A DNA stretch of 64,000 nt from NCBI RefSeq assembly GCF_006716565.1, contig NZ_VFPG01000001.1, positions 2,604,001 to 2,668,000 of the forward strand. Reading direction: 5' to 3'. A model generated the notes under the pieces. That model saw only the letters and a list, made by a program, of their open reading frames with translations. It was not told the DNA's origin and did no database searches. Source of the DNA: Nocardia bhagyanarayanae. GTDB lineage: Bacteria; Actinomycetota; Actinomycetes; Mycobacteriales; Mycobacteriaceae. This document shows, in pieces, positions 1-64,000 of this stretch; the first letter of the stretch is position 1; the number at the start of each line of letters is the position of its first letter. The translations under genes were made by a program, and so were the position numbers.

Positions 1-200
1 TGTTCGTGGAAGGCGGCGTTGATCTCGTCGAACATCCACTTAGGGATGAGTGGCTCGTGCGAGGGTTCGGCAGACCAGACCCACATCTGGGGCGGCTTGG
101 CGTTGTTCCGTGCGCCCCGGCTACGTCGTGAGCGTCGGTTGTAGACCTGGTATCCGGTGTACTTCCGGGTTCTTCAGCAGTTCGGCGACGCTGGATTCGA
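1..200 (-). pseudogene. Serine site-specific recombinase, remnant
   Basis: Read on the minus strand, bases 166-1 give a recombinase-domain segment containing YTGYQVYNRR, WVWSAEPSHEPLIP and WMFDEINAAFHE, typical of the middle of large serine recombinases of actinobacterial integrative elements. The preceding ELLKNP segment lies in another frame: one extra G near base 165 breaks the reading frame. No catalytic N-terminal domain is found upstream (bases 200-620). The gene would continue past the left edge. It marks a decayed mobile element bordering the window. Confidence 0.72.
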
Positions 201-619
201 TCCGCGGCCCACACGGGGACAGCGTCGCGCCTCAGAGCGTGGCTGACAAGAGCGGCGCGCCCGCTCCGGTGCTCCCTCTGCACCCGCACACCCCGACCGC
301 CTCGGTCGCGTGACGTCGGAGTCAGCCGAACGAGAGGGCTGAAGATGCTGACCGAAGTAACCGCCGTCCTGGCAATCGCGCTCGGCTCTATTGCTACCGC
401 AACAATTCTGGCTGTCGCCGTTCCTGACACGCACCGGCAGCCCATGTGCTGACGGGCTCCGAGCATTGGCCGCCGTGGCCGTTCGACGACTGTATCGGCC
501 ATCGGTAGCCGGATCCGCGCTACTGCTGCCAACGCTGACTACCGGTTGTCACAGCGTGAAGGCACGCAACGTCCCGCCCGTCAGTGAGTAGGGCGAGACG
601 TTCGTCGTGGAAGCTTACG
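201..619. other. No recognisable gene
   Basis: About 420 bases between the recombinase remnant and the small membrane protein gene. Short open frames exist on both strands, but none has family character, a ribosome-binding site or actinobacterial codon bias. It is probably decayed element DNA. Confidence 0.5.
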
Positions 620-1180
620 TCAAATCGGGCCGAAAACCCCTGCAAGGCCGAGCACGAACAGCACGGTTCCCAAGACGATCGCGATCAAATGCGGAAGCAT
701 GACATGTGTGGAAAACCATGGCTGCAACATCGAGCGACCGGACGACGGATCGTTCCATGGTTCGGGCACCGCTGGGTCAGCCTTGTTCTCGCCTCGGCGG
801 ATCCGGGGTTCCGCTGTCCACCAAGCCCAGTCGATGAGCGGCGAGGAGGCGCGACCGCCGCTTGGCATCTCGACTGCGAACAGGGTGTAAGAAATGACCT
901 CGATGTCCCGCATGCGTGGGTAGTAGTGGAGTTGGTGCACCTTGTTGACAGCTTCAAGCAGCCAGAAGGCGACGCCGCTCGCCGCCGCAACGAGAAATAG
1001 GCCGTAGTGGTTCTGCTGGAACCCAAGACCCAGGCTGGCCAGGCTTAGCGTGACGCCCCAGCCTTTGATGGTGAGCAGTCTCTGATCAAACCCGCTCACA
1101 ATGTCGATGATCTGCGCGTACTCGGCTCTGAGATCGTCGTGCAGGCGAGCGAGATCAGGAGACTCGGCAGATCCATCCAT
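620..1180 (-). CDS. Small membrane protein, SLATT-like layout
   Basis: A 186-residue protein. A charged N-terminal helix (about 1-35) is followed by two closely spaced hydrophobic segments (about 40-75). A soluble stretch containing the YYPRMRDIEV and DWAWW motifs comes next, and a third hydrophobic segment ends the protein (about 160-183). Function is unknown. The helix plus two-transmembrane start resembles SLATT-type membrane effectors that accompany nucleotide-signalling defence systems, but no partner enzyme is visible nearby. The ATG at 1180 is followed by an uninterrupted frame. The surroundings are decayed accessory DNA. Confidence 0.7.
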   Translation of the reverse strand: MDGSAESPDLARLHDDLRAEYAQIIDIVSGFDQRLLTIKGWGVTLSLASLGLGFQQNHYGLFLVAAASGVAFWLLEAVNKVHQLHYYPRMRDIEVISYTLFAVEMPSGGRASSPLIDWAWWTAEPRIRRGENKADPAVPEPWNDPSSGRSMLQPWFSTHVMLPHLIAIVLGTVLFVLGLAGVFGPI

Positions 1181-1294
1181 ATGGCGACCCCTTCCCTCGG
1201 TAACCGATCAAGCGCCAGCCCCGCCCTTGCCGGCCTCGCTCACTGCTCAGAAGGGTAGCGGCGTTCGTCTGCGTGGCGCCGCGCCGGGCTGCGC

Positions 1295-1327
1295 CACGTC
1301 CGGTGCTGCGGCGCGGCGCCGGACGTG
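1295..1327 (-). terminator. Hairpin terminator candidate
   Basis: Arms of 12 bases (CACGTCCGGTGC and GCGCCGGACGTG, one G-U pair in RNA) flank a 9-base loop. It lies about 100 bases downstream of the minus-strand gene that ends at 1431. Confidence 0.5.
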
Positions 1328-1430
1328 ACGGTAGATTCGAGCGCCGAGACTGCGGGAGAAGCAAGCCGGTTCTGGGTCGCTGCACCTTTCCCAGATGGGT
1401 GGTTTACCAATGAATGCCACTCTGCTGGCC

Positions 1431-1859
1431 TCAATTTTCGTCGCTAGCATCGAGCTCAGCCTCGACGCCCTCCTTGAGCTCCTTCACGCCCTCGCCCACG
1501 CCGATCGCGGCTAGCAGACTGCCGAGGAGCACGTCGATCCATTTGATCCAGCGCTTGAGTGGTCGCAGGGAAGGAGTGCTGCGCGCTGTTTCACGAGCGT
1601 CACTCCAACCTGCACGCTTGAACGCCAGTTCCGGACCGGAGAGGCCCGCTTCGTCGAGTCTTTGGTCGTAGTCCCTGCTTTGCACTGCAGCGATCAAACG
1701 ACCGATCTCCTCGCGCTGCTGCACTGCACGCCAAGCCGGCCAGAGACTTTCAACGAGAGTGCCCGGCATATACCGACCGCTCGAGTCGAAGATGAAGGAC
1801 AAGTCCTCAGTTATTGAATTCAGGAATTGAATTAGAAACTCACGGTCTTCGGAGTTCAT
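1431..1859 (-). CDS. Hypothetical protein
   Basis: A 142-residue protein that I do not recognise. It is acidic overall, with helical N-terminal sequence (residues 1-60) and a weakly hydrophobic segment near 108-122 (WIDVLLGSLLAAIGVG), followed by an acidic tail. The clean ATG start and codon use support a real gene. Neighbours are the small membrane protein downstream and the broken DUF397 gene upstream, all on the minus strand, but spacing is too wide for a clear operon. Confidence 0.55.
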   Translation of the reverse strand: MNSEDREFLIQFLNSITEDLSFIFDSSGRYMPGTLVESLWPAWRAVQQREEIGRLIAAVQSRDYDQRLDEAGLSGPELAFKRAGWSDARETARSTPSLRPLKRWIKWIDVLLGSLLAAIGVGEGVKELKEGVEAELDASDEN

Positions 1860-1921
1860 AGGCCGAGGATACTATGCGTCATATACGCCAGTGAGATCTT
1901 CGGCCGGGCGTCACAACTGAT

Positions 1922-2314
1922 TTACCAGGCGTAACTCAACCCCACCCTTCCTTTGTAGGCGGCAACGGCAAAGATCATTCGCCAACCGGCCAGAGGAGGC
2001 AGCGGAATCTCAGAATCATGGCGGAACCGCCACGCCGCCGTCATGCGTTTGAGATTCCGCCATGAGTTCTGAGAACCTACACGATCGCGGCGAGCGATTC
2101 GGGGCCGATTGAACTCGCCGTTGTGCACGCCGCTGAGGAACGCGTCCCACTCGTCGCGTGTGAAGGTGAGCGTGGGTCCGGATTGGTCCTTGCTGTCACG
2201 AACACCGACCATGCCTCCGGAGAGAAACGCGATCTCGACACAGTTTCCGCCGTTGTTGCTGGCGGATGCCTTGCGCCCTGAGCGCCTTCCTCAAGTCGCG
2301 CCACACGAATTCAT
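1922..2314 (-). pseudogene. DUF397 protein, frameshifted
   Basis: The frame holds NNGGNCVEIA, GVRDSKD and FTRDEWDAFLSGVHNGEFN, the conserved C-terminal half of DUF397 proteins, which pair with XRE-type regulators in Streptomyces and Nocardia. Translated from the ATG at 2314, the frame meets a TGA after seven codons (2293-2291), where an intact gene would read the conserved W(R/K)KSS region; one missing G would restore it. The frame also runs about 60 residues beyond the usual domain end at about 2108. No XRE partner is nearby. Confidence 0.6.
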
Positions 2315-3214
2315 AGGCAGCAACCACAACCCGAGCGGGGTCGCGCCACACCTCTGCTGGGTCAAGCTCGTCGAGACCGTCGATCACAGGCAGCACTAGG
2401 TTACTGTCGACGAGTGCCGGGGGATCGCCGGGTCGATCGCGCGCAGCGCGGAATAGTACTTGCCGAGCCGGAAGGCCAGCCAGTCCTGCATCCGCGGAAA
2501 GGCGGCGGTGTCCCAATTGTTCGCGGTCAACAGCACCGGAATAGGATCCTCTGGTAACCGGACATCGAGCAGCCGCGGAAGCAGTTGCACCGCCAGGGTG
2601 GTCTTGCCCGAGCCGGGTCACCAGAGTCACGAGCCGTCGACGCGATAGCGCGAGGAAACGCTCGGTCAGCCCGGCGATCTGGTGCTTGCGCTCATCAAAG
2701 CCGGGTGGGCCGGTGAAGATGTGGTGGGGGTGGTCGGCCACGTCGTGGGCGGTAAGTGTCCACGCCACCGGCATCGGATCCGGATCGGCTAGCCCCCGAA
2801 TCTTCGCTTCCTCCTCCCACTGCACCCGCACCAACTCGGCCAGACTCTCGACTGCATACTCGCGGTGCTGCACCCGACGCACCGCCGCCGAAGCTGGACG
2901 TCGGGACAGAAAAACGGCCAACGCAGACATCAGCACGGAGCAAACGCCGGTGACTGCACTTAATTCATAGGCCCGAAGCATGACGCCGCCAAGTGCGAGG
3001 ACAACGCCCGCGGCAATGACGACGACCATGACATGCTGCGTGAATCACACGGCCCTCTCCCGGCGATGGCTATCCGACCGGTTAGCTGGAAACCGCTGGA
3101 GTCACTTGCCAGCACCAAGGTCGCCCTCATCGCAGATTCACGCAGCATCAGGAGCGGAGCCGTAGTGACGGTACCCGTTAACGCTGCCACAGTTCCGAAC
3201 GACCACGTGCTCAT
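2315..3214 (-). pseudogene. NACHT-type P-loop ATPase, frameshifted and truncated
   Basis: Pieces in several frames add up to an actinobacterial NACHT ATPase: hydrophobic N-terminal segments (3214-2900), DVADHPHHIFTGPPGF and RFLALSRRRLV, a Walker A (PGSGKTTLAVQL near 2610-2580), PVLLTANNWDTAAFPRMQDW, then ALVDSNLVLPVIDGLDELDP carrying the Walker B-like acids. Frames switch at about 2620, 2612 and 2423, each explained by one missing G in a GGG run. The C-terminal sensor part is absent and the sequence runs straight into the DUF397 remnant. Such proteins act as signal-sensing or defence ATPases; this copy is dead unless the shifts are sequencing errors. Confidence 0.65.
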
Positions 3215-3735
3215 GGCGATAATCCTGTCTCAAGCACCTACCGCTGGAAGGGATGTTGCTTCGCGTCGCGGGGCGTGCCCGCAAAGTCGCTTCCTATCCG
3301 AGTCCGGCTTAAGTCAGCCGCGCAGCAAGCATCTGGGTTGACCCACCGCAAGCTCCTCGCCTATCGCGCCTCCTGTTTGAACGAGCCACCGCTGGAGGCC
3401 GATTCACCGATTCCCACGAAGATCGCAGACTTCGAATACGTGCACTTCACCGGTCGTCTCGTCATCTGCATGTCAGAGTGCTTACGGAGATTGGCAATGA
3501 CAGACCTGCGATGCCATGGGTGCTACTCGGGTCGAGGTTGCGGCCACTGAACCCGGCCCGTCGCTTGTGCGACTCGTGTCTGGATCACGAGTGGTCGGGC
3601 GCCATCGGCACGTCACGGACGATGTGCTTCTGGCTGGAGCCGTCCTGGGGGCGCCGCAGATCCGCAGGTAGGACTCCTGCGCTAATACGTTTTCTCGCGT
3701 CCGCGTTTTGCTCACTTTGCCCTCCCGGTGGCCGC
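3215..3735. other. No recognisable gene
   Basis: About 520 bases between the NACHT remnant and the next minus-strand gene. Overlapping short frames on both strands show no conserved motif or credible start. Nothing can be supported here. Confidence 0.5.
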
Positions 3736-4077
3736 TCAATCCTCGCCGTCTGCTTGCAGCTGCGAAGGAGCTTCCTTCGGTGAAACCGGCGGGGCGGAGA
3801 CCGGTGCACCCAGCCCGATGGAGTCCAGCGCATCGTGCAGGTGACCACGAAGCCGCTCCTTCGCGTCGGCGACCGCCTGGTTGTAGGCGAGCTGAGCCGC
3901 CGCACCACCGGCCGCCCCAGCCCGGTGGTATCCGCCCCACCACTCGACCATCTTGTAGCCGCCACCCGATGGGTCTACCCGTACCACCCAGTAGACCTTT
4001 CCGTGCTTTCTCACGGTCCAGTACGTGCCGTCTGCCGTGTAGTTCCGATAGCCGCTGGGTCGTGGTTTCGCTGTCAT
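3736..4077 (-). CDS. Hypothetical small protein
   Basis: A 113-residue protein read from the ATG at 4077. The open frame extends further upstream without protein character, so this start is preferred. Residues 8-45 (YRNYTADGTYWTVRKHGKVYWVVRVDPSGGGYKMVEWW) look like a compact aromatic beta-rich fold. A helical stretch follows (AAAQLAYNQAVADAKERLRGHLHDAL), then a proline-rich acidic tail. No signal peptide or membrane segment is present. I do not recognise the family. Confidence 0.5.
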   Translation of the reverse strand: MTAKPRPSGYRNYTADGTYWTVRKHGKVYWVVRVDPSGGGYKMVEWWGGYHRAGAAGGAAAQLAYNQAVADAKERLRGHLHDALDSIGLGAPVSAPPVSPKEAPSQLQADGED

Positions 4078-4389
4078 ACGAACATTTTCAAGCAATCCGG
4101 TTGCAGCGCTGGGTGATTCGAACCGCCTGTTCGATCGGCGCAGCTGAATCCAGATGCTGTTGCCATGCGGTGGTGAGGGTGTCGAAGTATGGCAGAAGTC
4201 GTGGGGCTGCCGTCGTTCGTAGCTCGGCCACATGGGTTTCTACAACTATGCGGCTTCGGAATGGGGCCGAGGGGTGCCCAAGGAAGTTTGGCCCAGGGAA
4301 TTCGGGGCGTTGAGCAGGGGTGTTTTCGCGTAACGGGGTTCGGTGGCCGCCGATGTCACAACCGGATCTCGGGGAGCGAAAGGCGGGTC
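4078..4389. other. No recognisable gene
   Basis: Upstream region of the plus-strand serine hydrolase gene. Open sequence is present but with no credible start or motif. A GGTTCGAATC-like string near 4105-4125 resembles a tRNA T-loop, but the flanking stem does not pair. Confidence 0.4.
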
Positions 4390-5709
4390 ATGCGGATTTC
4401 CCTGAAAAGTGTTGTGGCGCTGGGTATCACATTTGGAATATGGATGGTAGCCGGTGGTTTCGGTGGCACGGCCAGTGCGGAGCCGGGCGGGTTGAAATAC
4501 TGCGCGGTGAGTCAGGGGCGGCAGTTTCAGACGGCGACTCCCGAGGAGGTCGGGCTCGACTCGGTGGCGCTCGGCAGCGCGATCGCGGCGGCCGCCTCGC
4601 CGAATCGCCTGAACTTCAAGGTGTTTCGGAACAATTGCCTGATCGCCTCGGGGCCGCAGAACGGGCGGACGGGTGCGGTGCCGTGGAATCTGTGGAGTGC
4701 GACCAAGAGCGTGGTCTCGCTGGTCACGGGCATCGCCGTGGATGAAGGGCTGCTGCGGCTCGACGACCCCATCGACAACTACCTGCCGCCCGGCCTCGGC
4801 GATGCGGACCATCGGGCGATTCTCGTCCGGAATCTGCTGACCGAGTCCTCGGGCATCGATGTCGCGGTGGTGTCGGAGGGGGTGACCGGGCTGGTGGAAC
4901 TCGATCCCAACGTGGTCGCCCAGGCCTTGGCGATGCCGATCGAGTATCCGCAGGGTACGACGTGGCAGTACAGCCAGCGGGCCGTCGATCTCATCGCCTA
5001 CGTGGTGCAGCGGGCGGTCGGCGAGGATTTCCAAGCCTACGCGCAGCGTAAACTCTTCGACCCGTTGGGTATTCGGTCCAGTGACTATTACTGGGCGCGG
5101 GATCGAAGCGGAAACACCTACGGCTACGCGCATTTGGTGATGGCGCCCGACGATTTCGCGAAACTCGGTCTGCTGGTCGCCGGTCGCGGAAACTGGGGAA
5201 GTACTCGGATCGTCTCGGAGGATTACCTGGCGAAGGCTTCGGTGCCTTCACCGTCGCACGAGTGCTACGGCTTCTTGTTCGTGGTCAACGGCCCCGGCTG
5301 CGCCCCGGAATTCCCCGCTCTGCCGACCGACGCGGTGAAGATGAGCGGCATGATGCGCCAGGACAACTACATCGTCCCGAGCCTGAACTTGCTGGTCAGC
5401 TGGACCGGCTTGACCATGCCCGGCGAGGTCGGCTTCGCGTACGACGTGCTGCGCGCTGTCGCGGGCGCGTTCCGGGAACCGCCGCTGCCGGACCCCGGGC
5501 CGTTCGTCCCGCTGCCCGACGTCAGTATCACCGACCCGATGATGACCAACCCGGACGCCACTCTCGCCGCACTCGGACTGGGTCCCTACGCCTATCCGGG
5601 CTGCGACCCGATCACCTGCCTGGGCAAGCCGCTGCCGCCGCCGTTCGCCGATTGGCCCGTCGGCTGCTTCATCGTCGGCTGCTTCACCAACACGCCCGGT
5701 CGGCGTTAG
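4390..5709 (+). CDS. Secreted serine hydrolase, beta-lactamase family
   Basis: A 439-residue exported protein of the beta-lactamase/class C penicillin-binding family. The Sec signal peptide ends near TASA-EPG (residue 35). The nucleophile motif SATK (Ser about 103) and the second motif YSQ (Tyr about 194) are present. The usual third motif (HxG or KTG) is not evident, the equivalent area reading KMSGMMRQDNY. Residues 375-439 add a proline- and cysteine-rich tail (several CxxC-like pairs) outside the family core. The substrate is unknown; likely an esterase or peptidase in the cell envelope. The ATG was chosen because it begins the signal peptide; the frame is open further upstream. Confidence 0.85.
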   Translation: MRISLKSVVALGITFGIWMVAGGFGGTASAEPGGLKYCAVSQGRQFQTATPEEVGLDSVALGSAIAAAASPNRLNFKVFRNNCLIASGPQNGRTGAVPWNLWSATKSVVSLVTGIAVDEGLLRLDDPIDNYLPPGLGDADHRAILVRNLLTESSGIDVAVVSEGVTGLVELDPNVVAQALAMPIEYPQGTTWQYSQRAVDLIAYVVQRAVGEDFQAYAQRKLFDPLGIRSSDYYWARDRSGNTYGYAHLVMAPDDFAKLGLLVAGRGNWGSTRIVSEDYLAKASVPSPSHECYGFLFVVNGPGCAPEFPALPTDAVKMSGMMRQDNYIVPSLNLLVSWTGLTMPGEVGFAYDVLRAVAGAFREPPLPDPGPFVPLPDVSITDPMMTNPDATLAALGLGPYAYPGCDPITCLGKPLPPPFADWPVGCFIVGCFTNTPGRR

Positions 5710-5848
5710 GACGTCGAGCGAGCACGGACGCGGTCGCAGAAGGTGAGTCGAGGCACTCCGACCCAGGTGAGCCGGTCTCGCGTGACCACCGGCACCAGGC
5801 GACTGGGGAACACCCCCGATTGCCGCGGCGTTGCTCCCAACCGGGGCG

Positions 5849-6583
5849 ATGACGAAAGCGAGGACGACCGTGCGGGTCGAGATCTGGACCGATATCAACT
5901 GCCCGTTCTGCTACCTGGGCAAGGCGCGGTTCGAGCGGGCGCTGGCGGAGTTTCCGCAGCGTGACGAGGTCGAGGTGGTGCACCGCTCGTTCGAGCTGGA
6001 CCCGACTCTGCCTGCGGGCGAGACCGGTCCCGTCGTCGCGAAGATCGCGCGGAAGTACGGCATCAGCGAGGCGCAGGCCGCCGCTAACGAACGCGGCATC
6101 GGCGCGCAAGCCGCGGAGCTGGGCCTGCCGTATCTGACCGAGGGCCGCGACTACGGCAACTCCTTCGACATGCACCGTCTCCTGCACTTCGCGCTGGCCA
6201 AGGGCCGCCAGGACGAGCTGCTCGACGCCCTCTATCATGCCAACTTCGCCGAAGCGGCGTCCCTGTTCGGCGATGCCGAGCGGCTGGTCCGGATCGCCGT
6301 CGCGACGGGCTTCGACGAAGCCGAGGTGCGCGGCGTGCTCGACGACCCGACCGCCTACGCCGACGCCGTCCGCGCCGACGAACGTGAGGCGGCTCGGCTC
6401 GGCGCCACCGGCGTGCCGTTCTTCGTGTTCGACAACAGGTACGGAGTGTCGGGCGCGCAACCGTCGGCGGTCTTCACGCAGGCGCTGGAGCGCGCGTGGG
6501 CCGATCGCGAACCGGCGTTGCAGATCGTGGGCGACGCCGACGCGTGCGGTCCCGAGGGATGCGCGGTGCCGGATCGCCACTGA
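5849..6583 (+). CDS. DsbA family oxidoreductase, FrnE-like
   Basis: A 244-residue cytoplasmic protein of the DsbA/2-hydroxychromene isomerase thioredoxin superfamily. The N-terminal beta strand VEIWTDINCPFCYLGK carries the CPFC active site (about residues 18-21). A central helical insertion follows, then the cis-proline motif GATGVPFFVFD (about 191). The C-terminus has a further cysteine pair (ACGPEGC), which is common in FrnE-like proteins. It has no signal peptide, so it probably acts as a cytosolic disulfide oxidoreductase. Start ATG 5849 (MTKARTT) is the nearest to the first strand; a frame 18 bases upstream is also open. Confidence 0.88.
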   Translation: MTKARTTVRVEIWTDINCPFCYLGKARFERALAEFPQRDEVEVVHRSFELDPTLPAGETGPVVAKIARKYGISEAQAAANERGIGAQAAELGLPYLTEGRDYGNSFDMHRLLHFALAKGRQDELLDALYHANFAEAASLFGDAERLVRIAVATGFDEAEVRGVLDDPTAYADAVRADEREAARLGATGVPFFVFDNRYGVSGAQPSAVFTQALERAWADREPALQIVGDADACGPEGCAVPDRH

Positions 6584-6598
6584 CAGCGTCGGCCGGAC

Positions 6599-7714
6599 TC
6601 AGTCCATCCCGCCGACCGCCAGCAGGTGGAACGCCGTGCTTCCGGCGAGCCCGAAGTTGTTGTCCGACACCACGATGAGCGACCGCTGACCCCCGCGCAG
6701 CGTCGGTCCCCAGGTCATCCCCTCGGCGCATTGCGGATCGATACCGTTGGCACGGAAATCGAAGAGCAGGGTCTTGGTCATCGGCCGTGCCGTGGGCGGG
6801 GCCGCATGCGCGCCGGTCACCGAATCCGCTCCTGCCGTGGAGGTTTCGTAGATCCGAGCGGTGAAGCCCAAGCCGGGCACATTGCTGCGTTCCAGCGTCA
6901 GGTAGCGGTCCGCGGAAATCGAAAGGATCTCGGCGACACCGGTCGCGACCGGCATCCCGCCCGGCGCGACCTTGTCGACCGGATAGACGAACTCGCCGAG
7001 ATTCTCGCCTGTCGTCCGATGCACACGGACCAGGCGCGACCTGCTTTCCGCCTCGGTCGACGCGGCGGCGCCGTCCTGCACCAGCGCGTTCTCGCTGAGC
7101 GCGACGACCGAGGAACTTCCCTGCGCCAGGTCCATGCTCTCGAAACCGAGGTTGTCCCGGATACCCGCGGTCTGCCGGTCGCTTTCGAGTCTCGGTGTGA
7201 ACGCCTCGGGAACCGGAAGATCGCGGACGTATCGGCCGTCGAGATCCGCTTCGCGGACGAAACCCGCTCTGCCGACCTTGGCTTCGCCTTCGCTGGTGTA
7301 GATCATGCCCTTGTGGTTCGGCGTCCAGCGCACGGATTCGGGATCCACCGTCCGTGCCGCGTAGGGCGAGCCGTTGGTATCGGAGAGCGTGATGAGCTTC
7401 TCGAATTCCGGTGTGCCGAGCTGTCCGTCGTCGTCGATCGGCAGCCGCAGCGTGTAAGCCCGGACGGGACCGGCTTCGCCGCGATTGTCGCTGATCGCCA
7501 GATATGCCTTGCGGCCCTGCGAATAGTCGATGCCGGACAGGCCGCCGACCCGCTGTCCCGCGAATTCGAAATCATCGGGGAGGGTCGACATGCCGAGGTG
7601 CCGGACGGTGATCGGCGAGTCCTGCGCGTGTCCCATAACGCCGGGTACTCCGCACGTCGCCGCACCGCCGAGCGTTATCGCAGCCAGTACCGTGGTTATC
7701 CGCGTGACGTTCAT
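6599..7714 (-). CDS. Secreted phytase-like esterase-domain protein
   Basis: A 371-residue exported protein. Signal peptide at residues 1-30 (MNVTRITTVLAAITLGGAA...). The remainder is the esterase-like activity of phytase domain, a beta-propeller with VGGLSGIDY, YLAISDNRG, DPESVRW, GMIYTSEGE, NLGFESMDL and the C-terminal EGMTWGP and LIVVSDNNFG blades. Such proteins are predicted extracellular phosphoester hydrolases, but biochemical proof is thin. It is convergent with the DsbA-like gene (15 bases between stops). ATG 7714 begins the signal peptide. Confidence 0.85.
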   Translation of the reverse strand: MNVTRITTVLAAITLGGAATCGVPGVMGHAQDSPITVRHLGMSTLPDDFEFAGQRVGGLSGIDYSQGRKAYLAISDNRGEAGPVRAYTLRLPIDDDGQLGTPEFEKLITLSDTNGSPYAARTVDPESVRWTPNHKGMIYTSEGEAKVGRAGFVREADLDGRYVRDLPVPEAFTPRLESDRQTAGIRDNLGFESMDLAQGSSSVVALSENALVQDGAAASTEAESRSRLVRVHRTTGENLGEFVYPVDKVAPGGMPVATGVAEILSISADRYLTLERSNVPGLGFTARIYETSTAGADSVTGAHAAPPTARPMTKTLLFDFRANGIDPQCAEGMTWGPTLRGGQRSLIVVSDNNFGLAGSTAFHLLAVGGMD

Positions 7715-7959
7715 CGCCGAGGACTCCTTCATCCGCCGCGCCCGGCACCCGCCGGGACCGGAGTCCATTCACCAGCGCTCGCCTGCGACACGCCATCGAC
7801 CGTCCCACCCAGCGGACGTCGAAGCGCCCCGAGTCCGGCGCCGAGCCGCATTACTCCCGCTATGGCCCCGGCCACAGCGTGTGAGTTCGGGTGGCTACCG
7901 AGCGCGTTCGATGCACGGCGCCCAACTAGCCGTACGGGCCCCGAACCGCATCACCGTGA

Positions 7960-9183
7960 TCAGCTGTCGCGGTAGTTACGCAATACCAGCACCAAGCACC
8001 CCGCCGCCGCCACCGCGAGCCCGGCGTACATCGAGGGATAACTCCAGCCCACCGTCTGATGCAGGAACGACAACCCCGCGGGCACACCGAATCCCAGGTA
8101 ACTCACCGAGTAGAACACCGCGGTAAGCCCCGCGAGATCATCGGGCCAGGCAATGCGCTCGATCTCCTGCAACCCGGCGACGAGTCCGATCCCGTACCCC
8201 GCACCGAGAACGGCGGCGGTCGTGATGGTCGCGCCGAGGGTGAGCGAACCGGAAGCCCATGTCGCGGAGAGCATTCCGCAAGTGACCAACGAAAGTCCGA
8301 CCGCTGCGGCGCGCGTGGTGCCGGGGCGATCGATGCGCCGAGCCACCGACTGGATGGCGAACCCGCACCCCAGCGTGATGACGGTGATCAACGCCGAGAA
8401 CGCGATGGGCGCGCCACTCACATGCGGCAGCATCAAGGTCGGCATCACCGCGTAAGCCGTTGCCGCCGAGGTGAACAACCACAGCGCGGCGGGCAGGGCG
8501 ATGCGGAGGAAGCGACGGTGACCCGCGGCGGGGATCTTCAGATCGTCGATGAGCCGCTTCGAATCGAGCTGAGTCAGAACAGTTTCCGGCGAACGCGACA
8601 TCCAGGCGGCGGCGAAAACGCACAACGCGGCATTGATCAGGTAGGTGAGCGAGTCGGGCAGCGGCCCCCACTGCGCGAGCGCCCCTGCCACACCCGCGCC
8701 GACGGCGAACCCACCGGTCAAGCTCATCGCCGACCGTCGCGCACCGGTTCCCGCGGGCAGCACCGGCCCGTGCGGCGGCTGCGAAAGTTCCTTGAGCCAG
8801 CTGCTGCCCACCGCCATCGCCAGTCCCAGCGCGATGCCGCACAGCACCCGGCCCGCAGCGAGCGCGGGCACCGAGTCGGAGCCGAATGCCAGCAGCAGGG
8901 ATCCGGCGGCCGCGATCAGCGGCGCGGGCAGCATGAGGCGGCGGCGGCCGTAGCGGTCGGAAAGCGGGCCGCCGATCAGCAGCGCCGGGACGATGCCGAG
9001 GACGTAGTAGAAGAGCAGCAGGTCCACCGTCGTCAGCGGAAGGCCGTGGCTCTTGTACATGACCAGCAGCGGCGTGAACTCGTTGCCGCCCCAGGCGATG
9101 GCGAACACGGCGGCGGCGACGCCCCACCACCGTCTGGTTCCGGTGCGGGCTTCGGCGGGACGTAGGGCGGTGAGGGTCGTCAT
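7960..9183 (-). CDS. MFS transporter
   Basis: A 407-residue major facilitator with about 12 hydrophobic segments. The signature loop GGPLSDRYGRRRLMLPAPLIAA (about 72-93) lies between helices 2 and 3, and a cytosolic central loop (SRSPETVLTQLDSKRLIDDL) separates the two halves. The substrate is unknown; the drug/sugar exporter-like layout suggests efflux. It forms an operon with the upstream GntR regulator: its ATG shares one base with the regulator's TGA (TGATG), so translation is coupled. A GTG three bases earlier would give a four-base overlap. Confidence 0.9.
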   Translation of the reverse strand: MTTLTALRPAEARTGTRRWWGVAAAVFAIAWGGNEFTPLLVMYKSHGLPLTTVDLLLFYYVLGIVPALLIGGPLSDRYGRRRLMLPAPLIAAAGSLLLAFGSDSVPALAAGRVLCGIALGLAMAVGSSWLKELSQPPHGPVLPAGTGARRSAMSLTGGFAVGAGVAGALAQWGPLPDSLTYLINAALCVFAAAWMSRSPETVLTQLDSKRLIDDLKIPAAGHRRFLRIALPAALWLFTSAATAYAVMPTLMLPHVSGAPIAFSALITVITLGCGFAIQSVARRIDRPGTTRAAAVGLSLVTCGMLSATWASGSLTLGATITTAAVLGAGYGIGLVAGLQEIERIAWPDDLAGLTAVFYSVSYLGFGVPAGLSFLHQTVGWSYPSMYAGLAVAAAGCLVLVLRNYRDS

Positions 9184-9824
9184 CACAGGCCCCGTAGTTC
9201 CAGCTGGTGCACACCGGCGAGGTGTTCGACCAGCGCCGTGGCGAAACCGTCGACGTCACCGCCGGTGAGCAGTTCCGCGAGGCGGGCGTGCTGGTCGATG
9301 ATCCGGTCGATGTCGAGCGGGCCGCGGCGCAAGGCGACGCTGTTCATCCGGCGCTGCCGCTCCCGCAGCGAGTCGTAGAAGTCGGTCAGCAGCGGGTTGC
9401 CCGCCGCCGCGACGTAGGTGCGGTGGAAGTCGGTGTCCTCGACGGCGAAGGCGTCCAGATCCCGGCCCGCGGCAAGCGTGCGCTGCCGGTCCAGCGAAGC
9501 ACGCAAAGACGCCGCAACGGCACCGGGGCCGGTTGCCGCCAGCGTGCGAACGGCCGCGGTCTCGACGACGTACCTGGCGTGCGCGACGTGCGCGGCTTCG
9601 TCGGGCGGTATCGGCACAACCAGCGCACCGCGTTTGGGGTAGAGCCGCATCCACCCTTCGGTCTCCAGCCGGAGAAACGCCTCCCGCACGGGCGTGCGCG
9701 AGGTGCCGAGCGCGGCGGCGATCTCGCCCTCGCTGATCAGCTCGCCACCGGGCAGCGCACCCGAGAGGATGCGCTCTTTCACCTCGCGATAGGCGTGCTC
9801 AGCCGATGAGTACGTCTTAGACAC
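9183..9824 (-). CDS. GntR family regulator, FadR/FCD type
   Basis: A 213-residue repressor. The N-terminal winged helix (about 1-70) has YREVKERILSGALPGG and ISEGEIAAALGTSRTPVREAFLRLETEGW. The C-terminal FCD domain (about 80-205) contains the metal/ligand residues around DTDFHRTY and DQHARLAELL. GTG 9824 is preferred because it starts at VSKTYSSAEHAY; a GTG at 9848 would add eight unlikely residues. It is co-transcribed with the MFS gene, so it probably senses that transporter's substrate. A 23-base palindrome covers its start codon, which suggests autoregulation. Confidence 0.9.
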   Translation of the reverse strand: MSKTYSSAEHAYREVKERILSGALPGGELISEGEIAAALGTSRTPVREAFLRLETEGWMRLYPKRGALVVPIPPDEAAHVAHARYVVETAAVRTLAATGPGAVAASLRASLDRQRTLAAGRDLDAFAVEDTDFHRTYVAAAGNPLLTDFYDSLRERQRRMNSVALRRGPLDIDRIIDQHARLAELLTGGDVDGFATALVEHLAGVHQLELRGL

Positions 9825-9838
9825 AAGTTGTATCTTAG
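9816..9838. promoter_or_regulatory. GntR operator candidate over the start codon
   Basis: Near-perfect palindrome with half-sites CTTAGACACAA and TTGTATCTTAG around a central G: 18 of 22 outer bases are symmetric. It covers the GTG start of the GntR gene, so binding would block transcription or early translation of the gntR-MFS operon. Confidence 0.6.
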
Positions 9839-9872
9839 GGAAGCACACACCTGGCTAACCGGCCGCCCCAGG

Positions 9873-10103
9873 TCAGATCAGCGACACGATTATCCCGATA
9901 GCGACCACGGCGAAGAGGACGACCAAGGCGATCGTGATCGCCATCGCGGCCACACCCGTTCCGGGGAACCGGTGCCTGGTGCGCGGTTCCGGTGCGGAGA
10001 GGCCGGAGGTCTGTGCCGTTTCGGGCGGGGTCGAGCCGGGTGCGACGCCGCCGCCGGATTCCAGATCGGGGGTGCGCGCGGGATCGGGGTCCATTGCCGA
10101 CAT
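9873..10103 (-). CDS. DUF6480 family small membrane protein
   Basis: A 76-residue protein with a proline-rich cytosolic part (MSAMDPDPARTPDLE, GGGVAPGSTPPETAQTSGL, PEPRTRHRFP) and one C-terminal transmembrane helix (VAAMAITIALVVLFAVVAIGIIVSLI). This layout matches the DUF6480 family of actinobacteria; its function is unknown. ATG 10103 is the natural start; the open frame extends upstream without protein character. It lies five bases after the stop of a 38-residue membrane peptide gene, so the two are probably one transcript. Confidence 0.78.
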   Translation of the reverse strand: MSAMDPDPARTPDLESGGGVAPGSTPPETAQTSGLSAPEPRTRHRFPGTGVAAMAITIALVVLFAVVAIGIIVSLI

Positions 10104-10108
10104 GGGAA

Positions 10109-10225
10109 TCACTTCCCGTCGTTGCCGGGGGTTTCCGGCGACTCGGGTCGCCGTCCGGACATCTTGCGATAAAGGACCACCGCGCCGACGAGCACGGCGA
10201 TCCCGATGATCACCAGTAGCTCCAT
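10109..10225 (-). CDS. Small single-span membrane peptide
   Basis: A 38-residue peptide from ATG 10225: a hydrophobic segment MELLVIIGIAVLVGAVVLY, a basic stop-transfer RKMSGRR, then a short acidic tail. This is the usual layout of very small actinobacterial membrane proteins. It is five bases upstream of the DUF6480 gene, so the pair is probably co-translated. No function can be assigned. Confidence 0.55.
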   Translation of the reverse strand: MELLVIIGIAVLVGAVVLYRKMSGRRPESPETPGNDGK

Positions 10226-10443
10226 GTCCGCCGGTTACCCGCGATCGCTTCCGCCAATCACGTCGCCGGACGTTGTGGGATCTCCAAGGCGGCGCGCACC
10301 GCGCTGGTGATTTCCCCAGCGATCGCCGAACGCGTTGCCGGGGCCCGACCCGCGCGGCGAACATCGAAAGGGATCGCGGCGTGGCGGGTCGATGTCGCCG
10401 CCTCGCGATCGATTCCACAAGCCTGCCGACCCCTGGAAGGTGG

Positions 10444-10920
10444 ATGGCGACGATGACATTGCGGCAGACCTTCGTGACCTATCGGGAGATGTACCGATTC
10501 CCCGTCGCGATCATGGGCACCCAGGTGGTCCTGCGGGTGGGCGTTGTGGGCGTCGTGACGATGCCCGAGCCGTTGGGCGCGCGCCTACAGACATTGCTAC
10601 AGCCCGCGCAGCACGCCGGGCCCGTGTTCGTCGACCCGGACACCGGCCGGTGGGTCTTCCTCGTCGCGGGCATCCCCACCGGCGAGCCTGCGCATCGGCC
10701 CTTGCTCTCCGAGGCCGACGTGCGGATCGCGGAATGGGGTGAACAGGTCGCGCTGCCGCTGCTCAGCGAATCCAGCCGGACGACATCGGACGAGCGCCGC
10801 TGGCTGTGGCCGCCGGGCTACGAGCTGCCGCAGCCCGGTCCGTTCCGCAACGAATTGATCGGTGCGCTACCGAGATTCGGCCACCACGGTGATCTGCGCG
10901 GTCGCGCGTTGGCCGGTTGA
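10444..10920 (+). CDS. Hypothetical actinobacterial protein
   Basis: A 158-residue protein from ATG 10444 (MATMTLRQTF). The motifs TMPEPLGARL, GPVFVDPDTGRWVFLV and LPLLSE recur in small actinobacterial proteins that I recall being related to the N-terminal part of bifunctional primase/polymerase proteins, but no catalytic residues of that fold are clear. No signal peptide or membrane segment. It stands alone on the plus strand between small membrane protein genes. Confidence 0.6.
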   Translation: MATMTLRQTFVTYREMYRFPVAIMGTQVVLRVGVVGVVTMPEPLGARLQTLLQPAQHAGPVFVDPDTGRWVFLVAGIPTGEPAHRPLLSEADVRIAEWGEQVALPLLSESSRTTSDERRWLWPPGYELPQPGPFRNELIGALPRFGHHGDLRGRALAG

Positions 10921-11044
10921 GCGACCGGCATTCGTGACGGCGATCACCTCGGCTGAAGTGGTTGTCCCGCGCACTGTTTCGGCGGGACGAAGCGGGGCAC
11001 CCAGCCCCCGACACTATCGATCCGCTGAACGAGGTGGTCGCATC

Positions 11045-11359
11045 ATGGCATCCGACGGAGCGTGGGAGATTCCCCCGCTCGACGACGCACCGGATATCGC
11101 CCGCAAGGCCGGAACGCAACCCGGGGAGACGCCGGCCGACGCCAGGAACGGGGCCGGTCTCGTGCTGGTCGGGATCGGGTTGTTCGCCATGATCCTCACC
11201 GTCGCCATCGCCGCCTTCGGCGCGGAGGGATGGGCGCTGTTCGCGGCCGTCGTCGCGGGCGCCGCATTGCTGGCGGGTACGGGCTTGCTCTTGTTCGAGC
11301 GGTGGAATCGGCTTGCGCGACAACAACGTTCGAGGGACGAGCAGCCCGCGGCGTGGTGA
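11045..11359 (+). CDS. Two-span membrane protein, UsfY-like
   Basis: A 104-residue protein. An acidic N-terminus (residues 1-35) is followed by two hydrophobic segments (about 37-58 and 63-84, GLVLVGIGLFAMILTVAIAAF and LFAAVVAGAALLAGTGLLLF) and a basic arginine-rich end. The pattern resembles the UsfY proteins found near sigF in mycobacteria, although no sigma-factor gene is present here. ATG 11045 is chosen; the frame is open upstream. Role unknown. Confidence 0.6.
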   Translation: MASDGAWEIPPLDDAPDIARKAGTQPGETPADARNGAGLVLVGIGLFAMILTVAIAAFGAEGWALFAAVVAGAALLAGTGLLLFERWNRLARQQRSRDEQPAAW

Positions 11360-11441
11360 GGGTCGTTTCGTCCGCTCCAGTCGCTTTCGCCAGGCGCCGA
11401 TCGATGCACGGTCGCCGGAACGGATCAGTCGGCTCGACGGA

Positions 11442-11975
11442 TCAGTGGGCTCGGCAGACTTCGCGCGCGGCGTTCTTGGTCTCGTTGAACTGGTCGATGG
11501 CGTCGTTGAGCGTGTCGACATCGACGCGGCGTTCGAGCAGATCGGCGAGGTTGTTCGTGTCGTCGCGGTAGGAGCGCAGGCTGCTCGCGACGTCCGGGGG
11601 GACGTCCCTGGTCAGCTTCTGATCCACGTTGCGCGCGTTGGTGCGCAACGTGTTGACGGCGTCGTTGGCCTTGGCGTCGGCGTCGGGTGCGTTGTTGTTG
11701 CTGGCGTCGATGTAGGCGTTGAACGAGTCCACCGAGCTCTCGTTCGCGGCGGCGAAGGCGTCGCAGGCCGCCCCTGCCGCGCGTTCGACGGCGGCGGCCC
11801 GCGACGAGGACGCGGCGGCCGAGGAAGCGGCGACTTCGGAGGCGTACGCGGCCAATTCGGTCTGGTTGACCTGGGGGTTGCCGGTGACCTGTGTCGAGCA
11901 GGCGCCGATGAGCATGATGCCGGTCGCGGTCGCCGCCGCAGCGGCGGCCAGGCCCGCGCGTTCCAGTCGTCGCAT
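11442..11975 (-). CDS. Alanine-rich lipoprotein
   Basis: A 177-residue secreted lipoprotein. The signal peptide ends in the lipobox LIGAC (Cys 26). The mature part is almost wholly helical: an Ala/Ser-rich coiled stretch (about 40-75), then CDAFAAANESSVDSFNAYIDASNN and helices with regularly spaced acidic residues, ending in a conserved-looking Cys (EVCRAH). Two mature cysteines (about 70 and 174) may form a disulfide. I do not recognise the family. The 3' end converges on the UsfY-like gene. Confidence 0.7.
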   Translation of the reverse strand: MRRLERAGLAAAAAATATGIMLIGACSTQVTGNPQVNQTELAAYASEVAASSAAASSSRAAAVERAAGAACDAFAAANESSVDSFNAYIDASNNNAPDADAKANDAVNTLRTNARNVDQKLTRDVPPDVASSLRSYRDDTNNLADLLERRVDVDTLNDAIDQFNETKNAAREVCRAH

Positions 11976-12141
11976 GTGTCCGTTCGCCTTTCCCCTCGGA
12001 GCGTCCAGCCGCGGAGGAGACCGGACCTTACGACGTTACTGTGCGCGACCGGTCCAGTCAGCTCCGCGTGCCGATATCGATGGTCAACCGATATCGCAGG
12101 GGCGAGACCGGTCCGATCGGTTCGGATCGAACGCGGTTCAC

Positions 12142-12180
12142 CGGTCCGCATCGCGCCCGGATCAGGCGCGATGCGGACCG
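12142..12180 (-). terminator. Strong intrinsic hairpin
   Basis: A perfect 16-base stem (arms CGGTCCGCATCGCGCC and its complement) with a 7-base loop. It starts nine bases downstream of the minus-strand DUF305 stop. No long U tract follows, as is usual at high GC. Confidence 0.75.
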
Positions 12181-12189
12181 GTCGCCCGG

Positions 12190-12807
12190 TCAGTTCTGGT
12201 CGAGCATGGCGCGCATGGTGGTGATCTCCGCTTCCTGAGCGGCGATCACCGTGCGGGCCAGCGCCTGTGCGTCGGGATTGACGCCGTCGGCCAGTTCGGT
12301 CTTCGCCATGTCGATCGCGCCGGTGTGGTGTTCGATCATCATCTCCAGCCACATCTCGTCGAACGCGGGGCCGGAAGCGGCCTGCAGCGCGGTCATCTGC
12401 TCGGCCGACATCATCCCCGGCATGCCGTGGCCCTCGTGGCCGCCGCCCGCGGTCGGCGCGGGCTTGCCGAAGCTCTGCAGCAGGGCGCTGATCTGCTCCA
12501 TCTCGGGCGCCTGCGCCTTCTCGACCTCCGCGGCCAAGGCGCGCAACTGCGGGTTCTCGGTGTGGCTCGGCACCAGCTTCGCCATCTCGACCGCCTGGGC
12601 GTGGTGCGGGTACATCATCTGCAGGAAGGTCACGTCGGCGTTGTTGAAATCGGTCCGCGCGGCGGAGGTGGCCGCCGCGGTGGTGGTCGACGACGTGCCG
12701 TGGTCCATGCCGGACATCGAGTCGGAATCGTCGCCACATCCGGCGGCGAACAGCAGGACGCCCGAGGCGACGGCGGCGATCGTGATGCGGGTACGGGTGA
12801 TGAACAT
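12190..12807 (-). CDS. DUF305 copper-associated lipoprotein
   Basis: A 205-residue lipoprotein with lipobox LLFAAGC (Cys 24). The mature protein is a DUF305 ferritin-like helical bundle with two repeated halves, each bearing paired histidines and methionines: FLQMMYPHHAQAVEMAKL and WLEMMIEHHTGAIDMAK. A Met/His/Gly-rich linker (GGGHEGHGMPGMM) lies between them. DUF305 proteins bind or handle copper in the envelope. It follows the DUF6153 gene by 82 bases on the same strand, behind a copper-type palindrome. ATG 12807 begins the signal peptide. Confidence 0.85.
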   Translation of the reverse strand: MFITRTRITIAAVASGVLLFAAGCGDDSDSMSGMDHGTSSTTTAAATSAARTDFNNADVTFLQMMYPHHAQAVEMAKLVPSHTENPQLRALAAEVEKAQAPEMEQISALLQSFGKPAPTAGGGHEGHGMPGMMSAEQMTALQAASGPAFDEMWLEMMIEHHTGAIDMAKTELADGVNPDAQALARTVIAAQEAEITTMRAMLDQN

Positions 12808-12889
12808 GGTTGAACTCCTTGGGAATTGCACGGTTAAGAGGGCAGGACGGAACCACGGCCGTGGGTTGATCACGGACGTGGTGGACCTG

Positions 12890-13603
12890 TCAGATCCGCA
12901 GAATCGACAATTCGGCCAGGGACAACACGGTCCAAGGCGGTGGACGTTCACGTCTGGGCCGCCGGTGCCGCGGCTTCGGACCAGCCTCGAGGTGATCGCC
13001 CGCGATCCGGTACAGCACAACGAGCAAGACCGCCATGGCGAGCGCGGTCAGGATGAAGACGCAGGCATGCGGGCCGGCGTGGCCGTCGCCGCACTCGGCG
13101 CACCCGGGTCGAGCGGAGGTGCCCGCCGACGATTCGCGGTGGGCAACCGTGTGATCGGCCCGATCGGCCGAGCCGGGACGGTGATCGGAGATCCGCGCGG
13201 CCTGTTCGGTCGTCGTCGCGCTGCCTGAGCTCATCGCCTGATTGATGGCATTGGTCGCGGCCGACGCGTTGTGCGGTGCCAGGCCGCCGTCCGTCGCGTG
13301 GTCCGGAGTTGGCGGGATGTCCGCGACCTGGGTTGCGATGGGGGAGGCCGGGTCTCCTGCGACGGCTGCGGCTTGATGGGCCACGATGGCGGCAACCTGG
13401 TGGGCCGGGCTGGAGACACCGGGTTGGGCTGCGGCAGATGCGACCGCAGGTGCTCTATCCGCCGCGGCGGTCGAGTGGTGTGTGGCGACGGCGGGGGTGG
13501 TGAAGATGCCGACGTGCATGGCCGCGATTCCCGCTATCAGCGCGACCATGCCCAGCAGCCGGGTGAACCCGGATGCGTGCTGGGAAGCGTGCGGCGCGGT
13601 CAC
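12890..13603 (-). CDS. DUF6153 family membrane protein
   Basis: A 237-residue protein with an N-terminal membrane segment (about 14-36, LLGMVALIAGIAAMHVGIF), a long Ala/His-rich extracytoplasmic region, a cysteine motif (CAECGDGHAGPHAC, about 168-181), a second hydrophobic segment (FILTALAMAVLLVVLY), and the family-typical C-terminus RERPPPWTVLSLAELSILRI. DUF6153 genes commonly sit beside DUF305 in actinobacteria. The His/Cys content fits a metal-responsive envelope protein. It is the first gene behind the palindrome at 13636-13660. Confidence 0.78.
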   Translation of the reverse strand: MTAPHASQHASGFTRLLGMVALIAGIAAMHVGIFTTPAVATHHSTAAADRAPAVASAAAQPGVSSPAHQVAAIVAHQAAAVAGDPASPIATQVADIPPTPDHATDGGLAPHNASAATNAINQAMSSGSATTTEQAARISDHRPGSADRADHTVAHRESSAGTSARPGCAECGDGHAGPHACVFILTALAMAVLLVVLYRIAGDHLEAGPKPRHRRPRRERPPPWTVLSLAELSILRI

Positions 13604-13635
13604 GTGGAACAGGGTAGCTGGTGGCGGGCGCGGTT

Positions 13636-13660
13636 ACCTATACCCCCTGTGTGTATAGGT
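13636..13660 (-). promoter_or_regulatory. CsoR/RicR-type copper operator candidate
   Basis: Perfect 8-base arms ACCTATAC and GTATAGGT flank a C-rich centre (CCCCTGTGT). It lies 33 bases upstream of the DUF6153 ATG, at promoter position. The TATACCCC...TATA layout resembles CsoR-family operators. The regulator gene is not in this window. Confidence 0.5.
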
Positions 13661-13723
13661 GAGTCTCCGCTGTTCGACGTGGCCGCTATGCAGGGTGTCG
13701 ACAGCTTTCGACGGTGCGGCGAT

Positions 13724-14299
13724 TCAGAGTGTGGCGATGTCGATCACCAGGCGGGTCGGGTTGGACAGCGTGGTGACCGAGAAGGCGGGGCGGTCGGCGT
13801 TGACGCCGATGAAGGACTGGGTGGTGCCCTCGAAGACGGTGGTGCGGTAGACGCCCGCGATGCCCGGCGCGCTCGGGTCGGTGGCGGGATCGGGTCCGGA
13901 GTAGGGGGTGACGCCGCTGTCGAAGGGATAGGCGGAGCCGGTGATCTGGACTTCGAGCACGGACTGTCCGGCCACCTCGATGGCATTGCCGCTGCCGTCC
14001 TGGACCGCCCGATCGGTGTACTGCACGATCCAGCCCGGGGTTCCGGTGCCACCGAGGTCGTAGACGACGCGGTCGAAGCCGGAATGGTGGCCGATGCGCA
14101 GGTCGGTGACGGTGAGCGCGGCGTCGCCGGACGGGGTGCCGCGCTTGGGCCCCGCGTCGCCCGGCGGCTGGACGGGCGCCTCGACGAGTGAGCCCGTCGT
14201 CGTCGGCGGAGCCGAGGTGGCCGAGACCGATTCGCCGTCGTCGCAGCCCGCGATCAGGGCCGCCGCGACCGCGACCGCCCACACCATCCTGTTGCGCAT
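13724..14299 (-). CDS. AMIN-like domain lipoprotein
   Basis: A 191-residue lipoprotein with lipobox ALIAGC (Cys 19). A Thr/Pro/Ser-rich linker leads to an AMIN-like beta domain (about 60-190): LTVTDLRIGHHSGFDRVVYDLGG, GWIVQYTDRAV, VLEVQITGSAYPFDSG, and the C-terminal NPTRLVIDIATL. Mycobacteria and Nocardia carry many such proteins, thought to bind cell-wall components. The ATG at 14299 directly precedes the signal peptide; the open frame extends far upstream without protein character. Confidence 0.82.
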   Translation of the reverse strand: MRNRMVWAVAVAAALIAGCDDGESVSATSAPPTTTGSLVEAPVQPPGDAGPKRGTPSGDAALTVTDLRIGHHSGFDRVVYDLGGTGTPGWIVQYTDRAVQDGSGNAIEVAGQSVLEVQITGSAYPFDSGVTPYSGPDPATDPSAPGIAGVYRTTVFEGTTQSFIGVNADRPAFSVTTLSNPTRLVIDIATL

Positions 14300-14754
14300 G
14301 AGGCTGATGTTACTCAGCGGCTTCCCATGAGCGGAGGACAATCGCGGACCCGGCGTGTGCCCGCTGCGTGTCGCGCGGATGGCGTGTTCGGACGGCGGGC
14401 GCTCGGTGGTCGGTCGGTCCGCTCGCCGGGAAGGTTCGGGGGTTGCACTCTGAAGTAACGGCTTTCCCATTCGAGTCCTTTCTCCGAAGGCTGGGACGTC
14501 CGGCTCGCCGCCCGACCGTCGTCGGAATTCGAGATGCCTACGCCCGAAACCAAATCGGCAGCCGATCCCGCGCCCAGGCCCATGGACAGGCAAGGCGCCG
14601 CCGCGACATCGCAGCCCGAGTCACTCCCCGAACCTGCGCGAGTTCGCTTGCGGCACAGGGCCTCAGATCGAACCACCGGCTGCGGTGAGCCACCGAAACC
14701 CGCATTTGCCGGGCCGGGCGCGACTATTCGGCAACGATCTAGCACACTTGACGT
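14300..14754. other. Intergenic, nothing recognised
   Basis: About 455 bases between the divergent AMIN-like lipoprotein and methyltransferase genes. Open frames in this GC-rich stretch show no motif or credible start. It must hold both promoters, but no clear -10/-35 pair stands out. Confidence 0.4.
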
Positions 14755-15906
14755 GTGGACGATGTCGAGGACGTGTTTGGCCGACTGCGGCGGTATCCGG
14801 ATGTGGAGGCGCTGAACCTCTATGCCGTCGATGCCGCCGACCGGTTGATCCTCGACGCGGCCGCGGACGCGATCGAGACAGCCGGTAGCGGAAAGGTAGC
14901 CGTTATCGGTGACAACTACGGCGCGCTGACGCTCGGCGCGATCGCCCGGCACGACCTGCGCGAGGTCCGCGTGCACCAGGACCTGCTCACCGGCGAGCTG
15001 GCGCTGGCCAACAACGCCCGCGCGCTCGGCCTTGCCGACCGCTACACCGCGCACGCGCTCACCGAGGAACTGCTGAGCGGCGTCGAAGTGGTGTTGCTCC
15101 GGCTGCCCCGGGTCTTGGCGGGTCTGGCGGAAGTGGCCGACGCGATCGCGCGGTACGCCGACCCGGGGGTGAGCGTGATCGCGGGCGGGCGTGACAAGTA
15201 TCTGACCAAGTCGATGAACGACATACTCGCCGAGTCCTTTTCGACGGTCCTCGCCAGCCGGGGCAGGCAGAAGTCGCGCACGCTCTTGGTCGAAGGTCCG
15301 AAACCCGTTGGCGACCCGCGGTTTCCGGTGCGCGAATGTCTCGACGAGGTGGGCATCGAAGTCGTCGCCCACGGCGCGGCGTTCTCGGGTCCGCGCCTGG
15401 ACATCGGGACCAGATTCCTGTTGCAGCACCTGAAGTGGATGAAGCCGGACGCCCGCGACGCCATCGACCTCGGCTGCGGCACCGGCATTCTGGCGGTGGC
15501 GCTGGCCAAGGCGCGCCCGGCGCTGCGGGTGGTCGGCACGGACCAATCGGCCGCCGCGGTGGCCTCGGCGCGGGCGACGGCGTCGGCCAACGACGTCGCC
15601 GACCGGGTGACGGTGGTGCGCGACGACGCGATGTCCACGGCCGCCGACAACAGCGCCGATCTCGTGCTGTGCAATCCGCCGTTCCACGTCGGCGCGGCGG
15701 TGCACACCGGCTCGGCCATCAAGATGTTCGCCGAAACCGGTCGCGTGCTTCGCCCGGGTGGCGAACTGTGGACGGTGTACAACACCCATCTCAACTATCG
15801 CGGTGTGGTCGAGCGGATGGTCGGGCGCACCGAGGTGATCGGCCGCAACCGGAAGTTCACGGTGACACGGTCGGTGCGTGGCTTGCACGACGTCCGGCAA
15901 CGGTAG
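14755..15906 (+). CDS. Class I methyltransferase, RsmC/RlmG-like
   Basis: A 383-residue protein with two Rossmann-like halves, as in the rRNA guanine-N2 methyltransferases RsmC and RlmG. Residues 1-190 form the degenerate N-terminal half (GKVAVIGDNYGALTLGAI). The C-terminal catalytic half has motif I DAIDLGCGTGILAVALA (about 238-254), the acidic VVGTDQSAAAV, and the substrate motif LCNPPFH (about 304-310) that defines N-methyltransferases acting on planar nitrogen. It probably methylates a guanine in rRNA. Start GTG 14755. It stands upstream of the Bax-inhibitor gene. Confidence 0.87.
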   Translation: MDDVEDVFGRLRRYPDVEALNLYAVDAADRLILDAAADAIETAGSGKVAVIGDNYGALTLGAIARHDLREVRVHQDLLTGELALANNARALGLADRYTAHALTEELLSGVEVVLLRLPRVLAGLAEVADAIARYADPGVSVIAGGRDKYLTKSMNDILAESFSTVLASRGRQKSRTLLVEGPKPVGDPRFPVRECLDEVGIEVVAHGAAFSGPRLDIGTRFLLQHLKWMKPDARDAIDLGCGTGILAVALAKARPALRVVGTDQSAAAVASARATASANDVADRVTVVRDDAMSTAADNSADLVLCNPPFHVGAAVHTGSAIKMFAETGRVLRPGGELWTVYNTHLNYRGVVERMVGRTEVIGRNRKFTVTRSVRGLHDVRQR

Positions 15907-16033
15907 AGTCCGAATTGTCCGCCTCGGCGAACGTCTCGGGAACTCGACGCGAGGGCCGAACGTTGGACCAGGCAGTTGGATATCGAGCGCCAGCTCGGCA
16001 GACAGCGGCAACGACTCCAGAAAGGCACTCACG

Positions 16034-16900
16034 GTGCGCACCACAAGCAATCCGGTCTTCAAGAATTTGCCCAAGCAAGAGGGCGGCGGCTACGCCAACT
16101 TCGGTTCGGGCGTAGCGGGTGCCGGGCAGTTCGGACAGCAGTTCGGTAACCAGTACCCGAACCAGTACGGCCAGTACCCGCAGCCGTATCAGCAGGCCCC
16201 GCCCACCCACCGGGCCATGACCATCGACGACGTGGTGACCAAGACCGGCATCACGCTGGGCGTGCTCGCCCTTTCGGCGATCATCGCCTACGGCCTCACC
16301 GCGGCGAACAACGGACTGGCGCCGCTGTTCGTCATCGTCGGCGGCCTGGTCGGCCTGGTGCTCGTCCTGATCGCCAGCTTCGCCAACAAGATGGACAACC
16401 CGGCGCTCGTGCTGGGCTACGCGGTCGCGGAAGGCCTGTTCCTCGGCGCCCTGTCCTTCATGTTCACCGACATCTCGTTCGGTGGCGTCGGCGGCAGCGC
16501 CCTGATCGGACAGGCGGTGCTCGGCACCTTCGGCGTGTTCGCGGGCATGCTCGTGGTCTACAAGACGGGCGCCATCCGCGTGACGCCGCGCTTCACCCGC
16601 ATGATCATCGGCGCCACCATCGGCGTGGTCGTGCTGATGCTCGGCAACCTGATCGCCAGCTTCTTCACCGACGGCGGCTTCGGCCTGCGCGACGGCGGCG
16701 CGCTCGCCATCGTGTTCAGCCTGGTCTGCATCGCGATCGCCGCGTTCAGCTTCCTGCTCGACTTCGACGCCGCCGATCAGCTGATCCGCGCGCAGGCGCC
16801 GGAGAAGGCGGCCTGGGGCGTGGCGCTCGGCCTGACCGTCACCCTGGTCTGGCTCTACGTCGAGATCCTGCGACTGCTGAGCTACTTCCAGAACGACTAG
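16034..16900 (+). CDS. Bax inhibitor-1/YccA family membrane protein
   Basis: A 288-residue membrane protein. The cytosolic N-terminus (about 1-65) is rich in Gln, Tyr, Asn and Pro (FGQQFGNQYPNQYGQYPQPYQQ). Seven hydrophobic segments follow from about residue 68, with the family motifs SFANKMDNPALVLGYAVAEGLFLGALS and FDAADQLIRAQAPEKAAWGVALGL near the C-terminus. Family members are proton-sensitive calcium-leak channels or stress proteins. GTG 16034 (VRTTSNPVFKNL) is the likely start. Two strong hairpins follow the stop codon. Confidence 0.9.
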   Translation: MRTTSNPVFKNLPKQEGGGYANFGSGVAGAGQFGQQFGNQYPNQYGQYPQPYQQAPPTHRAMTIDDVVTKTGITLGVLALSAIIAYGLTAANNGLAPLFVIVGGLVGLVLVLIASFANKMDNPALVLGYAVAEGLFLGALSFMFTDISFGGVGGSALIGQAVLGTFGVFAGMLVVYKTGAIRVTPRFTRMIIGATIGVVVLMLGNLIASFFTDGGFGLRDGGALAIVFSLVCIAIAAFSFLLDFDAADQLIRAQAPEKAAWGVALGLTVTLVWLYVEILRLLSYFQND

Positions 16901-16955
16901 TGACGGCCGCGGGAATGTCGTTCGCCTGACAACCGCGGTCCGAAATACCGAACAG

Positions 16956-16985
16956 GGGCGGCCACCGGTAAACCGGTGGCCGCCC
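16956..16985 (+). terminator. Intrinsic terminator
   Basis: A perfect 14-base stem (GGGCGGCCACCGGT and complement) with a two-base AA loop, followed by TCGTTGT. It lies 55 bases after the Bax-inhibitor stop. Confidence 0.8.
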
Positions 16986-17026
16986 TCGTTGTCGGCGCGC
17001 GTGGGTCGTTCCTGTCCGAACAACAG

Positions 17027-17060
17027 AGCGGCCCCCGATCCGTCAGGACCGGGGGCCGCT
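17027..17060 (-). terminator. Intrinsic terminator
   Basis: An 11-base stem (AGCGGCCCCCG and complement) with a 12-base loop, 15 bases beyond the minus-strand thiolase stop. Together with the hairpin at 16956 it insulates the convergent genes. Confidence 0.7.
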
Positions 17061-17075
17061 CGGCGGAATGGACTA

Positions 17076-18296
17076 TCAGCTCAGGCGCTCGATGACCATC
17101 GCCATGCCCTGGCCGCCACCGACGCACATGGTCTCCACACCGAACTGCTTGTCGTAGGTCTGGAGGTTGTTGATGAGCGTGGTGGTGATGCGGGCGCCGG
17201 TCATGCCGAACGGGTGGCCGAGGGCGATGGCGCCACCGGAGACGTTCAGCTTGTCCTCGTCGATCTTCAGCTCGCGAGCCGAACCGAGCACCTGCACGGC
17301 GAAGGCCTCGTTGATCTCGAACAGGTCGATGTCGTCGACCGTCTTGCCCGCCAGCGCCAGCGCGCGCTTGACGGCCTCGATCGGGCCGAGGCCCATGATC
17401 TCCGGCGACAGGCCCGAGACGCCGGTGGACACGATGCGCGCCAGCGGGGTCAGGCCGAGTTCCTTGGCCTTGGTGTCGCTCATGATGACCAGCGCCGCGG
17501 CGCCGTCGTTGAGCGGACAACAGTTACCGGCGGTGATGGTGCCGTCGGGACGGAAGACCGGCTTCAGCTGCGAGACGGCCTCGTAGGTGACGCCGGCGCG
17601 CGGGCCGTCGTCGGTCGAGACCACGGTGCCGTCCGGCAGGGTGATCGGGGTGATCTCGCGCTCGAAGAAGCCGTTCTTGATGGCCTCCTCCGCACGGTTC
17701 TGCGAGCGCACGCCCCAGCGGTCCTGGTCCTCACGGCTGATGCCGGTGAAGGTGGCGACGTTCTCGGCGGTCTGGCCCATCGCGATGTAGGCGTCCGGGA
17801 TCAGGCCGTCCTCGCGCGGGTCGTGCCAGATGCCCGCGCCGCCCTGAGCGGTCTGCGCGGTCCGGGCCTGCGCCTCGTCGAACAGCGGGTTCTGGGTGTT
17901 CGGCCAGCTGTCGGCCGAGCCGTTGACGTAGCGCGAGACGGTCTCGACGCCCGCGGAGATGAACACGTCGCCCTCGCCCGCCTTGATGGCGTGGAAGGCC
18001 ATCCGGGTGGACTGCAGCGAGGAGGCGCAGTAGCGGTGCACGGTGGTGCCGGGAATCGTGTCGTAGCCCAGCTGCACCGCGACGATGCGAGCGATGTTGA
18101 AGCCCTGCTCACCGCCCGGGGAGCCGCAGCCGAGGATCAGGTCGTCGACCTGGGTCGGGTCGAGCGCAGGAACCTTGTCGAGCGCCGCGCGCACGATCTG
18201 GGTGGTCAGGTCGTCGGGCCGCATGTCGACCAGCGAACCCTTGCGGGCCCGGCCGATGGGGGAGCGGGCGGTCGAAACGATAACTGCCTCTGGCAT
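17076..18296 (-). CDS. fadA: Acetyl-CoA C-acyltransferase (thiolase)
   Basis: A 406-residue thiolase for the last step of beta-oxidation (or acetoacetyl-CoA exchange). Nucleophile Cys in HRYCASSLQSTRMA (about 91). Catalytic His and Gly in NEAFAVQ and GGAIALGHPFGMTGAR (about 360). Second catalytic Cys in CVGGGQGMAMV near the C-terminus. The length is typical. Position and strand match Rv1074c (fadA3). It lies 43 bases downstream of the GDSL hydrolase gene on the same strand. ATG 18296 starts the conserved MPEAVIVSTARSPIG; the frame is open beyond. Confidence 0.93.
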   Translation of the reverse strand: MPEAVIVSTARSPIGRARKGSLVDMRPDDLTTQIVRAALDKVPALDPTQVDDLILGCGSPGGEQGFNIARIVAVQLGYDTIPGTTVHRYCASSLQSTRMAFHAIKAGEGDVFISAGVETVSRYVNGSADSWPNTQNPLFDEAQARTAQTAQGGAGIWHDPREDGLIPDAYIAMGQTAENVATFTGISREDQDRWGVRSQNRAEEAIKNGFFEREITPITLPDGTVVSTDDGPRAGVTYEAVSQLKPVFRPDGTITAGNCCPLNDGAAALVIMSDTKAKELGLTPLARIVSTGVSGLSPEIMGLGPIEAVKRALALAGKTVDDIDLFEINEAFAVQVLGSARELKIDEDKLNVSGGAIALGHPFGMTGARITTTLINNLQTYDKQFGVETMCVGGGQGMAMVIERLS

Positions 18297-18339
18297 GAGG
18301 GCTCCTTCGTACTTGCTGCTCAGTTTTGTACTGGCACAT

Positions 18340-19332
18340 CTATGTGTACCGAACCTGTCGAGCGCCGGGAACGTCGCCCCGGCCATTGCGCGCTTCGGCG
18401 TCGTCCGCTGCGACCGCGCCGGATTTCTGAGCAACCAGCCCGCGCAGCCGGGCCGCGAGTCCGCGACGCAGGCCGTGCGCGCCGCGGTCGGTGTTCAGCC
18501 CCCGCTGTTCCAGGGCGGCGAGCAGCGCGGGAAGCACCCGCGCCGCGGCGAGTTCGTAGCCCGCGGCCGAGGGGTGGAAGCCGTCGGCGGAGAACATCTG
18601 CTCGGGCGCGGTGCGGAATTCCCGGCCCAGCTCGCCGAGCGCTACCGGGTGTCCGCCCGCGGCGGTGGTGACCGCGAACTGCGCCCTGGCCAGCCGCACG
18701 CTCCAGTTCCGCACGATGGTGCGCAGCGGCTGCGGAATCGCGGACACGGTCCCCAGATCGGGACACGTGCCGACCACGACGACGCTGCCCGACAGGTGCA
18801 GCCGGGCCACCGCGGCGCCCAGCCTGCGCGCCGAGGCGCCGATGGAGTGCTTCTTGGTGATGTCGTTGGCGCCGATGAAGATCACCGCGGCGTCCGGCGG
18901 CGGTCCCGCGACGAACATGGCGTCCACCTGTCCGGCGAGACCTTTGGAGGTGGCGCCGGAGATCGCCTTGGTGCTCAGCCGGATTCGTTTCCCGCTGGCC
19001 TCGGCGAGTGCGCGGGCGATGCGTACGCCGGGCACGCCGTCGGCGGTCAGGCAACCGACGCCTGCCGCGGTGGAGTCGCCGAAGATCATCAGGTGCAGGT
19101 CGGCGTGCTTGCCGGTGCGCCATGGCTCTGGCGCAAGGCAGCCCGCGGTGTAGATGCCGTCCGCCTCCGGCGGCTTGGAGGTGTCGCGGCCGATCACGCC
19201 GCGCGCGACACCGGCCTGCGCCATGAGCAGCCGATACGCGGCCCACGATGCGGTGCCCGCCCCGGAACCCGCGAGCAACGTCGCAGCACCGGTGACGGCG
19301 GCCGTTCGCCGGCTGATCCGAGGTGCTCCCAC
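18340..19332 (-). CDS. Exported SGNH/GDSL hydrolase
   Basis: A 330-residue exported hydrolase. An arginine-rich start and hydrophobic segment (RRTAAVTGAATLLAGSG) suggest a signal anchor. The block I serine motif is IFGDSTAAGVG (about 83-93), block III IFIGANDI (about 151), and block V DGFHPSAAGY (about 249) with the catalytic Asp-His. It acts on an unknown ester in the envelope. Gene order and strand match Rv1075c. The start is GTG 19332. It probably shares a transcript with the downstream thiolase. Confidence 0.88.
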   Translation of the reverse strand: MGAPRISRRTAAVTGAATLLAGSGAGTASWAAYRLLMAQAGVARGVIGRDTSKPPEADGIYTAGCLAPEPWRTGKHADLHLMIFGDSTAAGVGCLTADGVPGVRIARALAEASGKRIRLSTKAISGATSKGLAGQVDAMFVAGPPPDAAVIFIGANDITKKHSIGASARRLGAAVARLHLSGSVVVVGTCPDLGTVSAIPQPLRTIVRNWSVRLARAQFAVTTAAGGHPVALGELGREFRTAPEQMFSADGFHPSAAGYELAAARVLPALLAALEQRGLNTDRGAHGLRRGLAARLRGLVAQKSGAVAADDAEARNGRGDVPGARQVRYT

Positions 19333-19438
19333 GCTCCGAGATTTTACGGGCTCGGCGCGACGAAGTCGGAAGCCGAAGCGTCCGGCGAGCGCTGCCGGGG
19401 ACCAATGTCGGTCGCCCAGCAGCGAAGCGCGGGTCCGG

Positions 19439-19897
19439 CTAGATGACGTCGAACGTGCCGCGGGCCGGGATGCTCAGCGCGTCGGTGGTGACGGTGACCT
19501 CGATGCGGCCCGGGCCGGTGTCCTGGAACAGCGCGTACTGGATGCTGCCGTAGATACCGGTGACAACCGTGTTCTCGTAGGCGCCGGTCGCACCGGTGTT
19601 CAGGTTGCGCCACGCCACGGTCGTGCGCACCTCGCACAGCGGCGCGAGTGGGTACATGCCGGGACCGATGCCCGCCACCGGCAGCGCGCGGACGTTCAGA
19701 ATCGCGCGGCCCGGCCACTCGGGGCTGGTGTCGGCCCAGGTCTGAATGGTGGTCCAGCAGAGTCCGCCGTGCGCGACGGTCGGCACCTGCGGGAACGACA
19801 CCGTGGCCGCGCCGGCCTGCGCACCGGTCCCGATCAGCGCGGCCGTCGCCGTCGCGGCGAGGACGGTTGCGGCGCGAGCGATAGTGGGCTGCCTCAT
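19439..19897 (-). CDS. Secreted protein of unknown function
   Basis: A 152-residue exported protein. Signal peptide 1-31 ending AQAGAA-TVSF. The mature part is beta-rich with two cysteines (GLCWTTIQ and PLCEVRTT, about 47 and 88) likely joined by a disulfide, and motifs LNVRALPVAGIGPGMYPLAP and TGAYENTVVTGIYGS. No enzyme motif is seen; I do not recognise the family beyond its being typical of small Nocardia secreted proteins. Divergent from cbs, with 186 bases between starts. ATG 19897 opens the signal peptide. Confidence 0.75.
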   Translation of the reverse strand: MRQPTIARAATVLAATATAALIGTGAQAGAATVSFPQVPTVAHGGLCWTTIQTWADTSPEWPGRAILNVRALPVAGIGPGMYPLAPLCEVRTTVAWRNLNTGATGAYENTVVTGIYGSIQYALFQDTGPGRIEVTVTTDALSIPARGTFDVI

Positions 19898-20083
19898 GTT
19901 TCCCGATCTTAGGGTCGCTCGGCCGACCGTGTGGCGTGTCGCCGAGGGGACGCTCCGAGCCGGCGTGCGCGAACTCACAGTGTTCGTCTCCGCCGCACTC
20001 CCTGGCCCCTGCGGGGTCGCGCCGCGCACCGCCCTCCGGGACCGTCGCTCATGCCGTGACGGGCCTTCTGCAACGATAGGGCT

Positions 20084-21472
20084 ATGCGCATCGCGGATCA
20101 CGTCGTGGACCTCATCGGCAACACGCCCCTGGTCCGGCTGAACAATGTCGTTGGACCGACCGACGGGCTCGTTGCGGCCAAGATCGAATACCTGAACCCG
20201 GGCGGCAGCTCCAAGGACCGCATCGCGGTGAAGATGATCGACGCCGCCGAGCAGGCCGGGCTGCTGAAGCCGGGCGGAACCATTGTCGAGCCAACCTCCG
20301 GCAACACCGGCGTCGGGCTCGCGCTCGTCGCGCAGCAGCGCGGTTACAAGTGCGTGTTCGTCTGCCCGGACAAGGTCTCCGAGGACAAGCGGAACGTGCT
20401 GCGCGCCTATGGCGCCGAGGTGGTGGTCTGCCCGACCGCCGTGCCGCCGGACCACCCGGACAGCTACTACAGCGTCTCCGACCGCCTGGTCCGCGAGATC
20501 GACGGCGCCTGGAAGCCGGATCAGTACTCCAACCCCGGCGGCCCCGACAGCCACTACGAGACCACCGGTCCGGAGATCTGGCGCGACACCGAAGGCAAGA
20601 TCACCCACTTCGTCGCGGGCGTCGGCACCGGCGGCACCATCACCGGCGCGGGCCGCTACCTCAAGGAGGTGTCGGGCGGCAAGGTCAAGGTCATCGGCGC
20701 CGACCCCGAGGGTTCGGTCTACTCCGGCGGCACCGGCCGTCCGTATCTGGTGGAGGGCGTCGGCGAGGACTTCTGGCCGTCGGCGTACGACCCGGCCGTG
20801 CCGGACGAGATCATCGCGGTCTCCGACGCCGATTCCTTCGACATGACCCGCAGGCTGGCTCGCGAGGAGGGCCTGCTGGTCGGTGGTTCCTGCGGTATGG
20901 CCGTGGTCGCCGCCATCGAGGTCGCGCGGCGCGACCCGGACGCGGTCGTAGTCGTGCTGCTGCCGGACGGCGGTCGCGGCTACCTCTCCAAGATCTTCAA
21001 CGATCGCTGGATGAGCTCCTACGGCTTCCTGCGCACCAGCCTCGACGGCAGCCCCGAGCCGCTGGTCGGCGACGTGCTGCGCGGCAAGTCCGGCGAGCTG
21101 CCCGATCTGGTGCACACCCACCCGTCGGAGACGGTGCGCGATGCCATCGAGATCCTGCGCGAGTACGGCGTCTCCCAGATGCCGGTCGTCGGCGCCGAGC
21201 CGCCGGTGATGGCCGGTGAGGTCGCGGGCAGCGTCACCGAGCGCGACCTGCTCTCCGCGGTCTTCGAAGGACGCGCGCAGCTCACCGATTCGGTGGCCGA
21301 GCACATGAGCCCGTCCTTCCCGCTCATCGGTTCCGGCGAACTCATCTCCGCCGCGACCAAGGCGCTGTCGGACACCGACGCGCTGATGGTCGTCGAGGAC
21401 GGCAAGCCGGTCGGCGTCATCACGCGCCACGACCTGCTCGGCTTCCTGAGCACCGGCCGCATCGGCCACTGA
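20084..21472 (+). CDS. cbs: Cystathionine beta-synthase
   Basis: A 462-residue PLP enzyme condensing serine and homocysteine to cystathionine in reverse transsulfuration. The PLP lysine is in NPGGSSKDRIAVKM (about 44), the substrate loop is EPTSGNTGVGLAL, and the phosphate loop is GVGTGGTITGAG. Residues about 340-460 form a Bateman pair of CBS domains (VRDAIEILREYGVSQMPVV, VAEHMSPSFPLI, ALMVVEDGKPVGVITRHDLL), the regulatory half. There is no N-terminal haem domain, as usual in bacteria. Orthologous in position and strand to Rv1077. metB lies 5 kb downstream, as in mycobacteria. Confidence 0.95.
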   Translation: MRIADHVVDLIGNTPLVRLNNVVGPTDGLVAAKIEYLNPGGSSKDRIAVKMIDAAEQAGLLKPGGTIVEPTSGNTGVGLALVAQQRGYKCVFVCPDKVSEDKRNVLRAYGAEVVVCPTAVPPDHPDSYYSVSDRLVREIDGAWKPDQYSNPGGPDSHYETTGPEIWRDTEGKITHFVAGVGTGGTITGAGRYLKEVSGGKVKVIGADPEGSVYSGGTGRPYLVEGVGEDFWPSAYDPAVPDEIIAVSDADSFDMTRRLAREEGLLVGGSCGMAVVAAIEVARRDPDAVVVVLLPDGGRGYLSKIFNDRWMSSYGFLRTSLDGSPEPLVGDVLRGKSGELPDLVHTHPSETVRDAIEILREYGVSQMPVVGAEPPVMAGEVAGSVTERDLLSAVFEGRAQLTDSVAEHMSPSFPLIGSGELISAATKALSDTDALMVVEDGKPVGVITRHDLLGFLSTGRIGH

Positions 21473-21509
21473 CCCGCCACGCCGCACAAGCGGGCGCGGC
21501 GAATCTCGT

Positions 21510-22277
21510 TCAGAACGGGACTTCGGTGGCGAGCAGGCCCGTGCCGTCGGCGCGACCCGAGAGGGTGCGGCAGAACTCGATCGCGTCGAGTTCGAGCGGC
21601 TCGGCTTCCCCGTTGGTCCAGGCGCCGCCCGCGGGTCCGGTGAGGGTGAGGCGGTATGGGCGGCCGTGGCGTTGCGCCCATTCGTGGACCACGTCGTCGA
21701 CGAGGACGCCGTCGTGTTCCGCGGTGGTGGTGAACTCCCGGCCGGTCGCGCGGGCCAGGTCGACGCGGTGCATCCACGGGTCGCGGGTCAGGATGACGTC
21801 GAGCAGGTAGCCGAAGCTCCACTTCTCGGCGTACCCGTTCACCACCTGCGTTCCAGGCATCGGCAACGCGCGCAGCAGCGCGGGAGTGCGGCGGCGGGTC
21901 TTCGCGGCGCGCGGACCCAGCTCGGCGAGCATCGCGACCAGCTCCTCGGGCGAACGCGTGCCGAACTCGCGGACCTGCAACCCGGTCAGCGCGTCGATCA
22001 TCCGTGCCTCTCCGTTGGGCCGCTTGTTGGCGATCCGGTTCTGGCGCAGGTTCTCCCGCGGTGACGCGGCCATCGCCGCCATCCCGACGACATGCGAGAT
22101 CATCTGGTGCACAGTCCACTCCGTGCAGTCGGTGGGCTTGGACCAGTCTTCGGCGCCGAGCTCGGCGGCGGCGTCGTGGACCCGCGTGTACTCGGTGGCG
22201 GCCAGACGCATGGCCGTGGCGCGATCCAGCGCGGATCGGCGCATACCGGCCGGGGCCGGGAATGTCGTGGTGGTCAT
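21510..22277 (-). CDS. Maleylpyruvate isomerase family (DinB-fold) protein
   Basis: A 255-residue protein of the mycothiol-dependent maleylpyruvate isomerase/DinB four-helix family. The metal-binding layout is visible: CTEWTVHQMISHVVGM (about 53-68) and DPWMHRVDLARATG (about 173-186). Members are mycothiol transferases or isomerases of unclear substrate. Its ATG overlaps the stop of the upstream TetR gene by four bases (ATGA), so regulator and enzyme form one coupled operon. A strong GGAGG site precedes the start. Confidence 0.85.
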   Translation of the reverse strand: MTTTTFPAPAGMRRSALDRATAMRLAATEYTRVHDAAAELGAEDWSKPTDCTEWTVHQMISHVVGMAAMAASPRENLRQNRIANKRPNGEARMIDALTGLQVREFGTRSPEELVAMLAELGPRAAKTRRRTPALLRALPMPGTQVVNGYAEKWSFGYLLDVILTRDPWMHRVDLARATGREFTTTAEHDGVLVDDVVHEWAQRHGRPYRLTLTGPAGGAWTNGEAEPLELDAIEFCRTLSGRADGTGLLATEVPF

Positions 22278-22906
22278 CGTGACCTCCTGGATGTTCGGGG
22301 TTTCTCGTTGTCTTCGGGCAGGCCGACGCCGTCGGACCACATGTCGACGGCGCGGTCCAGCAGCCGTCTTCTGCTGTCGCCGCCCGGATCGTTGGCCAGC
22401 TGCTGGTCGACGAGTCCGGCGACGAGCGCCATCCAGATCTCGATGTCGCCGCGGTCGGTGACGCCGATGTCCGCGAGGCGGTCGAGCAGCATCCGCAGCA
22501 CCCGTTCGGCGACGGCGTAGGTCTGTTCGGACGGCTCGAAGCCGGGCAGTGTGCGCTGGTTCATCAGCTGGTAGCGCGGCAGGTCCGCGACCGAGAAGTC
22601 GAAGAAGTTCCTGGCCAGGGCCCGCATGAGCGGGCGTGGGGACGCCGGGAGTCCGTCGTACACCCGCTGGGAGATCGCTTCGCACTCCGACCACGCCTGG
22701 CCGTACATGGCGTCGTAGATCGCGTTCTTCGAGGGGAAATGGGTGTAGAGCGAAGGTGCCCGCATGCCGACCTCGGTCGCGACCGCGCGCAACGTCAGTT
22801 GGGCGAGGCCGTGTTCGCGGGCGAGGGTCCACGCCGCGTCGAGGATCTCCCTGCGGGTTGCCTCACGGCGTTCGGCCTTCCTATCGCGAATAGATTCGCC
22901 TAACAC
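22274..22906 (-). CDS. TetR/AcrR family regulator
   Basis: A 210-residue repressor. The N-terminal helix-turn-helix reads TRREILDAAWTLAREHGLAQLTLRAVATEVGMRAPSLYTHFPSKNAIYDAMY (about 13-64). The C-terminal helical domain binds an unknown ligand. GTG 22906 (VLGESIRDRKAERRE) is preferred because a palindrome covers it and upstream residues lack family character. It is coupled to the DinB-fold gene by a four-base overlap and probably controls that operon. Confidence 0.85.
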   Translation of the reverse strand: MLGESIRDRKAERREATRREILDAAWTLAREHGLAQLTLRAVATEVGMRAPSLYTHFPSKNAIYDAMYGQAWSECEAISQRVYDGLPASPRPLMRALARNFFDFSVADLPRYQLMNQRTLPGFEPSEQTYAVAERVLRMLLDRLADIGVTDRGDIEIWMALVAGLVDQQLANDPGGDSRRRLLDRAVDMWSDGVGLPEDNEKPRTSRRSR

Positions 22907-22913
22907 AGTTAGG
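22899..22913. promoter_or_regulatory. TetR operator candidate
   Basis: Perfect inverted repeat CCTAAC-ACA-GTTAGG spanning the GTG start of the TetR gene. Its position suggests autorepression of the tetR/DinB-fold operon. Confidence 0.5.
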
Positions 22914-23207
22914 AGCCTTCTCCCGATCACCTCTGATGTCAATAGGCTATGAATGCCGACAGCTACTGGATTGGCGGTCGCCTCGGAACTCGTTCGGCCC
23001 GTACACATCTCAGACCCGCTGCCTGGGCGCGCCTTCGCTCGCGGCGGGGGAGCCGAGGCTCGCCGCGCGGTGAATTTGGTCGGCATGTCGAAACAGGCAA
23101 ATTCTTCGCAAATTGGGGATTTCGGTGTATTTCCGGGGGTATAACCGGCCTGGAAAGTCGCCTCGGCAATCGCCCTGGCGTAATCGGATAGCGAAGGGAA
23201 GGGCGCG

Positions 23208-24386
23208 GTGTACACCTCCAGTTTGGCTATCGATTTCCAGCAAGGGCTTTCGGACGCGTGGAGTTCCATCGCGACGTTCGTGCCCAAGCTCGCGGGCTTC
23301 CTTGTCATCCTGCTGATCGGCTGGATCGTCGCGAAGGCGGTGGCGAAGATCGTCGACAAAGTGCTGGAGCGGGTCGGCTTCGATCGACTCGTCGAGCGCG
23401 GCGGGATCAGAAGAATGCTCGAGCGCAGTAAATACGACGCGTCGGACCTGCTCGCCAAGCTCGCCTACTACGCGATCCTGCTGATCGCGCTGCAACTCGG
23501 CTTCGGCGTCTTCGGGCCGAACCCGGTCAGCGACCTGCTCGCCGGCATCGTGTCCTGGTTGCCGAGGGCCGCGGTCGCGATCGTCATCATCGTCGTCGCG
23601 GGCGCCATCGCGCACGCGGTCCGCGAACTGGTCACCAACGCGCTCGGCGGCCTGTCCTACGGCCGCATGCTCGGCACGTTGGCCGCGGTGTTCGTCTGGG
23701 GTGTCGGCATCATCGCGGCGCTGAACCAGATCGGCATCGCCACCACGGTCACCACGCCCATCCTGATCGCCGTGCTCGCCACCGTCGGCGGCATCCTGGT
23801 GGTCGGCGTCGGCGGCGGTCTCGTCCGGCCGATGCAGCGGCGCTGGGACAACTGGCTGCGCAATCTCGAGCAGGAGGTGCCCGCAATGCGCGGCCATGCG
23901 GAGGCGTACCAGCGTGGCCGCGAGGACGCGTCCCGTGAGCAGCAGTGGGCGGCTCAGCCCGCGCGCACTCAGCAGCTGACGCCGGAAGAGGCCATGGCGG
24001 GCGGCCGCCAGCAGGGTGGTTACCCGCAGCAGCAGGGCGGTTACGTCGAGGGCCAGGGCGCGGGGTATGGCCAGGGGCCCGGCGGCGGCTACCCGCAGGG
24101 TGGTCAGGGTGGCACCTATCCGCAGGGTGGCCAGCGCGGCGGTTACCCGGAGGGCGGTGGCTACACCGAGGGTGGCGGCAGGCACGGCTACCCGGAGGGC
24201 GGCCAAGGTGGCGGCTATCCGCAGCAAGGCGGTCAAGGTGGCGCCTACCCGCAGCAAGGCGGCCGCGGCGCAGGTTATCCGCAGGGCGGTCAGGGTGGCA
24301 CGTATCCGCAGGGTGGTCAGGGCGGTTATCCGCAGGGCGGCAGTGAGTACACCGAGTACGGCGGTGAGTCGCCCGATACGCGGTAG
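23208..24386 (+). CDS. MscS-like TM-helix protein with repetitive tail
   Basis: A 392-residue membrane protein. Residues 1-210 hold five hydrophobic segments with the conserved TM-helix repeats of small mechanosensitive-channel-like proteins (FVPKLAGFLVILLIGWIVAKAVAKIVDKVLERVGFD and SWLPRAAVAIVIIVVAGAIAHAVRELV). Residues about 215-260 are a charged linker. Residues 265-392 are a low-complexity cytosolic tail of GGYPQ/GQGG-type repeats with regularly spaced tyrosines. Such tails occur in phase-separating or scaffold proteins. GTG 23208 start. A perfect hairpin terminator follows. Confidence 0.82.
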   Translation: MYTSSLAIDFQQGLSDAWSSIATFVPKLAGFLVILLIGWIVAKAVAKIVDKVLERVGFDRLVERGGIRRMLERSKYDASDLLAKLAYYAILLIALQLGFGVFGPNPVSDLLAGIVSWLPRAAVAIVIIVVAGAIAHAVRELVTNALGGLSYGRMLGTLAAVFVWGVGIIAALNQIGIATTVTTPILIAVLATVGGILVVGVGGGLVRPMQRRWDNWLRNLEQEVPAMRGHAEAYQRGREDASREQQWAAQPARTQQLTPEEAMAGGRQQGGYPQQQGGYVEGQGAGYGQGPGGGYPQGGQGGTYPQGGQRGGYPEGGGYTEGGGRHGYPEGGQGGGYPQQGGQGGAYPQQGGRGAGYPQGGQGGTYPQGGQGGYPQGGSEYTEYGGESPDTR

Positions 24387-24400
24387 TGCTGGAAATCGAG

Positions 24401-24432
24401 ACGTCCGCCCCGGGTTCGCCCGGGGCGGACGT
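24401..24432 (+). terminator. Intrinsic terminator
   Basis: A perfect 14-base stem (ACGTCCGCCCCGGG and complement) closed by a TTCG tetraloop, 14 bases after the stop of the MscS-like gene. Confidence 0.85.
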
Positions 24433-24734
24433 TCGTTGTGCGGGGGCCGATTTCTTGGCCGGATCTCCCGCGCCGCGTCGAGCTCAGGGTCGGCCCTACG
24501 GCACCCGCACGCTGATCGGCAGCGCTGGCGTCGGGGTCGTGCCGGACTGTGTTGTTTCCGGTGGGCGGTGGAGTGCGCCGCAGGCCGCGGTGGTCGCACA
24601 GCAGTAAGAGGGGGCGTCGGCGTCCCGGCCGGTGATTTCGACGAATGCGCCTGGAATGGGCCGATCGCTCCGAGCCGGTCATGGGATCGAAGCCCGCCGA
24701 GCTCGCGGCGGACGTGTATCCGAGGCGAGAACGC
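24433..24734. other. Intergenic, nothing recognised
   Basis: About 300 bases between the terminator and the 3' end of the DUF6401 gene. Open frames lack motifs or starts. Confidence 0.4.
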
Positions 24735-25103
24735 CTATCGGGAAGGCTGGTCGCCCGCGTACAGGCAGACGCCCGCGAGTCGCATCTGCAACCAGTCGGC
24801 TTGAACCCAACCGAGGGCGTCCGCGGGCGGCTCGCTCACCATGGGCGCGGCATCCGGCTCGCCGACGTGGTCGAGCAATCCGCGGACGTATCCGGCGAGC
24901 AGCACCTCGGCGGGCACCGAGGAAGCGCCTTCGATACCGAAGTCGAGGATGTCGCGGACGGCGGCGGCGTGCTGATCGAGCGCCGCCGAGACCGCGGGAA
25001 ATTCCGCGGCGGCGGTCCGCGCCGGCACCCCGTGCGTCGTGTGCAGGCGGTTCAGCATTCGGCGCGCCGACACTTCGAGCAACGCGGGACCCAGCAAAAA
25101 CAC
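24735..25103 (-). CDS. DUF6401-like protein
   Basis: A 122-residue, mainly helical protein. Conserved-looking segments are ARRMLNRLHTTHG, EFPAVSAALDQHAAAVRDILDFG and EVLLAGYVRGLLDHV, matching my memory of the DUF6401 family, which is named for its occurrence near natural-product genes. No such cluster adjoins this copy. GTG 25103 is the only start near the first helix. It lies 102 bases... downstream of nothing obvious, but on the same strand as the acyl-CoA dehydrogenase that ends upstream... it follows that gene's 3' end by about 100 bases and could share its transcript. Confidence 0.6.
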   Translation of the reverse strand: MFLLGPALLEVSARRMLNRLHTTHGVPARTAAAEFPAVSAALDQHAAAVRDILDFGIEGASSVPAEVLLAGYVRGLLDHVGEPDAAPMVSEPPADALGWVQADWLQMRLAGVCLYAGDQPSR

Positions 25104-25204
25104 CCGGCAATGCTAGCAATCGGCGGACGTATATCAAAATGTGATGTTCGACCAATTGCCGGTTTTCAGCTGAGAATTGCCACAGCAAATTACGCGCGTG
25201 TGAT

Positions 25205-26383
25205 TCAGCGGAAGGCGTTGGCGTCGGTGAGCGCCTTGCCGAGCACGAGCTGGTGCACCTCCGCGGTCCCTTCGTAGGTGAGCACCGACTCGAGGTTGTT
25301 CGCGTGCCGCAGCACCGGGTAGTCGAGGGTGATGCCGTTGGCGCCCAGGATGGTGCGGCACTCGCGAGCGATCGCGATGGCCTCCCGGGTGCTGTTCAGC
25401 TTGCCCGCGCTGATCTGCTCGGCGCTGATCTCGCCGCGATCCTTGAGCCTGCCGAGGTGCACCGCGAGCAGCTGGCCCTTGCCGAGCTCCAGCGCCATGT
25501 CGGCGAGCTTGCCCTGGGTGAGCTGGTAGCCGGCCAGCGGCTTGTCGAAGACCTCGCGCGACCTGGCGTATTCGATGGCGGCGCCGAGGCAGTCGCGGGC
25601 CGCGCCGAGGGCGCCGAAGATGATGCCGAAGCGCGCCTCGCTCAGGCAGGCCAGCGGCGAGCTCAATCCGCGCGATTCCGGAAGCACCGCGTCGGCGGGC
25701 AGTCGCACGTCGTCGAAGTCGAGTTCGGCGGTGATGGACGCGCGCAGCGACAGCTTGCGGTGCATCTCGCGCGCGGTGAAGCCGGGCGTCCCCGCGGGCA
25801 CCAGGAAACCGCGCACCACGGGCTTGGCGTCGCCGTCCTCGGCGTAGGCCCAGACCACCGCGACATCGGCCACCGAGCCGTTGGTGATCCACATCTTCGA
25901 TCCGTTGAGCACCCAGTCGTCGCCGTCGCGCTTGGCCCTGGTGCGCATACCGCCTGGATTGGAGCCGAAGTCGGGTTCGGTCAATCCGAAACAACCGAGC
26001 GCGGCGCCCGCGGCCATGTCCGGCAGCCACCGCTGCTTCTGCTCCTCGGAGCCGAACTTGTGGATCGCGGTCATCGCCAGCGAACCCTGCACCGAAACCA
26101 TGCTGCGCACGCCGGAATCGACCGCCTCCAGCTCCTGGCAGGCCAGGCCGTAGGCCGTCGCCGACATCCCGGCGCAGCCGTAGCCGTCCAGGTGCATGCC
26201 GAGCAGGCCGAGTTTGCCCAGCTCCGGGGCGATTTCGCGAGCCGGGAAGGTGCCCGCCTCGAACCAGTCGGCGATGTGCGGGCGCAGCCGCTGCGCCGCG
26301 AAAGCCGCGACGGTATCCCGGATCTCCCGCTCTTCCTCGGAGAGCAGGGCATCGATCGCGAACAGTTCTTCGACAGTCACCAT
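25205..26383 (-). CDS. Acyl-CoA dehydrogenase, glutaryl-CoA type
   Basis: A 392-residue flavoprotein dehydrogenase. FAD/substrate motifs: LGCFGLTEPDFGSNPGGM (about 130-147) and WVLNGSKMWITNGSVADV. Helical C-terminal domain: RSREVFDKPLAGYQLTQGKLADM. The catalytic Glu is in SVLTYEGTAEVHQLVLGKAL (about 371), in the glutaryl-CoA/short-chain position. The overall sequence best fits glutaryl-CoA dehydrogenase-like enzymes (lysine/tryptophan breakdown), but the substrate cannot be fixed from sequence. Divergent from metB, with 94 bases between starts. Confidence 0.9.
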   Translation of the reverse strand: MVTVEELFAIDALLSEEEREIRDTVAAFAAQRLRPHIADWFEAGTFPAREIAPELGKLGLLGMHLDGYGCAGMSATAYGLACQELEAVDSGVRSMVSVQGSLAMTAIHKFGSEEQKQRWLPDMAAGAALGCFGLTEPDFGSNPGGMRTRAKRDGDDWVLNGSKMWITNGSVADVAVVWAYAEDGDAKPVVRGFLVPAGTPGFTAREMHRKLSLRASITAELDFDDVRLPADAVLPESRGLSSPLACLSEARFGIIFGALGAARDCLGAAIEYARSREVFDKPLAGYQLTQGKLADMALELGKGQLLAVHLGRLKDRGEISAEQISAGKLNSTREAIAIARECRTILGANGITLDYPVLRHANNLESVLTYEGTAEVHQLVLGKALTDANAFR

Positions 26384-26477
26384 GGTCTCAGCCTAATTGG
26401 CCGCCGTCGCGGTGAGACCCGCGTCACGGCGCGCCCCGGGCGGATGGCCCTGGAGTGGCTTCTCTACGCTGTCCCCC

Positions 26478-27623
26478 ATGAGTGAGCTGGGATTCTCCAC
26501 ACGCGCCGTGCACGCCGGATACGATCCCGATCCCCAGACCGGCGCGGTCAACGTGCCCATCTACGCGAGCTCGACCTTCGCCCAGGACGGTGTGGGCGGG
26601 CTGCGCGGCGGCTACGAGTACGCCCGCACCGGCAACCCGACGCGGACGGCGCTGGAAGCGAACCTCGCCGCGCTCGAATCCGGCCGCTACGGAAGGGCTT
26701 TCGCGTCCGGCATGGCCGCGACCGACTGCGCGCTGCGCGCGACGCTGCGCCCTGGCGATCACATCGTCATCCCGGACGACGCCTACGGCGGCACCTTCCG
26801 GCTGATCGACAAGGTGTTCAGCCAGTGGGGCATCGAGCACTCGCCCGCGCACGTGTTCAACACCGACGAGATGCGCGCGGCGATCCGCCCGAACACCAAG
26901 CTCATCTGGGTCGAGACCCCGACCAACCCGCTGCTGAGCATCGGCGACATCCCCGCGCTCGCCGACATCGCGCACGCCGCGGGCGCGAAGCTGGTGGTGG
27001 ACAACACCTTCGCCACCCCGTACCTGCAGCAGCCGCTGCTGCTCGGCGCCGACATCGTGGTGCACTCCACCACCAAGTACCTCGGCGGCCACTCCGACGT
27101 GGTCGGCGGCGCGCTGATCACCGACGACAAGGAACTCGACGCGGCCTTCGCCTTCCTGCAGAACGGCGCGGGCGCGGTGCCCGGCCCGTTCGACGCGTTC
27201 CTCACCATGCGCGGCACCAAGACGCTGGCGGTGCGGATGGAGCGGCACTGCGACAACGCCGAGACCCTCGCCGAATTCCTCGCCAAGCACCCGGCCATCG
27301 CCCAGGTCATCTACCCCGGCCTGCCCGAGCATCCCGGACACGTGGTGGCCGACAAGCAGATGCGCCGGTTCGGCGGCATGATCTCGGTGCGCCTGCACGG
27401 CGGCAAGGAAGCCGCGCTCGACTTCTGCTCGCGCACCAAGGTCTTCACCCTCGCCGAGTCGCTCGGCGGCATCGAATCGCTGATCGAGCATCCCGGCGCC
27501 ATGACGCACGCGTCCACCGAGGGCTCGCTGCTGGAGGTGCCCGCCGATCTGGTGCGGCTCTCGGTCGGCATCGAGGACATCAGCGACCTGCTCGCCGACG
27601 TCGAGCAGGCGCTCGGGAAGTAA
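26478..27623 (+). CDS. metB: Cystathionine gamma-synthase
   Basis: A 381-residue Cys/Met-metabolism PLP enzyme. Substrate and PLP contacts are in YEYARTGNPTRTALE, the SGMAA loop, VVDNTFATPYLQQP, and the PLP lysine in VHSTTKYLGGHSD (about 204). The C-terminal ESLGGIESLIEHPGAMTH is characteristic of gamma-synthase/lyase enzymes. Position and strand match Rv1079 (metB), three backbone genes after cbs. Actinobacterial MetB may also act as cystathionine gamma-lyase, completing reverse transsulfuration with Cbs. ATG 26478; a terminator follows. Confidence 0.93.
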   Translation: MSELGFSTRAVHAGYDPDPQTGAVNVPIYASSTFAQDGVGGLRGGYEYARTGNPTRTALEANLAALESGRYGRAFASGMAATDCALRATLRPGDHIVIPDDAYGGTFRLIDKVFSQWGIEHSPAHVFNTDEMRAAIRPNTKLIWVETPTNPLLSIGDIPALADIAHAAGAKLVVDNTFATPYLQQPLLLGADIVVHSTTKYLGGHSDVVGGALITDDKELDAAFAFLQNGAGAVPGPFDAFLTMRGTKTLAVRMERHCDNAETLAEFLAKHPAIAQVIYPGLPEHPGHVVADKQMRRFGGMISVRLHGGKEAALDFCSRTKVFTLAESLGGIESLIEHPGAMTHASTEGSLLEVPADLVRLSVGIEDISDLLADVEQALGK

Positions 27624-27650
27624 GGACAGAGACAGGGATGGAGACGACGA

Positions 27651-27682
27651 AGCGGCCGCACTCGGGATCGAGTGCGGCCGCT
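27651..27682 (+). terminator. Intrinsic terminator
   Basis: A perfect 14-base stem (AGCGGCCGCACTCG and complement) with a GGAT loop, 27 bases after the metB stop. It could also serve greA, which ends 85 bases away on the other strand. Confidence 0.8.
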
Positions 27683-27766
27683 CGCGTATCTGCCGGGTTT
27701 TCTCGTGGCGGATCCGGTCGGCGACCGGGCCGGTGCCTGCGCGCCGACGGCGGGCGCGCGGCGCGA

Positions 27767-28264
27767 TCAGCCGTGGTACGGCTCGGCGCTGACCAGCGTC
27801 ACCTTCATGGTGTTGCCGTTCGGCAGCGTGTACTCGCGGGTCTCGCCGACCTTCGCGTCGATGAGCGCGCCGCCGAGCGGGGAGTTCGGCGAGTAGGTCT
27901 CCAGGTTGGAGTTGCCGCGCAGGCCCTCTTCGCGGGTGGCGATGAGGAAGGTCTCGGTGTCGGACTCGTCGCCGTCGTAGTAGACCTTCACGACCGAGCC
28001 CGGCAATGCGACGCCGGACTTGGTCGGCGCGACGCCGACCTTGGCGGTGTTCAGCAACTCCTGGAGCTGGCGAATGCGGGCCTCCTGCTGGCCCTGCTCC
28101 TCGCGCGCGGCGTGGTATCCGCCGTTCTCCTTGAGGTCGCCCTCTTCCCGACGTTCGTTGATCTCCGCGGCGATGACCGGACGGTTGGCGATGAGCGCGT
28201 CGAGTTCGCCCTTGAGCCTGTCGTGCGACTCCTGGGTCAGCCAGGTCACGTTCGTCTCGGTCAT
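27767..28264 (-). CDS. greA: Transcription elongation factor GreA
   Basis: A 165-residue factor that enters the RNA polymerase secondary channel and stimulates cleavage of backtracked RNA. The N-terminal coiled coil (about 1-75) has the tip acids in [24 protein letters not shown]. The C-terminal FKBP-like domain (85-165) contains [22 protein letters not shown] and [25 protein letters not shown] 28264 (MTETNVTW) fits the upstream AGGGAG site; a GTG nine bases earlier is also in frame. Matches Rv1080c. A long structured leader precedes it. Confidence 0.95.
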
Positions 28265-28587
28265 CTCGATCACTCCCTAGTAGTTGTTCCCGGCGGGCCG
28301 GGATTCCCTGATGCACTGCTGCATTACCCACCTTGGGGCGGGCATGCACCAGCCGACGGCTAGAGCGATCCCCGGGGGTTGGTTCCACGGACCCCAACAG
28401 GACGTTCCGGGCAAACCCGAAAACCCGGAACGTGCAGCGCTGGCCGCCAATGCAGCAAACACGGCTCCGGGGTGCGGAACCGTGTATCACGCCATTTTAG
28501 CATGAATCACAAACATGCAGGTCGGAGTTTGTTTTGTCGGCGTCGCACCGCCGTTTCGCTTCCGAATGGGCCTATCTGGGCGGGCGA
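28265..28587 (-). promoter_or_regulatory. Structured leader of greA
   Basis: About 320 bases without a gene. On the minus strand a TAAAAT -10-like box (28499-28494) would start RNA near 28487. A 10-base 5' hairpin follows (28484-28460, arms CACGGTTCCG and CGGAGCCGTG, one G-U pair). A second perfect 10-base stem lies at 28433-28402 (arms ACGTTCCGGG and complement, 12-base loop). The 5' UTR would be about 220 nt. Either hairpin could instead terminate the upstream DUF4307 transcript. Confidence 0.4.
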
Positions 28588-29052
28588 TCAGCCCGCGCGC
28601 AGGTACCCGGGAACGTGCTCGCTGCACCCGTAGACGTCGCCCGCGGCGGGTCGTGCGGACGAGCGAACCGTGGTGGTGACTTCGACGGTGCCGCTCGGCG
28701 ACGGCGGGATCAGCACCTCGCGGCGGCCCACCTCGGCGGTGTCCCGGTCCATCGCGCGCACGAAGCAGACCACCGGTTCGCCGGGCTCGGCGCGGGTGAC
28801 CTTGAGCCGGACGGTGATGGTCGAGTCGTCGACGATCGTGTAACCGAGCTGCTCGGCCTCGATCTCCTTCGGCCCGAACTTCTGGAATCCGAGGAACGCG
28901 ACGCCCAAGCCCGCGGCGACCACGACGACGCCGGAGATCAGCGCCAGTCTGCGGCGCGGCGTCCGCGGTTTCGTCCCGTAGCGGTCGGCGTGTCGCGCTG
29001 CCTGGTCGGCGGCCGAGTCGCCGCTGCTCGCGGGCGTCGGATCGCTCGTCAC
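28588..29052 (-). CDS. DUF4307 membrane protein
   Basis: A 154-residue single-pass protein. The cytosolic N-terminus (about 1-37) contains [12 protein letters not shown], one transmembrane helix follows ([22 protein letters not shown]), then an extracytoplasmic beta domain ([23 protein letters not shown] ... [24 protein letters not shown]) with two cysteines. This is the DUF4307 layout and matches Rv1081c in place and strand. It is divergent from mca, with 100 bases between starts. Function unknown. GTG 29052 is chosen as the first start before the conserved part. Confidence 0.88.
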
Positions 29053-29152
29053 TGGTCGCTCCCGGGGGGTACGTCGGAACAAAAGACGGTCGAATGGAAC
29101 TATAGGGAACGAAGACCCGACACCCGCGACCGAGAGCGATGGTGAACGAGAC

Positions 29153-30037
29153 GTGAGTGGCCTTCGCCTCATGGCGGTGCACGCCCACCCAGACGACGAA
29201 TCCAGCAAGGGTGCCGCGACGACCGCCCGATACGCCGACGAGGGCCACGAGGTCCTGGTCGTGACGTTGACCGGCGGCGAACGCGGCAGCATCCTCAACC
29301 CCGCGATGGACACACCCGGGGTGCTGGAGCGCATCGATGAGATCCGTCGCGAGGAGATGGCGGCCGCGGCCCGCGCGCTCGGCGTGCGCCAGACCTGGCT
29401 CGGTTTCGTCGACTCCGGCCTGCCCGAGGGCGACCCGCTGCCGCCGCTGCCCGAGGGCTGCTTCGCGCTGGTTCCGCTGGAGGAGGCGACCGAGGCGTTG
29501 GTCCGTGTGGTGCGCGAGTTCCGCCCGCACGTGATGACCACGTACGACGAGACCGGCGGCTACCCGCATCCCGACCACATCCGCTGCCACCAGGTGTCGG
29601 TGGCCGCGTTCGAGGCGGCGGGCGATCCGGAGCGCTTCCCCGACGCGGGCGAGCCGTGGACGCCGCTCAAGCTCTACTACGACCACGGGTTCAGCATGAA
29701 GCGGCTGGAGCTGTTCGCCGCCGAGTACGAGCGGATGGGCGAGCCCTTCCCGTTGCAGGAGTGGCTGGACCGCATCCGCGCGTACGCGGTGGAGCGCGGC
29801 GACGTGATGTCGCGGGTCACCACCCAGATCGAGTGCGGCAAGTACTTCCCGCAGCGGGACGACGCGCTGCGCGCGCACGCCACCCAGATCGATCCGAACG
29901 GCGCGTTCTTCGCGATTCCGCTGGAGATGCAGCAGCGGCTGTGGCCGACCGAGGAGTTCGAGCTGGCCAAGACCCGCGTGCGCACCGCCATCCCGGAGAA
30001 CGACTTGTTCGCGGGTATCGAGGACGCGACCCGGTGA
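29153..30037 (+). CDS. mca: Mycothiol S-conjugate amidase
   Basis: A 294-residue zinc amidase of the LmbE/MshB family that cleaves mycothiol S-conjugates into mercapturic acids and glucosaminyl-inositol during detoxification. The zinc motif [18 protein letters not shown] (about 8-25) and the metal histidine in [16 protein letters not shown] (about 131-146) are present. The tail with [23 protein letters not shown] and [18 protein letters not shown] marks Mca rather than MshB. GTG 29153. Its TGA shares one base with the next ATG. Matches Rv1082. Confidence 0.94.
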
Positions 30038-30312
30038 TGTTGGTACTACTCGCGCAAACCCCGAACACTCCGACGGGCCCCGAATTCGGCAAGGCATCGC
30101 CGCTGGGTCTTGCCATCGTTCTGCTGCTGCTCGCGGGCACCTTCCTGCTGGTGCGCTCGATGAACCGGCACCTGAAGAACCTGCCGCCGACCTTCGAGCC
30201 CGAGCATCCGGAACCGGATCAGCAGGCCGACGAAGGGACCGACCACGGCGCCGTGCAGCGCGCCGACGGGCCCGACGACGCGGGGGCCGAGGGTCGACCG
30301 CAGACCGGTTGA
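30037..30312 (+). CDS. Small membrane protein coupled to mca
   Basis: A 91-residue protein with one hydrophobic segment (SPLGLAIVLLLLAGTFLLVRSMNRHLKNLPPTF, about 22-54) and an acidic, Asp/Glu-rich cytosolic tail. Its ATG overlaps the mca stop (TGATG), so translation is coupled. It corresponds in position to Rv1083. Function unknown; perhaps linked to mycothiol-conjugate export, by context only. Confidence 0.82.
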   Translation: MLVLLAQTPNTPTGPEFGKASPLGLAIVLLLLAGTFLLVRSMNRHLKNLPPTFEPEHPEPDQQADEGTDHGAVQRADGPDDAGAEGRPQTG

Positions 30313-30666
30313 GCACCGTTGCCGCGGTAGCGTGATGCGCTTACCGGCCGGTGATTTCGACTTCCACACGGCGCGTTGTCGAGTGGGCTGACACTCGGCG
30401 CGAGTGCCGAGTTGGTCACAGCTCGGGCCGGAACCGGTTCCAGATCCGCCTACCCGGCTGTCGGCGTTGCGATCGCCAATTCTCTTGGCGCGCAAGGCTT
30501 TTACCTGCATGGGGAGATGCTGTCGAAGCCGCGGATTCGCGATTGTCCGCCGGGCGCAAGCGTTTTCGCCGTGCTGCGGGGCGGGTGCGTGCCCCGCTGC
30601 GTCGGCCGACACGTGTCAGCCGGTCGTGCTATCAATGCTCCAACTCCGCTCGACCGAAGGATGCCC
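30313..30666. other. Intergenic with one hairpin
   Basis: About 350 bases. A 7-base stem (ACTCGGC ... GCCGAGT, 30391-30411) lies 80 bases after the preceding gene and could terminate it. Nothing else is recognisable. This is the left junction of the accessory region at 30.6-40 kb. Confidence 0.4.
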
Positions 30667-31230
30667 ATGGACACTCTGATCGGCCACATCGACCGCGCTC
30701 TCGACATGACCGGCGCCATCGTCGCCGCAGTCGACGACGACCTGCTCGCCGCGCCGACACCGTGCAGCGACTGGGATGTGCGGGCGGTGCTGAACCACAC
30801 GGTGGGCGGGATGCACACTTTCGCGGCCGCGCTGAGTGGGAACGATCCGCGGGGTGCGCGCGGCGACGACTGGCTGGGCGGTGACCCGCAGGGCGCGTAC
30901 GCGGCCGCGGCCGAGGTGGATCGCGCCGCGTGGCGCAGGCCCGACGTGCCTACCGCGACGGTGAACCTCGGGCTCGGCCCGACGCCGGGACCGGCCGCCG
31001 CGATGATCCACCTCACCGAGGTGGTGGTGCACGGCGTGGACATCGCCTTGGCGATCGACCGCCCCGATCTGGCCGACGACGCGCTGTGCGCCCAGATGCT
31101 CGAGACGATGCGCGGCATGGGTGGCATCGACGTCTACCGCACGCCGGGGATCTACGACGCCGAGGTGTCGATTCCGGACGACGCCCCGCCGCACCGCAAA
31201 CTGCTGGCCTACACCGGCCGCAAGTGGTGA
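30667..31230 (+). CDS. DinB-fold TIGR03086-like protein
   Basis: A 187-residue protein of the mycothiol-dependent isomerase/DinB superfamily. N-terminal metal motif TPCSDWDVRAVLNHTVGGMH (about 30-49), central LGPTPGPAAAMIHLTEVVVHGVDIALAIDRPD, and the C-terminal APPHRKLLAYTGRK are typical of the actinobacterial TIGR03086 group. Catalysis is uncertain. ATG 30667 has a GAAGG site six bases ahead; ATG 30661 is possible. The 3' end overlaps the convergent GtrA gene by 22 bases. Confidence 0.82.
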   Translation: MDTLIGHIDRALDMTGAIVAAVDDDLLAAPTPCSDWDVRAVLNHTVGGMHTFAAALSGNDPRGARGDDWLGGDPQGAYAAAAEVDRAAWRRPDVPTATVNLGLGPTPGPAAAMIHLTEVVVHGVDIALAIDRPDLADDALCAQMLETMRGMGGIDVYRTPGIYDAEVSIPDDAPPHRKLLAYTGRKW

Positions 31231-31817
31231 AACGCGGTCGCGAATGACACGGCGCCCCGCTCCGTCCGGTGCGTGGCGAGCCGACGTGGGCACCCCGGCT
31301 CGGCGCTGACGTCACCTCGGGGTTGCCGAAGCGGCCGGAGTCCAGGCCACTGCTCGCGCGGCACCGACAGCGATGGCTCGTCGGAATCGACCCTGTCCGG
31401 AAAGACGAAGCCGCGCAGCGCGAGAAAGCGCATGCCGCCGACCGCCGCCATGATGGCGATCACGGCGCCCGCCTGCGCGATCTCGCCGAGACCGGGTGCC
31501 ATGAACTCGAGACCGGCCAGCGCCGCCGTGGAGATCAGCAGGCCGATCAGCGCGAGCCCGCCGCCTTCCCACTGCGCGGTGAACCAGCCGACCCGTCCGG
31601 CCGCGTGGAAGGTGAGCTGCCGGTGCAGTTCGTTCGCGATGACCGTGCTGACGATCGAGCCCGCGATATTGGCGACCAGCGGTCCGAACCCGTTCATGGC
31701 CATGAACAGCAGGGCGTAGGCGATATTGCTGGAACCGCCGACCAGGGCGAAGCGGATCAGCTGGGCCCAGACGTGATCACCGCGCAGGAACCGGGTCGCG
31801 AGGGCGAGCCATTCCAT
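31209..31817 (-). CDS. GtrA family membrane protein
   Basis: A 202-residue protein whose residues about 20-140 carry four hydrophobic segments of the GtrA family (LIRFALVGGSSNIAYALLFMAMN, GSIVSTVIANELHRQLTFH, GGGLALIGLLISTAALAGLEF, AVIAIMAAVGGMRFLALRGFVFPD). GtrA proteins help flip or transfer lipid-linked sugars for surface polysaccharides. The last 55 residues are outside the family and overlap the neighbour's 3' end, so the original stop was perhaps lost. The frame continues upstream into a fossil ABC-ATPase start, and a GTG at 31928 could give a fused product. Confidence 0.78.
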   Translation of the reverse strand: MEWLALATRFLRGDHVWAQLIRFALVGGSSNIAYALLFMAMNGFGPLVANIAGSIVSTVIANELHRQLTFHAAGRVGWFTAQWEGGGLALIGLLISTAALAGLEFMAPGLGEIAQAGAVIAIMAAVGGMRFLALRGFVFPDRVDSDEPSLSVPREQWPGLRPLRQPRGDVSAEPGCPRRLATHRTERGAVSFATAFHHLRPV

Positions 31818-31928
31818 GAACGGCACCGGACGGCGGCCCGCGCCGATATCCAGATCGATGCCAACGTGAATCATATTGTCCCCGTAGATCTTTCGCAGCC
31901 CCGAAGCCGCAACCGCTGTGCTGTTCAC
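31818..31928 (-). pseudogene. 5' fragment of an ABC exporter ATPase gene
   Basis: The frame from GTG 31928 reads ASGLRKIYGDNMIHVGIDLDIGAG, closely matching the first 30 residues of the intact ABC ATPase at 37.6-38.6 kb (VSGLRKAYGDKVVLDGIDLDVRAG). The DNA is also about three-quarters identical. It stops before the Walker A motif, where sequence joins the GtrA gene in frame. It looks like a duplicated gene start left by recombination. Confidence 0.7.
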
Positions 31929-31961
31929 AGGAACACTGTCGCGGTCCCCGCTGATACCGCC

Positions 31962-31990
31962 CTGACGCCGAACTGACATGCCGACTGACA
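31962..31990 (-). promoter_or_regulatory. SARP direct repeats, fossil promoter
   Basis: On the minus strand TGTCAG, TGTCAG and CGTCAG begin 12 and 11 bases apart, the same order and spacing as the three start-proximal intervals before the intact ABC ATPase gene. It sits 34 bases upstream of the fossil ABC start. Confidence 0.55.
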
Positions 31991-32113
31991 CAGTGTTCGG
32001 CCTGGTCCCGCGCCGGACGTTCGGCGAGCGCGGACGAAGACCCGGAGGTTGCGGCTCTCGGCGACCGGCCAGGAAAGCGGTCCGCTACCGCTTCGGCGGT
32101 GTCGATCGGCGGC

Positions 32114-32308
32114 TCAGGACTCGTCGAGGTGAAGTGCTCCGGACGGGCAGGCATCCAAGGCCTCCCGCAGCGCCGAGTGATCCTGTTGCGGGCGCGGATC
32201 GAGCAACCGCACCCTGCCGTCGTCATAGTCCTGATCGAAGATCGCGGGCGCGAGGAGAGCGCACATACCCGCGCCGATGCAGCGCTCCCGATCCACCGAG
32301 ATTCGCAT
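32114..32308 (-). CDS. Ferredoxin, [3Fe-4S]/[4Fe-4S] type
   Basis: A 64-residue electron carrier. Cluster ligands lie in RCIGAGMC (about 9-16) and ACPSGAL (about 53). The CxxxxxC spacing is typical of the small ferredoxins that feed actinobacterial P450s. It follows the P450 gene by 11 bases, preceded by AAGGGAG at good distance from ATG 32308 (an ATG six bases earlier has no room for a site). It surely delivers electrons to that P450; the reductase is not nearby. Confidence 0.9.
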   Translation of the reverse strand: MRISVDRERCIGAGMCALLAPAIFDQDYDDGRVRLLDPRPQQDHSALREALDACPSGALHLDES

Positions 32309-32319
32309 TCCCATCTCCC

Positions 32320-33543
32320 TTACGAGGCCGTCGTCCAGGTGACCGGCAGTTCGTGGACGCCGTAGATGTTCATGTCGGTCCGGAGCCTCACCTCCTCGGC
32401 GGGGATGGCGAGCTCGAGCGTCGGGAAGCGACGCAGCAGTCCCGCGAAACCGGCGCGCATCTCGATGCGGGCCAGTTGCTGGCCGAGGCACGTGTGGATG
32501 CCGTGGCCGAAGGCCAGACGACCACGGGCCTCGCGGCGGATGTCCAGGGCGTCGGGGTTGTCGAAGCGCTCGGGGTCGCGGTTGGCGGCCAGCAGCGAGA
32601 CGACGACGGTCGATCCCTTGGCGATCGTCTCGCCGCCGATTTCGATGTCGTCGGTCGCGTAGCGATAGAAGATGTCGGCGACGGACAGGAAACGCAGGAG
32701 TTCCTCGACGGCGTCGGGCACAAGATCCGGGTTCGCGCGCAGCTCGGCCAGCTGCTCGGGGTGTTCCAGGAGCGCGAAGGTGCCGAGTCCGAGCATGTTG
32801 GCGGTGGTCTCGTGGCCCGCGAGCAGCAGCAGGAAGGCGATGCCGGTCAGCTCCTCGACGCTGAGTTCGTCGTGGCGTGCCAGGTCGGACAGTATGTCGT
32901 CGCCGGGTTCGGCGCGCTTGCGGACGACGAGTTCGGCGAGGTAGGTGGTCATCGCGCCGTACGCGGCCATCTTCTCCTCGAGCGGCTGGTCCTTGACCAA
33001 GAACTTGGCGGAGTTGACCTGGAAGGTGGCCCGATCCGCGTAGGGGACGCCGAGCATTTCGCAGATCACCAGGGACGGCACCGGCAGCGCGAACTCCTCG
33101 ACCAGGTCGACCGGCGGGGTCATCCGCGCCATCTCGTCCAATCGCCGCTCGGCGACGTCGATGATGTGCTCTTCGAGCTGCTTCATGCGTTTGACGGTGA
33201 AGGCGCCGGTGAGCATGCGCCGCAGCCGGGTGTGGTCCGGCGGGTCCATGGCGATGAACAAGCCGGGAATCTGCGGGGACGGTTCGGTGGCGACGGGCAT
33301 GCCGGGCGTCTCGTACGGCACGTGCAGGACGCCGATGTCCTGGCGCGAGCTGAACCTGGTGTCGGCCATGACTTGGCGGACCGCGTCGTATCCGGTGACG
33401 AACCAGCCCTGGTGACCGTCGGGGAAGACCAGCGGACTGACCGGGCGAGCGTCGCGCAGCCGGGTGATCTCGCTGGGCGGGGCGAACGGGCCCGCATCGC
33501 GTTCCATGGGGAGGCCGTGCGGGATGGGAACCGTGCCACTCAT
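32320..33543 (-). CDS. Cytochrome P450, CYP105-like
   Basis: A 407-residue soluble monooxygenase. I-helix oxygen motif LLLAGHETTANML (about 239-251), K-helix ExxR in EELLRFLS (about 283), haem-binding loop LAFGHGIHTCLGQQLAR with Cys about 352. The sequence style and the paired ferredoxin resemble CYP105 enzymes that hydroxylate diverse natural products and xenobiotics. ATG 33543 (MSGTVPIPHG) has a GAAAGG site; the open frame upstream contains the repeats. The promoter carries three 11-base-spaced TGTCAG/TGACAG repeats, so the SARP next door is the likely activator. Confidence 0.92.
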   Translation of the reverse strand: MSGTVPIPHGLPMERDAGPFAPPSEITRLRDARPVSPLVFPDGHQGWFVTGYDAVRQVMADTRFSSRQDIGVLHVPYETPGMPVATEPSPQIPGLFIAMDPPDHTRLRRMLTGAFTVKRMKQLEEHIIDVAERRLDEMARMTPPVDLVEEFALPVPSLVICEMLGVPYADRATFQVNSAKFLVKDQPLEEKMAAYGAMTTYLAELVVRKRAEPGDDILSDLARHDELSVEELTGIAFLLLLAGHETTANMLGLGTFALLEHPEQLAELRANPDLVPDAVEELLRFLSVADIFYRYATDDIEIGGETIAKGSTVVVSLLAANRDPERFDNPDALDIRREARGRLAFGHGIHTCLGQQLARIEMRAGFAGLLRRFPTLELAIPAEEVRLRTDMNIYGVHELPVTWTTAS

Positions 33544-33590
33544 CGGATTGCCTTTCGTTTCGGTTGTCCAGACCACGGTCGCCGAGGGAC

Positions 33591-33627
33591 CTGTCATGCG
33601 ACTGACACGGCTCTGACACCGGAGACA
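33591..33627 (-). promoter_or_regulatory. SARP direct repeats upstream of the P450 gene
   Basis: Minus-strand heptamer-like repeats TGTCAGA, TGTCAGT and TGACAGG start exactly 11 bases apart (plus-strand positions 33613, 33602, 33591), with a fourth weaker TGTCTCC nine bases further out. They end 48 bases before the P450 ATG, at -35 distance, the usual geometry for SARP activators. Confidence 0.62.
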
Positions 33628-33737
33628 CGGGTCACCAGGCCCCATGCGACTCCGGACCGAACACCCCGAATCGTGCGATGACAAGGCGAAATTCGGCGGC
33701 CGGACGTCCGCCGAGGGCCCATGGCAAGATCAGCCGG

Positions 33738-36700
33738 GTGCAGATCGGGATGCTTGGACCATTCGAGGTGCGCACGGACGGCGGTGATCTCGCCGACGTG
33801 CCGGGCGCGCGCCTGCGCGGGCTGTTGATCGCGCTCGCGCTCGAACCGGGTCGCGCGGTCCCGAAAGCAACGCTCGTCGACTGGATCTGGGGTGAGAATC
33901 CGCCCTCCGACGCGGCGAATGCCTTGCAGCGGTTGGTGTCCCGGCTGCGGAAGGCGCTGCCGGACGGGTCGATCGAGGGTCAACCGGACGGCTACCGACT
34001 ACGGGTGGAACCCGACGCCGTCGACGCCGTGCGGTTCGAACGCCTCGTCGCCCAGGCCCGCAACGACGAGGATCCGCGCCGGCTGCGCGAGGCCCTCGCA
34101 CTGTGGCGCGGCGCGGCAATGCAGGACATCGGTTTGCGGGAGAGCGCGGCGTTCGACGCGGCGGTCACTCGTCTCGAGGGACTGCGCCTCACCGCCATGG
34201 AGGATCGGTTCGACGCGGAGATCGGCCTCGGCCACGGCGCGGAGCTGGTCACCGAGCTGACCGACTTGGTGGCCGCGCATCCGGTGCGAGAACGGCTCGT
34301 CGCCGCGTTGATGCGCGCCCTCGTCGCGACCGGCCGCGATACCGACGCGCTGCTCGTCTACGAGCGCACGAGAGAGACCCTGGCCGACGAGCTGGGTGTC
34401 GATCCCGCACCGGAGCTGTCCGCATTGCACGTCGCGCTGCTGCGTGGCGAGTTGAGCAGGCGGGAGGACAACCGGAAGACCAACCTGCGCGCCGAGCTGA
34501 CCAGTTTCGTCGGCAAGGACGGCGATGTCACCGCCGTCCGCGAGCTCAACGCCGACCATCGGCTCATCACCCTGATCGGGCCGGGCGGCTCGGGAAAGAC
34601 CAGGCTGGCCACCGAGACCGCGCGGACCTTGCTCGGCGACCTGCCGGACGGCGTCTGGCTCGTCGAGCTCGCGGCCATCGGCGCCGATGGTGACACGGGC
34701 GGCAACAGCGTCGCGCAAGCGACCCTCGCGGCGCTCAAACTGCGGGATGCGCTGCACGGCGAGGCTTCGGACGCGGAGCCGACGGATCGGGTGGTCGCCG
34801 CGATCCGCGAGCGGGCGATGTTGCTGATCCTGGACAACTGCGAGCACGTGATCGAGTCGGCGGCGGCGTTCGCCCATCGAGTGCTCGGGGAATGCAGGCA
34901 GCTGCGGATTCTGGCGACGAGCAGGGAACCGCTCGGCATCACCGGTGAGGCGCTCTGGCCGGTCGTGCCGTTGGCCCTGCCCGCGGCGGACGCCGGCCCC
35001 GACCAGATCGAGTCCAGTCCGGCCATCCGGCTGCTGCTGGATCGAGCGAGCGCGGTGAACAAGGACCTCGCGACCGACGCCCGCACCTTGTCGACGGCGG
35101 CGCGTGTCTGCCGGGCGCTGGACGGTATGCCGCTGGCCATAGAACTCGCCGCGGCGAGGTTGCGCACCATGTCGCTCGATCAGCTAGCCCATCGGCTCGA
35201 CGACCGGTTCCGACTGCTGACCGGCGGCAGCCGCACCGCGCTGCCGCGGCACAAGACACTGCGCGCGGTGGTCGACTGGAGCTGGGAGTTGCTCAGCGAC
35301 GCCGAACGGGCGGTCCTGCGCAGGCTCGCGGTGTTCTCGGGCGGCGCGAGTTTGGAAGCGGCCGAGCGGGTTTGCGCTTGCGATGTGGTCGACACGGGTG
35401 ACGTGCTCGAGTTGCTGACCGCGCTGACCGAGAAATCGCTGGTGCTCACCGTCGACGACCGCGCGCCGCGCTACCGGATGCTCGGCACGATCAAGGAGTA
35501 CGCCGAGCAGCGGCTCGCGGAGGCGGGGGAATCGGATCGGACGCGCCGCGCGCATCTCGCGTATTTCACCGAACTCGCCGAGATCGCGGATCCGCATCTG
35601 CGCCGCGCCGAGCAACTGGCCTGGCTGGCCACGCTCGACGCCGAGCACGACAACATCGCTGCCGCGATGCGCGGTGCGCTCGCCGCGGGTGCGGCGGACG
35701 GGGCCATGCGGCTCGCCGCCGCCGCGGGGTGGTACTGGTGGCTCGGCGGGCACAAGGCCGAGGCCAACGAGCTGATCATGGCGGCAACGGCGCTGCCCGG
35801 CGAGGTGGCGGACGAGACGAGGGCGATGGTGTACGCGTTCGTCGTCCAGTTCGTGACCTCCGGGCCGCAGAGCGACCAGTACCAGGCCGAGGAGTGGATC
35901 CGCAAAGGGTACGAACTGAGCACGCGGGTCGAGAGCCGTCACCCGGTGCTGCGATTGCTCACCCCTCTGGAACGCCTGTTGCACGGGCCGGACGCCTTCC
36001 TGCCCGCGTGGGAAGCGCTGCTGGACGACGAGGACCCCTGGGTACGGGCCCTCGGCCGCCTGCAACTCGGCAAGATGCGTATCCAGCTCGGGCAGGGCGG
36101 CCGGGATGCGGACACCTGCCTCGAGACGGCGCTCACCGAGTTTCGCGCGATCGGCGAACGGTGGGGTATCTCGTTCGCGCAGACCGAGCTGGCGAATCGA
36201 ATCGCCGTGCGCGGCGAGTTCGCCGCCGCGTGCGAGCACTACGAACAGGCGATCGCGGTTGTCGCCGAGATCGGATCCGTCGAGGATGTCGTGCCGATGC
36301 GGTCGCGGCAGGCCCAGTTGTACTGGCTGGCAGGCGATGTCGAGTCGAGTGCGGCGGCGATGGCCGAGGCGCAGCGGCTCGCGGAACGCGTCTCCTGGCC
36401 GATCGTGCTGGCCGAGCTGGCGCTGTCGAAGGCGGAGCTCGCCCGCTGGAGCGGCGACGCCGAGCAGGTACACCGGGAACTCGACGTCGCGACGCAGCTG
36501 ATGGGCGATGACGCCGAGCGGCCGAATATCCGTGCGATGAAACACGATCTGCTCGGCTACCTTGCCGAGGATCTCGACGAGACCCGTGCGCATCGCGTCG
36601 CGGCTTTCGAAGCGGCGTCCGAGGCGGCGTACCCCCTCTTGATCGCCCAAGTGCTCACCGGGATAGCGGATCTGGCGCTGCGTGACGAACAGTACGAGCA

Positions 36701-36884
36701 AGCCGCGCGGCTGCTCGCGGCGAGCGCCGAGCTGCGCGGTCTGCCGGATCGTTCCAACCCGGATGTGGCGAGAATCGAGCAGGCAGCGCGAAACCGCCTC
36801 GGCGAGAAGGGTTTCGCCGAGGCGGTTCGGGAGGGTTCGGAGCGGAATCGGACCGAGCTCGTCGAGGTCACGCTCGCTTCTTGA
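33738..36884 (+). CDS. SARP/AfsR-type transcriptional activator
   Basis: A 1048-residue regulator. Residues about 1-85 are an OmpR-type winged helix (VQIGMLGPFEVRTDGGDLADVPG ... NALQRLVSRLRKAL). About 90-240 is the bacterial transcriptional activation domain (AALMRALVATGRDTDALLVYERTRETLADELGVDPAPEL). An NB-ARC-like STAND ATPase follows with Walker A GPGGSGKTRLATETA (about 280) and LLILDNCEHV. About 640-1048 are TPR-like helices. Such proteins activate natural-product genes. GTG 33738 starts the conserved strand. Convergent with the ABC permease, overlapping by 17 bases. Confidence 0.92.
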   Translation: MQIGMLGPFEVRTDGGDLADVPGARLRGLLIALALEPGRAVPKATLVDWIWGENPPSDAANALQRLVSRLRKALPDGSIEGQPDGYRLRVEPDAVDAVRFERLVAQARNDEDPRRLREALALWRGAAMQDIGLRESAAFDAAVTRLEGLRLTAMEDRFDAEIGLGHGAELVTELTDLVAAHPVRERLVAALMRALVATGRDTDALLVYERTRETLADELGVDPAPELSALHVALLRGELSRREDNRKTNLRAELTSFVGKDGDVTAVRELNADHRLITLIGPGGSGKTRLATETARTLLGDLPDGVWLVELAAIGADGDTGGNSVAQATLAALKLRDALHGEASDAEPTDRVVAAIRERAMLLILDNCEHVIESAAAFAHRVLGECRQLRILATSREPLGITGEALWPVVPLALPAADAGPDQIESSPAIRLLLDRASAVNKDLATDARTLSTAARVCRALDGMPLAIELAAARLRTMSLDQLAHRLDDRFRLLTGGSRTALPRHKTLRAVVDWSWELLSDAERAVLRRLAVFSGGASLEAAERVCACDVVDTGDVLELLTALTEKSLVLTVDDRAPRYRMLGTIKEYAEQRLAEAGESDRTRRAHLAYFTELAEIADPHLRRAEQLAWLATLDAEHDNIAAAMRGALAAGAADGAMRLAAAAGWYWWLGGHKAEANELIMAATALPGEVADETRAMVYAFVVQFVTSGPQSDQYQAEEWIRKGYELSTRVESRHPVLRLLTPLERLLHGPDAFLPAWEALLDDEDPWVRALGRLQLGKMRIQLGQGGRDADTCLETALTEFRAIGERWGISFAQTELANRIAVRGEFAAACEHYEQAIAVVAEIGSVEDVVPMRSRQAQLYWLAGDVESSAAAMAEAQRLAERVSWPIVLAELALSKAELARWSGDAEQVHRELDVATQLMGDDAERPNIRAMKHDLLGYLAEDLDETRAHRVAAFEAASEAAYPLLIAQVLTGIADLALRDEQYEQAARLLAASAELRGLPDRSNPDVARIEQAARNRLGEKGFAEAVREGSERNRTELVEVTLAS

Positions 36885-37614
36885 ACGTCGCGGACGCCCA
36901 GAGGTAACCGACCACCGCGATACCGACGCACCAGGCGACGGCGGTGAGCGCGTCGCCGGTGTCCGGTGCGCCGACGAGCAGCCCGCGGATGGTTTCGATG
37001 ATCGGCGTGAAGGGCTGGTACTCCGCGAACTGCCGCAGCCCCGGACCCATCTTCTCGGCGGGCACGATCGCGCTGCTGAAGAACGGCAGCATGACCAGCG
37101 GCACGGACGCCATGCCCGCCGTTTCCGGAGACTTCGCAGCCAGTCCGAGAGCGATCGTGAGCCAGCCCGCCGCGAAGCCGAGCAGCACGACCATGCCGAT
37201 CACGCCGAGCCAGTCGAGGATGTTCGCCGAAGGGCTGAACCCCAGCAGGAAGGCCACCCCGAGCAGGGCGGCGATGGCGACCAGATTGGTCAGCACGGTG
37301 GCGACGACGTGTCCGGTCAGCACGGCTCCACGGGAGACGTCCATGACCTTGAACCGATTGATGATGCCCGTCGTCATGTCGGAGTTCACCGCCGTCGCGG
37401 TGGCTCCCAGCCCGTAGCAGACGGCCAGCAGGATCAGTCCCGGTGTCGCGTAGTCGATGTAGTCGACGCCGACGTCGAAGGCGTCGCCGAACATGTACAC
37501 GAACATCAGCATGATGATGATCGGCATAAGGACCGCGTTGAACACCGACGTCGGGTTTCGGGCGATGTGTTTGAAGTTGCGGCGCAACATGACCATCGAG
37601 TGGGACTTGCTCAT
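36868..37614 (-). CDS. ABC-2 exporter permease, DrrB-like
   Basis: A 248-residue permease with six hydrophobic segments and the ABC-2 pattern: NPTSVFNAVLMPIIIMLMFVYMFGDAF, DMTTGIINRFKVMDVSRGAVLTGHVVATVL and the C-terminal EYQPFTPIIETIRGLLVG. This is the DrrB-type drug-resistance permease layout. It overlaps the ATPase gene stop by four bases (coupled). With the ATPase it should export a hydrophobic compound, possibly a product or substrate of the P450. Confidence 0.92.
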   Translation of the reverse strand: MSKSHSMVMLRRNFKHIARNPTSVFNAVLMPIIIMLMFVYMFGDAFDVGVDYIDYATPGLILLAVCYGLGATATAVNSDMTTGIINRFKVMDVSRGAVLTGHVVATVLTNLVAIAALLGVAFLLGFSPSANILDWLGVIGMVVLLGFAAGWLTIALGLAAKSPETAGMASVPLVMLPFFSSAIVPAEKMGPGLRQFAEYQPFTPIIETIRGLLVGAPDTGDALTAVAWCVGIAVVGYLWASATFKKRA

Positions 37615-38552
37615 TTCGCTGCTACCTCCGTGGTGCGGCCGGTCAGGGTGAGGAAAACGTCGTCGAGGTCGGGCGTGTGCACGGAGAACTCCTCGGCGCC
37701 GAGCGAGTACTCGTCGAGCCTGTCCAGCAGGGCGCGAAGCGATCTCGTCCCGCCGTCGCTGGGAACCCGCAGGGTCAGCGCCTCGTCGTCCCGCGTGGAG
37801 TCGGGGAAGAGACGGGCGGCCGCCTCGAGTTGGGTGATATCGGTGAACCGGAGCCGGACGTGCGTTCCCGGGATCTGGCGCTTGAGTTCGTCGGGCGTGC
37901 CCTGGGCCACCAGGCGGCCCTGATCGAGCACCGCGATCCGGTCGGCGAGCTGGTCCGCCTCCTCGAGGTACTGGGTGGTGAGGAAGATGGTCACGCCGTC
38001 GGCCACCAGGTCACGGATGATCGACCACATGGTGCGGCGGCTGCGCGGGTCGAGTCCCGTCGTCGGCTCGTCCAGGAAGATGATCCGCGGGTTGCCGACG
38101 AGTGTCATCGCCAAATCGAGCTTGCGGCGCATACCGCCGGAGTAGGTCGACGCGGGCTGCTGCGCCGCCTCGGTCAGCTCGAAGCGTTTCAGCAGCTCGG
38201 TGACGATCCGCTTGCCCTCTTCGGCAGGGGTTCCGGTGAGGTCCACCATCAGTTGCAGGTTCTCGTGCCCCGTCAGCAGCTCGTCCACCGCCGCGAACTG
38301 ACCGGTGACGCCGATCGCCGCGCGCACCGCCTTCGCCTCGGTCGCGACGTCGTGGCCCGCGACGCGTACCGACCCGCCGTCCGCCGCTGTCAACGTGCTC
38401 AGCACGTTCACCGTCGTCGTCTTACCGGCCCCGTTCGGTCCGAGCAGGGAGAAGATCGTGCCCGCACGGACATCCAGATCGATGCCGTCGAGCACGACCT
38501 TGTCCCCGTAGGCCTTTCGCAGTCCGGAGACCGCAATCGCTGAATTCGTCAT
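37611..38552 (-). CDS. ABC exporter ATPase, DrrA-like
   Basis: A 313-residue ATPase. Walker A LLGPNGAGKTTTVN (about 35-48), signature YSGGMRRKLDLAMTL (about 137), Walker B RIIFLDEPTTGLDPRSR, and the H-loop area FLTTQYLEEADQLADRIAVL. The C-terminal 90 residues are the DrrA-type extension. It energises the DrrB-like permease. ATG 38552 begins MTNSAIAVSGL. Its promoter carries five TGTCAG/TGACAG repeats. The first 30 codons have a fossil duplicate at 31.8-31.9 kb. Confidence 0.93.
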   Translation of the reverse strand: MTNSAIAVSGLRKAYGDKVVLDGIDLDVRAGTIFSLLGPNGAGKTTTVNVLSTLTAADGGSVRVAGHDVATEAKAVRAAIGVTGQFAAVDELLTGHENLQLMVDLTGTPAEEGKRIVTELLKRFELTEAAQQPASTYSGGMRRKLDLAMTLVGNPRIIFLDEPTTGLDPRSRRTMWSIIRDLVADGVTIFLTTQYLEEADQLADRIAVLDQGRLVAQGTPDELKRQIPGTHVRLRFTDITQLEAAARLFPDSTRDDEALTLRVPSDGGTRSLRALLDRLDEYSLGAEEFSVHTPDLDDVFLTLTGRTTEVAAK

Positions 38553-38574
38553 GCGAGTACCATCGGCGCCCGCC

Positions 38575-38628
38575 CTGACACCCACCTGTCACGCCGCTGT
38601 CACGACCACTGACACGACGGGCCTGACA
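38575..38628 (-). promoter_or_regulatory. SARP direct repeats upstream of the ABC exporter
   Basis: Five minus-strand hexamers TGTCAG/TGACAG at plus-strand positions 38575, 38586, 38597, 38609 and 38623 (intervals 11, 11, 12, 14). Three are in exact 11-base helical phase, the arrangement bound by SARP activators. Confidence 0.62.
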
Positions 38629-38767
38629 TTTCGCCGCTTCGTGTCGTCGTTCTGGTGAGGCGGTCGAAACCCGGTGTTCCGGTGACTACCGAATCGCACA
38701 TAACCGGGACGTCACGACGCCCCACCAATGAGGCAGGTCGGGAGTCCCTGCGAGTGAGGAGAAGGTC

Positions 38768-39274
38768 ATGTCGTACGCGAGATCCTCCATCAGAAAGACG
38801 GTCGGCGCAGTCGCCGGCGCCCTGCTGGTCGGTGGTGGACTGGTCGCCTGCGGCGCGGACACCACCGAGACGGACGGGCCGAAGCAGCGGGTCGAGATCA
38901 TCGAGGCAGCCGCTCTGACCGACCAGCTCGCAGGCGCGGACCTGGACAAGCCCGGTGCGAGTCTCGGTGATCTGACCGTCTATTCGGGCGGTATCCACCA
39001 AGACGGTCGCCAGATCGGGCACGGTGGTGGAGCATGCCAGAACGTCCATATCGAGGGCGACGCGATCACCATGCAATGTGTGCTCACCGCTCAGCTCGAA
39101 CGGGGATCGCTGACCATGCAAGCGGTGTGGGTCCAGGGCACGAGCCCGCTAGATCTGGCGATCACCGGTGGTACCGGCGCATACCGTAACGCGACCGGCA
39201 TCGCTCGGTTCTGGGAAATCGGGACACCGAACGAGCGGATGCGTGCCGAGATCACGCTTCCCGCGGAGGAGTGA
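38768..39274 (+). CDS. Dirigent/allene-oxide-cyclase-fold lipoprotein
   Basis: A 168-residue lipoprotein; signal peptide ending GGGLVAC (Cys 28). The mature part resembles the beta-barrel of dirigent and allene oxide cyclase proteins: LGDLTVYSGGIHQDGRQIGHGGGACQNV, MQCVLTAQLERGSLTMQAVW, and ITGGTGAYRNATGIARF, the hallmark turn of that fold. Bacterial members may shape or bind small cyclic compounds. It is divergent from the SARP-linked exporter, 215 bases away, and may belong to the same pathway. A GAGGAGAAGG site precedes ATG 38768. Confidence 0.75.
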   Translation: MSYARSSIRKTVGAVAGALLVGGGLVACGADTTETDGPKQRVEIIEAAALTDQLAGADLDKPGASLGDLTVYSGGIHQDGRQIGHGGGACQNVHIEGDAITMQCVLTAQLERGSLTMQAVWVQGTSPLDLAITGGTGAYRNATGIARFWEIGTPNERMRAEITLPAEE

Positions 39275-39357
39275 CCGCCCGACGAGGGTGACCCTCGCCT
39301 TCGCGAGTCGAGTGCGCCACAGGATGATTCAGGGCCCTACCGGGCGTTTCAGGATCT

Positions 39358-39750
39358 TCAGTGTGGTGCGGCCCAGACCAATCCAGCGGCTTCCGCCGCC
39401 TCACCGAGACATTTGTCGTAGGCGACGAGCGCGGTCAGGTCTGCGGCCAACTCGAGGGCTGTGGCCAGGTGGATCGAATCCAGACTGCGCGCTGTTGCCG
39501 GTGATACCGCGGCAGCGTTCGCCCGGACGATGCCATCGATTTCCACCATGTCCACTCGTGCCAGCACTGCGGGAACGTGCACGAGGTCTGCGGGTTCGGC
39601 GAGGCGCACGGCACGGACCAGTTCGACTTCTACGAGCGCCGACGCGACCCAGGGAAGGTCTGAGTGCTCTTGGAGCCAGCGCACGAGTGCAGCGGTCTCG
39701 GCTCCCGGGTGGACCAGCTTGACCAGTGCGCTGGTGTCGAGATACAGCAT
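39358..39750 (-). CDS. vapC: VapC family PIN-domain toxin
   Basis: A 130-residue ribonuclease. PIN acids: LYLDTSALVKL (Asp 5), the ALVEVELVRAV glutamate (about 43) and SLDSIHLATAL (Asp about 92), plus the C-terminal LVAYDKCLGEAAEAAG. VapC toxins cut tRNA or rRNA when not bound by VapB. The ATG shares one base with the antitoxin stop (TGATG), the usual coupling that keeps antitoxin in excess. Confidence 0.9.
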   Translation of the reverse strand: MLYLDTSALVKLVHPGAETAALVRWLQEHSDLPWVASALVEVELVRAVRLAEPADLVHVPAVLARVDMVEIDGIVRANAAAVSPATARSLDSIHLATALELAADLTALVAYDKCLGEAAEAAGLVWAAPH

Positions 39751-40049
39751 CAATACCGCTCGTCGTCGCGCAGATCCTGCAACGCCGCACCGGTGCGGCC
39801 CGCGTTGTCGACGGGTGCTCGATCGATCCGACGGCGAAGGTCGGCGAGCAAGTCGGCGCGGCCCCTCGATGCCGGCCGCATCCGGCCTTCGGCCGTCAGG
39901 CGAGCCCGCACATCGCGGGTCGGGTCTACCGGAACGATTCGGCCGATGACAGTGCCACGCTCGGTGATATCGACTGTCTCGCCTGCCTTGACCAGAGCCA
40001 ATGTCCGTGCGGTGTGATGTGACAGTTCACGGATCGGAATGGCGGTCAT
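39750..40049 (-). CDS. vapB: VapB/Phd-type antitoxin
   Basis: A 99-residue antitoxin. The N-terminal Phd/YefM-like DNA-binding part reads IPIRELSHHTARTLALVKAGETVDITERGTVIGRIVPVD (about 4-42). The disordered C-terminal half (RPASRGRADLLADLRRRID ... LQDLRDDERY) should wrap the toxin. ATG 40049. A 20-base palindrome lies ten bases upstream. Confidence 0.88.
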   Translation of the reverse strand: MTAIPIRELSHHTARTLALVKAGETVDITERGTVIGRIVPVDPTRDVRARLTAEGRMRPASRGRADLLADLRRRIDRAPVDNAGRTGAALQDLRDDERY

Positions 40050-40058
40050 GCCACGAGC

Positions 40059-40078
40059 GTGCCACAAAAATGTGTCAC
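40059..40078. promoter_or_regulatory. VapBC operator candidate
   Basis: Inverted repeat GTGCCACA-AAAA-TGTGTCAC with one mismatch, just upstream of the vapB ATG; likely site for VapB/VapBC autorepression. Confidence 0.55.
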
Positions 40079-40188
40079 AAGTGCCTGCATTGATCGTACG
40101 GTGGCTCATCGGATCTTCGGTCGGAGAGCGGGTGCGTCCGTGCCAGGGGAGCGGCGCGGGGGGACGGATTTGTGAGACCGTGGAAGAT

Positions 40189-42243
40189 ATGAACCGGCTC
40201 GGGAAAGCGACCTCACCGTATCTGCGCCAACACGCGGACAACCCGGTGCACTGGTGGGAGTGGGACGCCGAGGCGCTCGCGGAGGCCCGCAGGCGCGATG
40301 TGCCGATCCTGCTCTCCATCGGTTACGCCTCCTGTCACTGGTGCCACGTGATGGCGCACGAGTCGTTCGAGGACGAGGCGACCGCGGCGCTGATGAACGA
40401 CCATTTCGTCTGCGTCAAGGTGGACCGCGAGGAGCGCCCGGATCTCGACGCGATCTACATGAACGCCACCGTCGCCATGACGGGACAGGGCGGCTGGCCG
40501 ATGACCAGCTTCCTGACCCCGGACGGCGAGCCGTTCTATTGCGGCACCTACTTCCCGAAGCATCCGCGCGGCGGGATGCCCTCGTTCGGTCAGCTGCTCA
40601 CCGCCGTCAGCGACACCTGGCGCAACCGGCGCGAGGAGGTCGACAAGGCATCGGCCCAGGTCGTGGAGGCCCTGCGCGCGCAGGCCGCCGGTCTGCCCGA
40701 CGCCGACCTGAACGTCTCGCCCGAACTGCTCGATCACGCGGTGGCCGCGGTGCTGCGCGACGAGGACGCCGAGCACGGCGGGTTCGGCAGGGCGCCGAAG
40801 TTCCCGCCGTCCGCACTGATGGAGGGACTGCTGCGCAGTTGGGAGCGCACGGGCGACGCGGCCGTGCGCGACGTCGTGCAGCGCGCGGCCGACGCGATGG
40901 CGCGCGGCGGCATCTACGATCAGCTGCGCGGCGGCTTCGCCCGCTACTCGGTCGACAACCGTTGGCTGATACCGCATTTCGAGAAGATGCTGTACGACAA
41001 CGCGCAATTGCTGCGCGCCTACGCGCATCTGGCGCGCCGCACGCCGCACGCGCAGGACTCGCTCGCTCTGCGCGTCACCTGCGAGACCGCGCACTTCATC
41101 CTCGACGATCTCGGTACCGAGCGCGGCGGTTTCGCCTCCGCGCTGGACGCCGACACCCATCTCGAACCGAGCGGCCCCGGCGTCGAGGGCGCGACTTACG
41201 TGTGGACGCCCGCCGAACTGATCGGCGCGCTCGGACCCATCGAAGGCGCTTGGGCCGCGGACTTTTTCGGCGTGACGACGGCGGGGAACTTCGAGCAGGG
41301 CACCTCGGTCCTCACCCGCTACCGCGATCCGCGGGACGAGGCCGAACAGGAGCGGCTCGATCGGGCGAGGGAGGTGCTGCGCGACGAGCGCGACAAGCGC
41401 CCGCAGCCCGCGCGCGACGACAAGGTGGTCACCGCGTGGAACGGCATGGCGATCACGGCGCTCACCGAGGCGGGTTCGGCGCTGGGACGGCCCGATTGGG
41501 TGGCGGCCGCGGATCGCTGCGCGCGGTTCCTGCTCGCCGAGCACGTGGTCGACGGGCGGGTGCGCCGCGCATCGCTGGGCGGCGCGGTCGGCGCCTCGGC
41601 GGGCGTGCTGGAGGACTACGCGTGGCTGGTCACCGGCCTGCTCGCGCTGTATCAGGCGACCGGCGACCCGGAACGGCTTGAGCAGGCGCAGCGGCTGCTG
41701 GACACCGCCGTCGAACGCTTCGCCGATCCCGAGGCGTCCGGCAGCTGGTTCGACACCGCCGACGACGCCGAAACCCTCGTCGCCCGTCCGCGCGACCCGA
41801 TCGACGGCGCGACTCCGGCGGGCGCGTCTTCGCTGGCCGAGGCGCTGCTCACCGCCGCGGCGGTCAGCGACGTCGAGCGCGCGGTGCGCTACCGGGAACT
41901 CGCCGAAGCGACGCTGCTGCGCGGCGCGATCGTGCTTGCCCGTGCGCCGCGCTCGGCGGGCCAGTGGCTTACGGTCGCGGAGGCGGCCGTGCGCGGCCCA
42001 CTGCAGATCGCGATCGCCTCGTCGGCCGAGAACGCGGACACCGCAACGGAATTGCTCGCCGTCGCCCGGGAGCTCGCGCCGGGTGGATCGGTGATCCTCG
42101 CGGGAGCGCCGGATTCCGCGCCGCTGCTCGTCGACCGCCCGCTGGTGTCGGGTGCCGCGGCGGCGTATGTGTGCCGCGGGTCGGTGTGCGATCTGCCGGT
42201 GACGACCGAGAAGGATCTGCGGGAGTCGTTGAGCGGCAGCTGA
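40189..42243 (+). CDS. Thioredoxin-domain protein, YyaL/SPATA20 family
   Basis: A 684-residue protein. Residues 1-170 are the DUF255 thioredoxin-like domain: NRLGKATSPYLRQHADNPVHWWEW and the CxxC site SIGYASCHWCHVMAHESFED (about 46-49). The rest is an (alpha/alpha)6 barrel related to N-acyl-glucosamine epimerases and glycosidases (GGFGRAPKFPP, YDQLRGGFARYSVDNRWLIPHFEKMLYDNAQLL, DDKVVTAWNGMAI). The reaction is unknown. Matches Rv1084 in position and strand. ATG 40189. Confidence 0.9.
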   Translation: MNRLGKATSPYLRQHADNPVHWWEWDAEALAEARRRDVPILLSIGYASCHWCHVMAHESFEDEATAALMNDHFVCVKVDREERPDLDAIYMNATVAMTGQGGWPMTSFLTPDGEPFYCGTYFPKHPRGGMPSFGQLLTAVSDTWRNRREEVDKASAQVVEALRAQAAGLPDADLNVSPELLDHAVAAVLRDEDAEHGGFGRAPKFPPSALMEGLLRSWERTGDAAVRDVVQRAADAMARGGIYDQLRGGFARYSVDNRWLIPHFEKMLYDNAQLLRAYAHLARRTPHAQDSLALRVTCETAHFILDDLGTERGGFASALDADTHLEPSGPGVEGATYVWTPAELIGALGPIEGAWAADFFGVTTAGNFEQGTSVLTRYRDPRDEAEQERLDRAREVLRDERDKRPQPARDDKVVTAWNGMAITALTEAGSALGRPDWVAAADRCARFLLAEHVVDGRVRRASLGGAVGASAGVLEDYAWLVTGLLALYQATGDPERLEQAQRLLDTAVERFADPEASGSWFDTADDAETLVARPRDPIDGATPAGASSLAEALLTAAAVSDVERAVRYRELAEATLLRGAIVLARAPRSAGQWLTVAEAAVRGPLQIAIASSAENADTATELLAVARELAPGGSVILAGAPDSAPLLVDRPLVSGAAAAYVCRGSVCDLPVTTEKDLRESLSGS

Positions 42244-42520
42244 AGCCGCGCGGAGCATTGCGGGGTTTCCCGCCGGCCGGGTCGGGGTCGTCGTTCTACC
42301 CCGCTCGGTAAGAGATTCGTGCGCCGCGCCGGGCGTCTGCGCGCGGTCGAGGGACGCTGCGCGGACCGGGGCCTAGGTCCGCCTCTCGGCGTGCCGTCCT
42401 GGATCGTCGTGCCCAAGGTGGCGGTTGGGCTACGAGTCTGTGCATTGGCGGACGCCCGAGGGTGCCCGGGGCGCGCAAGCCCGGCTGGCGGTGTCGAGTT
42501 CACCCGGGTCCGCAGTGCCG

Positions 42521-44254
42521 CTAATCCGATTCCGATGCCGTGCTGCGTATTTCGGCGATGGCGCTGACCGGTGACTGGTCGTCGGCGGTGTCGGCGACTG
42601 GACCCGTGGCGTCGGCTGACAACGGGCGGTCGTCGGAGGTTTCCGTGATCGAGTTCGGGGCGCCGGCCGGCAGGGGGCGGTCGGCGCTGGTTTCGGCGGC
42701 CGGGCCAGGGCTGTCGGCTGGTAGCGGGCGGTGGTTGGCGCCGTCCAGCGCGGGCGCCGGGTCCCCCTGGGTCGCGGCCTGTTCGATGTCGGTCCAGCAG
42801 GCCGTCGGTTCCTGCATGCCGCGCAGCAGAATGTTGTCGTAGTGCGCCCACTGCTCGCGCTCTTGCGGGGCCGCGGCCTCGATCACCGCGCCGCTCACCA
42901 GGATTCGGCGGGGCACGTCCTTGGCTTCGGCGGTCAGGCGGGCGGCCTCGTTGACGGCGTCGCCGATGACGGTGAACTCGAGGCGGGTGTCGGTGCCGAC
43001 GTCCCCGGCGAATACTTGGCCGCGCGCTACACCGATGCCGATGTCCAGTTCGCCGCTCGCGGTCACCTCGTCGCGGATCCGGCGGGCCGCTCGGAGCGCC
43101 GGAGTCGCGTTGTCCCGCAGGGCGATCGGCGCGCCGAAGATGCAGAGCGCCGCGTCGCCCTCGAACTTGTTGACCAGCCCGTCGTTCTCCTCGGTCGCCG
43201 CGACGACGATCGAGAGCAGGCGGTTCAGCTTGGCGACGAACTCCTGCGGCGGCAGGCCGGTGGACAGCGCCACCGAGCCGGTCACGTCGACGAACAACGC
43301 GGAGACGACGCGCACGTCACCGGTCAGGTCCATGCCGCCGGTGAGCGCCCGCTCGGCCACCTGCGCGCCGACGTGCCTGCCGAACACGTCGCGCATCCGT
43401 TCGCGTTCGCGCAGATTCGCGGCCAGCTCGTTGACCGAGTGTTCGAGCCGCCCGATCTCGCTGCTGCTGCCGACCGGCACCCGGACGTTCGTCTCGCCCC
43501 TGCTGATCAGATCCAGCGCCAGCCGCAGCGTCCGCATCGGGCTGGCCACCGCGCGGGCCAGGATGGCAGTCGCCAGCGCGCCGACGCCGATGCCGACCGC
43601 GGACAGATAGATCGCGGTGCGGATGCGGTCCGACGCGGCCGCGGCCGGGTCGGCGAGCACCACGATCAGCATGGCGAGCGGCATGGCGCCCGCGACCCCC
43701 CAGGTGACGACGACCCGCACCAGCACCGACGAACTCCAGTGCATGGTGCCGCCCAGCACCGCCGACACCACGGGAATGGTCGGCCGGATCAGCCGGTCCA
43801 CGATCAGGAAGGTCACCGCCGCCGACTGCAACGCGCCGAGCGTGAACAGCGACGCCGTCACGCCGGGAGTGTCGATTTCGGTCAGGTGAGTGAACGTGGC
43901 GGACACGATGATCACGCCCGGTATCCACAGCGCCAGCGCCCGGACGGTGATACCGATCGGCAGCCGCAGCAGTCTGCGCGCCTCCTCCACCGTCGGCTTG
44001 CGCGTCTGGTCCAGCCACCCGAAGTATCTGCCGCGGTCGCGCATGGCCAAGCCGACGCCCGCGAGGAGCCCGACCGCCGGGTAGATCGCGACCAGGGCCA
44101 TGGTGCGCATCCAGTCCTCGCCGAGCCTGCCGAAGAACCCGCTCAGCCACAGCCCGGTGACGATGACCGCGAGACCGCTGAGATTCGCGGTGATGACCAC
44201 GGCCGACAGACCCCAGTGGGCCTTGAGCGCCCACACGACGAGCTTGGCGATCAC
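42521..44254 (-). CDS. Membrane adenylate/guanylate cyclase with HAMP
   Basis: A 577-residue class III cyclase of the Rv1318c/Rv3645 type: six membrane segments (about 1-250), a HAMP domain (ILARAVASPMRTLRLALDLISRGETNVRVPVG), then the catalytic domain with metal acids in ALFVDVTGSVALSTGLPP and FEGDAALCIFGAP and the transition-state region FTVIGDAVNEAARL. After about residue 510 comes a tail with three 17-residue imperfect repeats (RPLPADSPGPAAETSAD and variants). Makes cAMP from ATP. The start is uncertain: GTG 44254 precedes the first helix; the frame is open to TTG 44365. Confidence 0.87.
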   Translation of the reverse strand: MIAKLVVWALKAHWGLSAVVITANLSGLAVIVTGLWLSGFFGRLGEDWMRTMALVAIYPAVGLLAGVGLAMRDRGRYFGWLDQTRKPTVEEARRLLRLPIGITVRALALWIPGVIIVSATFTHLTEIDTPGVTASLFTLGALQSAAVTFLIVDRLIRPTIPVVSAVLGGTMHWSSSVLVRVVVTWGVAGAMPLAMLIVVLADPAAAASDRIRTAIYLSAVGIGVGALATAILARAVASPMRTLRLALDLISRGETNVRVPVGSSSEIGRLEHSVNELAANLRERERMRDVFGRHVGAQVAERALTGGMDLTGDVRVVSALFVDVTGSVALSTGLPPQEFVAKLNRLLSIVVAATEENDGLVNKFEGDAALCIFGAPIALRDNATPALRAARRIRDEVTASGELDIGIGVARGQVFAGDVGTDTRLEFTVIGDAVNEAARLTAEAKDVPRRILVSGAVIEAAAPQEREQWAHYDNILLRGMQEPTACWTDIEQAATQGDPAPALDGANHRPLPADSPGPAAETSADRPLPAGAPNSITETSDDRPLSADATGPVADTADDQSPVSAIAEIRSTASESD

Positions 44255-44399
44255 GACGCGCGACCACCCGCCGGAGACGGTGACCGCCGGTGCGGCCGGG
44301 GACGGGCAGCGACAAGTGACACGAAAGAGCAGCTTATCCGGCTCGATCGCGCTGAGAGGCGGCAACGGATATCTCGTCGGTCAGCCGCTCGACACCGCG

Positions 44400-44558
44400 G
44401 TCACCGAGAACTCAGCGCAGTGGCCGGGGACTCAGCGCGGCTGCCGAGGATCTGGCGAGGTGGCCGAGAACTCAGCGCAGTGGCCGGGAACTCAGGGCGG
44501 TCGCCGAGGACCCAGCGCGGTCAGCGAGGACCAGCGCGGCTGCCGACGGCTCGCGGAA
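44400..44558. repeat. Tandem 20-base repeat
   Basis: About eight imperfect head-to-tail copies of a 20-base unit, consensus GTGGCCGAGGACTCAGCGCG; one copy is 19 bases. It fills the gap between the cyclase start and the trhA stop. It has no coding character on either strand. Confidence 0.85.
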
Positions 44559-44569
44559 CGGCCGAACAA

Positions 44570-45277
44570 TCAGCGCAGCACCACCAACCAGATCGCTATG
44601 TAGTGACTGAGCGCCGCGAGCACCGTCGCGGCGTGAAAGAACTCGTGGTGCCCGAACACCGTCGGCCACGGATTGGGCCACTTGGTGGCGTAGAGGATGG
44701 CGCCGCCACTGTAGATCAGTCCACCGATCAGCAGCAGGATCAGCGGCGCGATGCCGATCTGATCGTTCAGCTGCCCGGCCACCGGCACGATCGCCCAGCC
44801 GAGCAACAAATACAGCGGCACGCCGACCCACCGCGGCGCGGTCGGCCACAGCAGTTTGAGCGCGACGCCGGCGAGCGCGCCCGCCCAGACCACCGCCAGC
44901 AGGGTCTGCCCGGTGCTTCCCGGCAGGCCGAGCAGTGCGAACGGGGTGTAGCTGCCCGCGATGAACAGGAAGATCATCGAGTGGTCCGCGCGCTTCATCC
45001 GGATTCGGGTGCGCGGGGTCTGCCAGGTGACGCGGTGGTAGACCGCGCTGATGCCGAACAACCCGCACACGGTGAGGCCGTAGACCAAGGTCGACCATCC
45101 GGCAGTCGCCGAGACGGTGGCCGCCTCGGCGACCAACGCGATCACCGCGAGCGCGGCGATGCCGACCGCCCAGGTGTGAATCCAGCCGCGCATCTTGGGC
45201 TTGACCAGCGCGGCGAGCGCCTCGGCCGGGGAGGCGCCGACCAGCTCCGCGTCAGCCGCACCGACAGATTCGGACAC
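44570..45277 (-). CDS. trhA: Hemolysin III/PAQR family membrane protein
   Basis: A 235-residue seven-helix membrane protein. Family metal-site residues: GISAVYHRVTW (Ser/His of the SxxxH motif, about 76-80), RMKRADHSMIFLFIAGSYTPF (Asp, about 96), and HHEFFHAATVLAALSHYIAIW (paired His, about 212-216). PAQR proteins are zinc hydrolase-like and affect membrane lipid homeostasis. Matches Rv1085c. GTG 45277 follows a GGAGG site. Two palindromes lie just upstream. Confidence 0.92.
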   Translation of the reverse strand: MSESVGAADAELVGASPAEALAALVKPKMRGWIHTWAVGIAALAVIALVAEAATVSATAGWSTLVYGLTVCGLFGISAVYHRVTWQTPRTRIRMKRADHSMIFLFIAGSYTPFALLGLPGSTGQTLLAVVWAGALAGVALKLLWPTAPRWVGVPLYLLLGWAIVPVAGQLNDQIGIAPLILLLIGGLIYSGGAILYATKWPNPWPTVFGHHEFFHAATVLAALSHYIAIWLVVLR

Positions 45278-45292
45278 GAGGATGACCTCCTA

Positions 45293-45309
45293 GTTAACTG
45301 ATCAGTAAC
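45293..45309. promoter_or_regulatory. Palindrome upstream of trhA
   Basis: Inverted repeat around TGATCA (GTTAACTGATCAGTAAC, one extra A in the left arm), 16 bases upstream of the trhA start. Possible operator or part of the promoter. Confidence 0.35.
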
Positions 45310-45326
45310 CTACGCTGCCGTAGGTT
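45307..45326. promoter_or_regulatory. TetR-type operator candidate between trhA and uppS
   Basis: Perfect 8-base arms AACCTACG and CGTAGGTT around CTGC, in the divergent region between trhA and the Z-prenyl synthase gene. The form is that of TetR operators for lipid genes; no regulator gene adjoins. Confidence 0.5.
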
Positions 45327-45401
45327 CACGCCGGATGCCACTGTACCGGGGAATCGCGGCCGATGCCGGAATCGCGCCGCCAAGGCGTACTGTTGGACGC
45401 C

Positions 45402-46181
45402 GTGGAGCTTCGGAGTCGGGTGCGTGGTCTGCCATACCGCATCTACGAGGCCCGGCTGTCCAAGCAGCTGGCCGGTAAACAACACCCACGCCACGTCGCC
45501 GTCATGTGCGACGGCAATCGCCGCTGGGCCAGGGAGAACGGGTTCACCGACGTGAGCCACGGCCATCGCGTCGGCGCGCTGAAGATCGCCGAGCTGGTCG
45601 GCTGGTGTTCGGACGAGGGCATCGAGATGGTCACCGTCTACCTGCTCTCGACCGAGAATCTGCAGCGCGATCCCGACGAGCTGGAGACGCTGTTCGAAGT
45701 GATCACCGACGTCGTCGAAGAGCTCTCCGCGCCCGAACGGGATTGGAGTGTGCGCATCGTCGGTTCGCTGGACGGGTTTCCCGAGCTGATCGCCAAGCGG
45801 TTGCGCACCGCCGCGGAGCGCACCGAGGGGCGTCAGGGTGTGCACGTCAACGTGGCGGTCGGGTACGGCGGGCGCCAGGAGATCACCGACGCGGTGCGCT
45901 CGCTGGTGCGCCAGGAGATGGCCGCGGGGGAGACCGGCGAGGATCTGGTGCAGTCGATCACCGTCAACGCCATCGGTCAGCACCTCTACACCTCGGGTCA
46001 GCCCGATCCGGACCTGGTCATCCGTACTTCGGGCGAGCAACGACTTTCGGGCTTCCTGCTGTGGCAGAGCGCATACTCGGAAATATGGTTCACCGAGGTT
46101 TACTGGCCGGAGTTCCGCAGGGTGGATTTCCTCCGCGCCTTACGCGACTACGCGGCCCGACATCGCCGTTTCGGGGTCTGA
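45402..46181 (+). CDS. Z-prenyl diphosphate synthase (Rv1086-type)
   Basis: A 259-residue cis-prenyltransferase. IPP/allylic binding motif HVAVMCDGNRRWARENGF (about 35-52) with the key Asp, VTVYLLSTENLQRDPDE, and the C-terminal PDLVIRTSGEQRLSGFLLWQSAYSEIWF. Very close to M. tuberculosis Rv1086, which makes short Z,E-farnesyl diphosphate, the first step toward decaprenyl phosphate for the cell wall. GTG 45402 matches the Rv1086 start; an ATG 39 bases upstream is in frame. Confidence 0.92.
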   Translation: MELRSRVRGLPYRIYEARLSKQLAGKQHPRHVAVMCDGNRRWARENGFTDVSHGHRVGALKIAELVGWCSDEGIEMVTVYLLSTENLQRDPDELETLFEVITDVVEELSAPERDWSVRIVGSLDGFPELIAKRLRTAAERTEGRQGVHVNVAVGYGGRQEITDAVRSLVRQEMAAGETGEDLVQSITVNAIGQHLYTSGQPDPDLVIRTSGEQRLSGFLLWQSAYSEIWFTEVYWPEFRRVDFLRALRDYAARHRRFGV

Positions 46182-46210
46182 AACGGCCACATTCCAGTAC
46201 CGTCCGGTCT

Positions 46211-46822
46211 GTGCAAGTTCTGACGCAGACCCCGCAGGCGCCCGCTCCCGCCGCACCCGGTGACGGACGGGGCAGGAGCCTGAGCTACGAGGAGTTCGGC
46301 CGCCGCTTCCTCGAGTACGCCGTGTCCGAAGAGCGCGTCGCCGCCGCGTTCGGCGAACTGACCGGAGCGGCCTTCGACGTCGGCCCGATCCGGGTCGGGC
46401 CCGCCCGGCTGGCCAAGGTCGTCGCCCATGTGCGCCTTGGTATTCCGCGCGTGCACCGTCGCGTCGACGAAGTCATCGATTTCGAACTGGTCCTGCCGTT
46501 GCGTGTCGGCATGCTGGTCGATCTCGGCATCGACCGGCACCGCTTCGAGGTGGACGGCACGGTCCACCTGCATCTCACCGCGCGCACCGCCGAACCGCTC
46601 CGGGTCCTCATCGAGATCGCCGAACCCCGTCAGCGCGACGTCCGCGTCAACGTGGCGGCGGGCACCAAGCGCGCCCAACTCCTGCGCGTCCTCGTCGGCG
46701 TCGACCACGAGATCCGCCGCTTCGTCGCCCGCTACATAGCCACCGAAATCCGCAAACCCCATATCGCCTCGGTACTCGACATCGACGTAGCCACGCGCTT
46801 GGACCAGGCCTGGCGGTTGTAG
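46211..46822 (+). CDS. Conserved hypothetical protein
   Basis: A 203-residue soluble protein from GTG 46211. After a Pro/Ala-rich N-terminus come SYEEFGRRFLEYAVSEERVAAAF, a beta-rich core (FELVLPLRVGMLVDLGIDRHRFEVDGTVHLHLTARTAEPLRVLIEI) and a basic helical end. No catalytic motif is apparent and I do not recognise the family. Same strand as the Z-prenyl synthase, 29 bases after its stop, so co-transcription is likely. Confidence 0.7.
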   Translation: MQVLTQTPQAPAPAAPGDGRGRSLSYEEFGRRFLEYAVSEERVAAAFGELTGAAFDVGPIRVGPARLAKVVAHVRLGIPRVHRRVDEVIDFELVLPLRVGMLVDLGIDRHRFEVDGTVHLHLTARTAEPLRVLIEIAEPRQRDVRVNVAAGTKRAQLLRVLVGVDHEIRRFVARYIATEIRKPHIASVLDIDVATRLDQAWRL

Positions 46823-46833
46823 GGGGGTCTCTG

Positions 46834-47109
46834 TCAGAGGCCTCCGAAGAGATAGGCCAAGAAAACGGTCAGCGCCCACACCCCGCCCGTGAACGCGACT
46901 GCTTCGTCGCGAACACACGGAAACCTGTACCACACCGCGGCCGAAATCAGCGGCGCCGCAAGCGGTACGGTGCGCCAGTTCCACGGGTAGGGGATGAAAG
47001 CGATATCCGGATCGGTGTACAGCAGCATGAACGGATACGCCGCACCGAATGCGGCGAAGATCGTCACCATCCGCCATGGCCGCCAGCCCCCCGCGCCACG
47101 TCGTGGCAT
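46834..47109 (-). CDS. Small membrane protein B, immunity candidate
   Basis: A 91-residue protein with three hydrophobic segments (VTIFAAFGAAYPFMLLY, TVPLAAPLISAAVWY, AVAFTGGVWALTVFLAYLF) and the pattern FIPYPWNWRT. It is a clear paralogue of the gene just upstream (FIPFPWEYRT, AYPFMHVYT, EAVAFTLGMWAL). Its ATG follows that gene's TGA directly, so the two are co-translated. It is last in the operon after a predicted type VII toxin, the usual place for immunity genes. Confidence 0.72.
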   Translation of the reverse strand: MPRRGAGGWRPWRMVTIFAAFGAAYPFMLLYTDPDIAFIPYPWNWRTVPLAAPLISAAVWYRFPCVRDEAVAFTGGVWALTVFLAYLFGGL

Positions 47110-47358
47110 TCAGAAGGTCCCCGTCGCCCAGACGATCATCGCGCTCAGCGCCCACATCCCCAATGTGAAGGCAACAGCCTCGCTCCGCGCCCCGGGAACA
47201 AAACGCCATACCGTCGCGGAGATGAGCAACGCCAGCAGCGGCGCTGTCCGGTACTCCCAAGGGAAGGGTATGAAGCGGTACTCGAGTTGGATTCCGGTGT
47301 ACACATGCATGAATGGATACGCGGCGCAGAACGTGGCCAAGAACGTCAAGGTCCGCAA
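47110..47358 (-). CDS. Small membrane protein A, immunity candidate
   Basis: About 82 residues from a proposed TTG at 47358 (the open frame runs to 47481 but overlaps the toxin gene without membrane-protein character). Three hydrophobic segments with AYPFMHVYTGIQLEYRFIPFPWEYRTAPLL and SEAVAFTLGMWALSAMIVWATG. Paralogue of the next gene by tandem duplication. It begins 37 bases after the toxin stop. The duplication fits selection for immunity against toxin variants, an inference from context. Confidence 0.68.
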   Translation of the reverse strand: MRTLTFLATFCAAYPFMHVYTGIQLEYRFIPFPWEYRTAPLLALLISATVWRFVPGARSEAVAFTLGMWALSAMIVWATGTF

Positions 47359-47395
47359 GAGAGCCCGGCTCCCGCGCCGCCACGTTCGTTCGGCG

Positions 47396-48439
47396 CTACT
47401 CCTTGATGATGACAAGCGTTGTCCCGTCGACGTTGTTGTAGTCCATGTTGTTCGGGTCGACCAGTTTTGCTTCCCGCGCATAGCGAATGCAGGTGTCGAT
47501 TATCGCCTGCCGGTTTCCTTCCAAGCGGATGCCGACTTCACGGCCGGTGTGGTTGTTCCACTCGTCCATTTCCTTCGAGCCGGGTAGCTGGCTCGGTTTG
47601 TCCTTCTCGTGAGCATCGGCGAGTCTCTTGGCGAAGTCGGCATCGGTGGATTCAGTGGTCAGTGCTTGCCAGATGCAGTGACGCGCGGCGTCTTGGCGAG
47701 TCGATTCAGGGTCCCCGGGAAACGCGGCGACGGACTCGAGCTCGGCAATGTCTTTGTCTCGGTTGTTCCGGGAGTTGTTGCAGTCCAGCGGGTTATGCCA
47801 ACAGACGCTCCACTCGTTGTCGCCCAAATCTCGCCAATCCTCGATCTTCTCGCCGACATTGATGTCTTGTGGTTGTCCAGCTGGTGTTTGCCCTGCGACC
47901 GGCAGGCCGGTGAATGCCTTGTTGATCGCCTGCGTGGTAGTTGTGTCCGCGGTATTCGCTTGGGCGATGGCCTGTCTGATCGCGGCGGTTTGTATGTCGG
48001 CGTCGGTCTGCAACGCTCCTATCGCCTTCTGGAGTTGACCGGAATCGCTTACGGTGGCCAGCAGCGTCTGCTGGGCGGCGGACGACGGTGTGCACGTGCC
48101 GTCTTCCGCCACGGTGTAGCCCTTTTCCTCGGCGATCCGCACGGCTGCGGCGAGTGCGGACTGCGCAGCCGCGAGTTCGGTGGCGCCGATGCGCGCGGCC
48201 TCGACGCCCGACTCCAAGGCGTTACGGATCTTTTCGGTATCGGAGTGCAACGTTTCGTATTGCGACCGCATCGCATTGCCCGACTCGCCCTGCCAGGTGT
48301 CGAGCGACCTGTCGACTGCTCGATACTGGGTGTCCAGCGCGCCGGTGAGTTCGTGAGCCTGCTGTGCCCACTGGTCGGCCTGGGCGGCCAGGGCGTCGGG
48401 GCGCAGCGCGAGAATCTGCGACTTTGTCAGCATGTTCAC
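47396..48439 (-). CDS. Predicted type VII-secreted polymorphic toxin
   Basis: A 347-residue protein. Residues 1-180 are a WXG100/LXG-like helical hairpin (WAQQAHELTGALDTQYRAVDRSLDTWQGESGNAM with a WxG turn, then long Ala/Glu/Gln helices). A Pro/Gly linker (GLPVAGQTPAGQPQ) leads to a C-terminal domain (about 215-347) with DIAELESVAAFPGDPESTRQDAARHCIWQAL, DAHEKD and EWNNHTGREVG, a His/Asp/Asn pattern like the DUF6973 domain of putative effectors. Its activity is unknown. GTG 48439 overlaps the EspC-like stop by four bases. Confidence 0.72.
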   Translation of the reverse strand: MNMLTKSQILALRPDALAAQADQWAQQAHELTGALDTQYRAVDRSLDTWQGESGNAMRSQYETLHSDTEKIRNALESGVEAARIGATELAAAQSALAAAVRIAEEKGYTVAEDGTCTPSSAAQQTLLATVSDSGQLQKAIGALQTDADIQTAAIRQAIAQANTADTTTTQAINKAFTGLPVAGQTPAGQPQDINVGEKIEDWRDLGDNEWSVCWHNPLDCNNSRNNRDKDIAELESVAAFPGDPESTRQDAARHCIWQALTTESTDADFAKRLADAHEKDKPSQLPGSKEMDEWNNHTGREVGIRLEGNRQAIIDTCIRYAREAKLVDPNNMDYNNVDGTTLVIIKE

Positions 48440-48753
48440 GGCAGATCCAGACCAATGTCGGCGATGTCGTCGGCGCGATTCGCGTCGCCACTCAGAAACT
48501 GCGTTATCGCGGTGCCGGTGGTGTCGCCGAGGGTCTGCATGCCTGCGGCAGCTCCGAGAACCGCGCGGTCGACCGCGGCGATGGCGCTACCACAGGCACG
48601 GAGCACGCTGGTCGCCGCGAGGCCGTCGGTGACGCCGTCGGCTGGCCGATTGGCCAGGCCCAACCTGCTGATCGTGGACGTCGTGGTGGCGAATGTATCC
48701 GCCAGTCGTCGGACGTCGTCCGGGTCGAAGTGCAATCGCTCGAACGCGCTCAC
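48436..48753 (-). CDS. EspC-like ESX-secretion-associated protein
   Basis: A 105-residue helical protein: FDPDDVRRLADTFATTTSTISRLGLA, then VLRACGSAIAAVDRAVLGAAAGMQTLGDTTGTAITQFLSGDANRADDIADIG. The size and helix-turn-helix hairpin fit the DUF2580/EspC-type partners encoded before ESX substrates. GTG 48753 is chosen over an upstream GTG in the same frame. Coupled by four bases to the toxin gene, so it is probably a co-secreted partner or chaperone. Confidence 0.7.
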   Translation of the reverse strand: MSAFERLHFDPDDVRRLADTFATTTSTISRLGLANRPADGVTDGLAATSVLRACGSAIAAVDRAVLGAAAGMQTLGDTTGTAITQFLSGDANRADDIADIGLDLP

Positions 48754-48828
48754 CGTACCCCCCTGTCGCACACGGTGTTTCGTCGCGACCACTATATCCA
48801 CCGATGTCGTCCGGCGCGATCGTCGTCG

Positions 48829-49824
48829 CTAGCGCGGCCCTCGGTCCCAGTCGTCCCAGGAGTCATAGAGCGGATAGAGGTCGTCATCGCCGGCGAGTTC
48901 GGGGAACAGCGGTTCGAGCCAGTCTGGCATGGCGAGCGGGTTGTTGGTCGCGGAGGCCGAATCGGTTGGCGGACAGAGCGCCGGCGGATCGTTCGTGAGG
49001 TGAGCGCGCGGCGGTGGTGCGGGAAGCCAGTCCGGTTCCGGCGCCGACGTGGTGGCGGGTAGCGGTGCGCGTCGTGGTCGCGGGTGCTGGGGTCTGGCGG
49101 TGAAGTAGTGGTCGTCGTCATCTGGGCCGGCGAATGGCTGAATGACGTGGTGCATCGGATCGTCTTGTGCAGCATCGGTTTCGAGTTCGGCGGTGACACC
49201 GGCGGAGTCGAACCCTGAGTCCGAGCCGGGGTCGGAGCCAGGGCCGAAGCCGGAATTGGAGTCAGGGCCGGCGCTGTAACCGACACTGGTCCGCGGATTG
49301 GATTCGGGATTGGTGTTGGAGCCGTGCGTCGCGAGCGTGTCCGGTCGGGAACCAACCTTGGCGCCCGAGCTGGACAACCGGCCACTGCTGGAGGTGGAAC
49401 CTCGCTCTGCGTCGTTGTCTTTGTCGACGCCGGACCCCGACCGGGAGTTCTCGGCGTCCCTGTGCCGAGCGGGATTCTTGGACGAACCGTCCGCCGTCTC
49501 CGAATCCGCACCCTCGCCCAGGCCGGCGCCGCCACCGGAGCCCGCCGCATCGTCGGCCGACCCGGTTGCGTCGAGTTGCTCGACAGCTTCGCGTACCGCG
49601 TCCGCCGCCCGCGTGAAGGCGAGCTTGTGCAACTCCACCACGACATCGGCCAATCGCCCCGCGGTCAGCGTCGATGAATCGCTCACCGTGATGGCGTGCA
49701 GTACGCCGTTCGCGCCGACCACGACGGTGACCGACCCGTCGGCGGACGAGGCCGTCCCGCGAGCGCGCGCCATGGCGTCTTGCAACCGCTCGATCCGCGC
49801 GGTCGCCGGTCCTTGATCCCCCAC
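48829..49824 (-). CDS. YbaB/EbfC-like protein with long disordered tail
   Basis: A 331-residue protein. Residues 1-95 are a YbaB-like fold (RIERLQDAMARARGTASSADGSVTVVVGANGVLHAITVSDSSTLTAGRLADVVVELHKLAFTRAADAVREAV). Residues 100-290 are Ser/Gly/Asp-rich disorder. The C-terminus has tryptophan-acid motifs (PDWLEPLFPEL, YDSWDDWD). Such YbaB genes open ESX-substrate operons in Nocardia. First gene of the toxin operon; 75 bases separate it from the EspC-like gene. GTG 49824. Confidence 0.75.
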   Translation of the reverse strand: MGDQGPATARIERLQDAMARARGTASSADGSVTVVVGANGVLHAITVSDSSTLTAGRLADVVVELHKLAFTRAADAVREAVEQLDATGSADDAAGSGGGAGLGEGADSETADGSSKNPARHRDAENSRSGSGVDKDNDAERGSTSSSGRLSSSGAKVGSRPDTLATHGSNTNPESNPRTSVGYSAGPDSNSGFGPGSDPGSDSGFDSAGVTAELETDAAQDDPMHHVIQPFAGPDDDDHYFTARPQHPRPRRAPLPATTSAPEPDWLPAPPPRAHLTNDPPALCPPTDSASATNNPLAMPDWLEPLFPELAGDDDLYPLYDSWDDWDRGPR

Positions 49825-50009
49825 GTCACCCCCGGATACCTAATGGGCGCTGCTGGACGAAGTCCGCCTACGGCCCGCACGGCCGGAGTGAATGCGGAGG
49901 TACGCCTCAGCCGAGCCTAGGTGGGAGCCGCCAGGATTGGAATGCGCGTGGACCGAATTGGCGGCTGGGTTACTGTAGGGCGCGACAGGGTTGGAAAGGG
50001 GGGTGGCCG

Positions 50010-50279
50010 ATGGGTCCGAGCAATCACGATGATGCGCACACGCTGGCGGGCGCTTTCGCAGCGGCGGGGTTCCGGGTGGCCGCCGCGGGTCGGCCGCCCG
50101 TCGAGGACATGCCGACCGCGCTACCGGACACCGCGGTGCTGGAATCCTGCGGCGTCGCAGTGGGACTCGTGGATCGCGCGCTGCGGGAGACGGCGGCCCG
50201 GCTGCAACGCTCAGGTGTCGCGAGCTTGCGCGGGGCCGAGGCGGGAGACGACTCATCCCGCTCTCCGTTTTGCTTCTGA
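50010..50279 (+). CDS. Short EspC-like protein, divergent
   Basis: An 89-residue protein sharing the VLxxCGxAxxxVDRAL pattern with the EspC-like protein of the toxin operon (VLESCGVAVGLVDRALRETAARLQ here). It lies head-to-head with that operon, 185 bases between starts. AAAGGGG precedes ATG 50010. Either a second partner or a shortened relict: its N-terminal helix is incomplete and no effector gene follows it. Confidence 0.55.
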   Translation: MGPSNHDDAHTLAGAFAAAGFRVAAAGRPPVEDMPTALPDTAVLESCGVAVGLVDRALRETAARLQRSGVASLRGAEAGDDSSRSPFCF

Positions 50280-50323
50280 GCATCCTCGAGCCGACGCGCT
50301 GAATCCGCTTGTGATCGAAAGGG

Positions 50324-51256
50324 TTACAACTTCCGCAGGCGAAGGCGGTTGATGCTGTGGTCGGCGTCCTTGCGGAGGACGAGGGTGGCGCGGGGGCGGG
50401 TGGGGAGGATGTTCTCGACGAGATTGGGGCGGTTGGTGGAGTTCCAGATCTCTTTGGCCGTGGCGGTCGCCTGCTCGTCGGTGAAGCCCGCGTAGTGGTG
50501 GAAGTGGGCGGCGGGGTCGGCGAAGGCGGTCTCGCGCAAGGTGAGAAACCTTTGCACGTACCAGTTTTCGATGTCCTCGATGCGGGCGTCGACGTAGATG
50601 GAGAAATCGAACAGATCCGAAACCATAAGGCGCGGACCGGTTTGCAGCACATTCAGTCCCTCGACGATGAGAATATCGGGCTGGCGCACGCAGTGGAGTT
50701 TGCCGGGCACGATGTCGTAGGAATTGTGCGAATACACCGGCGCGCACACCTCGGGCGCGCCGGATTTCACCTCGGTGACGAAGCGCAGCAGTTTGCGCCG
50801 GTCGTAGCTCTCCGGAAAACCCTTGCGGTGCATGATGCCGCGGCGGGTGAGCTCGGCCGTGGGATAAAGGAACCCGTCGGTTGTGACCAAATCCACACGC
50901 GGATGGTGATCCCAGCGGGCCAGCAACGCCTGCAGCACACGCGCGGTGGTCGATTTTCCGACCGCGACGCTGCCCGCGACACCGATCACGAACGGCACCT
51001 GCTGGTCCGGATGCGTCTCCCCGAGGAAGGTCGCGGTGGCCGCGAACAGGCGCTGGCGCGCGGCGACCTGCAGGTGGATGAGACGAGCGAGCGGCAGATA
51101 GACCTCCGCGACTTCCTCGAGGTCGATCTGTTCGCCGAGACCACGCAGCCCGATCAGTTCTTCCTCGGTGAGCACCAGTGGAGTCGATTTGCGCAGTGTT
51201 CGCCACTGCTTACGGTCGAATTCCACATAGGGGCTCGGCTCGCTCATTCGTGCCAC
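50324..51256 (-). CDS. coaA: Pantothenate kinase, type I
   Basis: A 310-residue kinase for the first step of coenzyme A synthesis. P-loop [24 protein letters not shown] (about 88-111), pantothenate-site segments [15 protein letters not shown] and [17 protein letters not shown], and the conserved end [27 protein letters not shown]. Nearly colinear with M. tuberculosis CoaA (Rv1092c), including the N-terminal [14 protein letters not shown] 51256 gives the same N-terminal length as that enzyme; ATG 51247 is an alternative. Confidence 0.96.
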
Positions 51257-51437
51257 TTACCCGACGCTCCGTTTCGGCAAACACGCACACAAGCCGACTC
51301 GGCCCTGTGAGATTGGATCTAGCTCTCGCCGCATGGTCGAATTCTCCTCTGCACCGGCACTGTGTGAAACGGGGGGTACCGCTACCCGCTGGTAACCACC
51401 TCGATCCGCAGGCCGGTTCCGGCTACTGTCGGCTGGC

Positions 51438-52634
51438 ATGGAAGCGCATCCCCTCGTCACCGAGTACCTGCGACTCGGCCTGGCTTTCGACCGGCTCGAG
51501 GAAGGTTTCGTCGACGCCTACACCGGCGACCCGCAGCTGCGCAGGGAGGTGCAGAACGCCCCCGCGCCGCAGCCCCGTGATCTCGCGCGGCGCGCCGCCG
51601 ATCTGCGCGCGGCGCTGCCCGACGCGGGCCTGTCCTCGGAACGCGTGGAGTTCCTCGACGTGCACCTGCGAGCGCTGGAGTGCTCGGGCCGCAAGTTCGC
51701 GGGCGACGACATCGGTTTCGTCGACGAGGTGCGCGCCTATTTCGACGTCGACATCGCCCCCGGGGAGGTCGAGGACTATCGCGACGCGCACCGCCAGATG
51801 GACGAGGTGCTGGCGGGCGACGGACCGCTGCCCGAGCGAGTCGCCGCGCACCGCAAGGCGGACGAGATCCCGCCGGAACGGCTGAGCGCTTGCGTCGAGG
51901 CGTTCTCCGGCGCGCTGCGCGAACTGGTGCGCGAGCGATACCCGCTGCCCGACCACGAGCACGTCACCTACGAGGTGGTCGGCGACAAGCCGTGGTCCGG
52001 ATTCAACTACTACCTGGGCAACTACCACTCCAAGGTCGCGATCAACTCCGATCTGCGGCAGCACATGTCGAACCTGCCGCACCTGATCGCGCACGAGTCC
52101 TACCCCGGCCACCACACCGAGCACTGCCGCAAGGAGGCCGGTCTGGTGGCGGCCGGTCAGGCGGAGCAGACGTTGTTCCTGGTCAACACGCCGCAGTGCC
52201 TGATGGCCGAGGGGCTCGCCGATCTGGCGTTGCGCTCGATCGTGGGCCCGGGCTGGGGGAAGTGGGCGCAGGAGATCTACGCCGATCTGGGTCTGCGGTT
52301 CGACGGCGACCGCGCCGAGCGCCTGTCCACGGCCTCGGCGAAACTGCTCGCCGTGCGCCAGGACGCGGCGCTGCTGCTGCACGATCGCCGTCGCGACGAG
52401 ACCGAGGTCGCGGAGTTCTTGCAGCAGTGGAATCTGACGACGCCGGAGCGGGCGCGCCAGTCGCTGCGGTTCCTCTCCTCGCCGCTGTGGCGCGCCTACA
52501 TCAGCACCTACGTCGAGGGGTATCGCCTGCTCGGCGGCTGGCTGGACCGGGCCGTCGACGCCGACGATCGCGCCGACCGCTTCCGGCGGCTGCTCGACGA
52601 GCCGCTCACCCCCGGCGCGCTGCGCGCCATGTGA
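51438..52634 (+). CDS. DUF885-like zinc-motif protein
   Basis: A 398-residue soluble protein. The metal motif HESYPGHHTEHCRKEAG (about 218-234) is the HExxH-like signature of DUF885 metallopeptidase-like proteins, followed by the acid-bearing QCLMAEGLADLALRS (about 255). Substrate and activity are not known. It begins 181 bases from the divergent coaA start. ATG 51438. Confidence 0.82.
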   Translation: MEAHPLVTEYLRLGLAFDRLEEGFVDAYTGDPQLRREVQNAPAPQPRDLARRAADLRAALPDAGLSSERVEFLDVHLRALECSGRKFAGDDIGFVDEVRAYFDVDIAPGEVEDYRDAHRQMDEVLAGDGPLPERVAAHRKADEIPPERLSACVEAFSGALRELVRERYPLPDHEHVTYEVVGDKPWSGFNYYLGNYHSKVAINSDLRQHMSNLPHLIAHESYPGHHTEHCRKEAGLVAAGQAEQTLFLVNTPQCLMAEGLADLALRSIVGPGWGKWAQEIYADLGLRFDGDRAERLSTASAKLLAVRQDAALLLHDRRRDETEVAEFLQQWNLTTPERARQSLRFLSSPLWRAYISTYVEGYRLLGGWLDRAVDADDRADRFRRLLDEPLTPGALRAM

Positions 52635-52697
52635 ACGCGCGCCCGCGCCGATGGTTCGGCGCGGGCGCACGCTTCGTCATCGGAGGGCGGCGCACCC

Positions 52698-52808
52698 CTA
52701 CTGGATGACAGCGCACCCTTCTCCGGAGGACAGGGAGCACATCAGCAAGGACAACGTCCGCAGCAGCGCTTCGATCGGGTTGTTCGGGACGGAGACGAAA
52801 TGCGGCAT
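52698..52808 (-). CDS. Possible 36-residue peptide
   Basis: ATG 52808 is preceded by GAGGAAA at good spacing. The peptide begins MPHFVSVPNNPIEALLRTLS, continues as a short amphipathic helix and contains two cysteines. The rest of the 335-base gap (52635-52969) shows nothing recognisable. Weak evidence: size and ribosome-binding site only. Confidence 0.3.
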   Translation of the reverse strand: MPHFVSVPNNPIEALLRTLSLLMCSLSSGEGCAVIQ

Positions 52809-52969
52809 GGTGATTTCCTCGTGGTTCGACGGGGACGACGTCACTTGTGAAACCGGTCCACGCGGTGCGTCTCGTTACGGCCCGTGCAGCCCCCAAAACC
52901 AATGGCAGGTGGCCGCAGGCTTTGATCACCGACTCCGGGTGACCTTCACCGCGCCTGAGGCGGTCGAGG

Positions 52970-53428
52970 TCACCTCGAGTGAGGTTGGTCGGCGGCCGAG
53001 AATGTGACGCGCACCGAGATCGGCTCGGTCTCCAACGCCTTGATCGTCCACGCGAGCACCGGCCGCGCGATCCTGCCGGTGGCGAAGCTGCGCGCCCTTG
53101 CCACCACGTCGTCGTCGGGGACGAACGTCGCGGTGCCGGTGTACCAGCGGTCGCCGCGCCGCAGCCGGACCCGCGGGTCGGCGGTGATGTTGCGCGCCCA
53201 GCCCGCGCGCGGACCGTGCTGGCAGATGATCCAGGCGCCCTCGTCGTCGAACGAGGCGGTCACCGGAACCCGCCGGGGCAGACCGGTTTTCGCGCCGGTG
53301 GTCTCCAGTTCGGAGACCAGTGCGGTGCGGATGCCGAGCCGGTCCAGCGCCGCCACGGCCGGATTGGCGATGTAGCGGCCGATCATCCGCTCCCGCTTGA
53401 ACTTTCGCAGTGTGTCGCGTTCGGTCAC
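52970..53428 (-). CDS. Deazaflavin (F420)-dependent nitroreductase family
   Basis: A 152-residue split-barrel protein of the Ddn family. Motifs: NPAVAALDRLGIRTALVSELETTGAKTGLPRRVPVTAS, WIICQHGPRAGWARNITADPRVRLRRGDRWYTG. Members use coenzyme F420 to reduce quinones or nitro compounds at the membrane. GTG 53428 starts the conserved part; the stop is 12 bases before... after the thioesterase gene on the same strand, so the two form a short operon. Confidence 0.87.
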   Translation of the reverse strand: MTERDTLRKFKRERMIGRYIANPAVAALDRLGIRTALVSELETTGAKTGLPRRVPVTASFDDEGAWIICQHGPRAGWARNITADPRVRLRRGDRWYTGTATFVPDDDVVARARSFATGRIARPVLAWTIKALETEPISVRVTFSAADQPHSR

Positions 53429-53439
53429 TGTCGTACTCC

Positions 53440-53892
53440 TCAGCGGAAGATGACGCAGGTGGTGGTGGCGTGGGCGACCAGACGACCCTGGTCGTCGACG
53501 ACGCGGCCCTCGGCCGTCGCGGTGGTGCGCCCGACGTGGATGGTGGTGCCGGTGGCGGTGAGCTTGCGTCCGTCGGTGGGCACCGAGCGGATGTAGTTGA
53601 TCTTCAGCTCCAAAGTGGTGTAGCCGACGCCGGCTTCCAGGGTGGTGTGCACAGCGCAACCGAGCACCGAGTCGAGCAGCGTCGCGCAGATGCCGCCGTG
53701 TGTGGTGCCGAGCGGATTGGCGAACTCAGGGCGGGTTCGCAGGCTGAACACCACCTTGCCGTGCTCGAGCGTCTCGGCCTCGATGCCGAGCAGGTCGCCG
53801 ATGAACGGCGGGCGGTCCTCGAGCGACATAGCGGTCTTCAGCAACTCGAGGCCCGAAAGCTGGGTCGGATCGATCTGCGCGGGCGAACTCAT
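53440..53892 (-). CDS. PaaI-type hotdog thioesterase
   Basis: A 150-residue hotdog-fold acyl-CoA thioesterase. Catalytic-helix region EFANPLGTTHGGICATLLDSVLGCAVHTTL (about 60-89) with the Asn/His/Gly/Asp pattern, then ELKINYIRSVP and GRVVDDQGRLVAHATTTCVIF. Followed 11 bases later by the Ddn-like gene. Two identical inverted ACCGATCGGT sites lie between it and the divergent TetR gene, so TetR likely represses it. ATG 53892. Confidence 0.88.
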   Translation of the reverse strand: MSSPAQIDPTQLSGLELLKTAMSLEDRPPFIGDLLGIEAETLEHGKVVFSLRTRPEFANPLGTTHGGICATLLDSVLGCAVHTTLEAGVGYTTLELKINYIRSVPTDGRKLTATGTTIHVGRTTATAEGRVVDDQGRLVAHATTTCVIFR

Positions 53893-53910
53893 GGATTTCC
53901 GTCCTTTCGA

Positions 53911-53926
53911 TGAACCGATCGGTCCA
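53911..53926. promoter_or_regulatory. TetR operator, site 1
   Basis: TGAACCGATCGGTCCA with palindromic core ACCGATCGGT, 19 bases upstream of the thioesterase ATG. Exact reverse complement of site 2. Confidence 0.7.
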
Positions 53927-53946
53927 CATCTGTCATGATTGGAGCA

Positions 53947-53962
53947 TGGACCGATCGGTTCA
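53947..53962. promoter_or_regulatory. TetR operator, site 2
   Basis: TGGACCGATCGGTTCA, the mirror copy of site 1 with centres 36 bases apart, 28 bases upstream of the TetR start. Together the sites cover both divergent promoters. Confidence 0.7.
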
Positions 53963-53989
53963 CGCAAGGTGTCGGAGAGAGGGACGACC

Positions 53990-54547
53990 ATGACGCAGGG
54001 CCCACGCGCCCGGTTGATCGAGGGCGCCATCGAGCTGGTGCGCGAGCACGGCGTGCACGGCGCCGGGCTTGCCGCGTTGCTCGACCGGAGCAATGCCTCG
54101 CGAAACTCGCTCTACCAGCACTTTCCGGCGGGCAAGAGCGAGCTGGTCGTCGCGGCGACCGAGGTGGCGGGCCGGAGGATGTCGTCCGTCATCGAAACGG
54201 TGACCCGCTCGGGGGAGCCCGCGGACTGGGTCGCCGCGCTCGTCGGTTGGTGGAAACGAGCCCTGGAGACCAGCGCCTATACCGCCGGATGCCCGATCGT
54301 CGGCGCCGCGCTCGCCGAGTCGGAGCCGACCGTGCAGGCCGCCGCGGGAAGCGCGTTCGCCGACTGGACCGAACTGCTGGCCGCCGGGCTGACCGGTCGC
54401 GGTATCGACGCCGCGCGGGCGAGGTCGGTTGCGAGCTTCGTGATCAGCGCGGTCGAGGGCGCCATCGTCCAGGCGCGCGCGACGAAATCGACCCGCCCGC
54501 TCGACGACGTCCAGGACAACCTCGCGACCTTGCTGCGTATCCGCTGA
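53990..54547 (+). CDS. TetR family regulator
   Basis: A 185-residue repressor. Helix-turn-helix [51 protein letters not shown] (about 6-56) with a LmrA/YxaF-like C-terminal domain ([25 protein letters not shown]). It is divergent from the thioesterase/Ddn-like pair with twin operators between, so it likely controls both directions. ATG 53990 follows a GGGACGACC stretch. Confidence 0.88.
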
Positions 54548-54594
54548 CCGGCCCCCTGCCGGAAGCTCGACCCTGCCCCAATAGACTGAGGCCC

Positions 54595-55890
54595 GTGACG
54601 CAGACGACCGCCTCTGTCAATACTCAGTCTCTCGGTGAGCTCGATCCCGAGCTCGCTGCCGCGATGGCAGGCGAACTCGCCCGCGAGCGCGACACCCTGG
54701 AAATGATCGCCTCGGAGAACTTCGTGCCGCGCGCGGTGCTGCAGGCGCAGGGCAGCGTGCTGACCAACAAGTACGCCGAGGGCTACCCGGGCCGTCGCTA
54801 CTACGGTGGCTGCGAGCACGTCGACGTCGTCGAGACCCTCGCCCGCGACCGCGCCAAGGAACTGTTCGGCGCCGAATTCGCCAACGTGCAGCCGCATTCC
54901 GGCGCGCAGGCGAACGCGGCGGTGCTGATGGCGCTGATGAACCCGGGCGAGAAGCTGCTCGGCCTCGACCTCGCGCACGGCGGTCACCTGACCCACGGCA
55001 TGCGGCTGAACTTCTCCGGCAAGCTCTACGAGGTGCACTCGTACGGGGTGAGCAAGGAAGACCACCGCATCGACATGGACGAGGTGCGCAAGATCGCGAA
55101 GGAGGCGCAGCCGAAGGTCATCGTGGCAGGCTGGTCGGCCTACCCGCGGCACCAGGACTTCGCCGCGTTCCGCGAGATCGCCGACGAGGTCGGCGCCTAC
55201 CTGTGGGTGGACATGGCGCACTTCGCCGGTCTGGTCGCCGCCGGTCTGCACCCCTCCCCGGTGCCCTACGCCGATGTCGTCTCCTCGACCGTGCACAAGA
55301 CCCTCGGCGGTCCGCGTTCCGGTCTGATCCTGGCCAAGCAGGAGTTCGCCAAGAAGCTGAACAGCTCGGTGTTCCCCGGCCAGCAGGGCGGTCCGCTCAT
55401 GCACGCCATCGCCGCCAAGGCCGCCGCGTTCAAGATCGCCGCGACCGACGAGTTCCGTGACCGCCAGCAGCGCACCCTCTCCGGCGCCAAGATCCTCGCC
55501 GAGCGCCTCAATGGCGCCGACGTCAAGGACAAGGGCATCAGCGTGCTCACCGGCGGCACCGACGTGCACCTGGTGCTCGTCGACCTGCGCAACTCCGCGA
55601 TCGACGGCCAGCAGGGCGAGGACCTGCTGCACGAGATCGGTATCACGGTGAACCGCAACGCCGTTCCGTTCGACCCGCGCCCACCGATGGTCACCTCGGG
55701 TCTGCGCATCGGCACCGCCGCCCTGGCCACCCGCGGCTTCGGCGACGCGGAGTTCACCGAGGTCGCCGACATCATCGCCACCGCGCTGGTCGGCAGCTCG
55801 GATGTGGACACCCTGCGCGGGCGCGTCACCAAGCTGGCCCAGAGCGTGCCGCTCTACCAGGGCTTGGAGGACTGGCGTCTGCTCGGCTGA
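54595..55890 (+). CDS. glyA: Serine hydroxymethyltransferase
   Basis: A 431-residue PLP enzyme interconverting serine and glycine with tetrahydrofolate. Motifs: [52 protein letters not shown], and the PLP lysine in [16 protein letters not shown] (about 239). Matches Rv1093 in order and strand after coaA. Length is typical. The start is GTG 54595, 48 bases after the TetR stop. It supplies one-carbon units and links to Cbs through serine. Confidence 0.96.
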
Positions 55891-56084
55891 GCCATAGATG
55901 TCGCGAACGCCCCTGGGATGCCGGGGGGCGTTTCGCTTTTCGGTGGGTCGTACAGCCGGCGCTGGTGTTGCGGGTACAGGTCGATGGCTCCTACGCGGTC
56001 GGAGCAAAGCGACGAGGTGGTGCTGCGACTGTGTCCCGCCGTCCGCTGACGATCGTCGTGGGCGGGTGAAGACCGGTGTACCGG

Positions 56085-56522
56085 CTAGCCCGCCGAGAGA
56101 TCGATCCCCTTGTCCGCGGCGAGTTTCGTGAGTTTCTCCATCTCGTCGATGGCCACCGCGACGTAGGCGTGCAATGTCTCGTCGTCGCGCCGCAGCAGGT
56201 ACTCGTAGTCGCCGTCGGTGAGCAGATCCTCGTTTTCGTCGTAGAAGTGCCAGCGGACATGGATTCGCGTGATGAGCGGCGTCAGATCGACGTGCTCGAG
56301 CAGCGTGTGGCCGACCCGGCTGAGCCCGAGCCGCTGATAGAAGGGATACGACTGGGCGAGTCCCTGCGCCATCTCGGCCCTGCTGGACAGCGAGCCCACG
56401 AAGCCGTCACTGAGAATGGTGCCCGGCGTCCCCCAGAGGGCTGCGGACCGTTCGGCGTCGAACGCGCTCAACGCGGCTTGATACTCGTCGAGAAACGACT
56501 CGATCTCATCTCGTGTTGTCAT
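56085..56522 (-). CDS. NTF2-like protein (DUF6841-like)
   Basis: A 145-residue protein with the NTF2/SnoaL-like alpha-beta layout: an N-terminal helix EIESFLDEYQAALSAFDAERSAALWGTPGTILSDGFVG, a central strand set (LITRIHVRWHFYDENEDLLTDGDYEYLLRRDD) and a C-terminal helix IDEMEKLTKLAADKGIDL. No clear active-site set; function unknown. ATG 56522. It lies 46 bases downstream of the EspG gene on the same strand, perhaps by chance. Confidence 0.72.
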   Translation of the reverse strand: MTTRDEIESFLDEYQAALSAFDAERSAALWGTPGTILSDGFVGSLSSRAEMAQGLAQSYPFYQRLGLSRVGHTLLEHVDLTPLITRIHVRWHFYDENEDLLTDGDYEYLLRRDDETLHAYVAVAIDEMEKLTKLAADKGIDLSAG

Positions 56523-56568
56523 TACCCCAACCTACGTCGAACCCTCGCCTCCGCTCCGGCACTCGGCC

Positions 56569-57306
56569 TCATCCGTCCATGCGGGCGCGGGCTCGGATGA
56601 TCGATTCGTCCAGGTAGCGGGCGATGTCGGCGGTGGTGGCGGGGCGGATCATGAGGGCGCGGTTGGCGGGGACTTCGCAGTAGCGGCCGTCGTCGGTGTC
56701 GATCCAGCGGAGTTTGCCGGTGCGCAGGGGATCGGCGTTGCGTGGGCCGAGCAAGACGGTGACGGCGCCGCGGGTCGTGCACGGCTGACGCCAGAAGCGG
56801 CGATAGCGATCTCTGGTCGCGTCGGCCGGTGTGGTGCCGAAGGGGTCGGGGCGATCGTCGGCGAGATCGTCGAGGAGGTAGGTCCTTTCGGCGACGGTGC
56901 CCGGCTTGTGGTCGGGGAGCAGCCGGACGAGCTCGGTGGCGAGCTGGTCGGTTCGGCAGCGGCGCAGGCGAATTCGGCCGCCGTCCGGCGCCGGGTTCTG
57001 CAACGCGACGACGCCGGAACCACCCCGCTGGGCGCAGCCGATGGCGCGCAGCTCCGCGCCGCCGCGCCGGTTGTCGATGCCGAAGAGCTCGATGCGCCAA
57101 TCGGGCCGGGCCAGCACCTGGATGGCGCGTTGCAGCGGAACGTGCTCGTCGTGTTCCAGCTCGGTGCGGAAATCGCGCTGATACGCCTGGTATTCGCGGA
57201 GGCCGGGGAAGCGGCTGGTGAAGCGGAACGGGAACGGCATCCGATCGAGCCCGGTGCCGAACCACACCGCCGCGAACTGTTCGGCCGAGAGTATCCACTG
57301 CGCCAT
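56569..57306 (-). CDS. ESX chaperone EspG
   Basis: A 245-residue EspG-family protein. Typical segments: WILSAEQFAAVWFGTGLDRMPFPF at the N-terminus, ELFGIDNRRGGAELRAIGCAQRGGSGVVALQNPA, and the C-terminal TVLLGPRNADPLRTGKLRWIDTDDGRYCEVPA. EspG binds PE/PPE pairs in the cytosol and delivers them to the ESX machine. Its ATG shares a base with the stop of the upstream PPE-like gene (TGATG), so it is the dedicated chaperone of that substrate. No ESX machine genes are in the window. Confidence 0.88.
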   Translation of the reverse strand: MAQWILSAEQFAAVWFGTGLDRMPFPFRFTSRFPGLREYQAYQRDFRTELEHDEHVPLQRAIQVLARPDWRIELFGIDNRRGGAELRAIGCAQRGGSGVVALQNPAPDGGRIRLRRCRTDQLATELVRLLPDHKPGTVAERTYLLDDLADDRPDPFGTTPADATRDRYRRFWRQPCTTRGAVTVLLGPRNADPLRTGKLRWIDTDDGRYCEVPANRALMIRPATTADIARYLDESIIRARARMDG

Positions 57307-59348
57307 CAGTCGGCTCCCAGCGCGGGCGGGACCGTCTTGGGTGTCTCACCGATCAACTCCTGGCCGTGCTCCTCGGAGCGCAGGTACTTCGCCGACCGGT
57401 GCTCGCCGTCCTCCTCGGCGCGGGTTCGCGGCGCGGACGGCATGAGCCCCGCGTAGCCGGTGGAGCCGGGGATGCCTGTGCGGGCCGGAACACCCGATGG
57501 GGGTGCGGGATTCGGTGTTGCCGCGGGTTGGGCGGGTACGGAGGAGCCGGGACTCGGTGGCGGCGCCGGGGCGGTGGGTGGTGGGATAGGCGCGGAGGGG
57601 CGGGCGGGGTCGTGGAGCGCGGCGGGGGCGAGCGGAGGTGGCGGTCCTGCGACGGGGGATGGGCCGATGGGCGCGTTCGGTGTGAGTGGTGGGGTCGGCG
57701 TCGAGAATGTGGGTTGCGACGTGCCGAGGGATGGGAAAGCCGTGGAAGGCGCGGCGGGCGCGGGACCTACCGACGCGAGAGGCGGTGCGGAGGGGGCGGG
57801 AGCCGGGGGCGTCGGGAGCGGTGCGGCGGGCGCGGGAGTCGCAGACGTCGTGGGTGGTGCGGCGGGCGCGGGAGCTGCGGACGTCGGGGACGGTGCGGAG
57901 GAGCTCGGCGACGGAGATGCTGCTTGTTGTGCGGAAACAGACTGTGCCGCGACCGAGTCGGGATCGGTCGTCCTCGAGGGGCGCATGCCGTTGTCCCCGG
58001 ACGACGGGTCGTGATTCGATGCCGCACCCTGACCGGTAGATGCTTCCGTCACCACCGCATTTTGTGCTCCGGTCTGGTTGCCGACGAGGTGGTCGGGACC
58101 AGATCCTGGCTGTCCGTCGGTTCCTGGCTGCGCGCCGTTCTCGGCGTGAGCACCGGTCCCCGGCTCCGCGCCGTGCCCGCCTTGCCCCTCGACACCAGGT
58201 TGTGTCTCGGTTCCTGGCCGTTCCCCGTTTCCGGGCTGGCCGCCGGATCCGGACTGTCCTTCGACACCATGCTGCGCAACACCTTCCGGCTGCGCACCGG
58301 ACCCCGGCCGTGCGCCGTTCTCGGGCTGTGCGCCGTCCCCGGTCTGCGTTCCGGTTCCCGGCTGTGCCGCGCTCGCCGACTGGGCTCCGGACTCGGACTG
58401 ACCGTCGGTACCGGGCTGCGCGGCGTTTTCAGTGTGCGCTCCGGTCCCCATGGGCGCGCCGTTCACCGGATGCGCTCCGGGCTCGGGTTGTGCTCCGGCA
58501 CCGAGCAAATGCGCTCCCGTCCCGAGCTGCGCCTCGTTCCCGTGCTGGGCTCCGGCGCCCAAGTCTCCGGCTCCGCTTGGCGTGCCGTCCCCGGAGTGCG
58601 CCACGTTCTCGGGCTGCGCCCCAGTCCCCGGCTGCGCGCCGTTCGCCCCTTGGGCCCCGGCTCCCAGCTGCGTCTCCGCCCCATGTCCGGACTGCGCTCC
58701 AGTTCCGGTATCCGCCGTGGAGGTCGGCGACCCGAGCAATCCCTGGCGGTCAGGGGCCGAAACCCCCTCTCCCGCAGTGGAATCGGTCACTCGGTCCGTA
58801 CCCATCAGCGCGCCCCCGAGCAGACCGTCCATTCCGGCATCACCCGCCCCCACCGGCGACGGCAAGGTCGGAATCCGCGACGCCGTCGCACCGTACGGCT
58901 GGATGTACAGCCGGTTCATATCGTCGCGCGCCTGGTCCTCTCGCGCGTTGCGCTCCTCCGGCGCGACCGAATTCCCGCTCGCTCCAACTACATCCGGGAT
59001 GGCAGCCTTGAACTGCGCCGCCGCGCTCGCCGCCGCCGCGATCGGCTCCGATTGCCGTCCCAGCGCAGCGCCGAGTTCCCCCAGCCGACCGAGGAAGTCG
59101 CGGACACCGCGCACCGCCGCGTCCGCCGCGGCGCCTTCCCACCGTTGGTCGACCGCCCGCTGTAGTGCCGAGCCGAACTGCTCGCCCGCGGCGATCACCA
59201 CCGCGGACAGCGCGGCCCATGCGTCTTGGGCGGCTATCGACCCGCCGGGGTTCATCCCGTCGGCGGCGGCTTTGATCTCCGCGTGGGAAAAGCTTTGCGC
59301 GTTCTCGGGATTGGTGATCGCGCGGCCGTCGGTTCCGTGCACTGCCAT
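57306..59348 (-). CDS. PPE-like ESX substrate with long degenerate repeats
   Basis: A 680-residue protein. Residues 1-165 form a PPE/WXG-like helical domain: ALQRAVDQRWEGAAADAAVRGVRDFLGRL (WxG turn) and a secretion-signal-like ARDDMNRLYIQPYGATASRIPTLPSPV. Residues about 215-440 hold some 30 imperfect GAQPGT/GAQPEN-type hexamer repeats. Residues 470-640 are Pro/Ala/Ser-rich. The end is an unfamiliar RTRAEEDGEHRSAKYLRSEEHGQELIGETP. Coupled to the EspG gene. The repeats recall PE_PGRS and PPE-MPTR tails in style, not in sequence. Likely surface or secreted. Confidence 0.82.
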   Translation of the reverse strand: MAVHGTDGRAITNPENAQSFSHAEIKAAADGMNPGGSIAAQDAWAALSAVVIAAGEQFGSALQRAVDQRWEGAAADAAVRGVRDFLGRLGELGAALGRQSEPIAAAASAAAQFKAAIPDVVGASGNSVAPEERNAREDQARDDMNRLYIQPYGATASRIPTLPSPVGAGDAGMDGLLGGALMGTDRVTDSTAGEGVSAPDRQGLLGSPTSTADTGTGAQSGHGAETQLGAGAQGANGAQPGTGAQPENVAHSGDGTPSGAGDLGAGAQHGNEAQLGTGAHLLGAGAQPEPGAHPVNGAPMGTGAHTENAAQPGTDGQSESGAQSASAAQPGTGTQTGDGAQPENGARPGSGAQPEGVAQHGVEGQSGSGGQPGNGERPGTETQPGVEGQGGHGAEPGTGAHAENGAQPGTDGQPGSGPDHLVGNQTGAQNAVVTEASTGQGAASNHDPSSGDNGMRPSRTTDPDSVAAQSVSAQQAASPSPSSSAPSPTSAAPAPAAPPTTSATPAPAAPLPTPPAPAPSAPPLASVGPAPAAPSTAFPSLGTSQPTFSTPTPPLTPNAPIGPSPVAGPPPPLAPAALHDPARPSAPIPPPTAPAPPPSPGSSVPAQPAATPNPAPPSGVPARTGIPGSTGYAGLMPSAPRTRAEEDGEHRSAKYLRSEEHGQELIGETPKTVPPALGAD

Positions 59349-59434
59349 CGCGGTGGCCCCTTCCGTCAGTGCCGTTTGAACCTAATAGACGCGCCCGCGC
59401 GCGGAGCGGTTCCACCGAAACTCGAGAAATCCGT

Positions 59435-60613
59435 TCAGCGCGCCGCCAGCAGGGCGGAGTAGTCGCGCAGGTCGATGTCGTTGGCGGCGTTGTCGCCGTA
59501 CTTCGCCATCAGCGTGAACAGCCGGGAGCCGAGGAACCAGTTGCGCAGGCGGATGCCGAGGGCGGTGGTCGGCGCGAGGAACCGGCCCGCGTTGGAGTTG
59601 CCCGCGATCTTGGCGTACCGGCGCATGATCTCGTTGTAGCGGGCGAAGGCTACGGTGTGGTCGCCGTCCGCGAGCGCGAGTTCCCCCGCGAGCACGTAGG
59701 CGCCGACCACCGCGAGCCCGGTTCCGAAGCCGCCCAGTGTGCTTCCGTACGCCGAGTCACCGACGAGCGCGACTCGGCCCGCGGTGTAGCGGTCCATCCG
59801 CACCTGTCCCATCGAATCGAGGTAGACGTCGTCGAACTCGGCGAGCTCGGCGAGCATCCGCGGCACCTCCCAGCCGAGCCCCGCGTAGTGCTCGGCGACT
59901 ATGCGCCGCTGTGCGTCCATGTCGTCCCGCGCGTACTCGAGTTCCGGCGCCGCGAACAGGTACAGCTGCTGGGCCTTCGAGCCGCCGCTGATCGCGAGCC
60001 GTCCCGGCGCGTTGTACCCGTAGGAGACGGCCCGCTCGCGCGGCGTCGCCGAGTCGCTCCACGGGCTCGCCCCGGCGACGCAGTAGTAGTGCCCGAGGTG
60101 CCGCACGAACTCGCGCTCCGGTCCGAACGCCAAACGCCGCACCCGGGAATGGATTCCGTCGGCCCCGACGACGAGATCGAAGGTGCGCTCCGTTCCGCGC
60201 TCGAAGGTGACGTCCACGCCGTCGGCGGTCTCGGTGAGCCCGGCGATCGAATCCCCGAAGACATACTGGCAGTCGCCCGTGCGCCGATACAGGATCTCGG
60301 CGAGATCGCCCCGCAGGATCTCCACGTCGCCGCCGGTGAAGTCACCGGACATGAGCGCGAGCCGCCCACCGCGTCCGTCGACGAACACCACGTCCGACGC
60401 GCCGGTGCGGTGCTCCCAGATCTCCTCCCACACGCCCATCCGCTCGAGCACGGTGCGGTGGGTGCGGCCCTTGAAATCGACGGCCTGCCCGCCGGGTCGC
60501 GGCGCCGCGGCGCGCTCGACGACGGTGACGTCGAACCCGTACCGGTGCAGCCAATACGCGAGGGCGGGGCCCGCGATACCGGCGCCGGAGACGAGAACGG
60601 ACTGGTGGCGCAT
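59435..60613 (-). CDS. FAD-dependent aromatic-type monooxygenase
   Basis: A 392-residue class A flavin monooxygenase. FAD motif SVLVSGAGIAGPALAYWLHRYGFDVTVVER (about 6-35), the NADPH/FAD DG motif VVGADGIHSRVRRL (about 148-161), and the second FAD motif GRVALVGDSAYGSTLGGFGTGLAVVGAYVLAGEL (about 281-314), where the more usual PxxGxG is replaced by STLGGFG, as in tetracycline-modifying relatives. Substrate unknown. Divergent from a TetR gene with a palindrome between. ATG 60613. Confidence 0.9.
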   Translation of the reverse strand: MRHQSVLVSGAGIAGPALAYWLHRYGFDVTVVERAAAPRPGGQAVDFKGRTHRTVLERMGVWEEIWEHRTGASDVVFVDGRGGRLALMSGDFTGGDVEILRGDLAEILYRRTGDCQYVFGDSIAGLTETADGVDVTFERGTERTFDLVVGADGIHSRVRRLAFGPEREFVRHLGHYYCVAGASPWSDSATPRERAVSYGYNAPGRLAISGGSKAQQLYLFAAPELEYARDDMDAQRRIVAEHYAGLGWEVPRMLAELAEFDDVYLDSMGQVRMDRYTAGRVALVGDSAYGSTLGGFGTGLAVVGAYVLAGELALADGDHTVAFARYNEIMRRYAKIAGNSNAGRFLAPTTALGIRLRNWFLGSRLFTLMAKYGDNAANDIDLRDYSALLAAR

Positions 60614-60634
60614 GGTTTCTCCTGAAGAGTTGAA

Positions 60635-60669
60635 TTGCGTCCGCCGTATTCTGTTTCCGGTGGACGCAA
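60635..60669. promoter_or_regulatory. TetR operator candidate
   Basis: Inverted arms TTGCGTCCGCC and GGTGGACGCAA (one mismatch) 13 bases apart, between the divergent monooxygenase and TetR genes. Confidence 0.55.
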
Positions 60670-60726
60670 ATTAGCGTATGGTAGACACAATTCCGGGTCA
60701 AGCCGTTCGTCCTGGAGGATTCGCCG

Positions 60727-61470
60727 ATGTCGTCACCCACCACCGTGGAACTGCTGTGGGGCACCAGGCAGCCGCCGCGGCGCGGACCGAAGCCCTCGCT
60801 CACGCTGGCCGGGATCGTGGCGGAAGCGATCGCGCTCGCCGACGCCGAGGGCCTGGTCAACCTGTCCATGCAGCGCCTCGCCGAACGACTCGGCTTCACG
60901 AAGATGTCGCTGTACCGCTACGTGCCCGGCAAGGAACAGCTCATCGCGCTGATGCTGGACACCGCGCTGGGTGAGCCGCCCGAATCGCCGGGCGAACCGG
61001 CCGGCTGGCGGGAAGCTCTGCGCGGCTGGGCGCTGGCCATCTTCGAGCGCTATCGCGCGCACCCGTGGACGCTCGAGCTCGCCGTCGGAGCGCGCCCGAT
61101 CGGTCCCAACGAGATGGGCTGGCTGGAGGCCGCGGTGGTCGCGATGGACGGCACGGGGCTGACCGGACCCGAGCGGCTGGACACTGTGGTCCTGCTCAAC
61201 GGCCACGTGCGCAGCCTTGCCCAGCAGGTCGGTGCGGCGGCCAAGACCGACCTGGCCGAGCAGGTGCTGCGGCAGTTCACCGAGACGGTGGCCGCCGCGG
61301 CCGATCGCTATCCCGCGGTCAAGGCGGCCTTCGCGGAGGAAGCGGCCCGCTCGGCGAACCCGCCCTACGCCGGCGAACCCGGCGACGCCCTGTCCTTCGG
61401 CATCGAGCGCGTCCTCGACGGCCTCGCCGTACTTGTCGCGCGCCGGGCGGCCGAAAACGACACCACATAG
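60727..61470 (+). CDS. TetR family regulator with TetR_C domain
   Basis: A 247-residue regulator. The DNA-binding part LAGIVAEAIALADAEGLVNLSMQRLAERLGFTKMSLYRYVPGKEQLIALML (about 27-77) is followed by the tetracycline-repressor-type C-terminal domain (WREALRGWALAIFERYRAHPWTLELAVG). An N-terminal arm (MSSPTTVELLWGTRQPPRRGPKP) is typical of this subgroup. GGAGG precedes ATG 60727. It likely represses the divergent flavin monooxygenase and senses its substrate. Confidence 0.9.
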   Translation: MSSPTTVELLWGTRQPPRRGPKPSLTLAGIVAEAIALADAEGLVNLSMQRLAERLGFTKMSLYRYVPGKEQLIALMLDTALGEPPESPGEPAGWREALRGWALAIFERYRAHPWTLELAVGARPIGPNEMGWLEAAVVAMDGTGLTGPERLDTVVLLNGHVRSLAQQVGAAAKTDLAEQVLRQFTETVAAAADRYPAVKAAFAEEAARSANPPYAGEPGDALSFGIERVLDGLAVLVARRAAENDTT

Positions 61471-61564
61471 AGCGGCCCGGCGGCCTGAGCGTACCTCCGC
61501 CTTCGCTCCGGCCATGCGCGGCTTTCGACGGACTTCGTCCGGCGGTGATGACTAGAGTCGAACC

Positions 61565-61987
61565 ATGTCCGACGAACTCCAACTGCAGCAGGACGCGATC
61601 ACCACGGTGCGGGAGTTCTTCGCCGCCCTGGAGCTGGGTGCGGTCGGCGAGGCGCTGGAACTGCTCGATCCCGACATCGTCTGGAAGAACACCTCGCTAC
61701 CGGACGTGCGCGGCATCCGGCGCGTCGGCGGCGTGTTGCGCGGGCTCGATCGCCCGATGTTCGGCTTCCGCGTCGATATGCACCACATCGCGGGCAACGG
61801 CGACATCGTGCTCACCGACCGCACCGACTACCTGCGGTTCGGTCCGGTGGAGATCGGGTTCTGGGTGACCGGCACCTTCGAACTGCGCGACGGCCGAATC
61901 GTGCTGTGGCACGACCACTTCAGCTGGGAGAACTTCCTGCGCGGCACCGCCGTCGGACTCCTCCGCTCGGCCTTCGCCCGCCGCTGA
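61565..61987 (+). CDS. NTF2/limonene-epoxide-hydrolase-fold protein
   Basis: A 140-residue protein: VREFFAALELGAVGEALELLDPDIVWKNTSLPDVRGIRRVGGVLRGLDRP, VDMHHIAGNGDIVLTDRTDYLRFGPVEIGFWVTGTFELRDGRIVLWHDHFSWENFLRG. This is the limonene-1,2-epoxide hydrolase branch of the NTF2 superfamily, with Asp and Arg residues at plausible catalytic positions (TDRTDYL; LRDGRI; WHDHF). Substrate unknown. It is downstream of the TetR gene by 94 bases. ATG 61565. A terminator follows. Confidence 0.82.
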   Translation: MSDELQLQQDAITTVREFFAALELGAVGEALELLDPDIVWKNTSLPDVRGIRRVGGVLRGLDRPMFGFRVDMHHIAGNGDIVLTDRTDYLRFGPVEIGFWVTGTFELRDGRIVLWHDHFSWENFLRGTAVGLLRSAFARR

Positions 61988-62046
61988 CTCCGCCCTTCAC
62001 ATCGCCGAGTTCGCCCGGTGCGGAACCGCTTTCGGTGCGGTCGCCG

Positions 62047-62076
62047 GGCGGTCGCGGCCGTGTTGCCGCGGCCGCC
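62047..62076. terminator. Intrinsic terminator, bidirectional
   Basis: A 12-base stem (GGCGGTCGCGGC and GCCGCGGCCGCC, one G-U/mismatch) with a 6-base loop between convergent gene ends at 61987 and 62082. Confidence 0.65.
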
Positions 62077-62081
62077 GAGGG

Positions 62082-62354
62082 TCACGAATGCGCGACCAGG
62101 TAGTCCAGGTAGAAGGGCCGTAGCTGCTCGGCCACCGCGCCGTCGCCCGCGTGGATGTAGTCGTCGATCAACGGCAGCACGAACTTGATGTCCGCCTCGC
62201 TCTCGCCGACGTTCCCGGCGGCGGCCTCGGCGGCGGGAATGCGGGTGAGCAGCCGCCACAGGTATTTGATGTCCCCGCGGCGCACGGCCAGCTTCACCGC
62301 CCGGTCGTGCAGCTCCTTGGACGACAGGTTCTCGAATTCCTCGTTACCGGCCAT
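62082..62354 (-). CDS. Conserved hypothetical helical protein
   Basis: A 90-residue helical protein: NLSSKELHDRAVKLAVRRGDIKYLWRLLTRIPAAEAAAGNVGESEADIKFVLPLIDDYIHAGDGAVAEQLRPFYLDYLVAHS. Well-formed codon bias and compact size suggest a real conserved gene, but I cannot name it. ATG 62354. Confidence 0.65.
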   Translation of the reverse strand: MAGNEEFENLSSKELHDRAVKLAVRRGDIKYLWRLLTRIPAAEAAAGNVGESEADIKFVLPLIDDYIHAGDGAVAEQLRPFYLDYLVAHS

Positions 62355-62491
62355 GATGCGACTTTATCCAACCCGGTGAGCTGCGGCGACAACCAATTCG
62401 GCGACCCGTCGAGCCGCGCGTTAACGGGATCTTCACCGACACGACGGACCTTCCCCGAGCGCGGACCGGCCAGTCGGCGGTAACTTCGGAG

Positions 62492-62587
62492 ATGCGGACC
62501 GCGTCGGTGTGGTTCGTACGGGAGGTCCTGACCGTGACTGAGCTACTCAGTACGAGGGGGCCGGCACCCGGCCCTCGTGGCATCTGA
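62492..62587 (+). CDS. Short leader ORF upstream of phoH2
   Basis: A 31-codon frame ([20 protein letters not shown], then [11 protein letters not shown]) ending 80 bases before the PhoH2 start. Its 3' half encodes a hairpin (62552-62578: ACGAGGG/CCCTCGT plus CCGG/CCGG with a two-G bulge). It could be a leader peptide or the small PhoAT partner described for mycobacterial phoH2, but no homology can be shown here. Confidence 0.35.
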
Positions 62588-62667
62588 CGCAAGTCGGATC
62601 CAGAAGGACGGACCGGTCCAGCGAGATCGTCCACGCGGGTGCCGTGTGGACACAAAAGGAGCCCACC

Positions 62668-64000
62668 GTGACTGCTGCACGCTCCGTTTCCGCCCCCTCG
62701 GCGCACTCCCGTTCCGCTGGCACAGGAAAGCGCGCCGCTGTCTCTTCGGACACCAAGGGGGCCCGCCCCTCGCTCTCCCACACTCCCGGTGCCAAGACCT
62801 TCGTCATCGACACCTCGGTCCTGCTCTCCGATCCCTGGGCGTTCACCAGGTTCGGCGAGCACGATGTCGTCCTCCCGCTGGTCGTCATCAGCGAACTCGA
62901 GGCCAAGCGGCACCACCACGAACTGGGCTGGTTCGCCAGGGAAGCCCTGCGCAACCTGGACGACCTCCGCCTGCAGTACGGCAGGCTGGACGAGCAGGTG
63001 CCGATCGGCACCGAGGGCGGAACGCTGCAGGTGGAACTCAATCACACCGACCCCACGGTTCTGCCGGTGGGCTTCCGCACGGAAAGCAACGATTCCCGGA
63101 TTCTTGCCTGCGCCTTGAATCTCGCGGCCGAAGGTCGCGAGGTCGTCATGGTGTCCAAGGACATTCCGCTGCGCGTCAAGGCGAGCGCGGTGGGTCTGCA
63201 CGCCGACGAGTACCACGCGCAGGACGTGGTGACCTCCGGCTGGTCCGGGATGGTCGAGATCGATGTCGCGTCCTCCCAGATCGACCAGCTCTACGCCGAG
63301 TCCGTGATCGACCTCGACCAGGCGCGGGAACTGCCGTGCCACACCGGAATCCGGCTGCTCGGCACCAGCTCGAGCGCGCTGGGCCGGGTGACGCCGGACA
63401 AGCGCGTGCAACTGGTGCGCGAGCGCGAGGCGTTCGGTCTGCACGGGCGTTCGGCCGAACAGCGCATCGCGCTGGACCTGCTGCTTGACGAGAGCGTCGG
63501 CATCGTCTCGCTCGGCGGCAAGGCGGGCACCGGCAAGTCGGCGCTGGCGTTGACCGCAGGTCTGGAGGCCGTTCTGGAACGGCGCACGCAGCGCAAGGTC
63601 GTGGTGTTCCGTCCGCTCTACGCGGTCGGCGGCCAGGATCTCGGCTACCTGCCGGGCAGCGAGAGCGAGAAGATGGGTCCGTGGGCGCAGGCCGTCTTCG
63701 ACACCCTCGACGGTCTCGCCTCGCCGGAGGTGATGGAGGAGGTGCTCAGCCGCGACATGCTGGAGGTGCTGCCGCTCACCCACATTCGCGGTCGCTCGCT
63801 GCACGACTCCTTCGTGATCGTGGACGAGGCGCAGTCGCTGGAACGCAACGTGCTGCTCACGGTGCTCAGCAGGCTGGGCACCGGCTCGCGCGTCGTGCTC
63901 ACCCACGACGTCGCCCAGCGCGACAACCTGCGCGTCGGCAGGCACGACGGCGTGGCGGCGGTGATCGAAAAGCTCAAGGGACACCCGCTTTTCGCGCACA
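62668..64000 (+). CDS. phoH2: PhoH2-type PIN-PhoH RNA helicase/RNase, 3' truncated
   Basis: The first 444 residues of a PIN-PhoH fusion, cut by the window end; about 25 residues are probably missing. After a Ser/Ala-rich N-terminus, the PIN RNase domain (about 43-180) has [43 protein letters not shown] and VVMVSKD. The PhoH ATPase follows with Walker [19 protein letters not shown] (about 279-290) and Walker [16 protein letters not shown] (about 380). It unwinds and cuts RNA. Strong AAGGAG site; GTG 62668. Matches Rv1095. Confidence 0.93.

Follow-up and report, generated by a model that had tools for sequence, protein, structure and literature searches.

Organization of the locus

The window, a 64,000-nucleotide stretch of the Nocardia bhagyanarayanae genome, holds a compact gene module whose features are collected in Table 1. 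A first-pass annotation, made from the sequence alone, had read five minus-strand genes here in the order YbaB-like, EspC-like, toxin and two small membrane proteins, which we call memA and memB. That order is borne out, and all the features described are present in the sequence. The EspC-like and toxin genes overlap by four bases, and the two membrane genes abut, with the memA stop codon at 47110-47112 and the ATG of memB at 47109. Of 28 related loci, 23 retain a four-base NTGA overlap joining the toxin gene to the EspC-like ORF that precedes it, and three more have TGATG; the overlap is therefore not a product of chance. Comparison with relatives points to 48753 as the EspC-like start. In three relatives the memA ATG overlaps the toxin end by about 31 nt; the window has ACG at that point, which leaves TTG 47415 or ATG 47481 as start options.

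Table 1. Features of the module and their positions in the window
Feature	Positions	Strand	Remarks
Second EspC-like gene, 89 aa	50010-50279	+	Divergent from YbaB-like gene; counted as part of the operon module
YbaB-like protein, 331 aa, long low-complexity tail	48829-49824	-	PF02575 match
EspC-like partner, 105 aa, FLSGD close to C-terminus	48436-48753	-	ORF readable from 48801
GTGA stop/start overlap, 4 bases, EspC-like/toxin coupling	48436-48439	-	Sequence
Toxin (predicted), 347 aa, WXG-type helical N-terminal part and DUF6973 C-terminal domain	47396-48439	-	
Toxin residues 3-185, constant N-terminal export part	47885-48433	-	Common to Nocardia relatives
Toxin residues 210-347, DUF6973 / Min-Wnt-like domain	47399-47812	-	Pfam and family alignments
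memA, candidate immunity protein, 2-3 predicted TM helices	47110-47415	-	TTG 47415 adopted, start uncertain
memB, candidate immunity protein, 91 aa, tandem copy of memA	46834-47109	-	

A constant N-terminus with exchangeable tips

The first-pass annotation read the gene order as that of ESX-delivered polymorphic toxins and proposed a search for a constant N-terminus joined to variable C-termini. From among the best matches of the toxin, 29 related loci were taken; one of them (L012) has no N-terminal match, so that 28 were counted, including the near-identical pair L020 and L022. These 28 Nocardia loci have the N-terminal part in common, and BLAST sorts their C-termini into 10 groups; the reading is supported and largely right. 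Residues 3-185 are common to three close copies and to 25 further loci (33-48% identity), 24 of which carry other C-termini, while L009 has a distant DUF6973 tip; one C-terminal group includes an Abhydrolase_8 protein. Conversely, L012 shares only the C-terminus, carried on an LGFP-repeat protein, and the DUF6973 tip is also borne by LGFP, LysM and EspA/EspE carriers and, as judged by eye, by Rhs-type and signal-peptide-like ones. The N-terminus scored 32.6 bits (E 6.7e-8) against the NCBIfam WXG100 profile, below the cut-off of 44.85, and 26.0 bits against that of Pfam, just under the cut-off of 27.3. The C-terminus is conserved within the group of four close copies, at 72-82% identity to that of the window; P0004 and P0005, two further close homologues, were left out of the gene-context comparison. 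Outside these four genomes, a full toxin of greater distance (40% identity) is encoded in G134, together with a different small membrane gene.

A probable export cassette

The YbaB-like identity is confirmed by PF02575 (YbaB_DNA_bd; E 8.6e-9, 35.9 bits, cut-off 25.5). For the EspC-like protein the expected family, PF10824 (T7SS_ESX_EspC), was matched at E 0.0014-0.0023, but the 18.8-19.4 bits lie under the Pfam cut-off of 23.5, and the partner is therefore named EspC-like only. Genuine EspC-like proteins given to Pfam matched at E <= 0.01 in three of five cases, and two YbaB-like ORFs from relatives had no Pfam match. Iterative profiles that started from the proteins of the window, run on the ORFs of the related loci, found a YbaB-like ORF in 27/28 and an EspC-like ORF in 27/28.

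Substrate pairs of ESX (T7SSa) systems bear the export motif YxxxD/E. The window's EspC-like partner reads FLSGD, with Phe in place of Tyr, and in 21 of 28 partners, that of the window among them, [FY]xxx[DE] occurs 18-22 residues before the C-terminus. The second EspC-like gene lacks this C-terminal motif and matched no Pfam family at E <= 0.01. It is found in all four complete module copies examined, at the same place in L037, L035 and L036 with 90%, 67% and 66% identity, and the EspC-like query matches the L037 copy at E 1.4e-8. As for machinery, an EccCa search of the host genome gave two matches over cut-off.

Excerpts consulted of two ESX-1 papers (PMC6319747, PMC6107294) propose the mycobacterial YbaB-like proteins EspH and EspL, along with the related EspD, as chaperones for EspE/EspF and EspA/EspC. 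The sets EspA-EspC-EspD and EspE-EspF-EspH, with EspL, combine a small EspC-type partner, a longer helical substrate and a YbaB-like chaperone, as does the module, and an export chaperone is the probable role of our YbaB-like protein. The ESX-1 sets are described there as mycobacterial virulence substrates, whereas the Nocardia set stands alone as a cassette that recurs with interchangeable tips. Among the papers listed by the literature searches, no description of a YbaB/EspC/toxin cassette seems to be present in titles and abstract openings.

The C-terminal domain and its probable link to Wnt proteins

A profile search assigns residues 236-322 to DUF6973 (PF22322; E 4.1e-15, 55.9 bits, cut-off 27), the family suspected at first reading. 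The first-pass annotation had noted conserved-looking H-x-x-W, DAHE and NNHTG patterns, and family alignments show no variation at the signature His, Glu, Asp and Asn residues. In a 51-row alignment the invariant positions are D250, R253, H254, W257, H277, E278, D292, N295, N296, G299 and R300, and H254, E278 and D292 are also invariant in 62- and 22-row alignments of DUF6973 proteins. The family is patchily distributed, with 560 proteins in one search and a presence in 4/396 genomes drawn across the phylum.

What could such a domain be? The SAA-Wnt clade, as set out in excerpts of the Lipocone paper (Burroughs, Nicastro and Aravind 2025, PMC12419801), has a signature of His in helix 2, Glu in helix 3 and Asp in helix 4, together with an sNxxGR motif in helix 4. 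The DUF6973 residues agree with this Min-Wnt / SAA-Wnt definition, the helix assignment being our own, and NNxxGR is present as NNHTGR in the window and NNEVGR in the consensus; its Arg is kept in the window and close copies and absent in the subtype relatives L038/L120 and L122-L126. A 22-row domain profile run against the PDB retrieved the Bacteroides fragilis T6SS effector structure 9uu0 (6.7e-11), and the next six rows were Wnt chains (E 0.13-0.25), aligned through the Glu and NNxxGR. Pfam wnt (PF00110) was matched by 36/62 DUF6973 proteins at E <= 10, with a best value of 0.0026, and by six of ten scanned singly, the other four giving no match. Run against the PDB by itself, the window's domain matched neither Wnt chains nor the T6SS effector, and the Wnt link rests on family profiles with weak E-values. 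The best reading, in which the class is taken from homology, is that the tip would be a Min-Wnt member of the Lipocone superfamily, sharing with that family the His/Glu/Asp set, NNxxGR and use as a toxin tip. Within the literature searched, the Lipocone paper is the only relevant one on prokaryotic Wnt toxins; the name DUF6973 was not found there, a term search of the Lipocone main text gave neither 'DUF69' nor 'LGFP', and one of the main text of PMC12994826, on Salmonella T6SS lipid effectors, gave no Wnt, TelC or lipid II.

The first-pass annotation left the target open, and Lipocone membership permits a specific prediction. Most likely the tip removes the phosphate-linked head group of a lipid II-like carrier, a substrate suggested by analogy with TelC of Streptococcus intermedius, a lipid II phosphatase according to excerpts of PMC12419801. 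TelC/TipC pairs a T7SS-exported Lipocone toxin that acts outside the cell with an immunity protein, the arrangement proposed here; TelC differs in its LXG carrier, its Bacillota T7SS and its Lipocone family, and we claim the likeness as a functional analogy only.

With delivery and immunity unchanged, the Min-Wnt-like domain might instead bind or block a membrane or envelope protein, much as receptors are bound by the catalytically dead Wnts of animals. The nearest solved relative of the tip is a T6SS effector: 9uu0 has a DUF6973-type domain with the RHxxW, HE, D and NNxxGR of the window's toxin, but is named as a T6SS effector. A publication and mechanism for 9uu0 were not found in the literature searched. 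The B. fragilis T6SS toxin Bte1, which may not be the 9uu0 protein, acts on the periplasmic chaperone pair PpiD-YfgM, according to an excerpt of PMC12718326. Such a binding role is nonetheless unlikely: 62/62 aligned DUF6973 proteins carry the putative catalytic His, Glu and Asp, whereas the animal Wnts, termed inactive in excerpts of PMC12419801, have Asn at this Asp in profile alignments; they keep the Glu, and Wnt-5a keeps FRHxxWN.

The window's subtype adds to the Min-Wnt family four conserved cysteines. All four are found in 14/15 proteins of this DUF6973 subtype, and any cysteine in the domain in 3/118 main-branch proteins. By eye, the N-termini of four relatives (L123, L125, L126, L127) resemble signal peptides. 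The tip is probably soluble, helical and disulfide-stabilised, and the cysteines together with these N-termini argue for action outside the cytoplasm.

Two candidate immunity genes

Over 79 residues memA and memB share 52% identity; they are tandem copies, a feature that had gone unremarked. The memA hydropathy profile has two peaks, 1.45 and 1.67. Decay of the pair was rejected: both frames are intact, and rough estimates of pairwise dN/dS for six copies range from 0.12 to 0.45. At E <= 0.01, memB-like genes occur in 9/148 Nocardia genomes, five with strong matches (2.3e-25 or better) and four with weak ones (0.003-0.008). Four of the strong genomes have a close full-length toxin; the fifth, the relative G012, retains a single memB-like copy at the same site with no toxin match.

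Linked small membrane genes, part of the operon in the first-pass annotation, accompany the toxin in 4/4 close-toxin genomes; some subtype relatives are devoid of them. A small ORF with at least two predicted TM stretches lies just downstream of 8/11 subtype genes, against 15/210 control genes and 0/8 toxins with the same N-terminus and a hydrolase tip. The scripted test passed over L127 (domain N-terminal in a longer protein) and L128 (disrupted frame), for which no multi-TM ORF was seen downstream; with these two awkward loci the count is 8/13. The window's toxin gene counts as positive by way of memB, memA having only one stretch over the script's cut-off. No small multi-TM ORF follows at three Streptomyces loci, Phytomonospora and the disrupted N. 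bovistercoris locus, and the second DUF6973 gene of the window's genome has no obvious immunity gene beside it.

Because of linkage, duplication and the orphan copy, we interpret memA and memB as probable immunity proteins, a role read from sequence and context, that would protect the producer. In excerpts of PMC12419801 the immunity proteins of Lipocone toxins, whose carriers include WXG/LXG proteins, are TM proteins or lipoproteins, and a '4-TM core' protein is mentioned. The pair could alternatively be membrane helpers for toxin secretion, being tightly packed behind the toxin and predicted to lie in the membrane, and membrane genes likewise stand behind the toxins of L039 and L042, in which the same N-terminus bears other tips. 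We consider this very improbable, as the same export cassette with hydrolase tips has no such genes, strong memB-like genes are confined to so few genomes, G012 retains its copy without a toxin match, and in L121 an LGFP protein with the same tip is followed by a small multi-TM ORF at a locus devoid of EspC-like or YbaB-like matches.

A target in eukaryotes such as amoebae or macrophages is somewhat less remote. Under this hypothesis the membrane genes would aid export or protect incidentally, and it draws on the virulence ties of the ESX-1 EspA/EspC and EspE/EspF substrates and chaperones in the excerpts cited above and on DUF6973 family members that have no linked immunity candidate. It is improbable, given the contrast in membrane-gene linkage between subtype genes and hydrolase tips, the orphan immunity-type gene in a close relative, and the many swappable tips on one N-terminus, the usual pattern of interbacterial conflict.

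Chromosomal sites and probable mobility

The module occupies two chromosomal sites and is flanked by a duplicated rpsN end at one of them. Two of the four close modules lie by rpsN and not at the coaA/uppS site. A survey of 30 of 147 coaA matches, reaching 1.5 kb beyond coaA, found uppS near coaA and no module gene in 27/30. We therefore regard the place beside uppS as an insertion site, and on the same two grounds dropped uppS, a neighbor involved in polyprenyl synthesis, as a functional partner. A plasmid or phage origin was also dropped, as neither search matched: positions 46800-50320 had no near match in the plasmid collection, and the C-terminal domain none in phage records.

A model for the module and its implications

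We propose, with a probability of roughly 0.7, that the locus is a transferable ESX-delivered polymorphic-toxin module with a Min-Wnt lipid head-group enzyme as its tip and memA/memB as its immunity genes; toxicity, immunity and substrate we infer. The YbaB-like protein would act as a dedicated cytosolic chaperone, and the EspC-like protein, as the partner of the toxin's WXG-type N-terminus, would contribute the export motif. The pair may then be exported through ESX. On the outer face of the target membrane, the His/Glu/Asp/Asn set of the DUF6973 tip would release the phosphate-linked head group of a lipid. Lipid II or another polyprenyl-linked precursor of the cell wall is the most likely substrate. 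memA and memB would shield the producer and its kin at this membrane. A bolder version, which we hold only tentatively, envisages ESX antibacterial warfare by a Wnt-homologous, disulfide-stabilised hydrolase, in which the Esp set was originally a general tip-delivery cassette and the toxin/immunity unit is a mobile element of ~3.5 kb.

What would this mean for ESX biology? If the model is true, DUF6973 can be given a fold class and an active site, as well as a substrate class open to testing. The ESX literature compared here concerns virulence in the excerpts consulted (PMC6319747, PMC6107294), and the module makes a role of ESX in interbacterial competition directly testable, because its toxin is compact and paired with a candidate immunity gene, which a sister genome keeps alone. 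Our data also suggest a cassette of this type as a possible origin of the mycobacterial EspA/C/D and EspE/F/H sets. If the model holds, a small movable set of Nocardia genes would be an ESX weapon tipped with a bacterial relative of the animal Wnt proteins.

Operon architecture

The module in the window comprises five minus-strand genes and a divergent sixth (Table). The minus-strand gene order, the GTGA in which the toxin start and the EspC-like stop overlap, and the abutting membrane genes, all described in the first-pass annotation, are present in the sequence. Two features had been overlooked: memA and memB are 52% identical and are thus tandem copies, and the divergent EspC-like gene accompanies all four complete operon copies examined. 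The WXG100 match of the toxin, like the EspC match of its partner, lies under the curated cut-offs (Pfam, NCBIfam).

Table. Genes of the toxin module (window positions)
Feature	Position	Strand	Evidence
YbaB-like protein	49824-48829	-	Pfam YbaB_DNA_bd, E 8.6e-9
EspC-like protein	48753-48436	-	Pfam EspC match under curated cut-off
Toxin-like protein, 347 residues	48439-47396	-	Pfam DUF6973 on residues 236-322, E 4.1e-15
memA, small membrane protein	end at 47110	-	sequence
memB, small membrane protein	47109-46834	-	sequence
Second EspC-like gene, 89 residues, divergent	50010-50279	+	accompanies operon

A probable delivery cassette with exchangeable tips

Is the N-terminal part of the toxin a delivery device? 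Matches to the toxin occur in 86 of 150 genomes of the genus, its own included (E <= 0.001). A close full-length copy (at least 74% identity) is found in four of the 150 and a distant one (40%) in G134; in many genomes the match is limited to approximately residues 4-182 or to the C-terminal domain alone. The proposed pattern of a constant N-terminus and a variable C-terminus was borne out, as 28 of 29 fetched relatives share the N-terminus and their C-termini fall into 10 groups (BLAST, E 1e-4), one of them (n = 13) including an Abhydrolase_8 hydrolase (one member tested). At 23 of 28 loci the upstream stop and the toxin start share four bases (ATGA, GTGA or TTGA), and at three they are joined as TGATG; no overlap of this type was found at two. 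EspC-like and YbaB-like ORFs are each present at 27 of the 28, and neither was found at the locus of an LGFP-repeat protein without this N-terminus. The motif [FY]xxx[DE] lies 18-22 residues before the C-terminus in 21 of 28 EspC-like partners (FLSGD in the window) and is absent near the end of the second EspC-like protein. Two EccCa matches exceed the cut-off in the window's genome.

In mycobacteria, according to PMC6319747 and PMC6107294, EspH and EspL resemble YbaB; EspH binds EspE and is required for secretion of EspE and EspF, and EspL stabilises EspE, EspF and EspH. A YbaB-like protein is common to that set and to the cassette. Read most simply, the cassette is the Esp substrate-plus-chaperone set in stand-alone form, employed with exchangeable tips.

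The C-terminal domain and its probable relationship to Wnt

The DUF6973-like C-terminal domain of the first-pass annotation was recovered by Pfam. When the C-terminal region of a related Nocardia protein served as query, 560 relatives were found; DUF6973 carriers among the 120 listed include WXG100, EspA/EspE and LysM, and further carriers are LGFP and, by eye, Rhs-type proteins. The domain is patchy, occurring in 4 of 396 genomes drawn from the phylum and also in Corynebacterium glutamicum, a control genome of that survey. The alignment of 62 proteins has thirteen invariant columns, occupied in the window by D250, A251, R253, H254, W257, H277, E278, M291, D292, N295, N296, G299 and R300. The final Gly and Arg vary once more distant rows join the alignment, and the Arg of NNxxGR is missing in several related proteins of the subtype to which the window toxin belongs. 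The window's genome encodes a second DUF6973 protein (G000:C1:1888051-1888329; L060:4896-6131, minus strand; frame of approximately 411 aa) with the main-branch motif RHMYW and no extra cysteine; similar matches occur across many Nocardia genomes, and no evident immunity gene adjoins it.

A 22-sequence domain profile found a B. fragilis T6SS effector structure at E 6.7e-11; chains of Wnt-3a, Wnt-5a, Wnt-3 and Wnt-7a filled the six rows that followed, at E 0.13-0.25. The Wnt alignments shown retain the Glu and NNxxGR, but the Asp is replaced by Asn and the HE pair has Arg in place of its His; Wnt-5a also has FRHxxWN upstream, within a stretch without significance on its own. Pfam wnt was matched by 36 of 62 DUF6973 members at E <= 10 (best 0.0026), over the region from HE to NNxxGR in the proteins for which positions were given (6 of 10); among the 25 rows listed, other non-carrier families were each matched by at most 5 of 62. 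The relevant passages of PMC12419801 take a His, a Glu and an Asp, borne by helices 2-4, as the hallmark of the Lipocone superfamily and sNxxGR as that of its SAA-Wnt clade. They predict cleavage of phosphate-linked lipid head groups, describe WXG/LXG carriers among Lipocone toxins (Min-Wnt among the families) and give transmembrane proteins or lipoproteins as immunity proteins. Motif and profile comparisons support membership of the toxin C-terminus in the Min-Wnt group.

The window's subtype has four conserved cysteines (C213, C220, C255 and C317), all found in 14 of 15 subtype proteins examined, window included, with varying spacing of the last, which one protein lacks; 3 of 118 main-branch domains carry any cysteine. 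Named relatives beyond Nocardia are from Streptomyces, Mycobacteroides chelonae, Hoyosella and Phytomonospora, and four subtype relatives have, by eye, signal-peptide-like N-termini. Because putative disulfides and putative Sec export both point outside, the toxin domain probably acts outside the cytoplasm.

Candidate immunity genes and mobility

A small ORF with at least two predicted transmembrane stretches lies just downstream of 8 of 11 subtype genes (8/13 with loci L127 and L128 entered as misses), a rate inflated by four close copies (window, L035, L118 and L119). The corresponding figures are 15/210 for control genes and 0/8 for hydrolase toxins sharing the N-terminus; membrane genes also stand behind two other tips on that N-terminus (L039, L042). 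memB-like genes occur in 9 of 148 genomes (E <= 0.01), with strong matches in five: the four with a close toxin, and G012. In that close relative a lone immunity-type gene with an intact frame and its own plausible start occupies the space from the uppS side to coaA (L075:1060-1305); this coaA is 99.7% identical, and no toxin match was found in the genome (E <= 0.001). Rough pairwise dN/dS among mem copies is 0.12-0.45. By linkage and distribution, memA and memB resemble immunity genes.

Of 30 coaA loci, two (the window and G071) have the module between uppS and coaA and one (G012) the solitary gene; in the remaining 27, the 1.5 kb examined contain none of the module's genes. In M. tuberculosis, the counterpart of this uppS/coaA interval (46211-50324 in the window) presumably contains PE and PE_PGRS genes, also ESX substrates. 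Elsewhere the module adjoins rpsN (G026) or lies between rpsN and rpsH inside a longer stretch of other genes (G114). In G026 it is bracketed by direct repeats approximately 3545 bp apart (L036:4914-5101 and 8461-8646; 42 nt at 95% and 147 nt at 92% identity), which duplicate the 3' end of rpsN together with the hairpin that follows, as though integration of the module had taken place there; a third hairpin copy (76% identical) lies further along. Behind the immunity gene of G114 is a degraded second toxin 3' end (L035:6871-7004), possibly a leftover tip or a duplication. Judging from these loci, the module moves and has two insertion sites; no recombinase gene stood out within it. Close to the G026 module, L036:1834-3470 encodes a further pair of helical proteins, 99 aa and 446 aa long and overlapping by four bases, which suggests a cluster of ESX effectors at that site.

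A model for the module

What might the module do? Our model builds on features legible in the sequences: the gene set, its coupling, exchangeable tips, signature residues and cysteines, and the linkage of the immunity-type gene, its orphan and the two insertion sites. The toxin would be exported via ESX together with its EspC-like partner and YbaB-like chaperone, the toxin domain would hydrolyse a lipid head group, and memA and memB would protect. We give this class of mechanism a probability of 0.7. By analogy with TelC, the first-candidate substrate would be lipid II or another polyprenyl-linked precursor; such a specific lipid carrier is a tentative choice, at slightly less than even odds. 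TelC is already known as a T7SS toxin with a Lipocone tip, and passages of PMC12419801 predict such toxins in general; the string 'DUF69' does not occur in its main text. As far as our searches extend, four elements appear to be new: the putative link of DUF6973 to Min-Wnt, the cysteine-bearing DUF6973 subtype, the subtype's family of small membrane candidate immunity proteins with an orphan copy, and a tight YbaB/EspC/WXG cassette with exchangeable tips.
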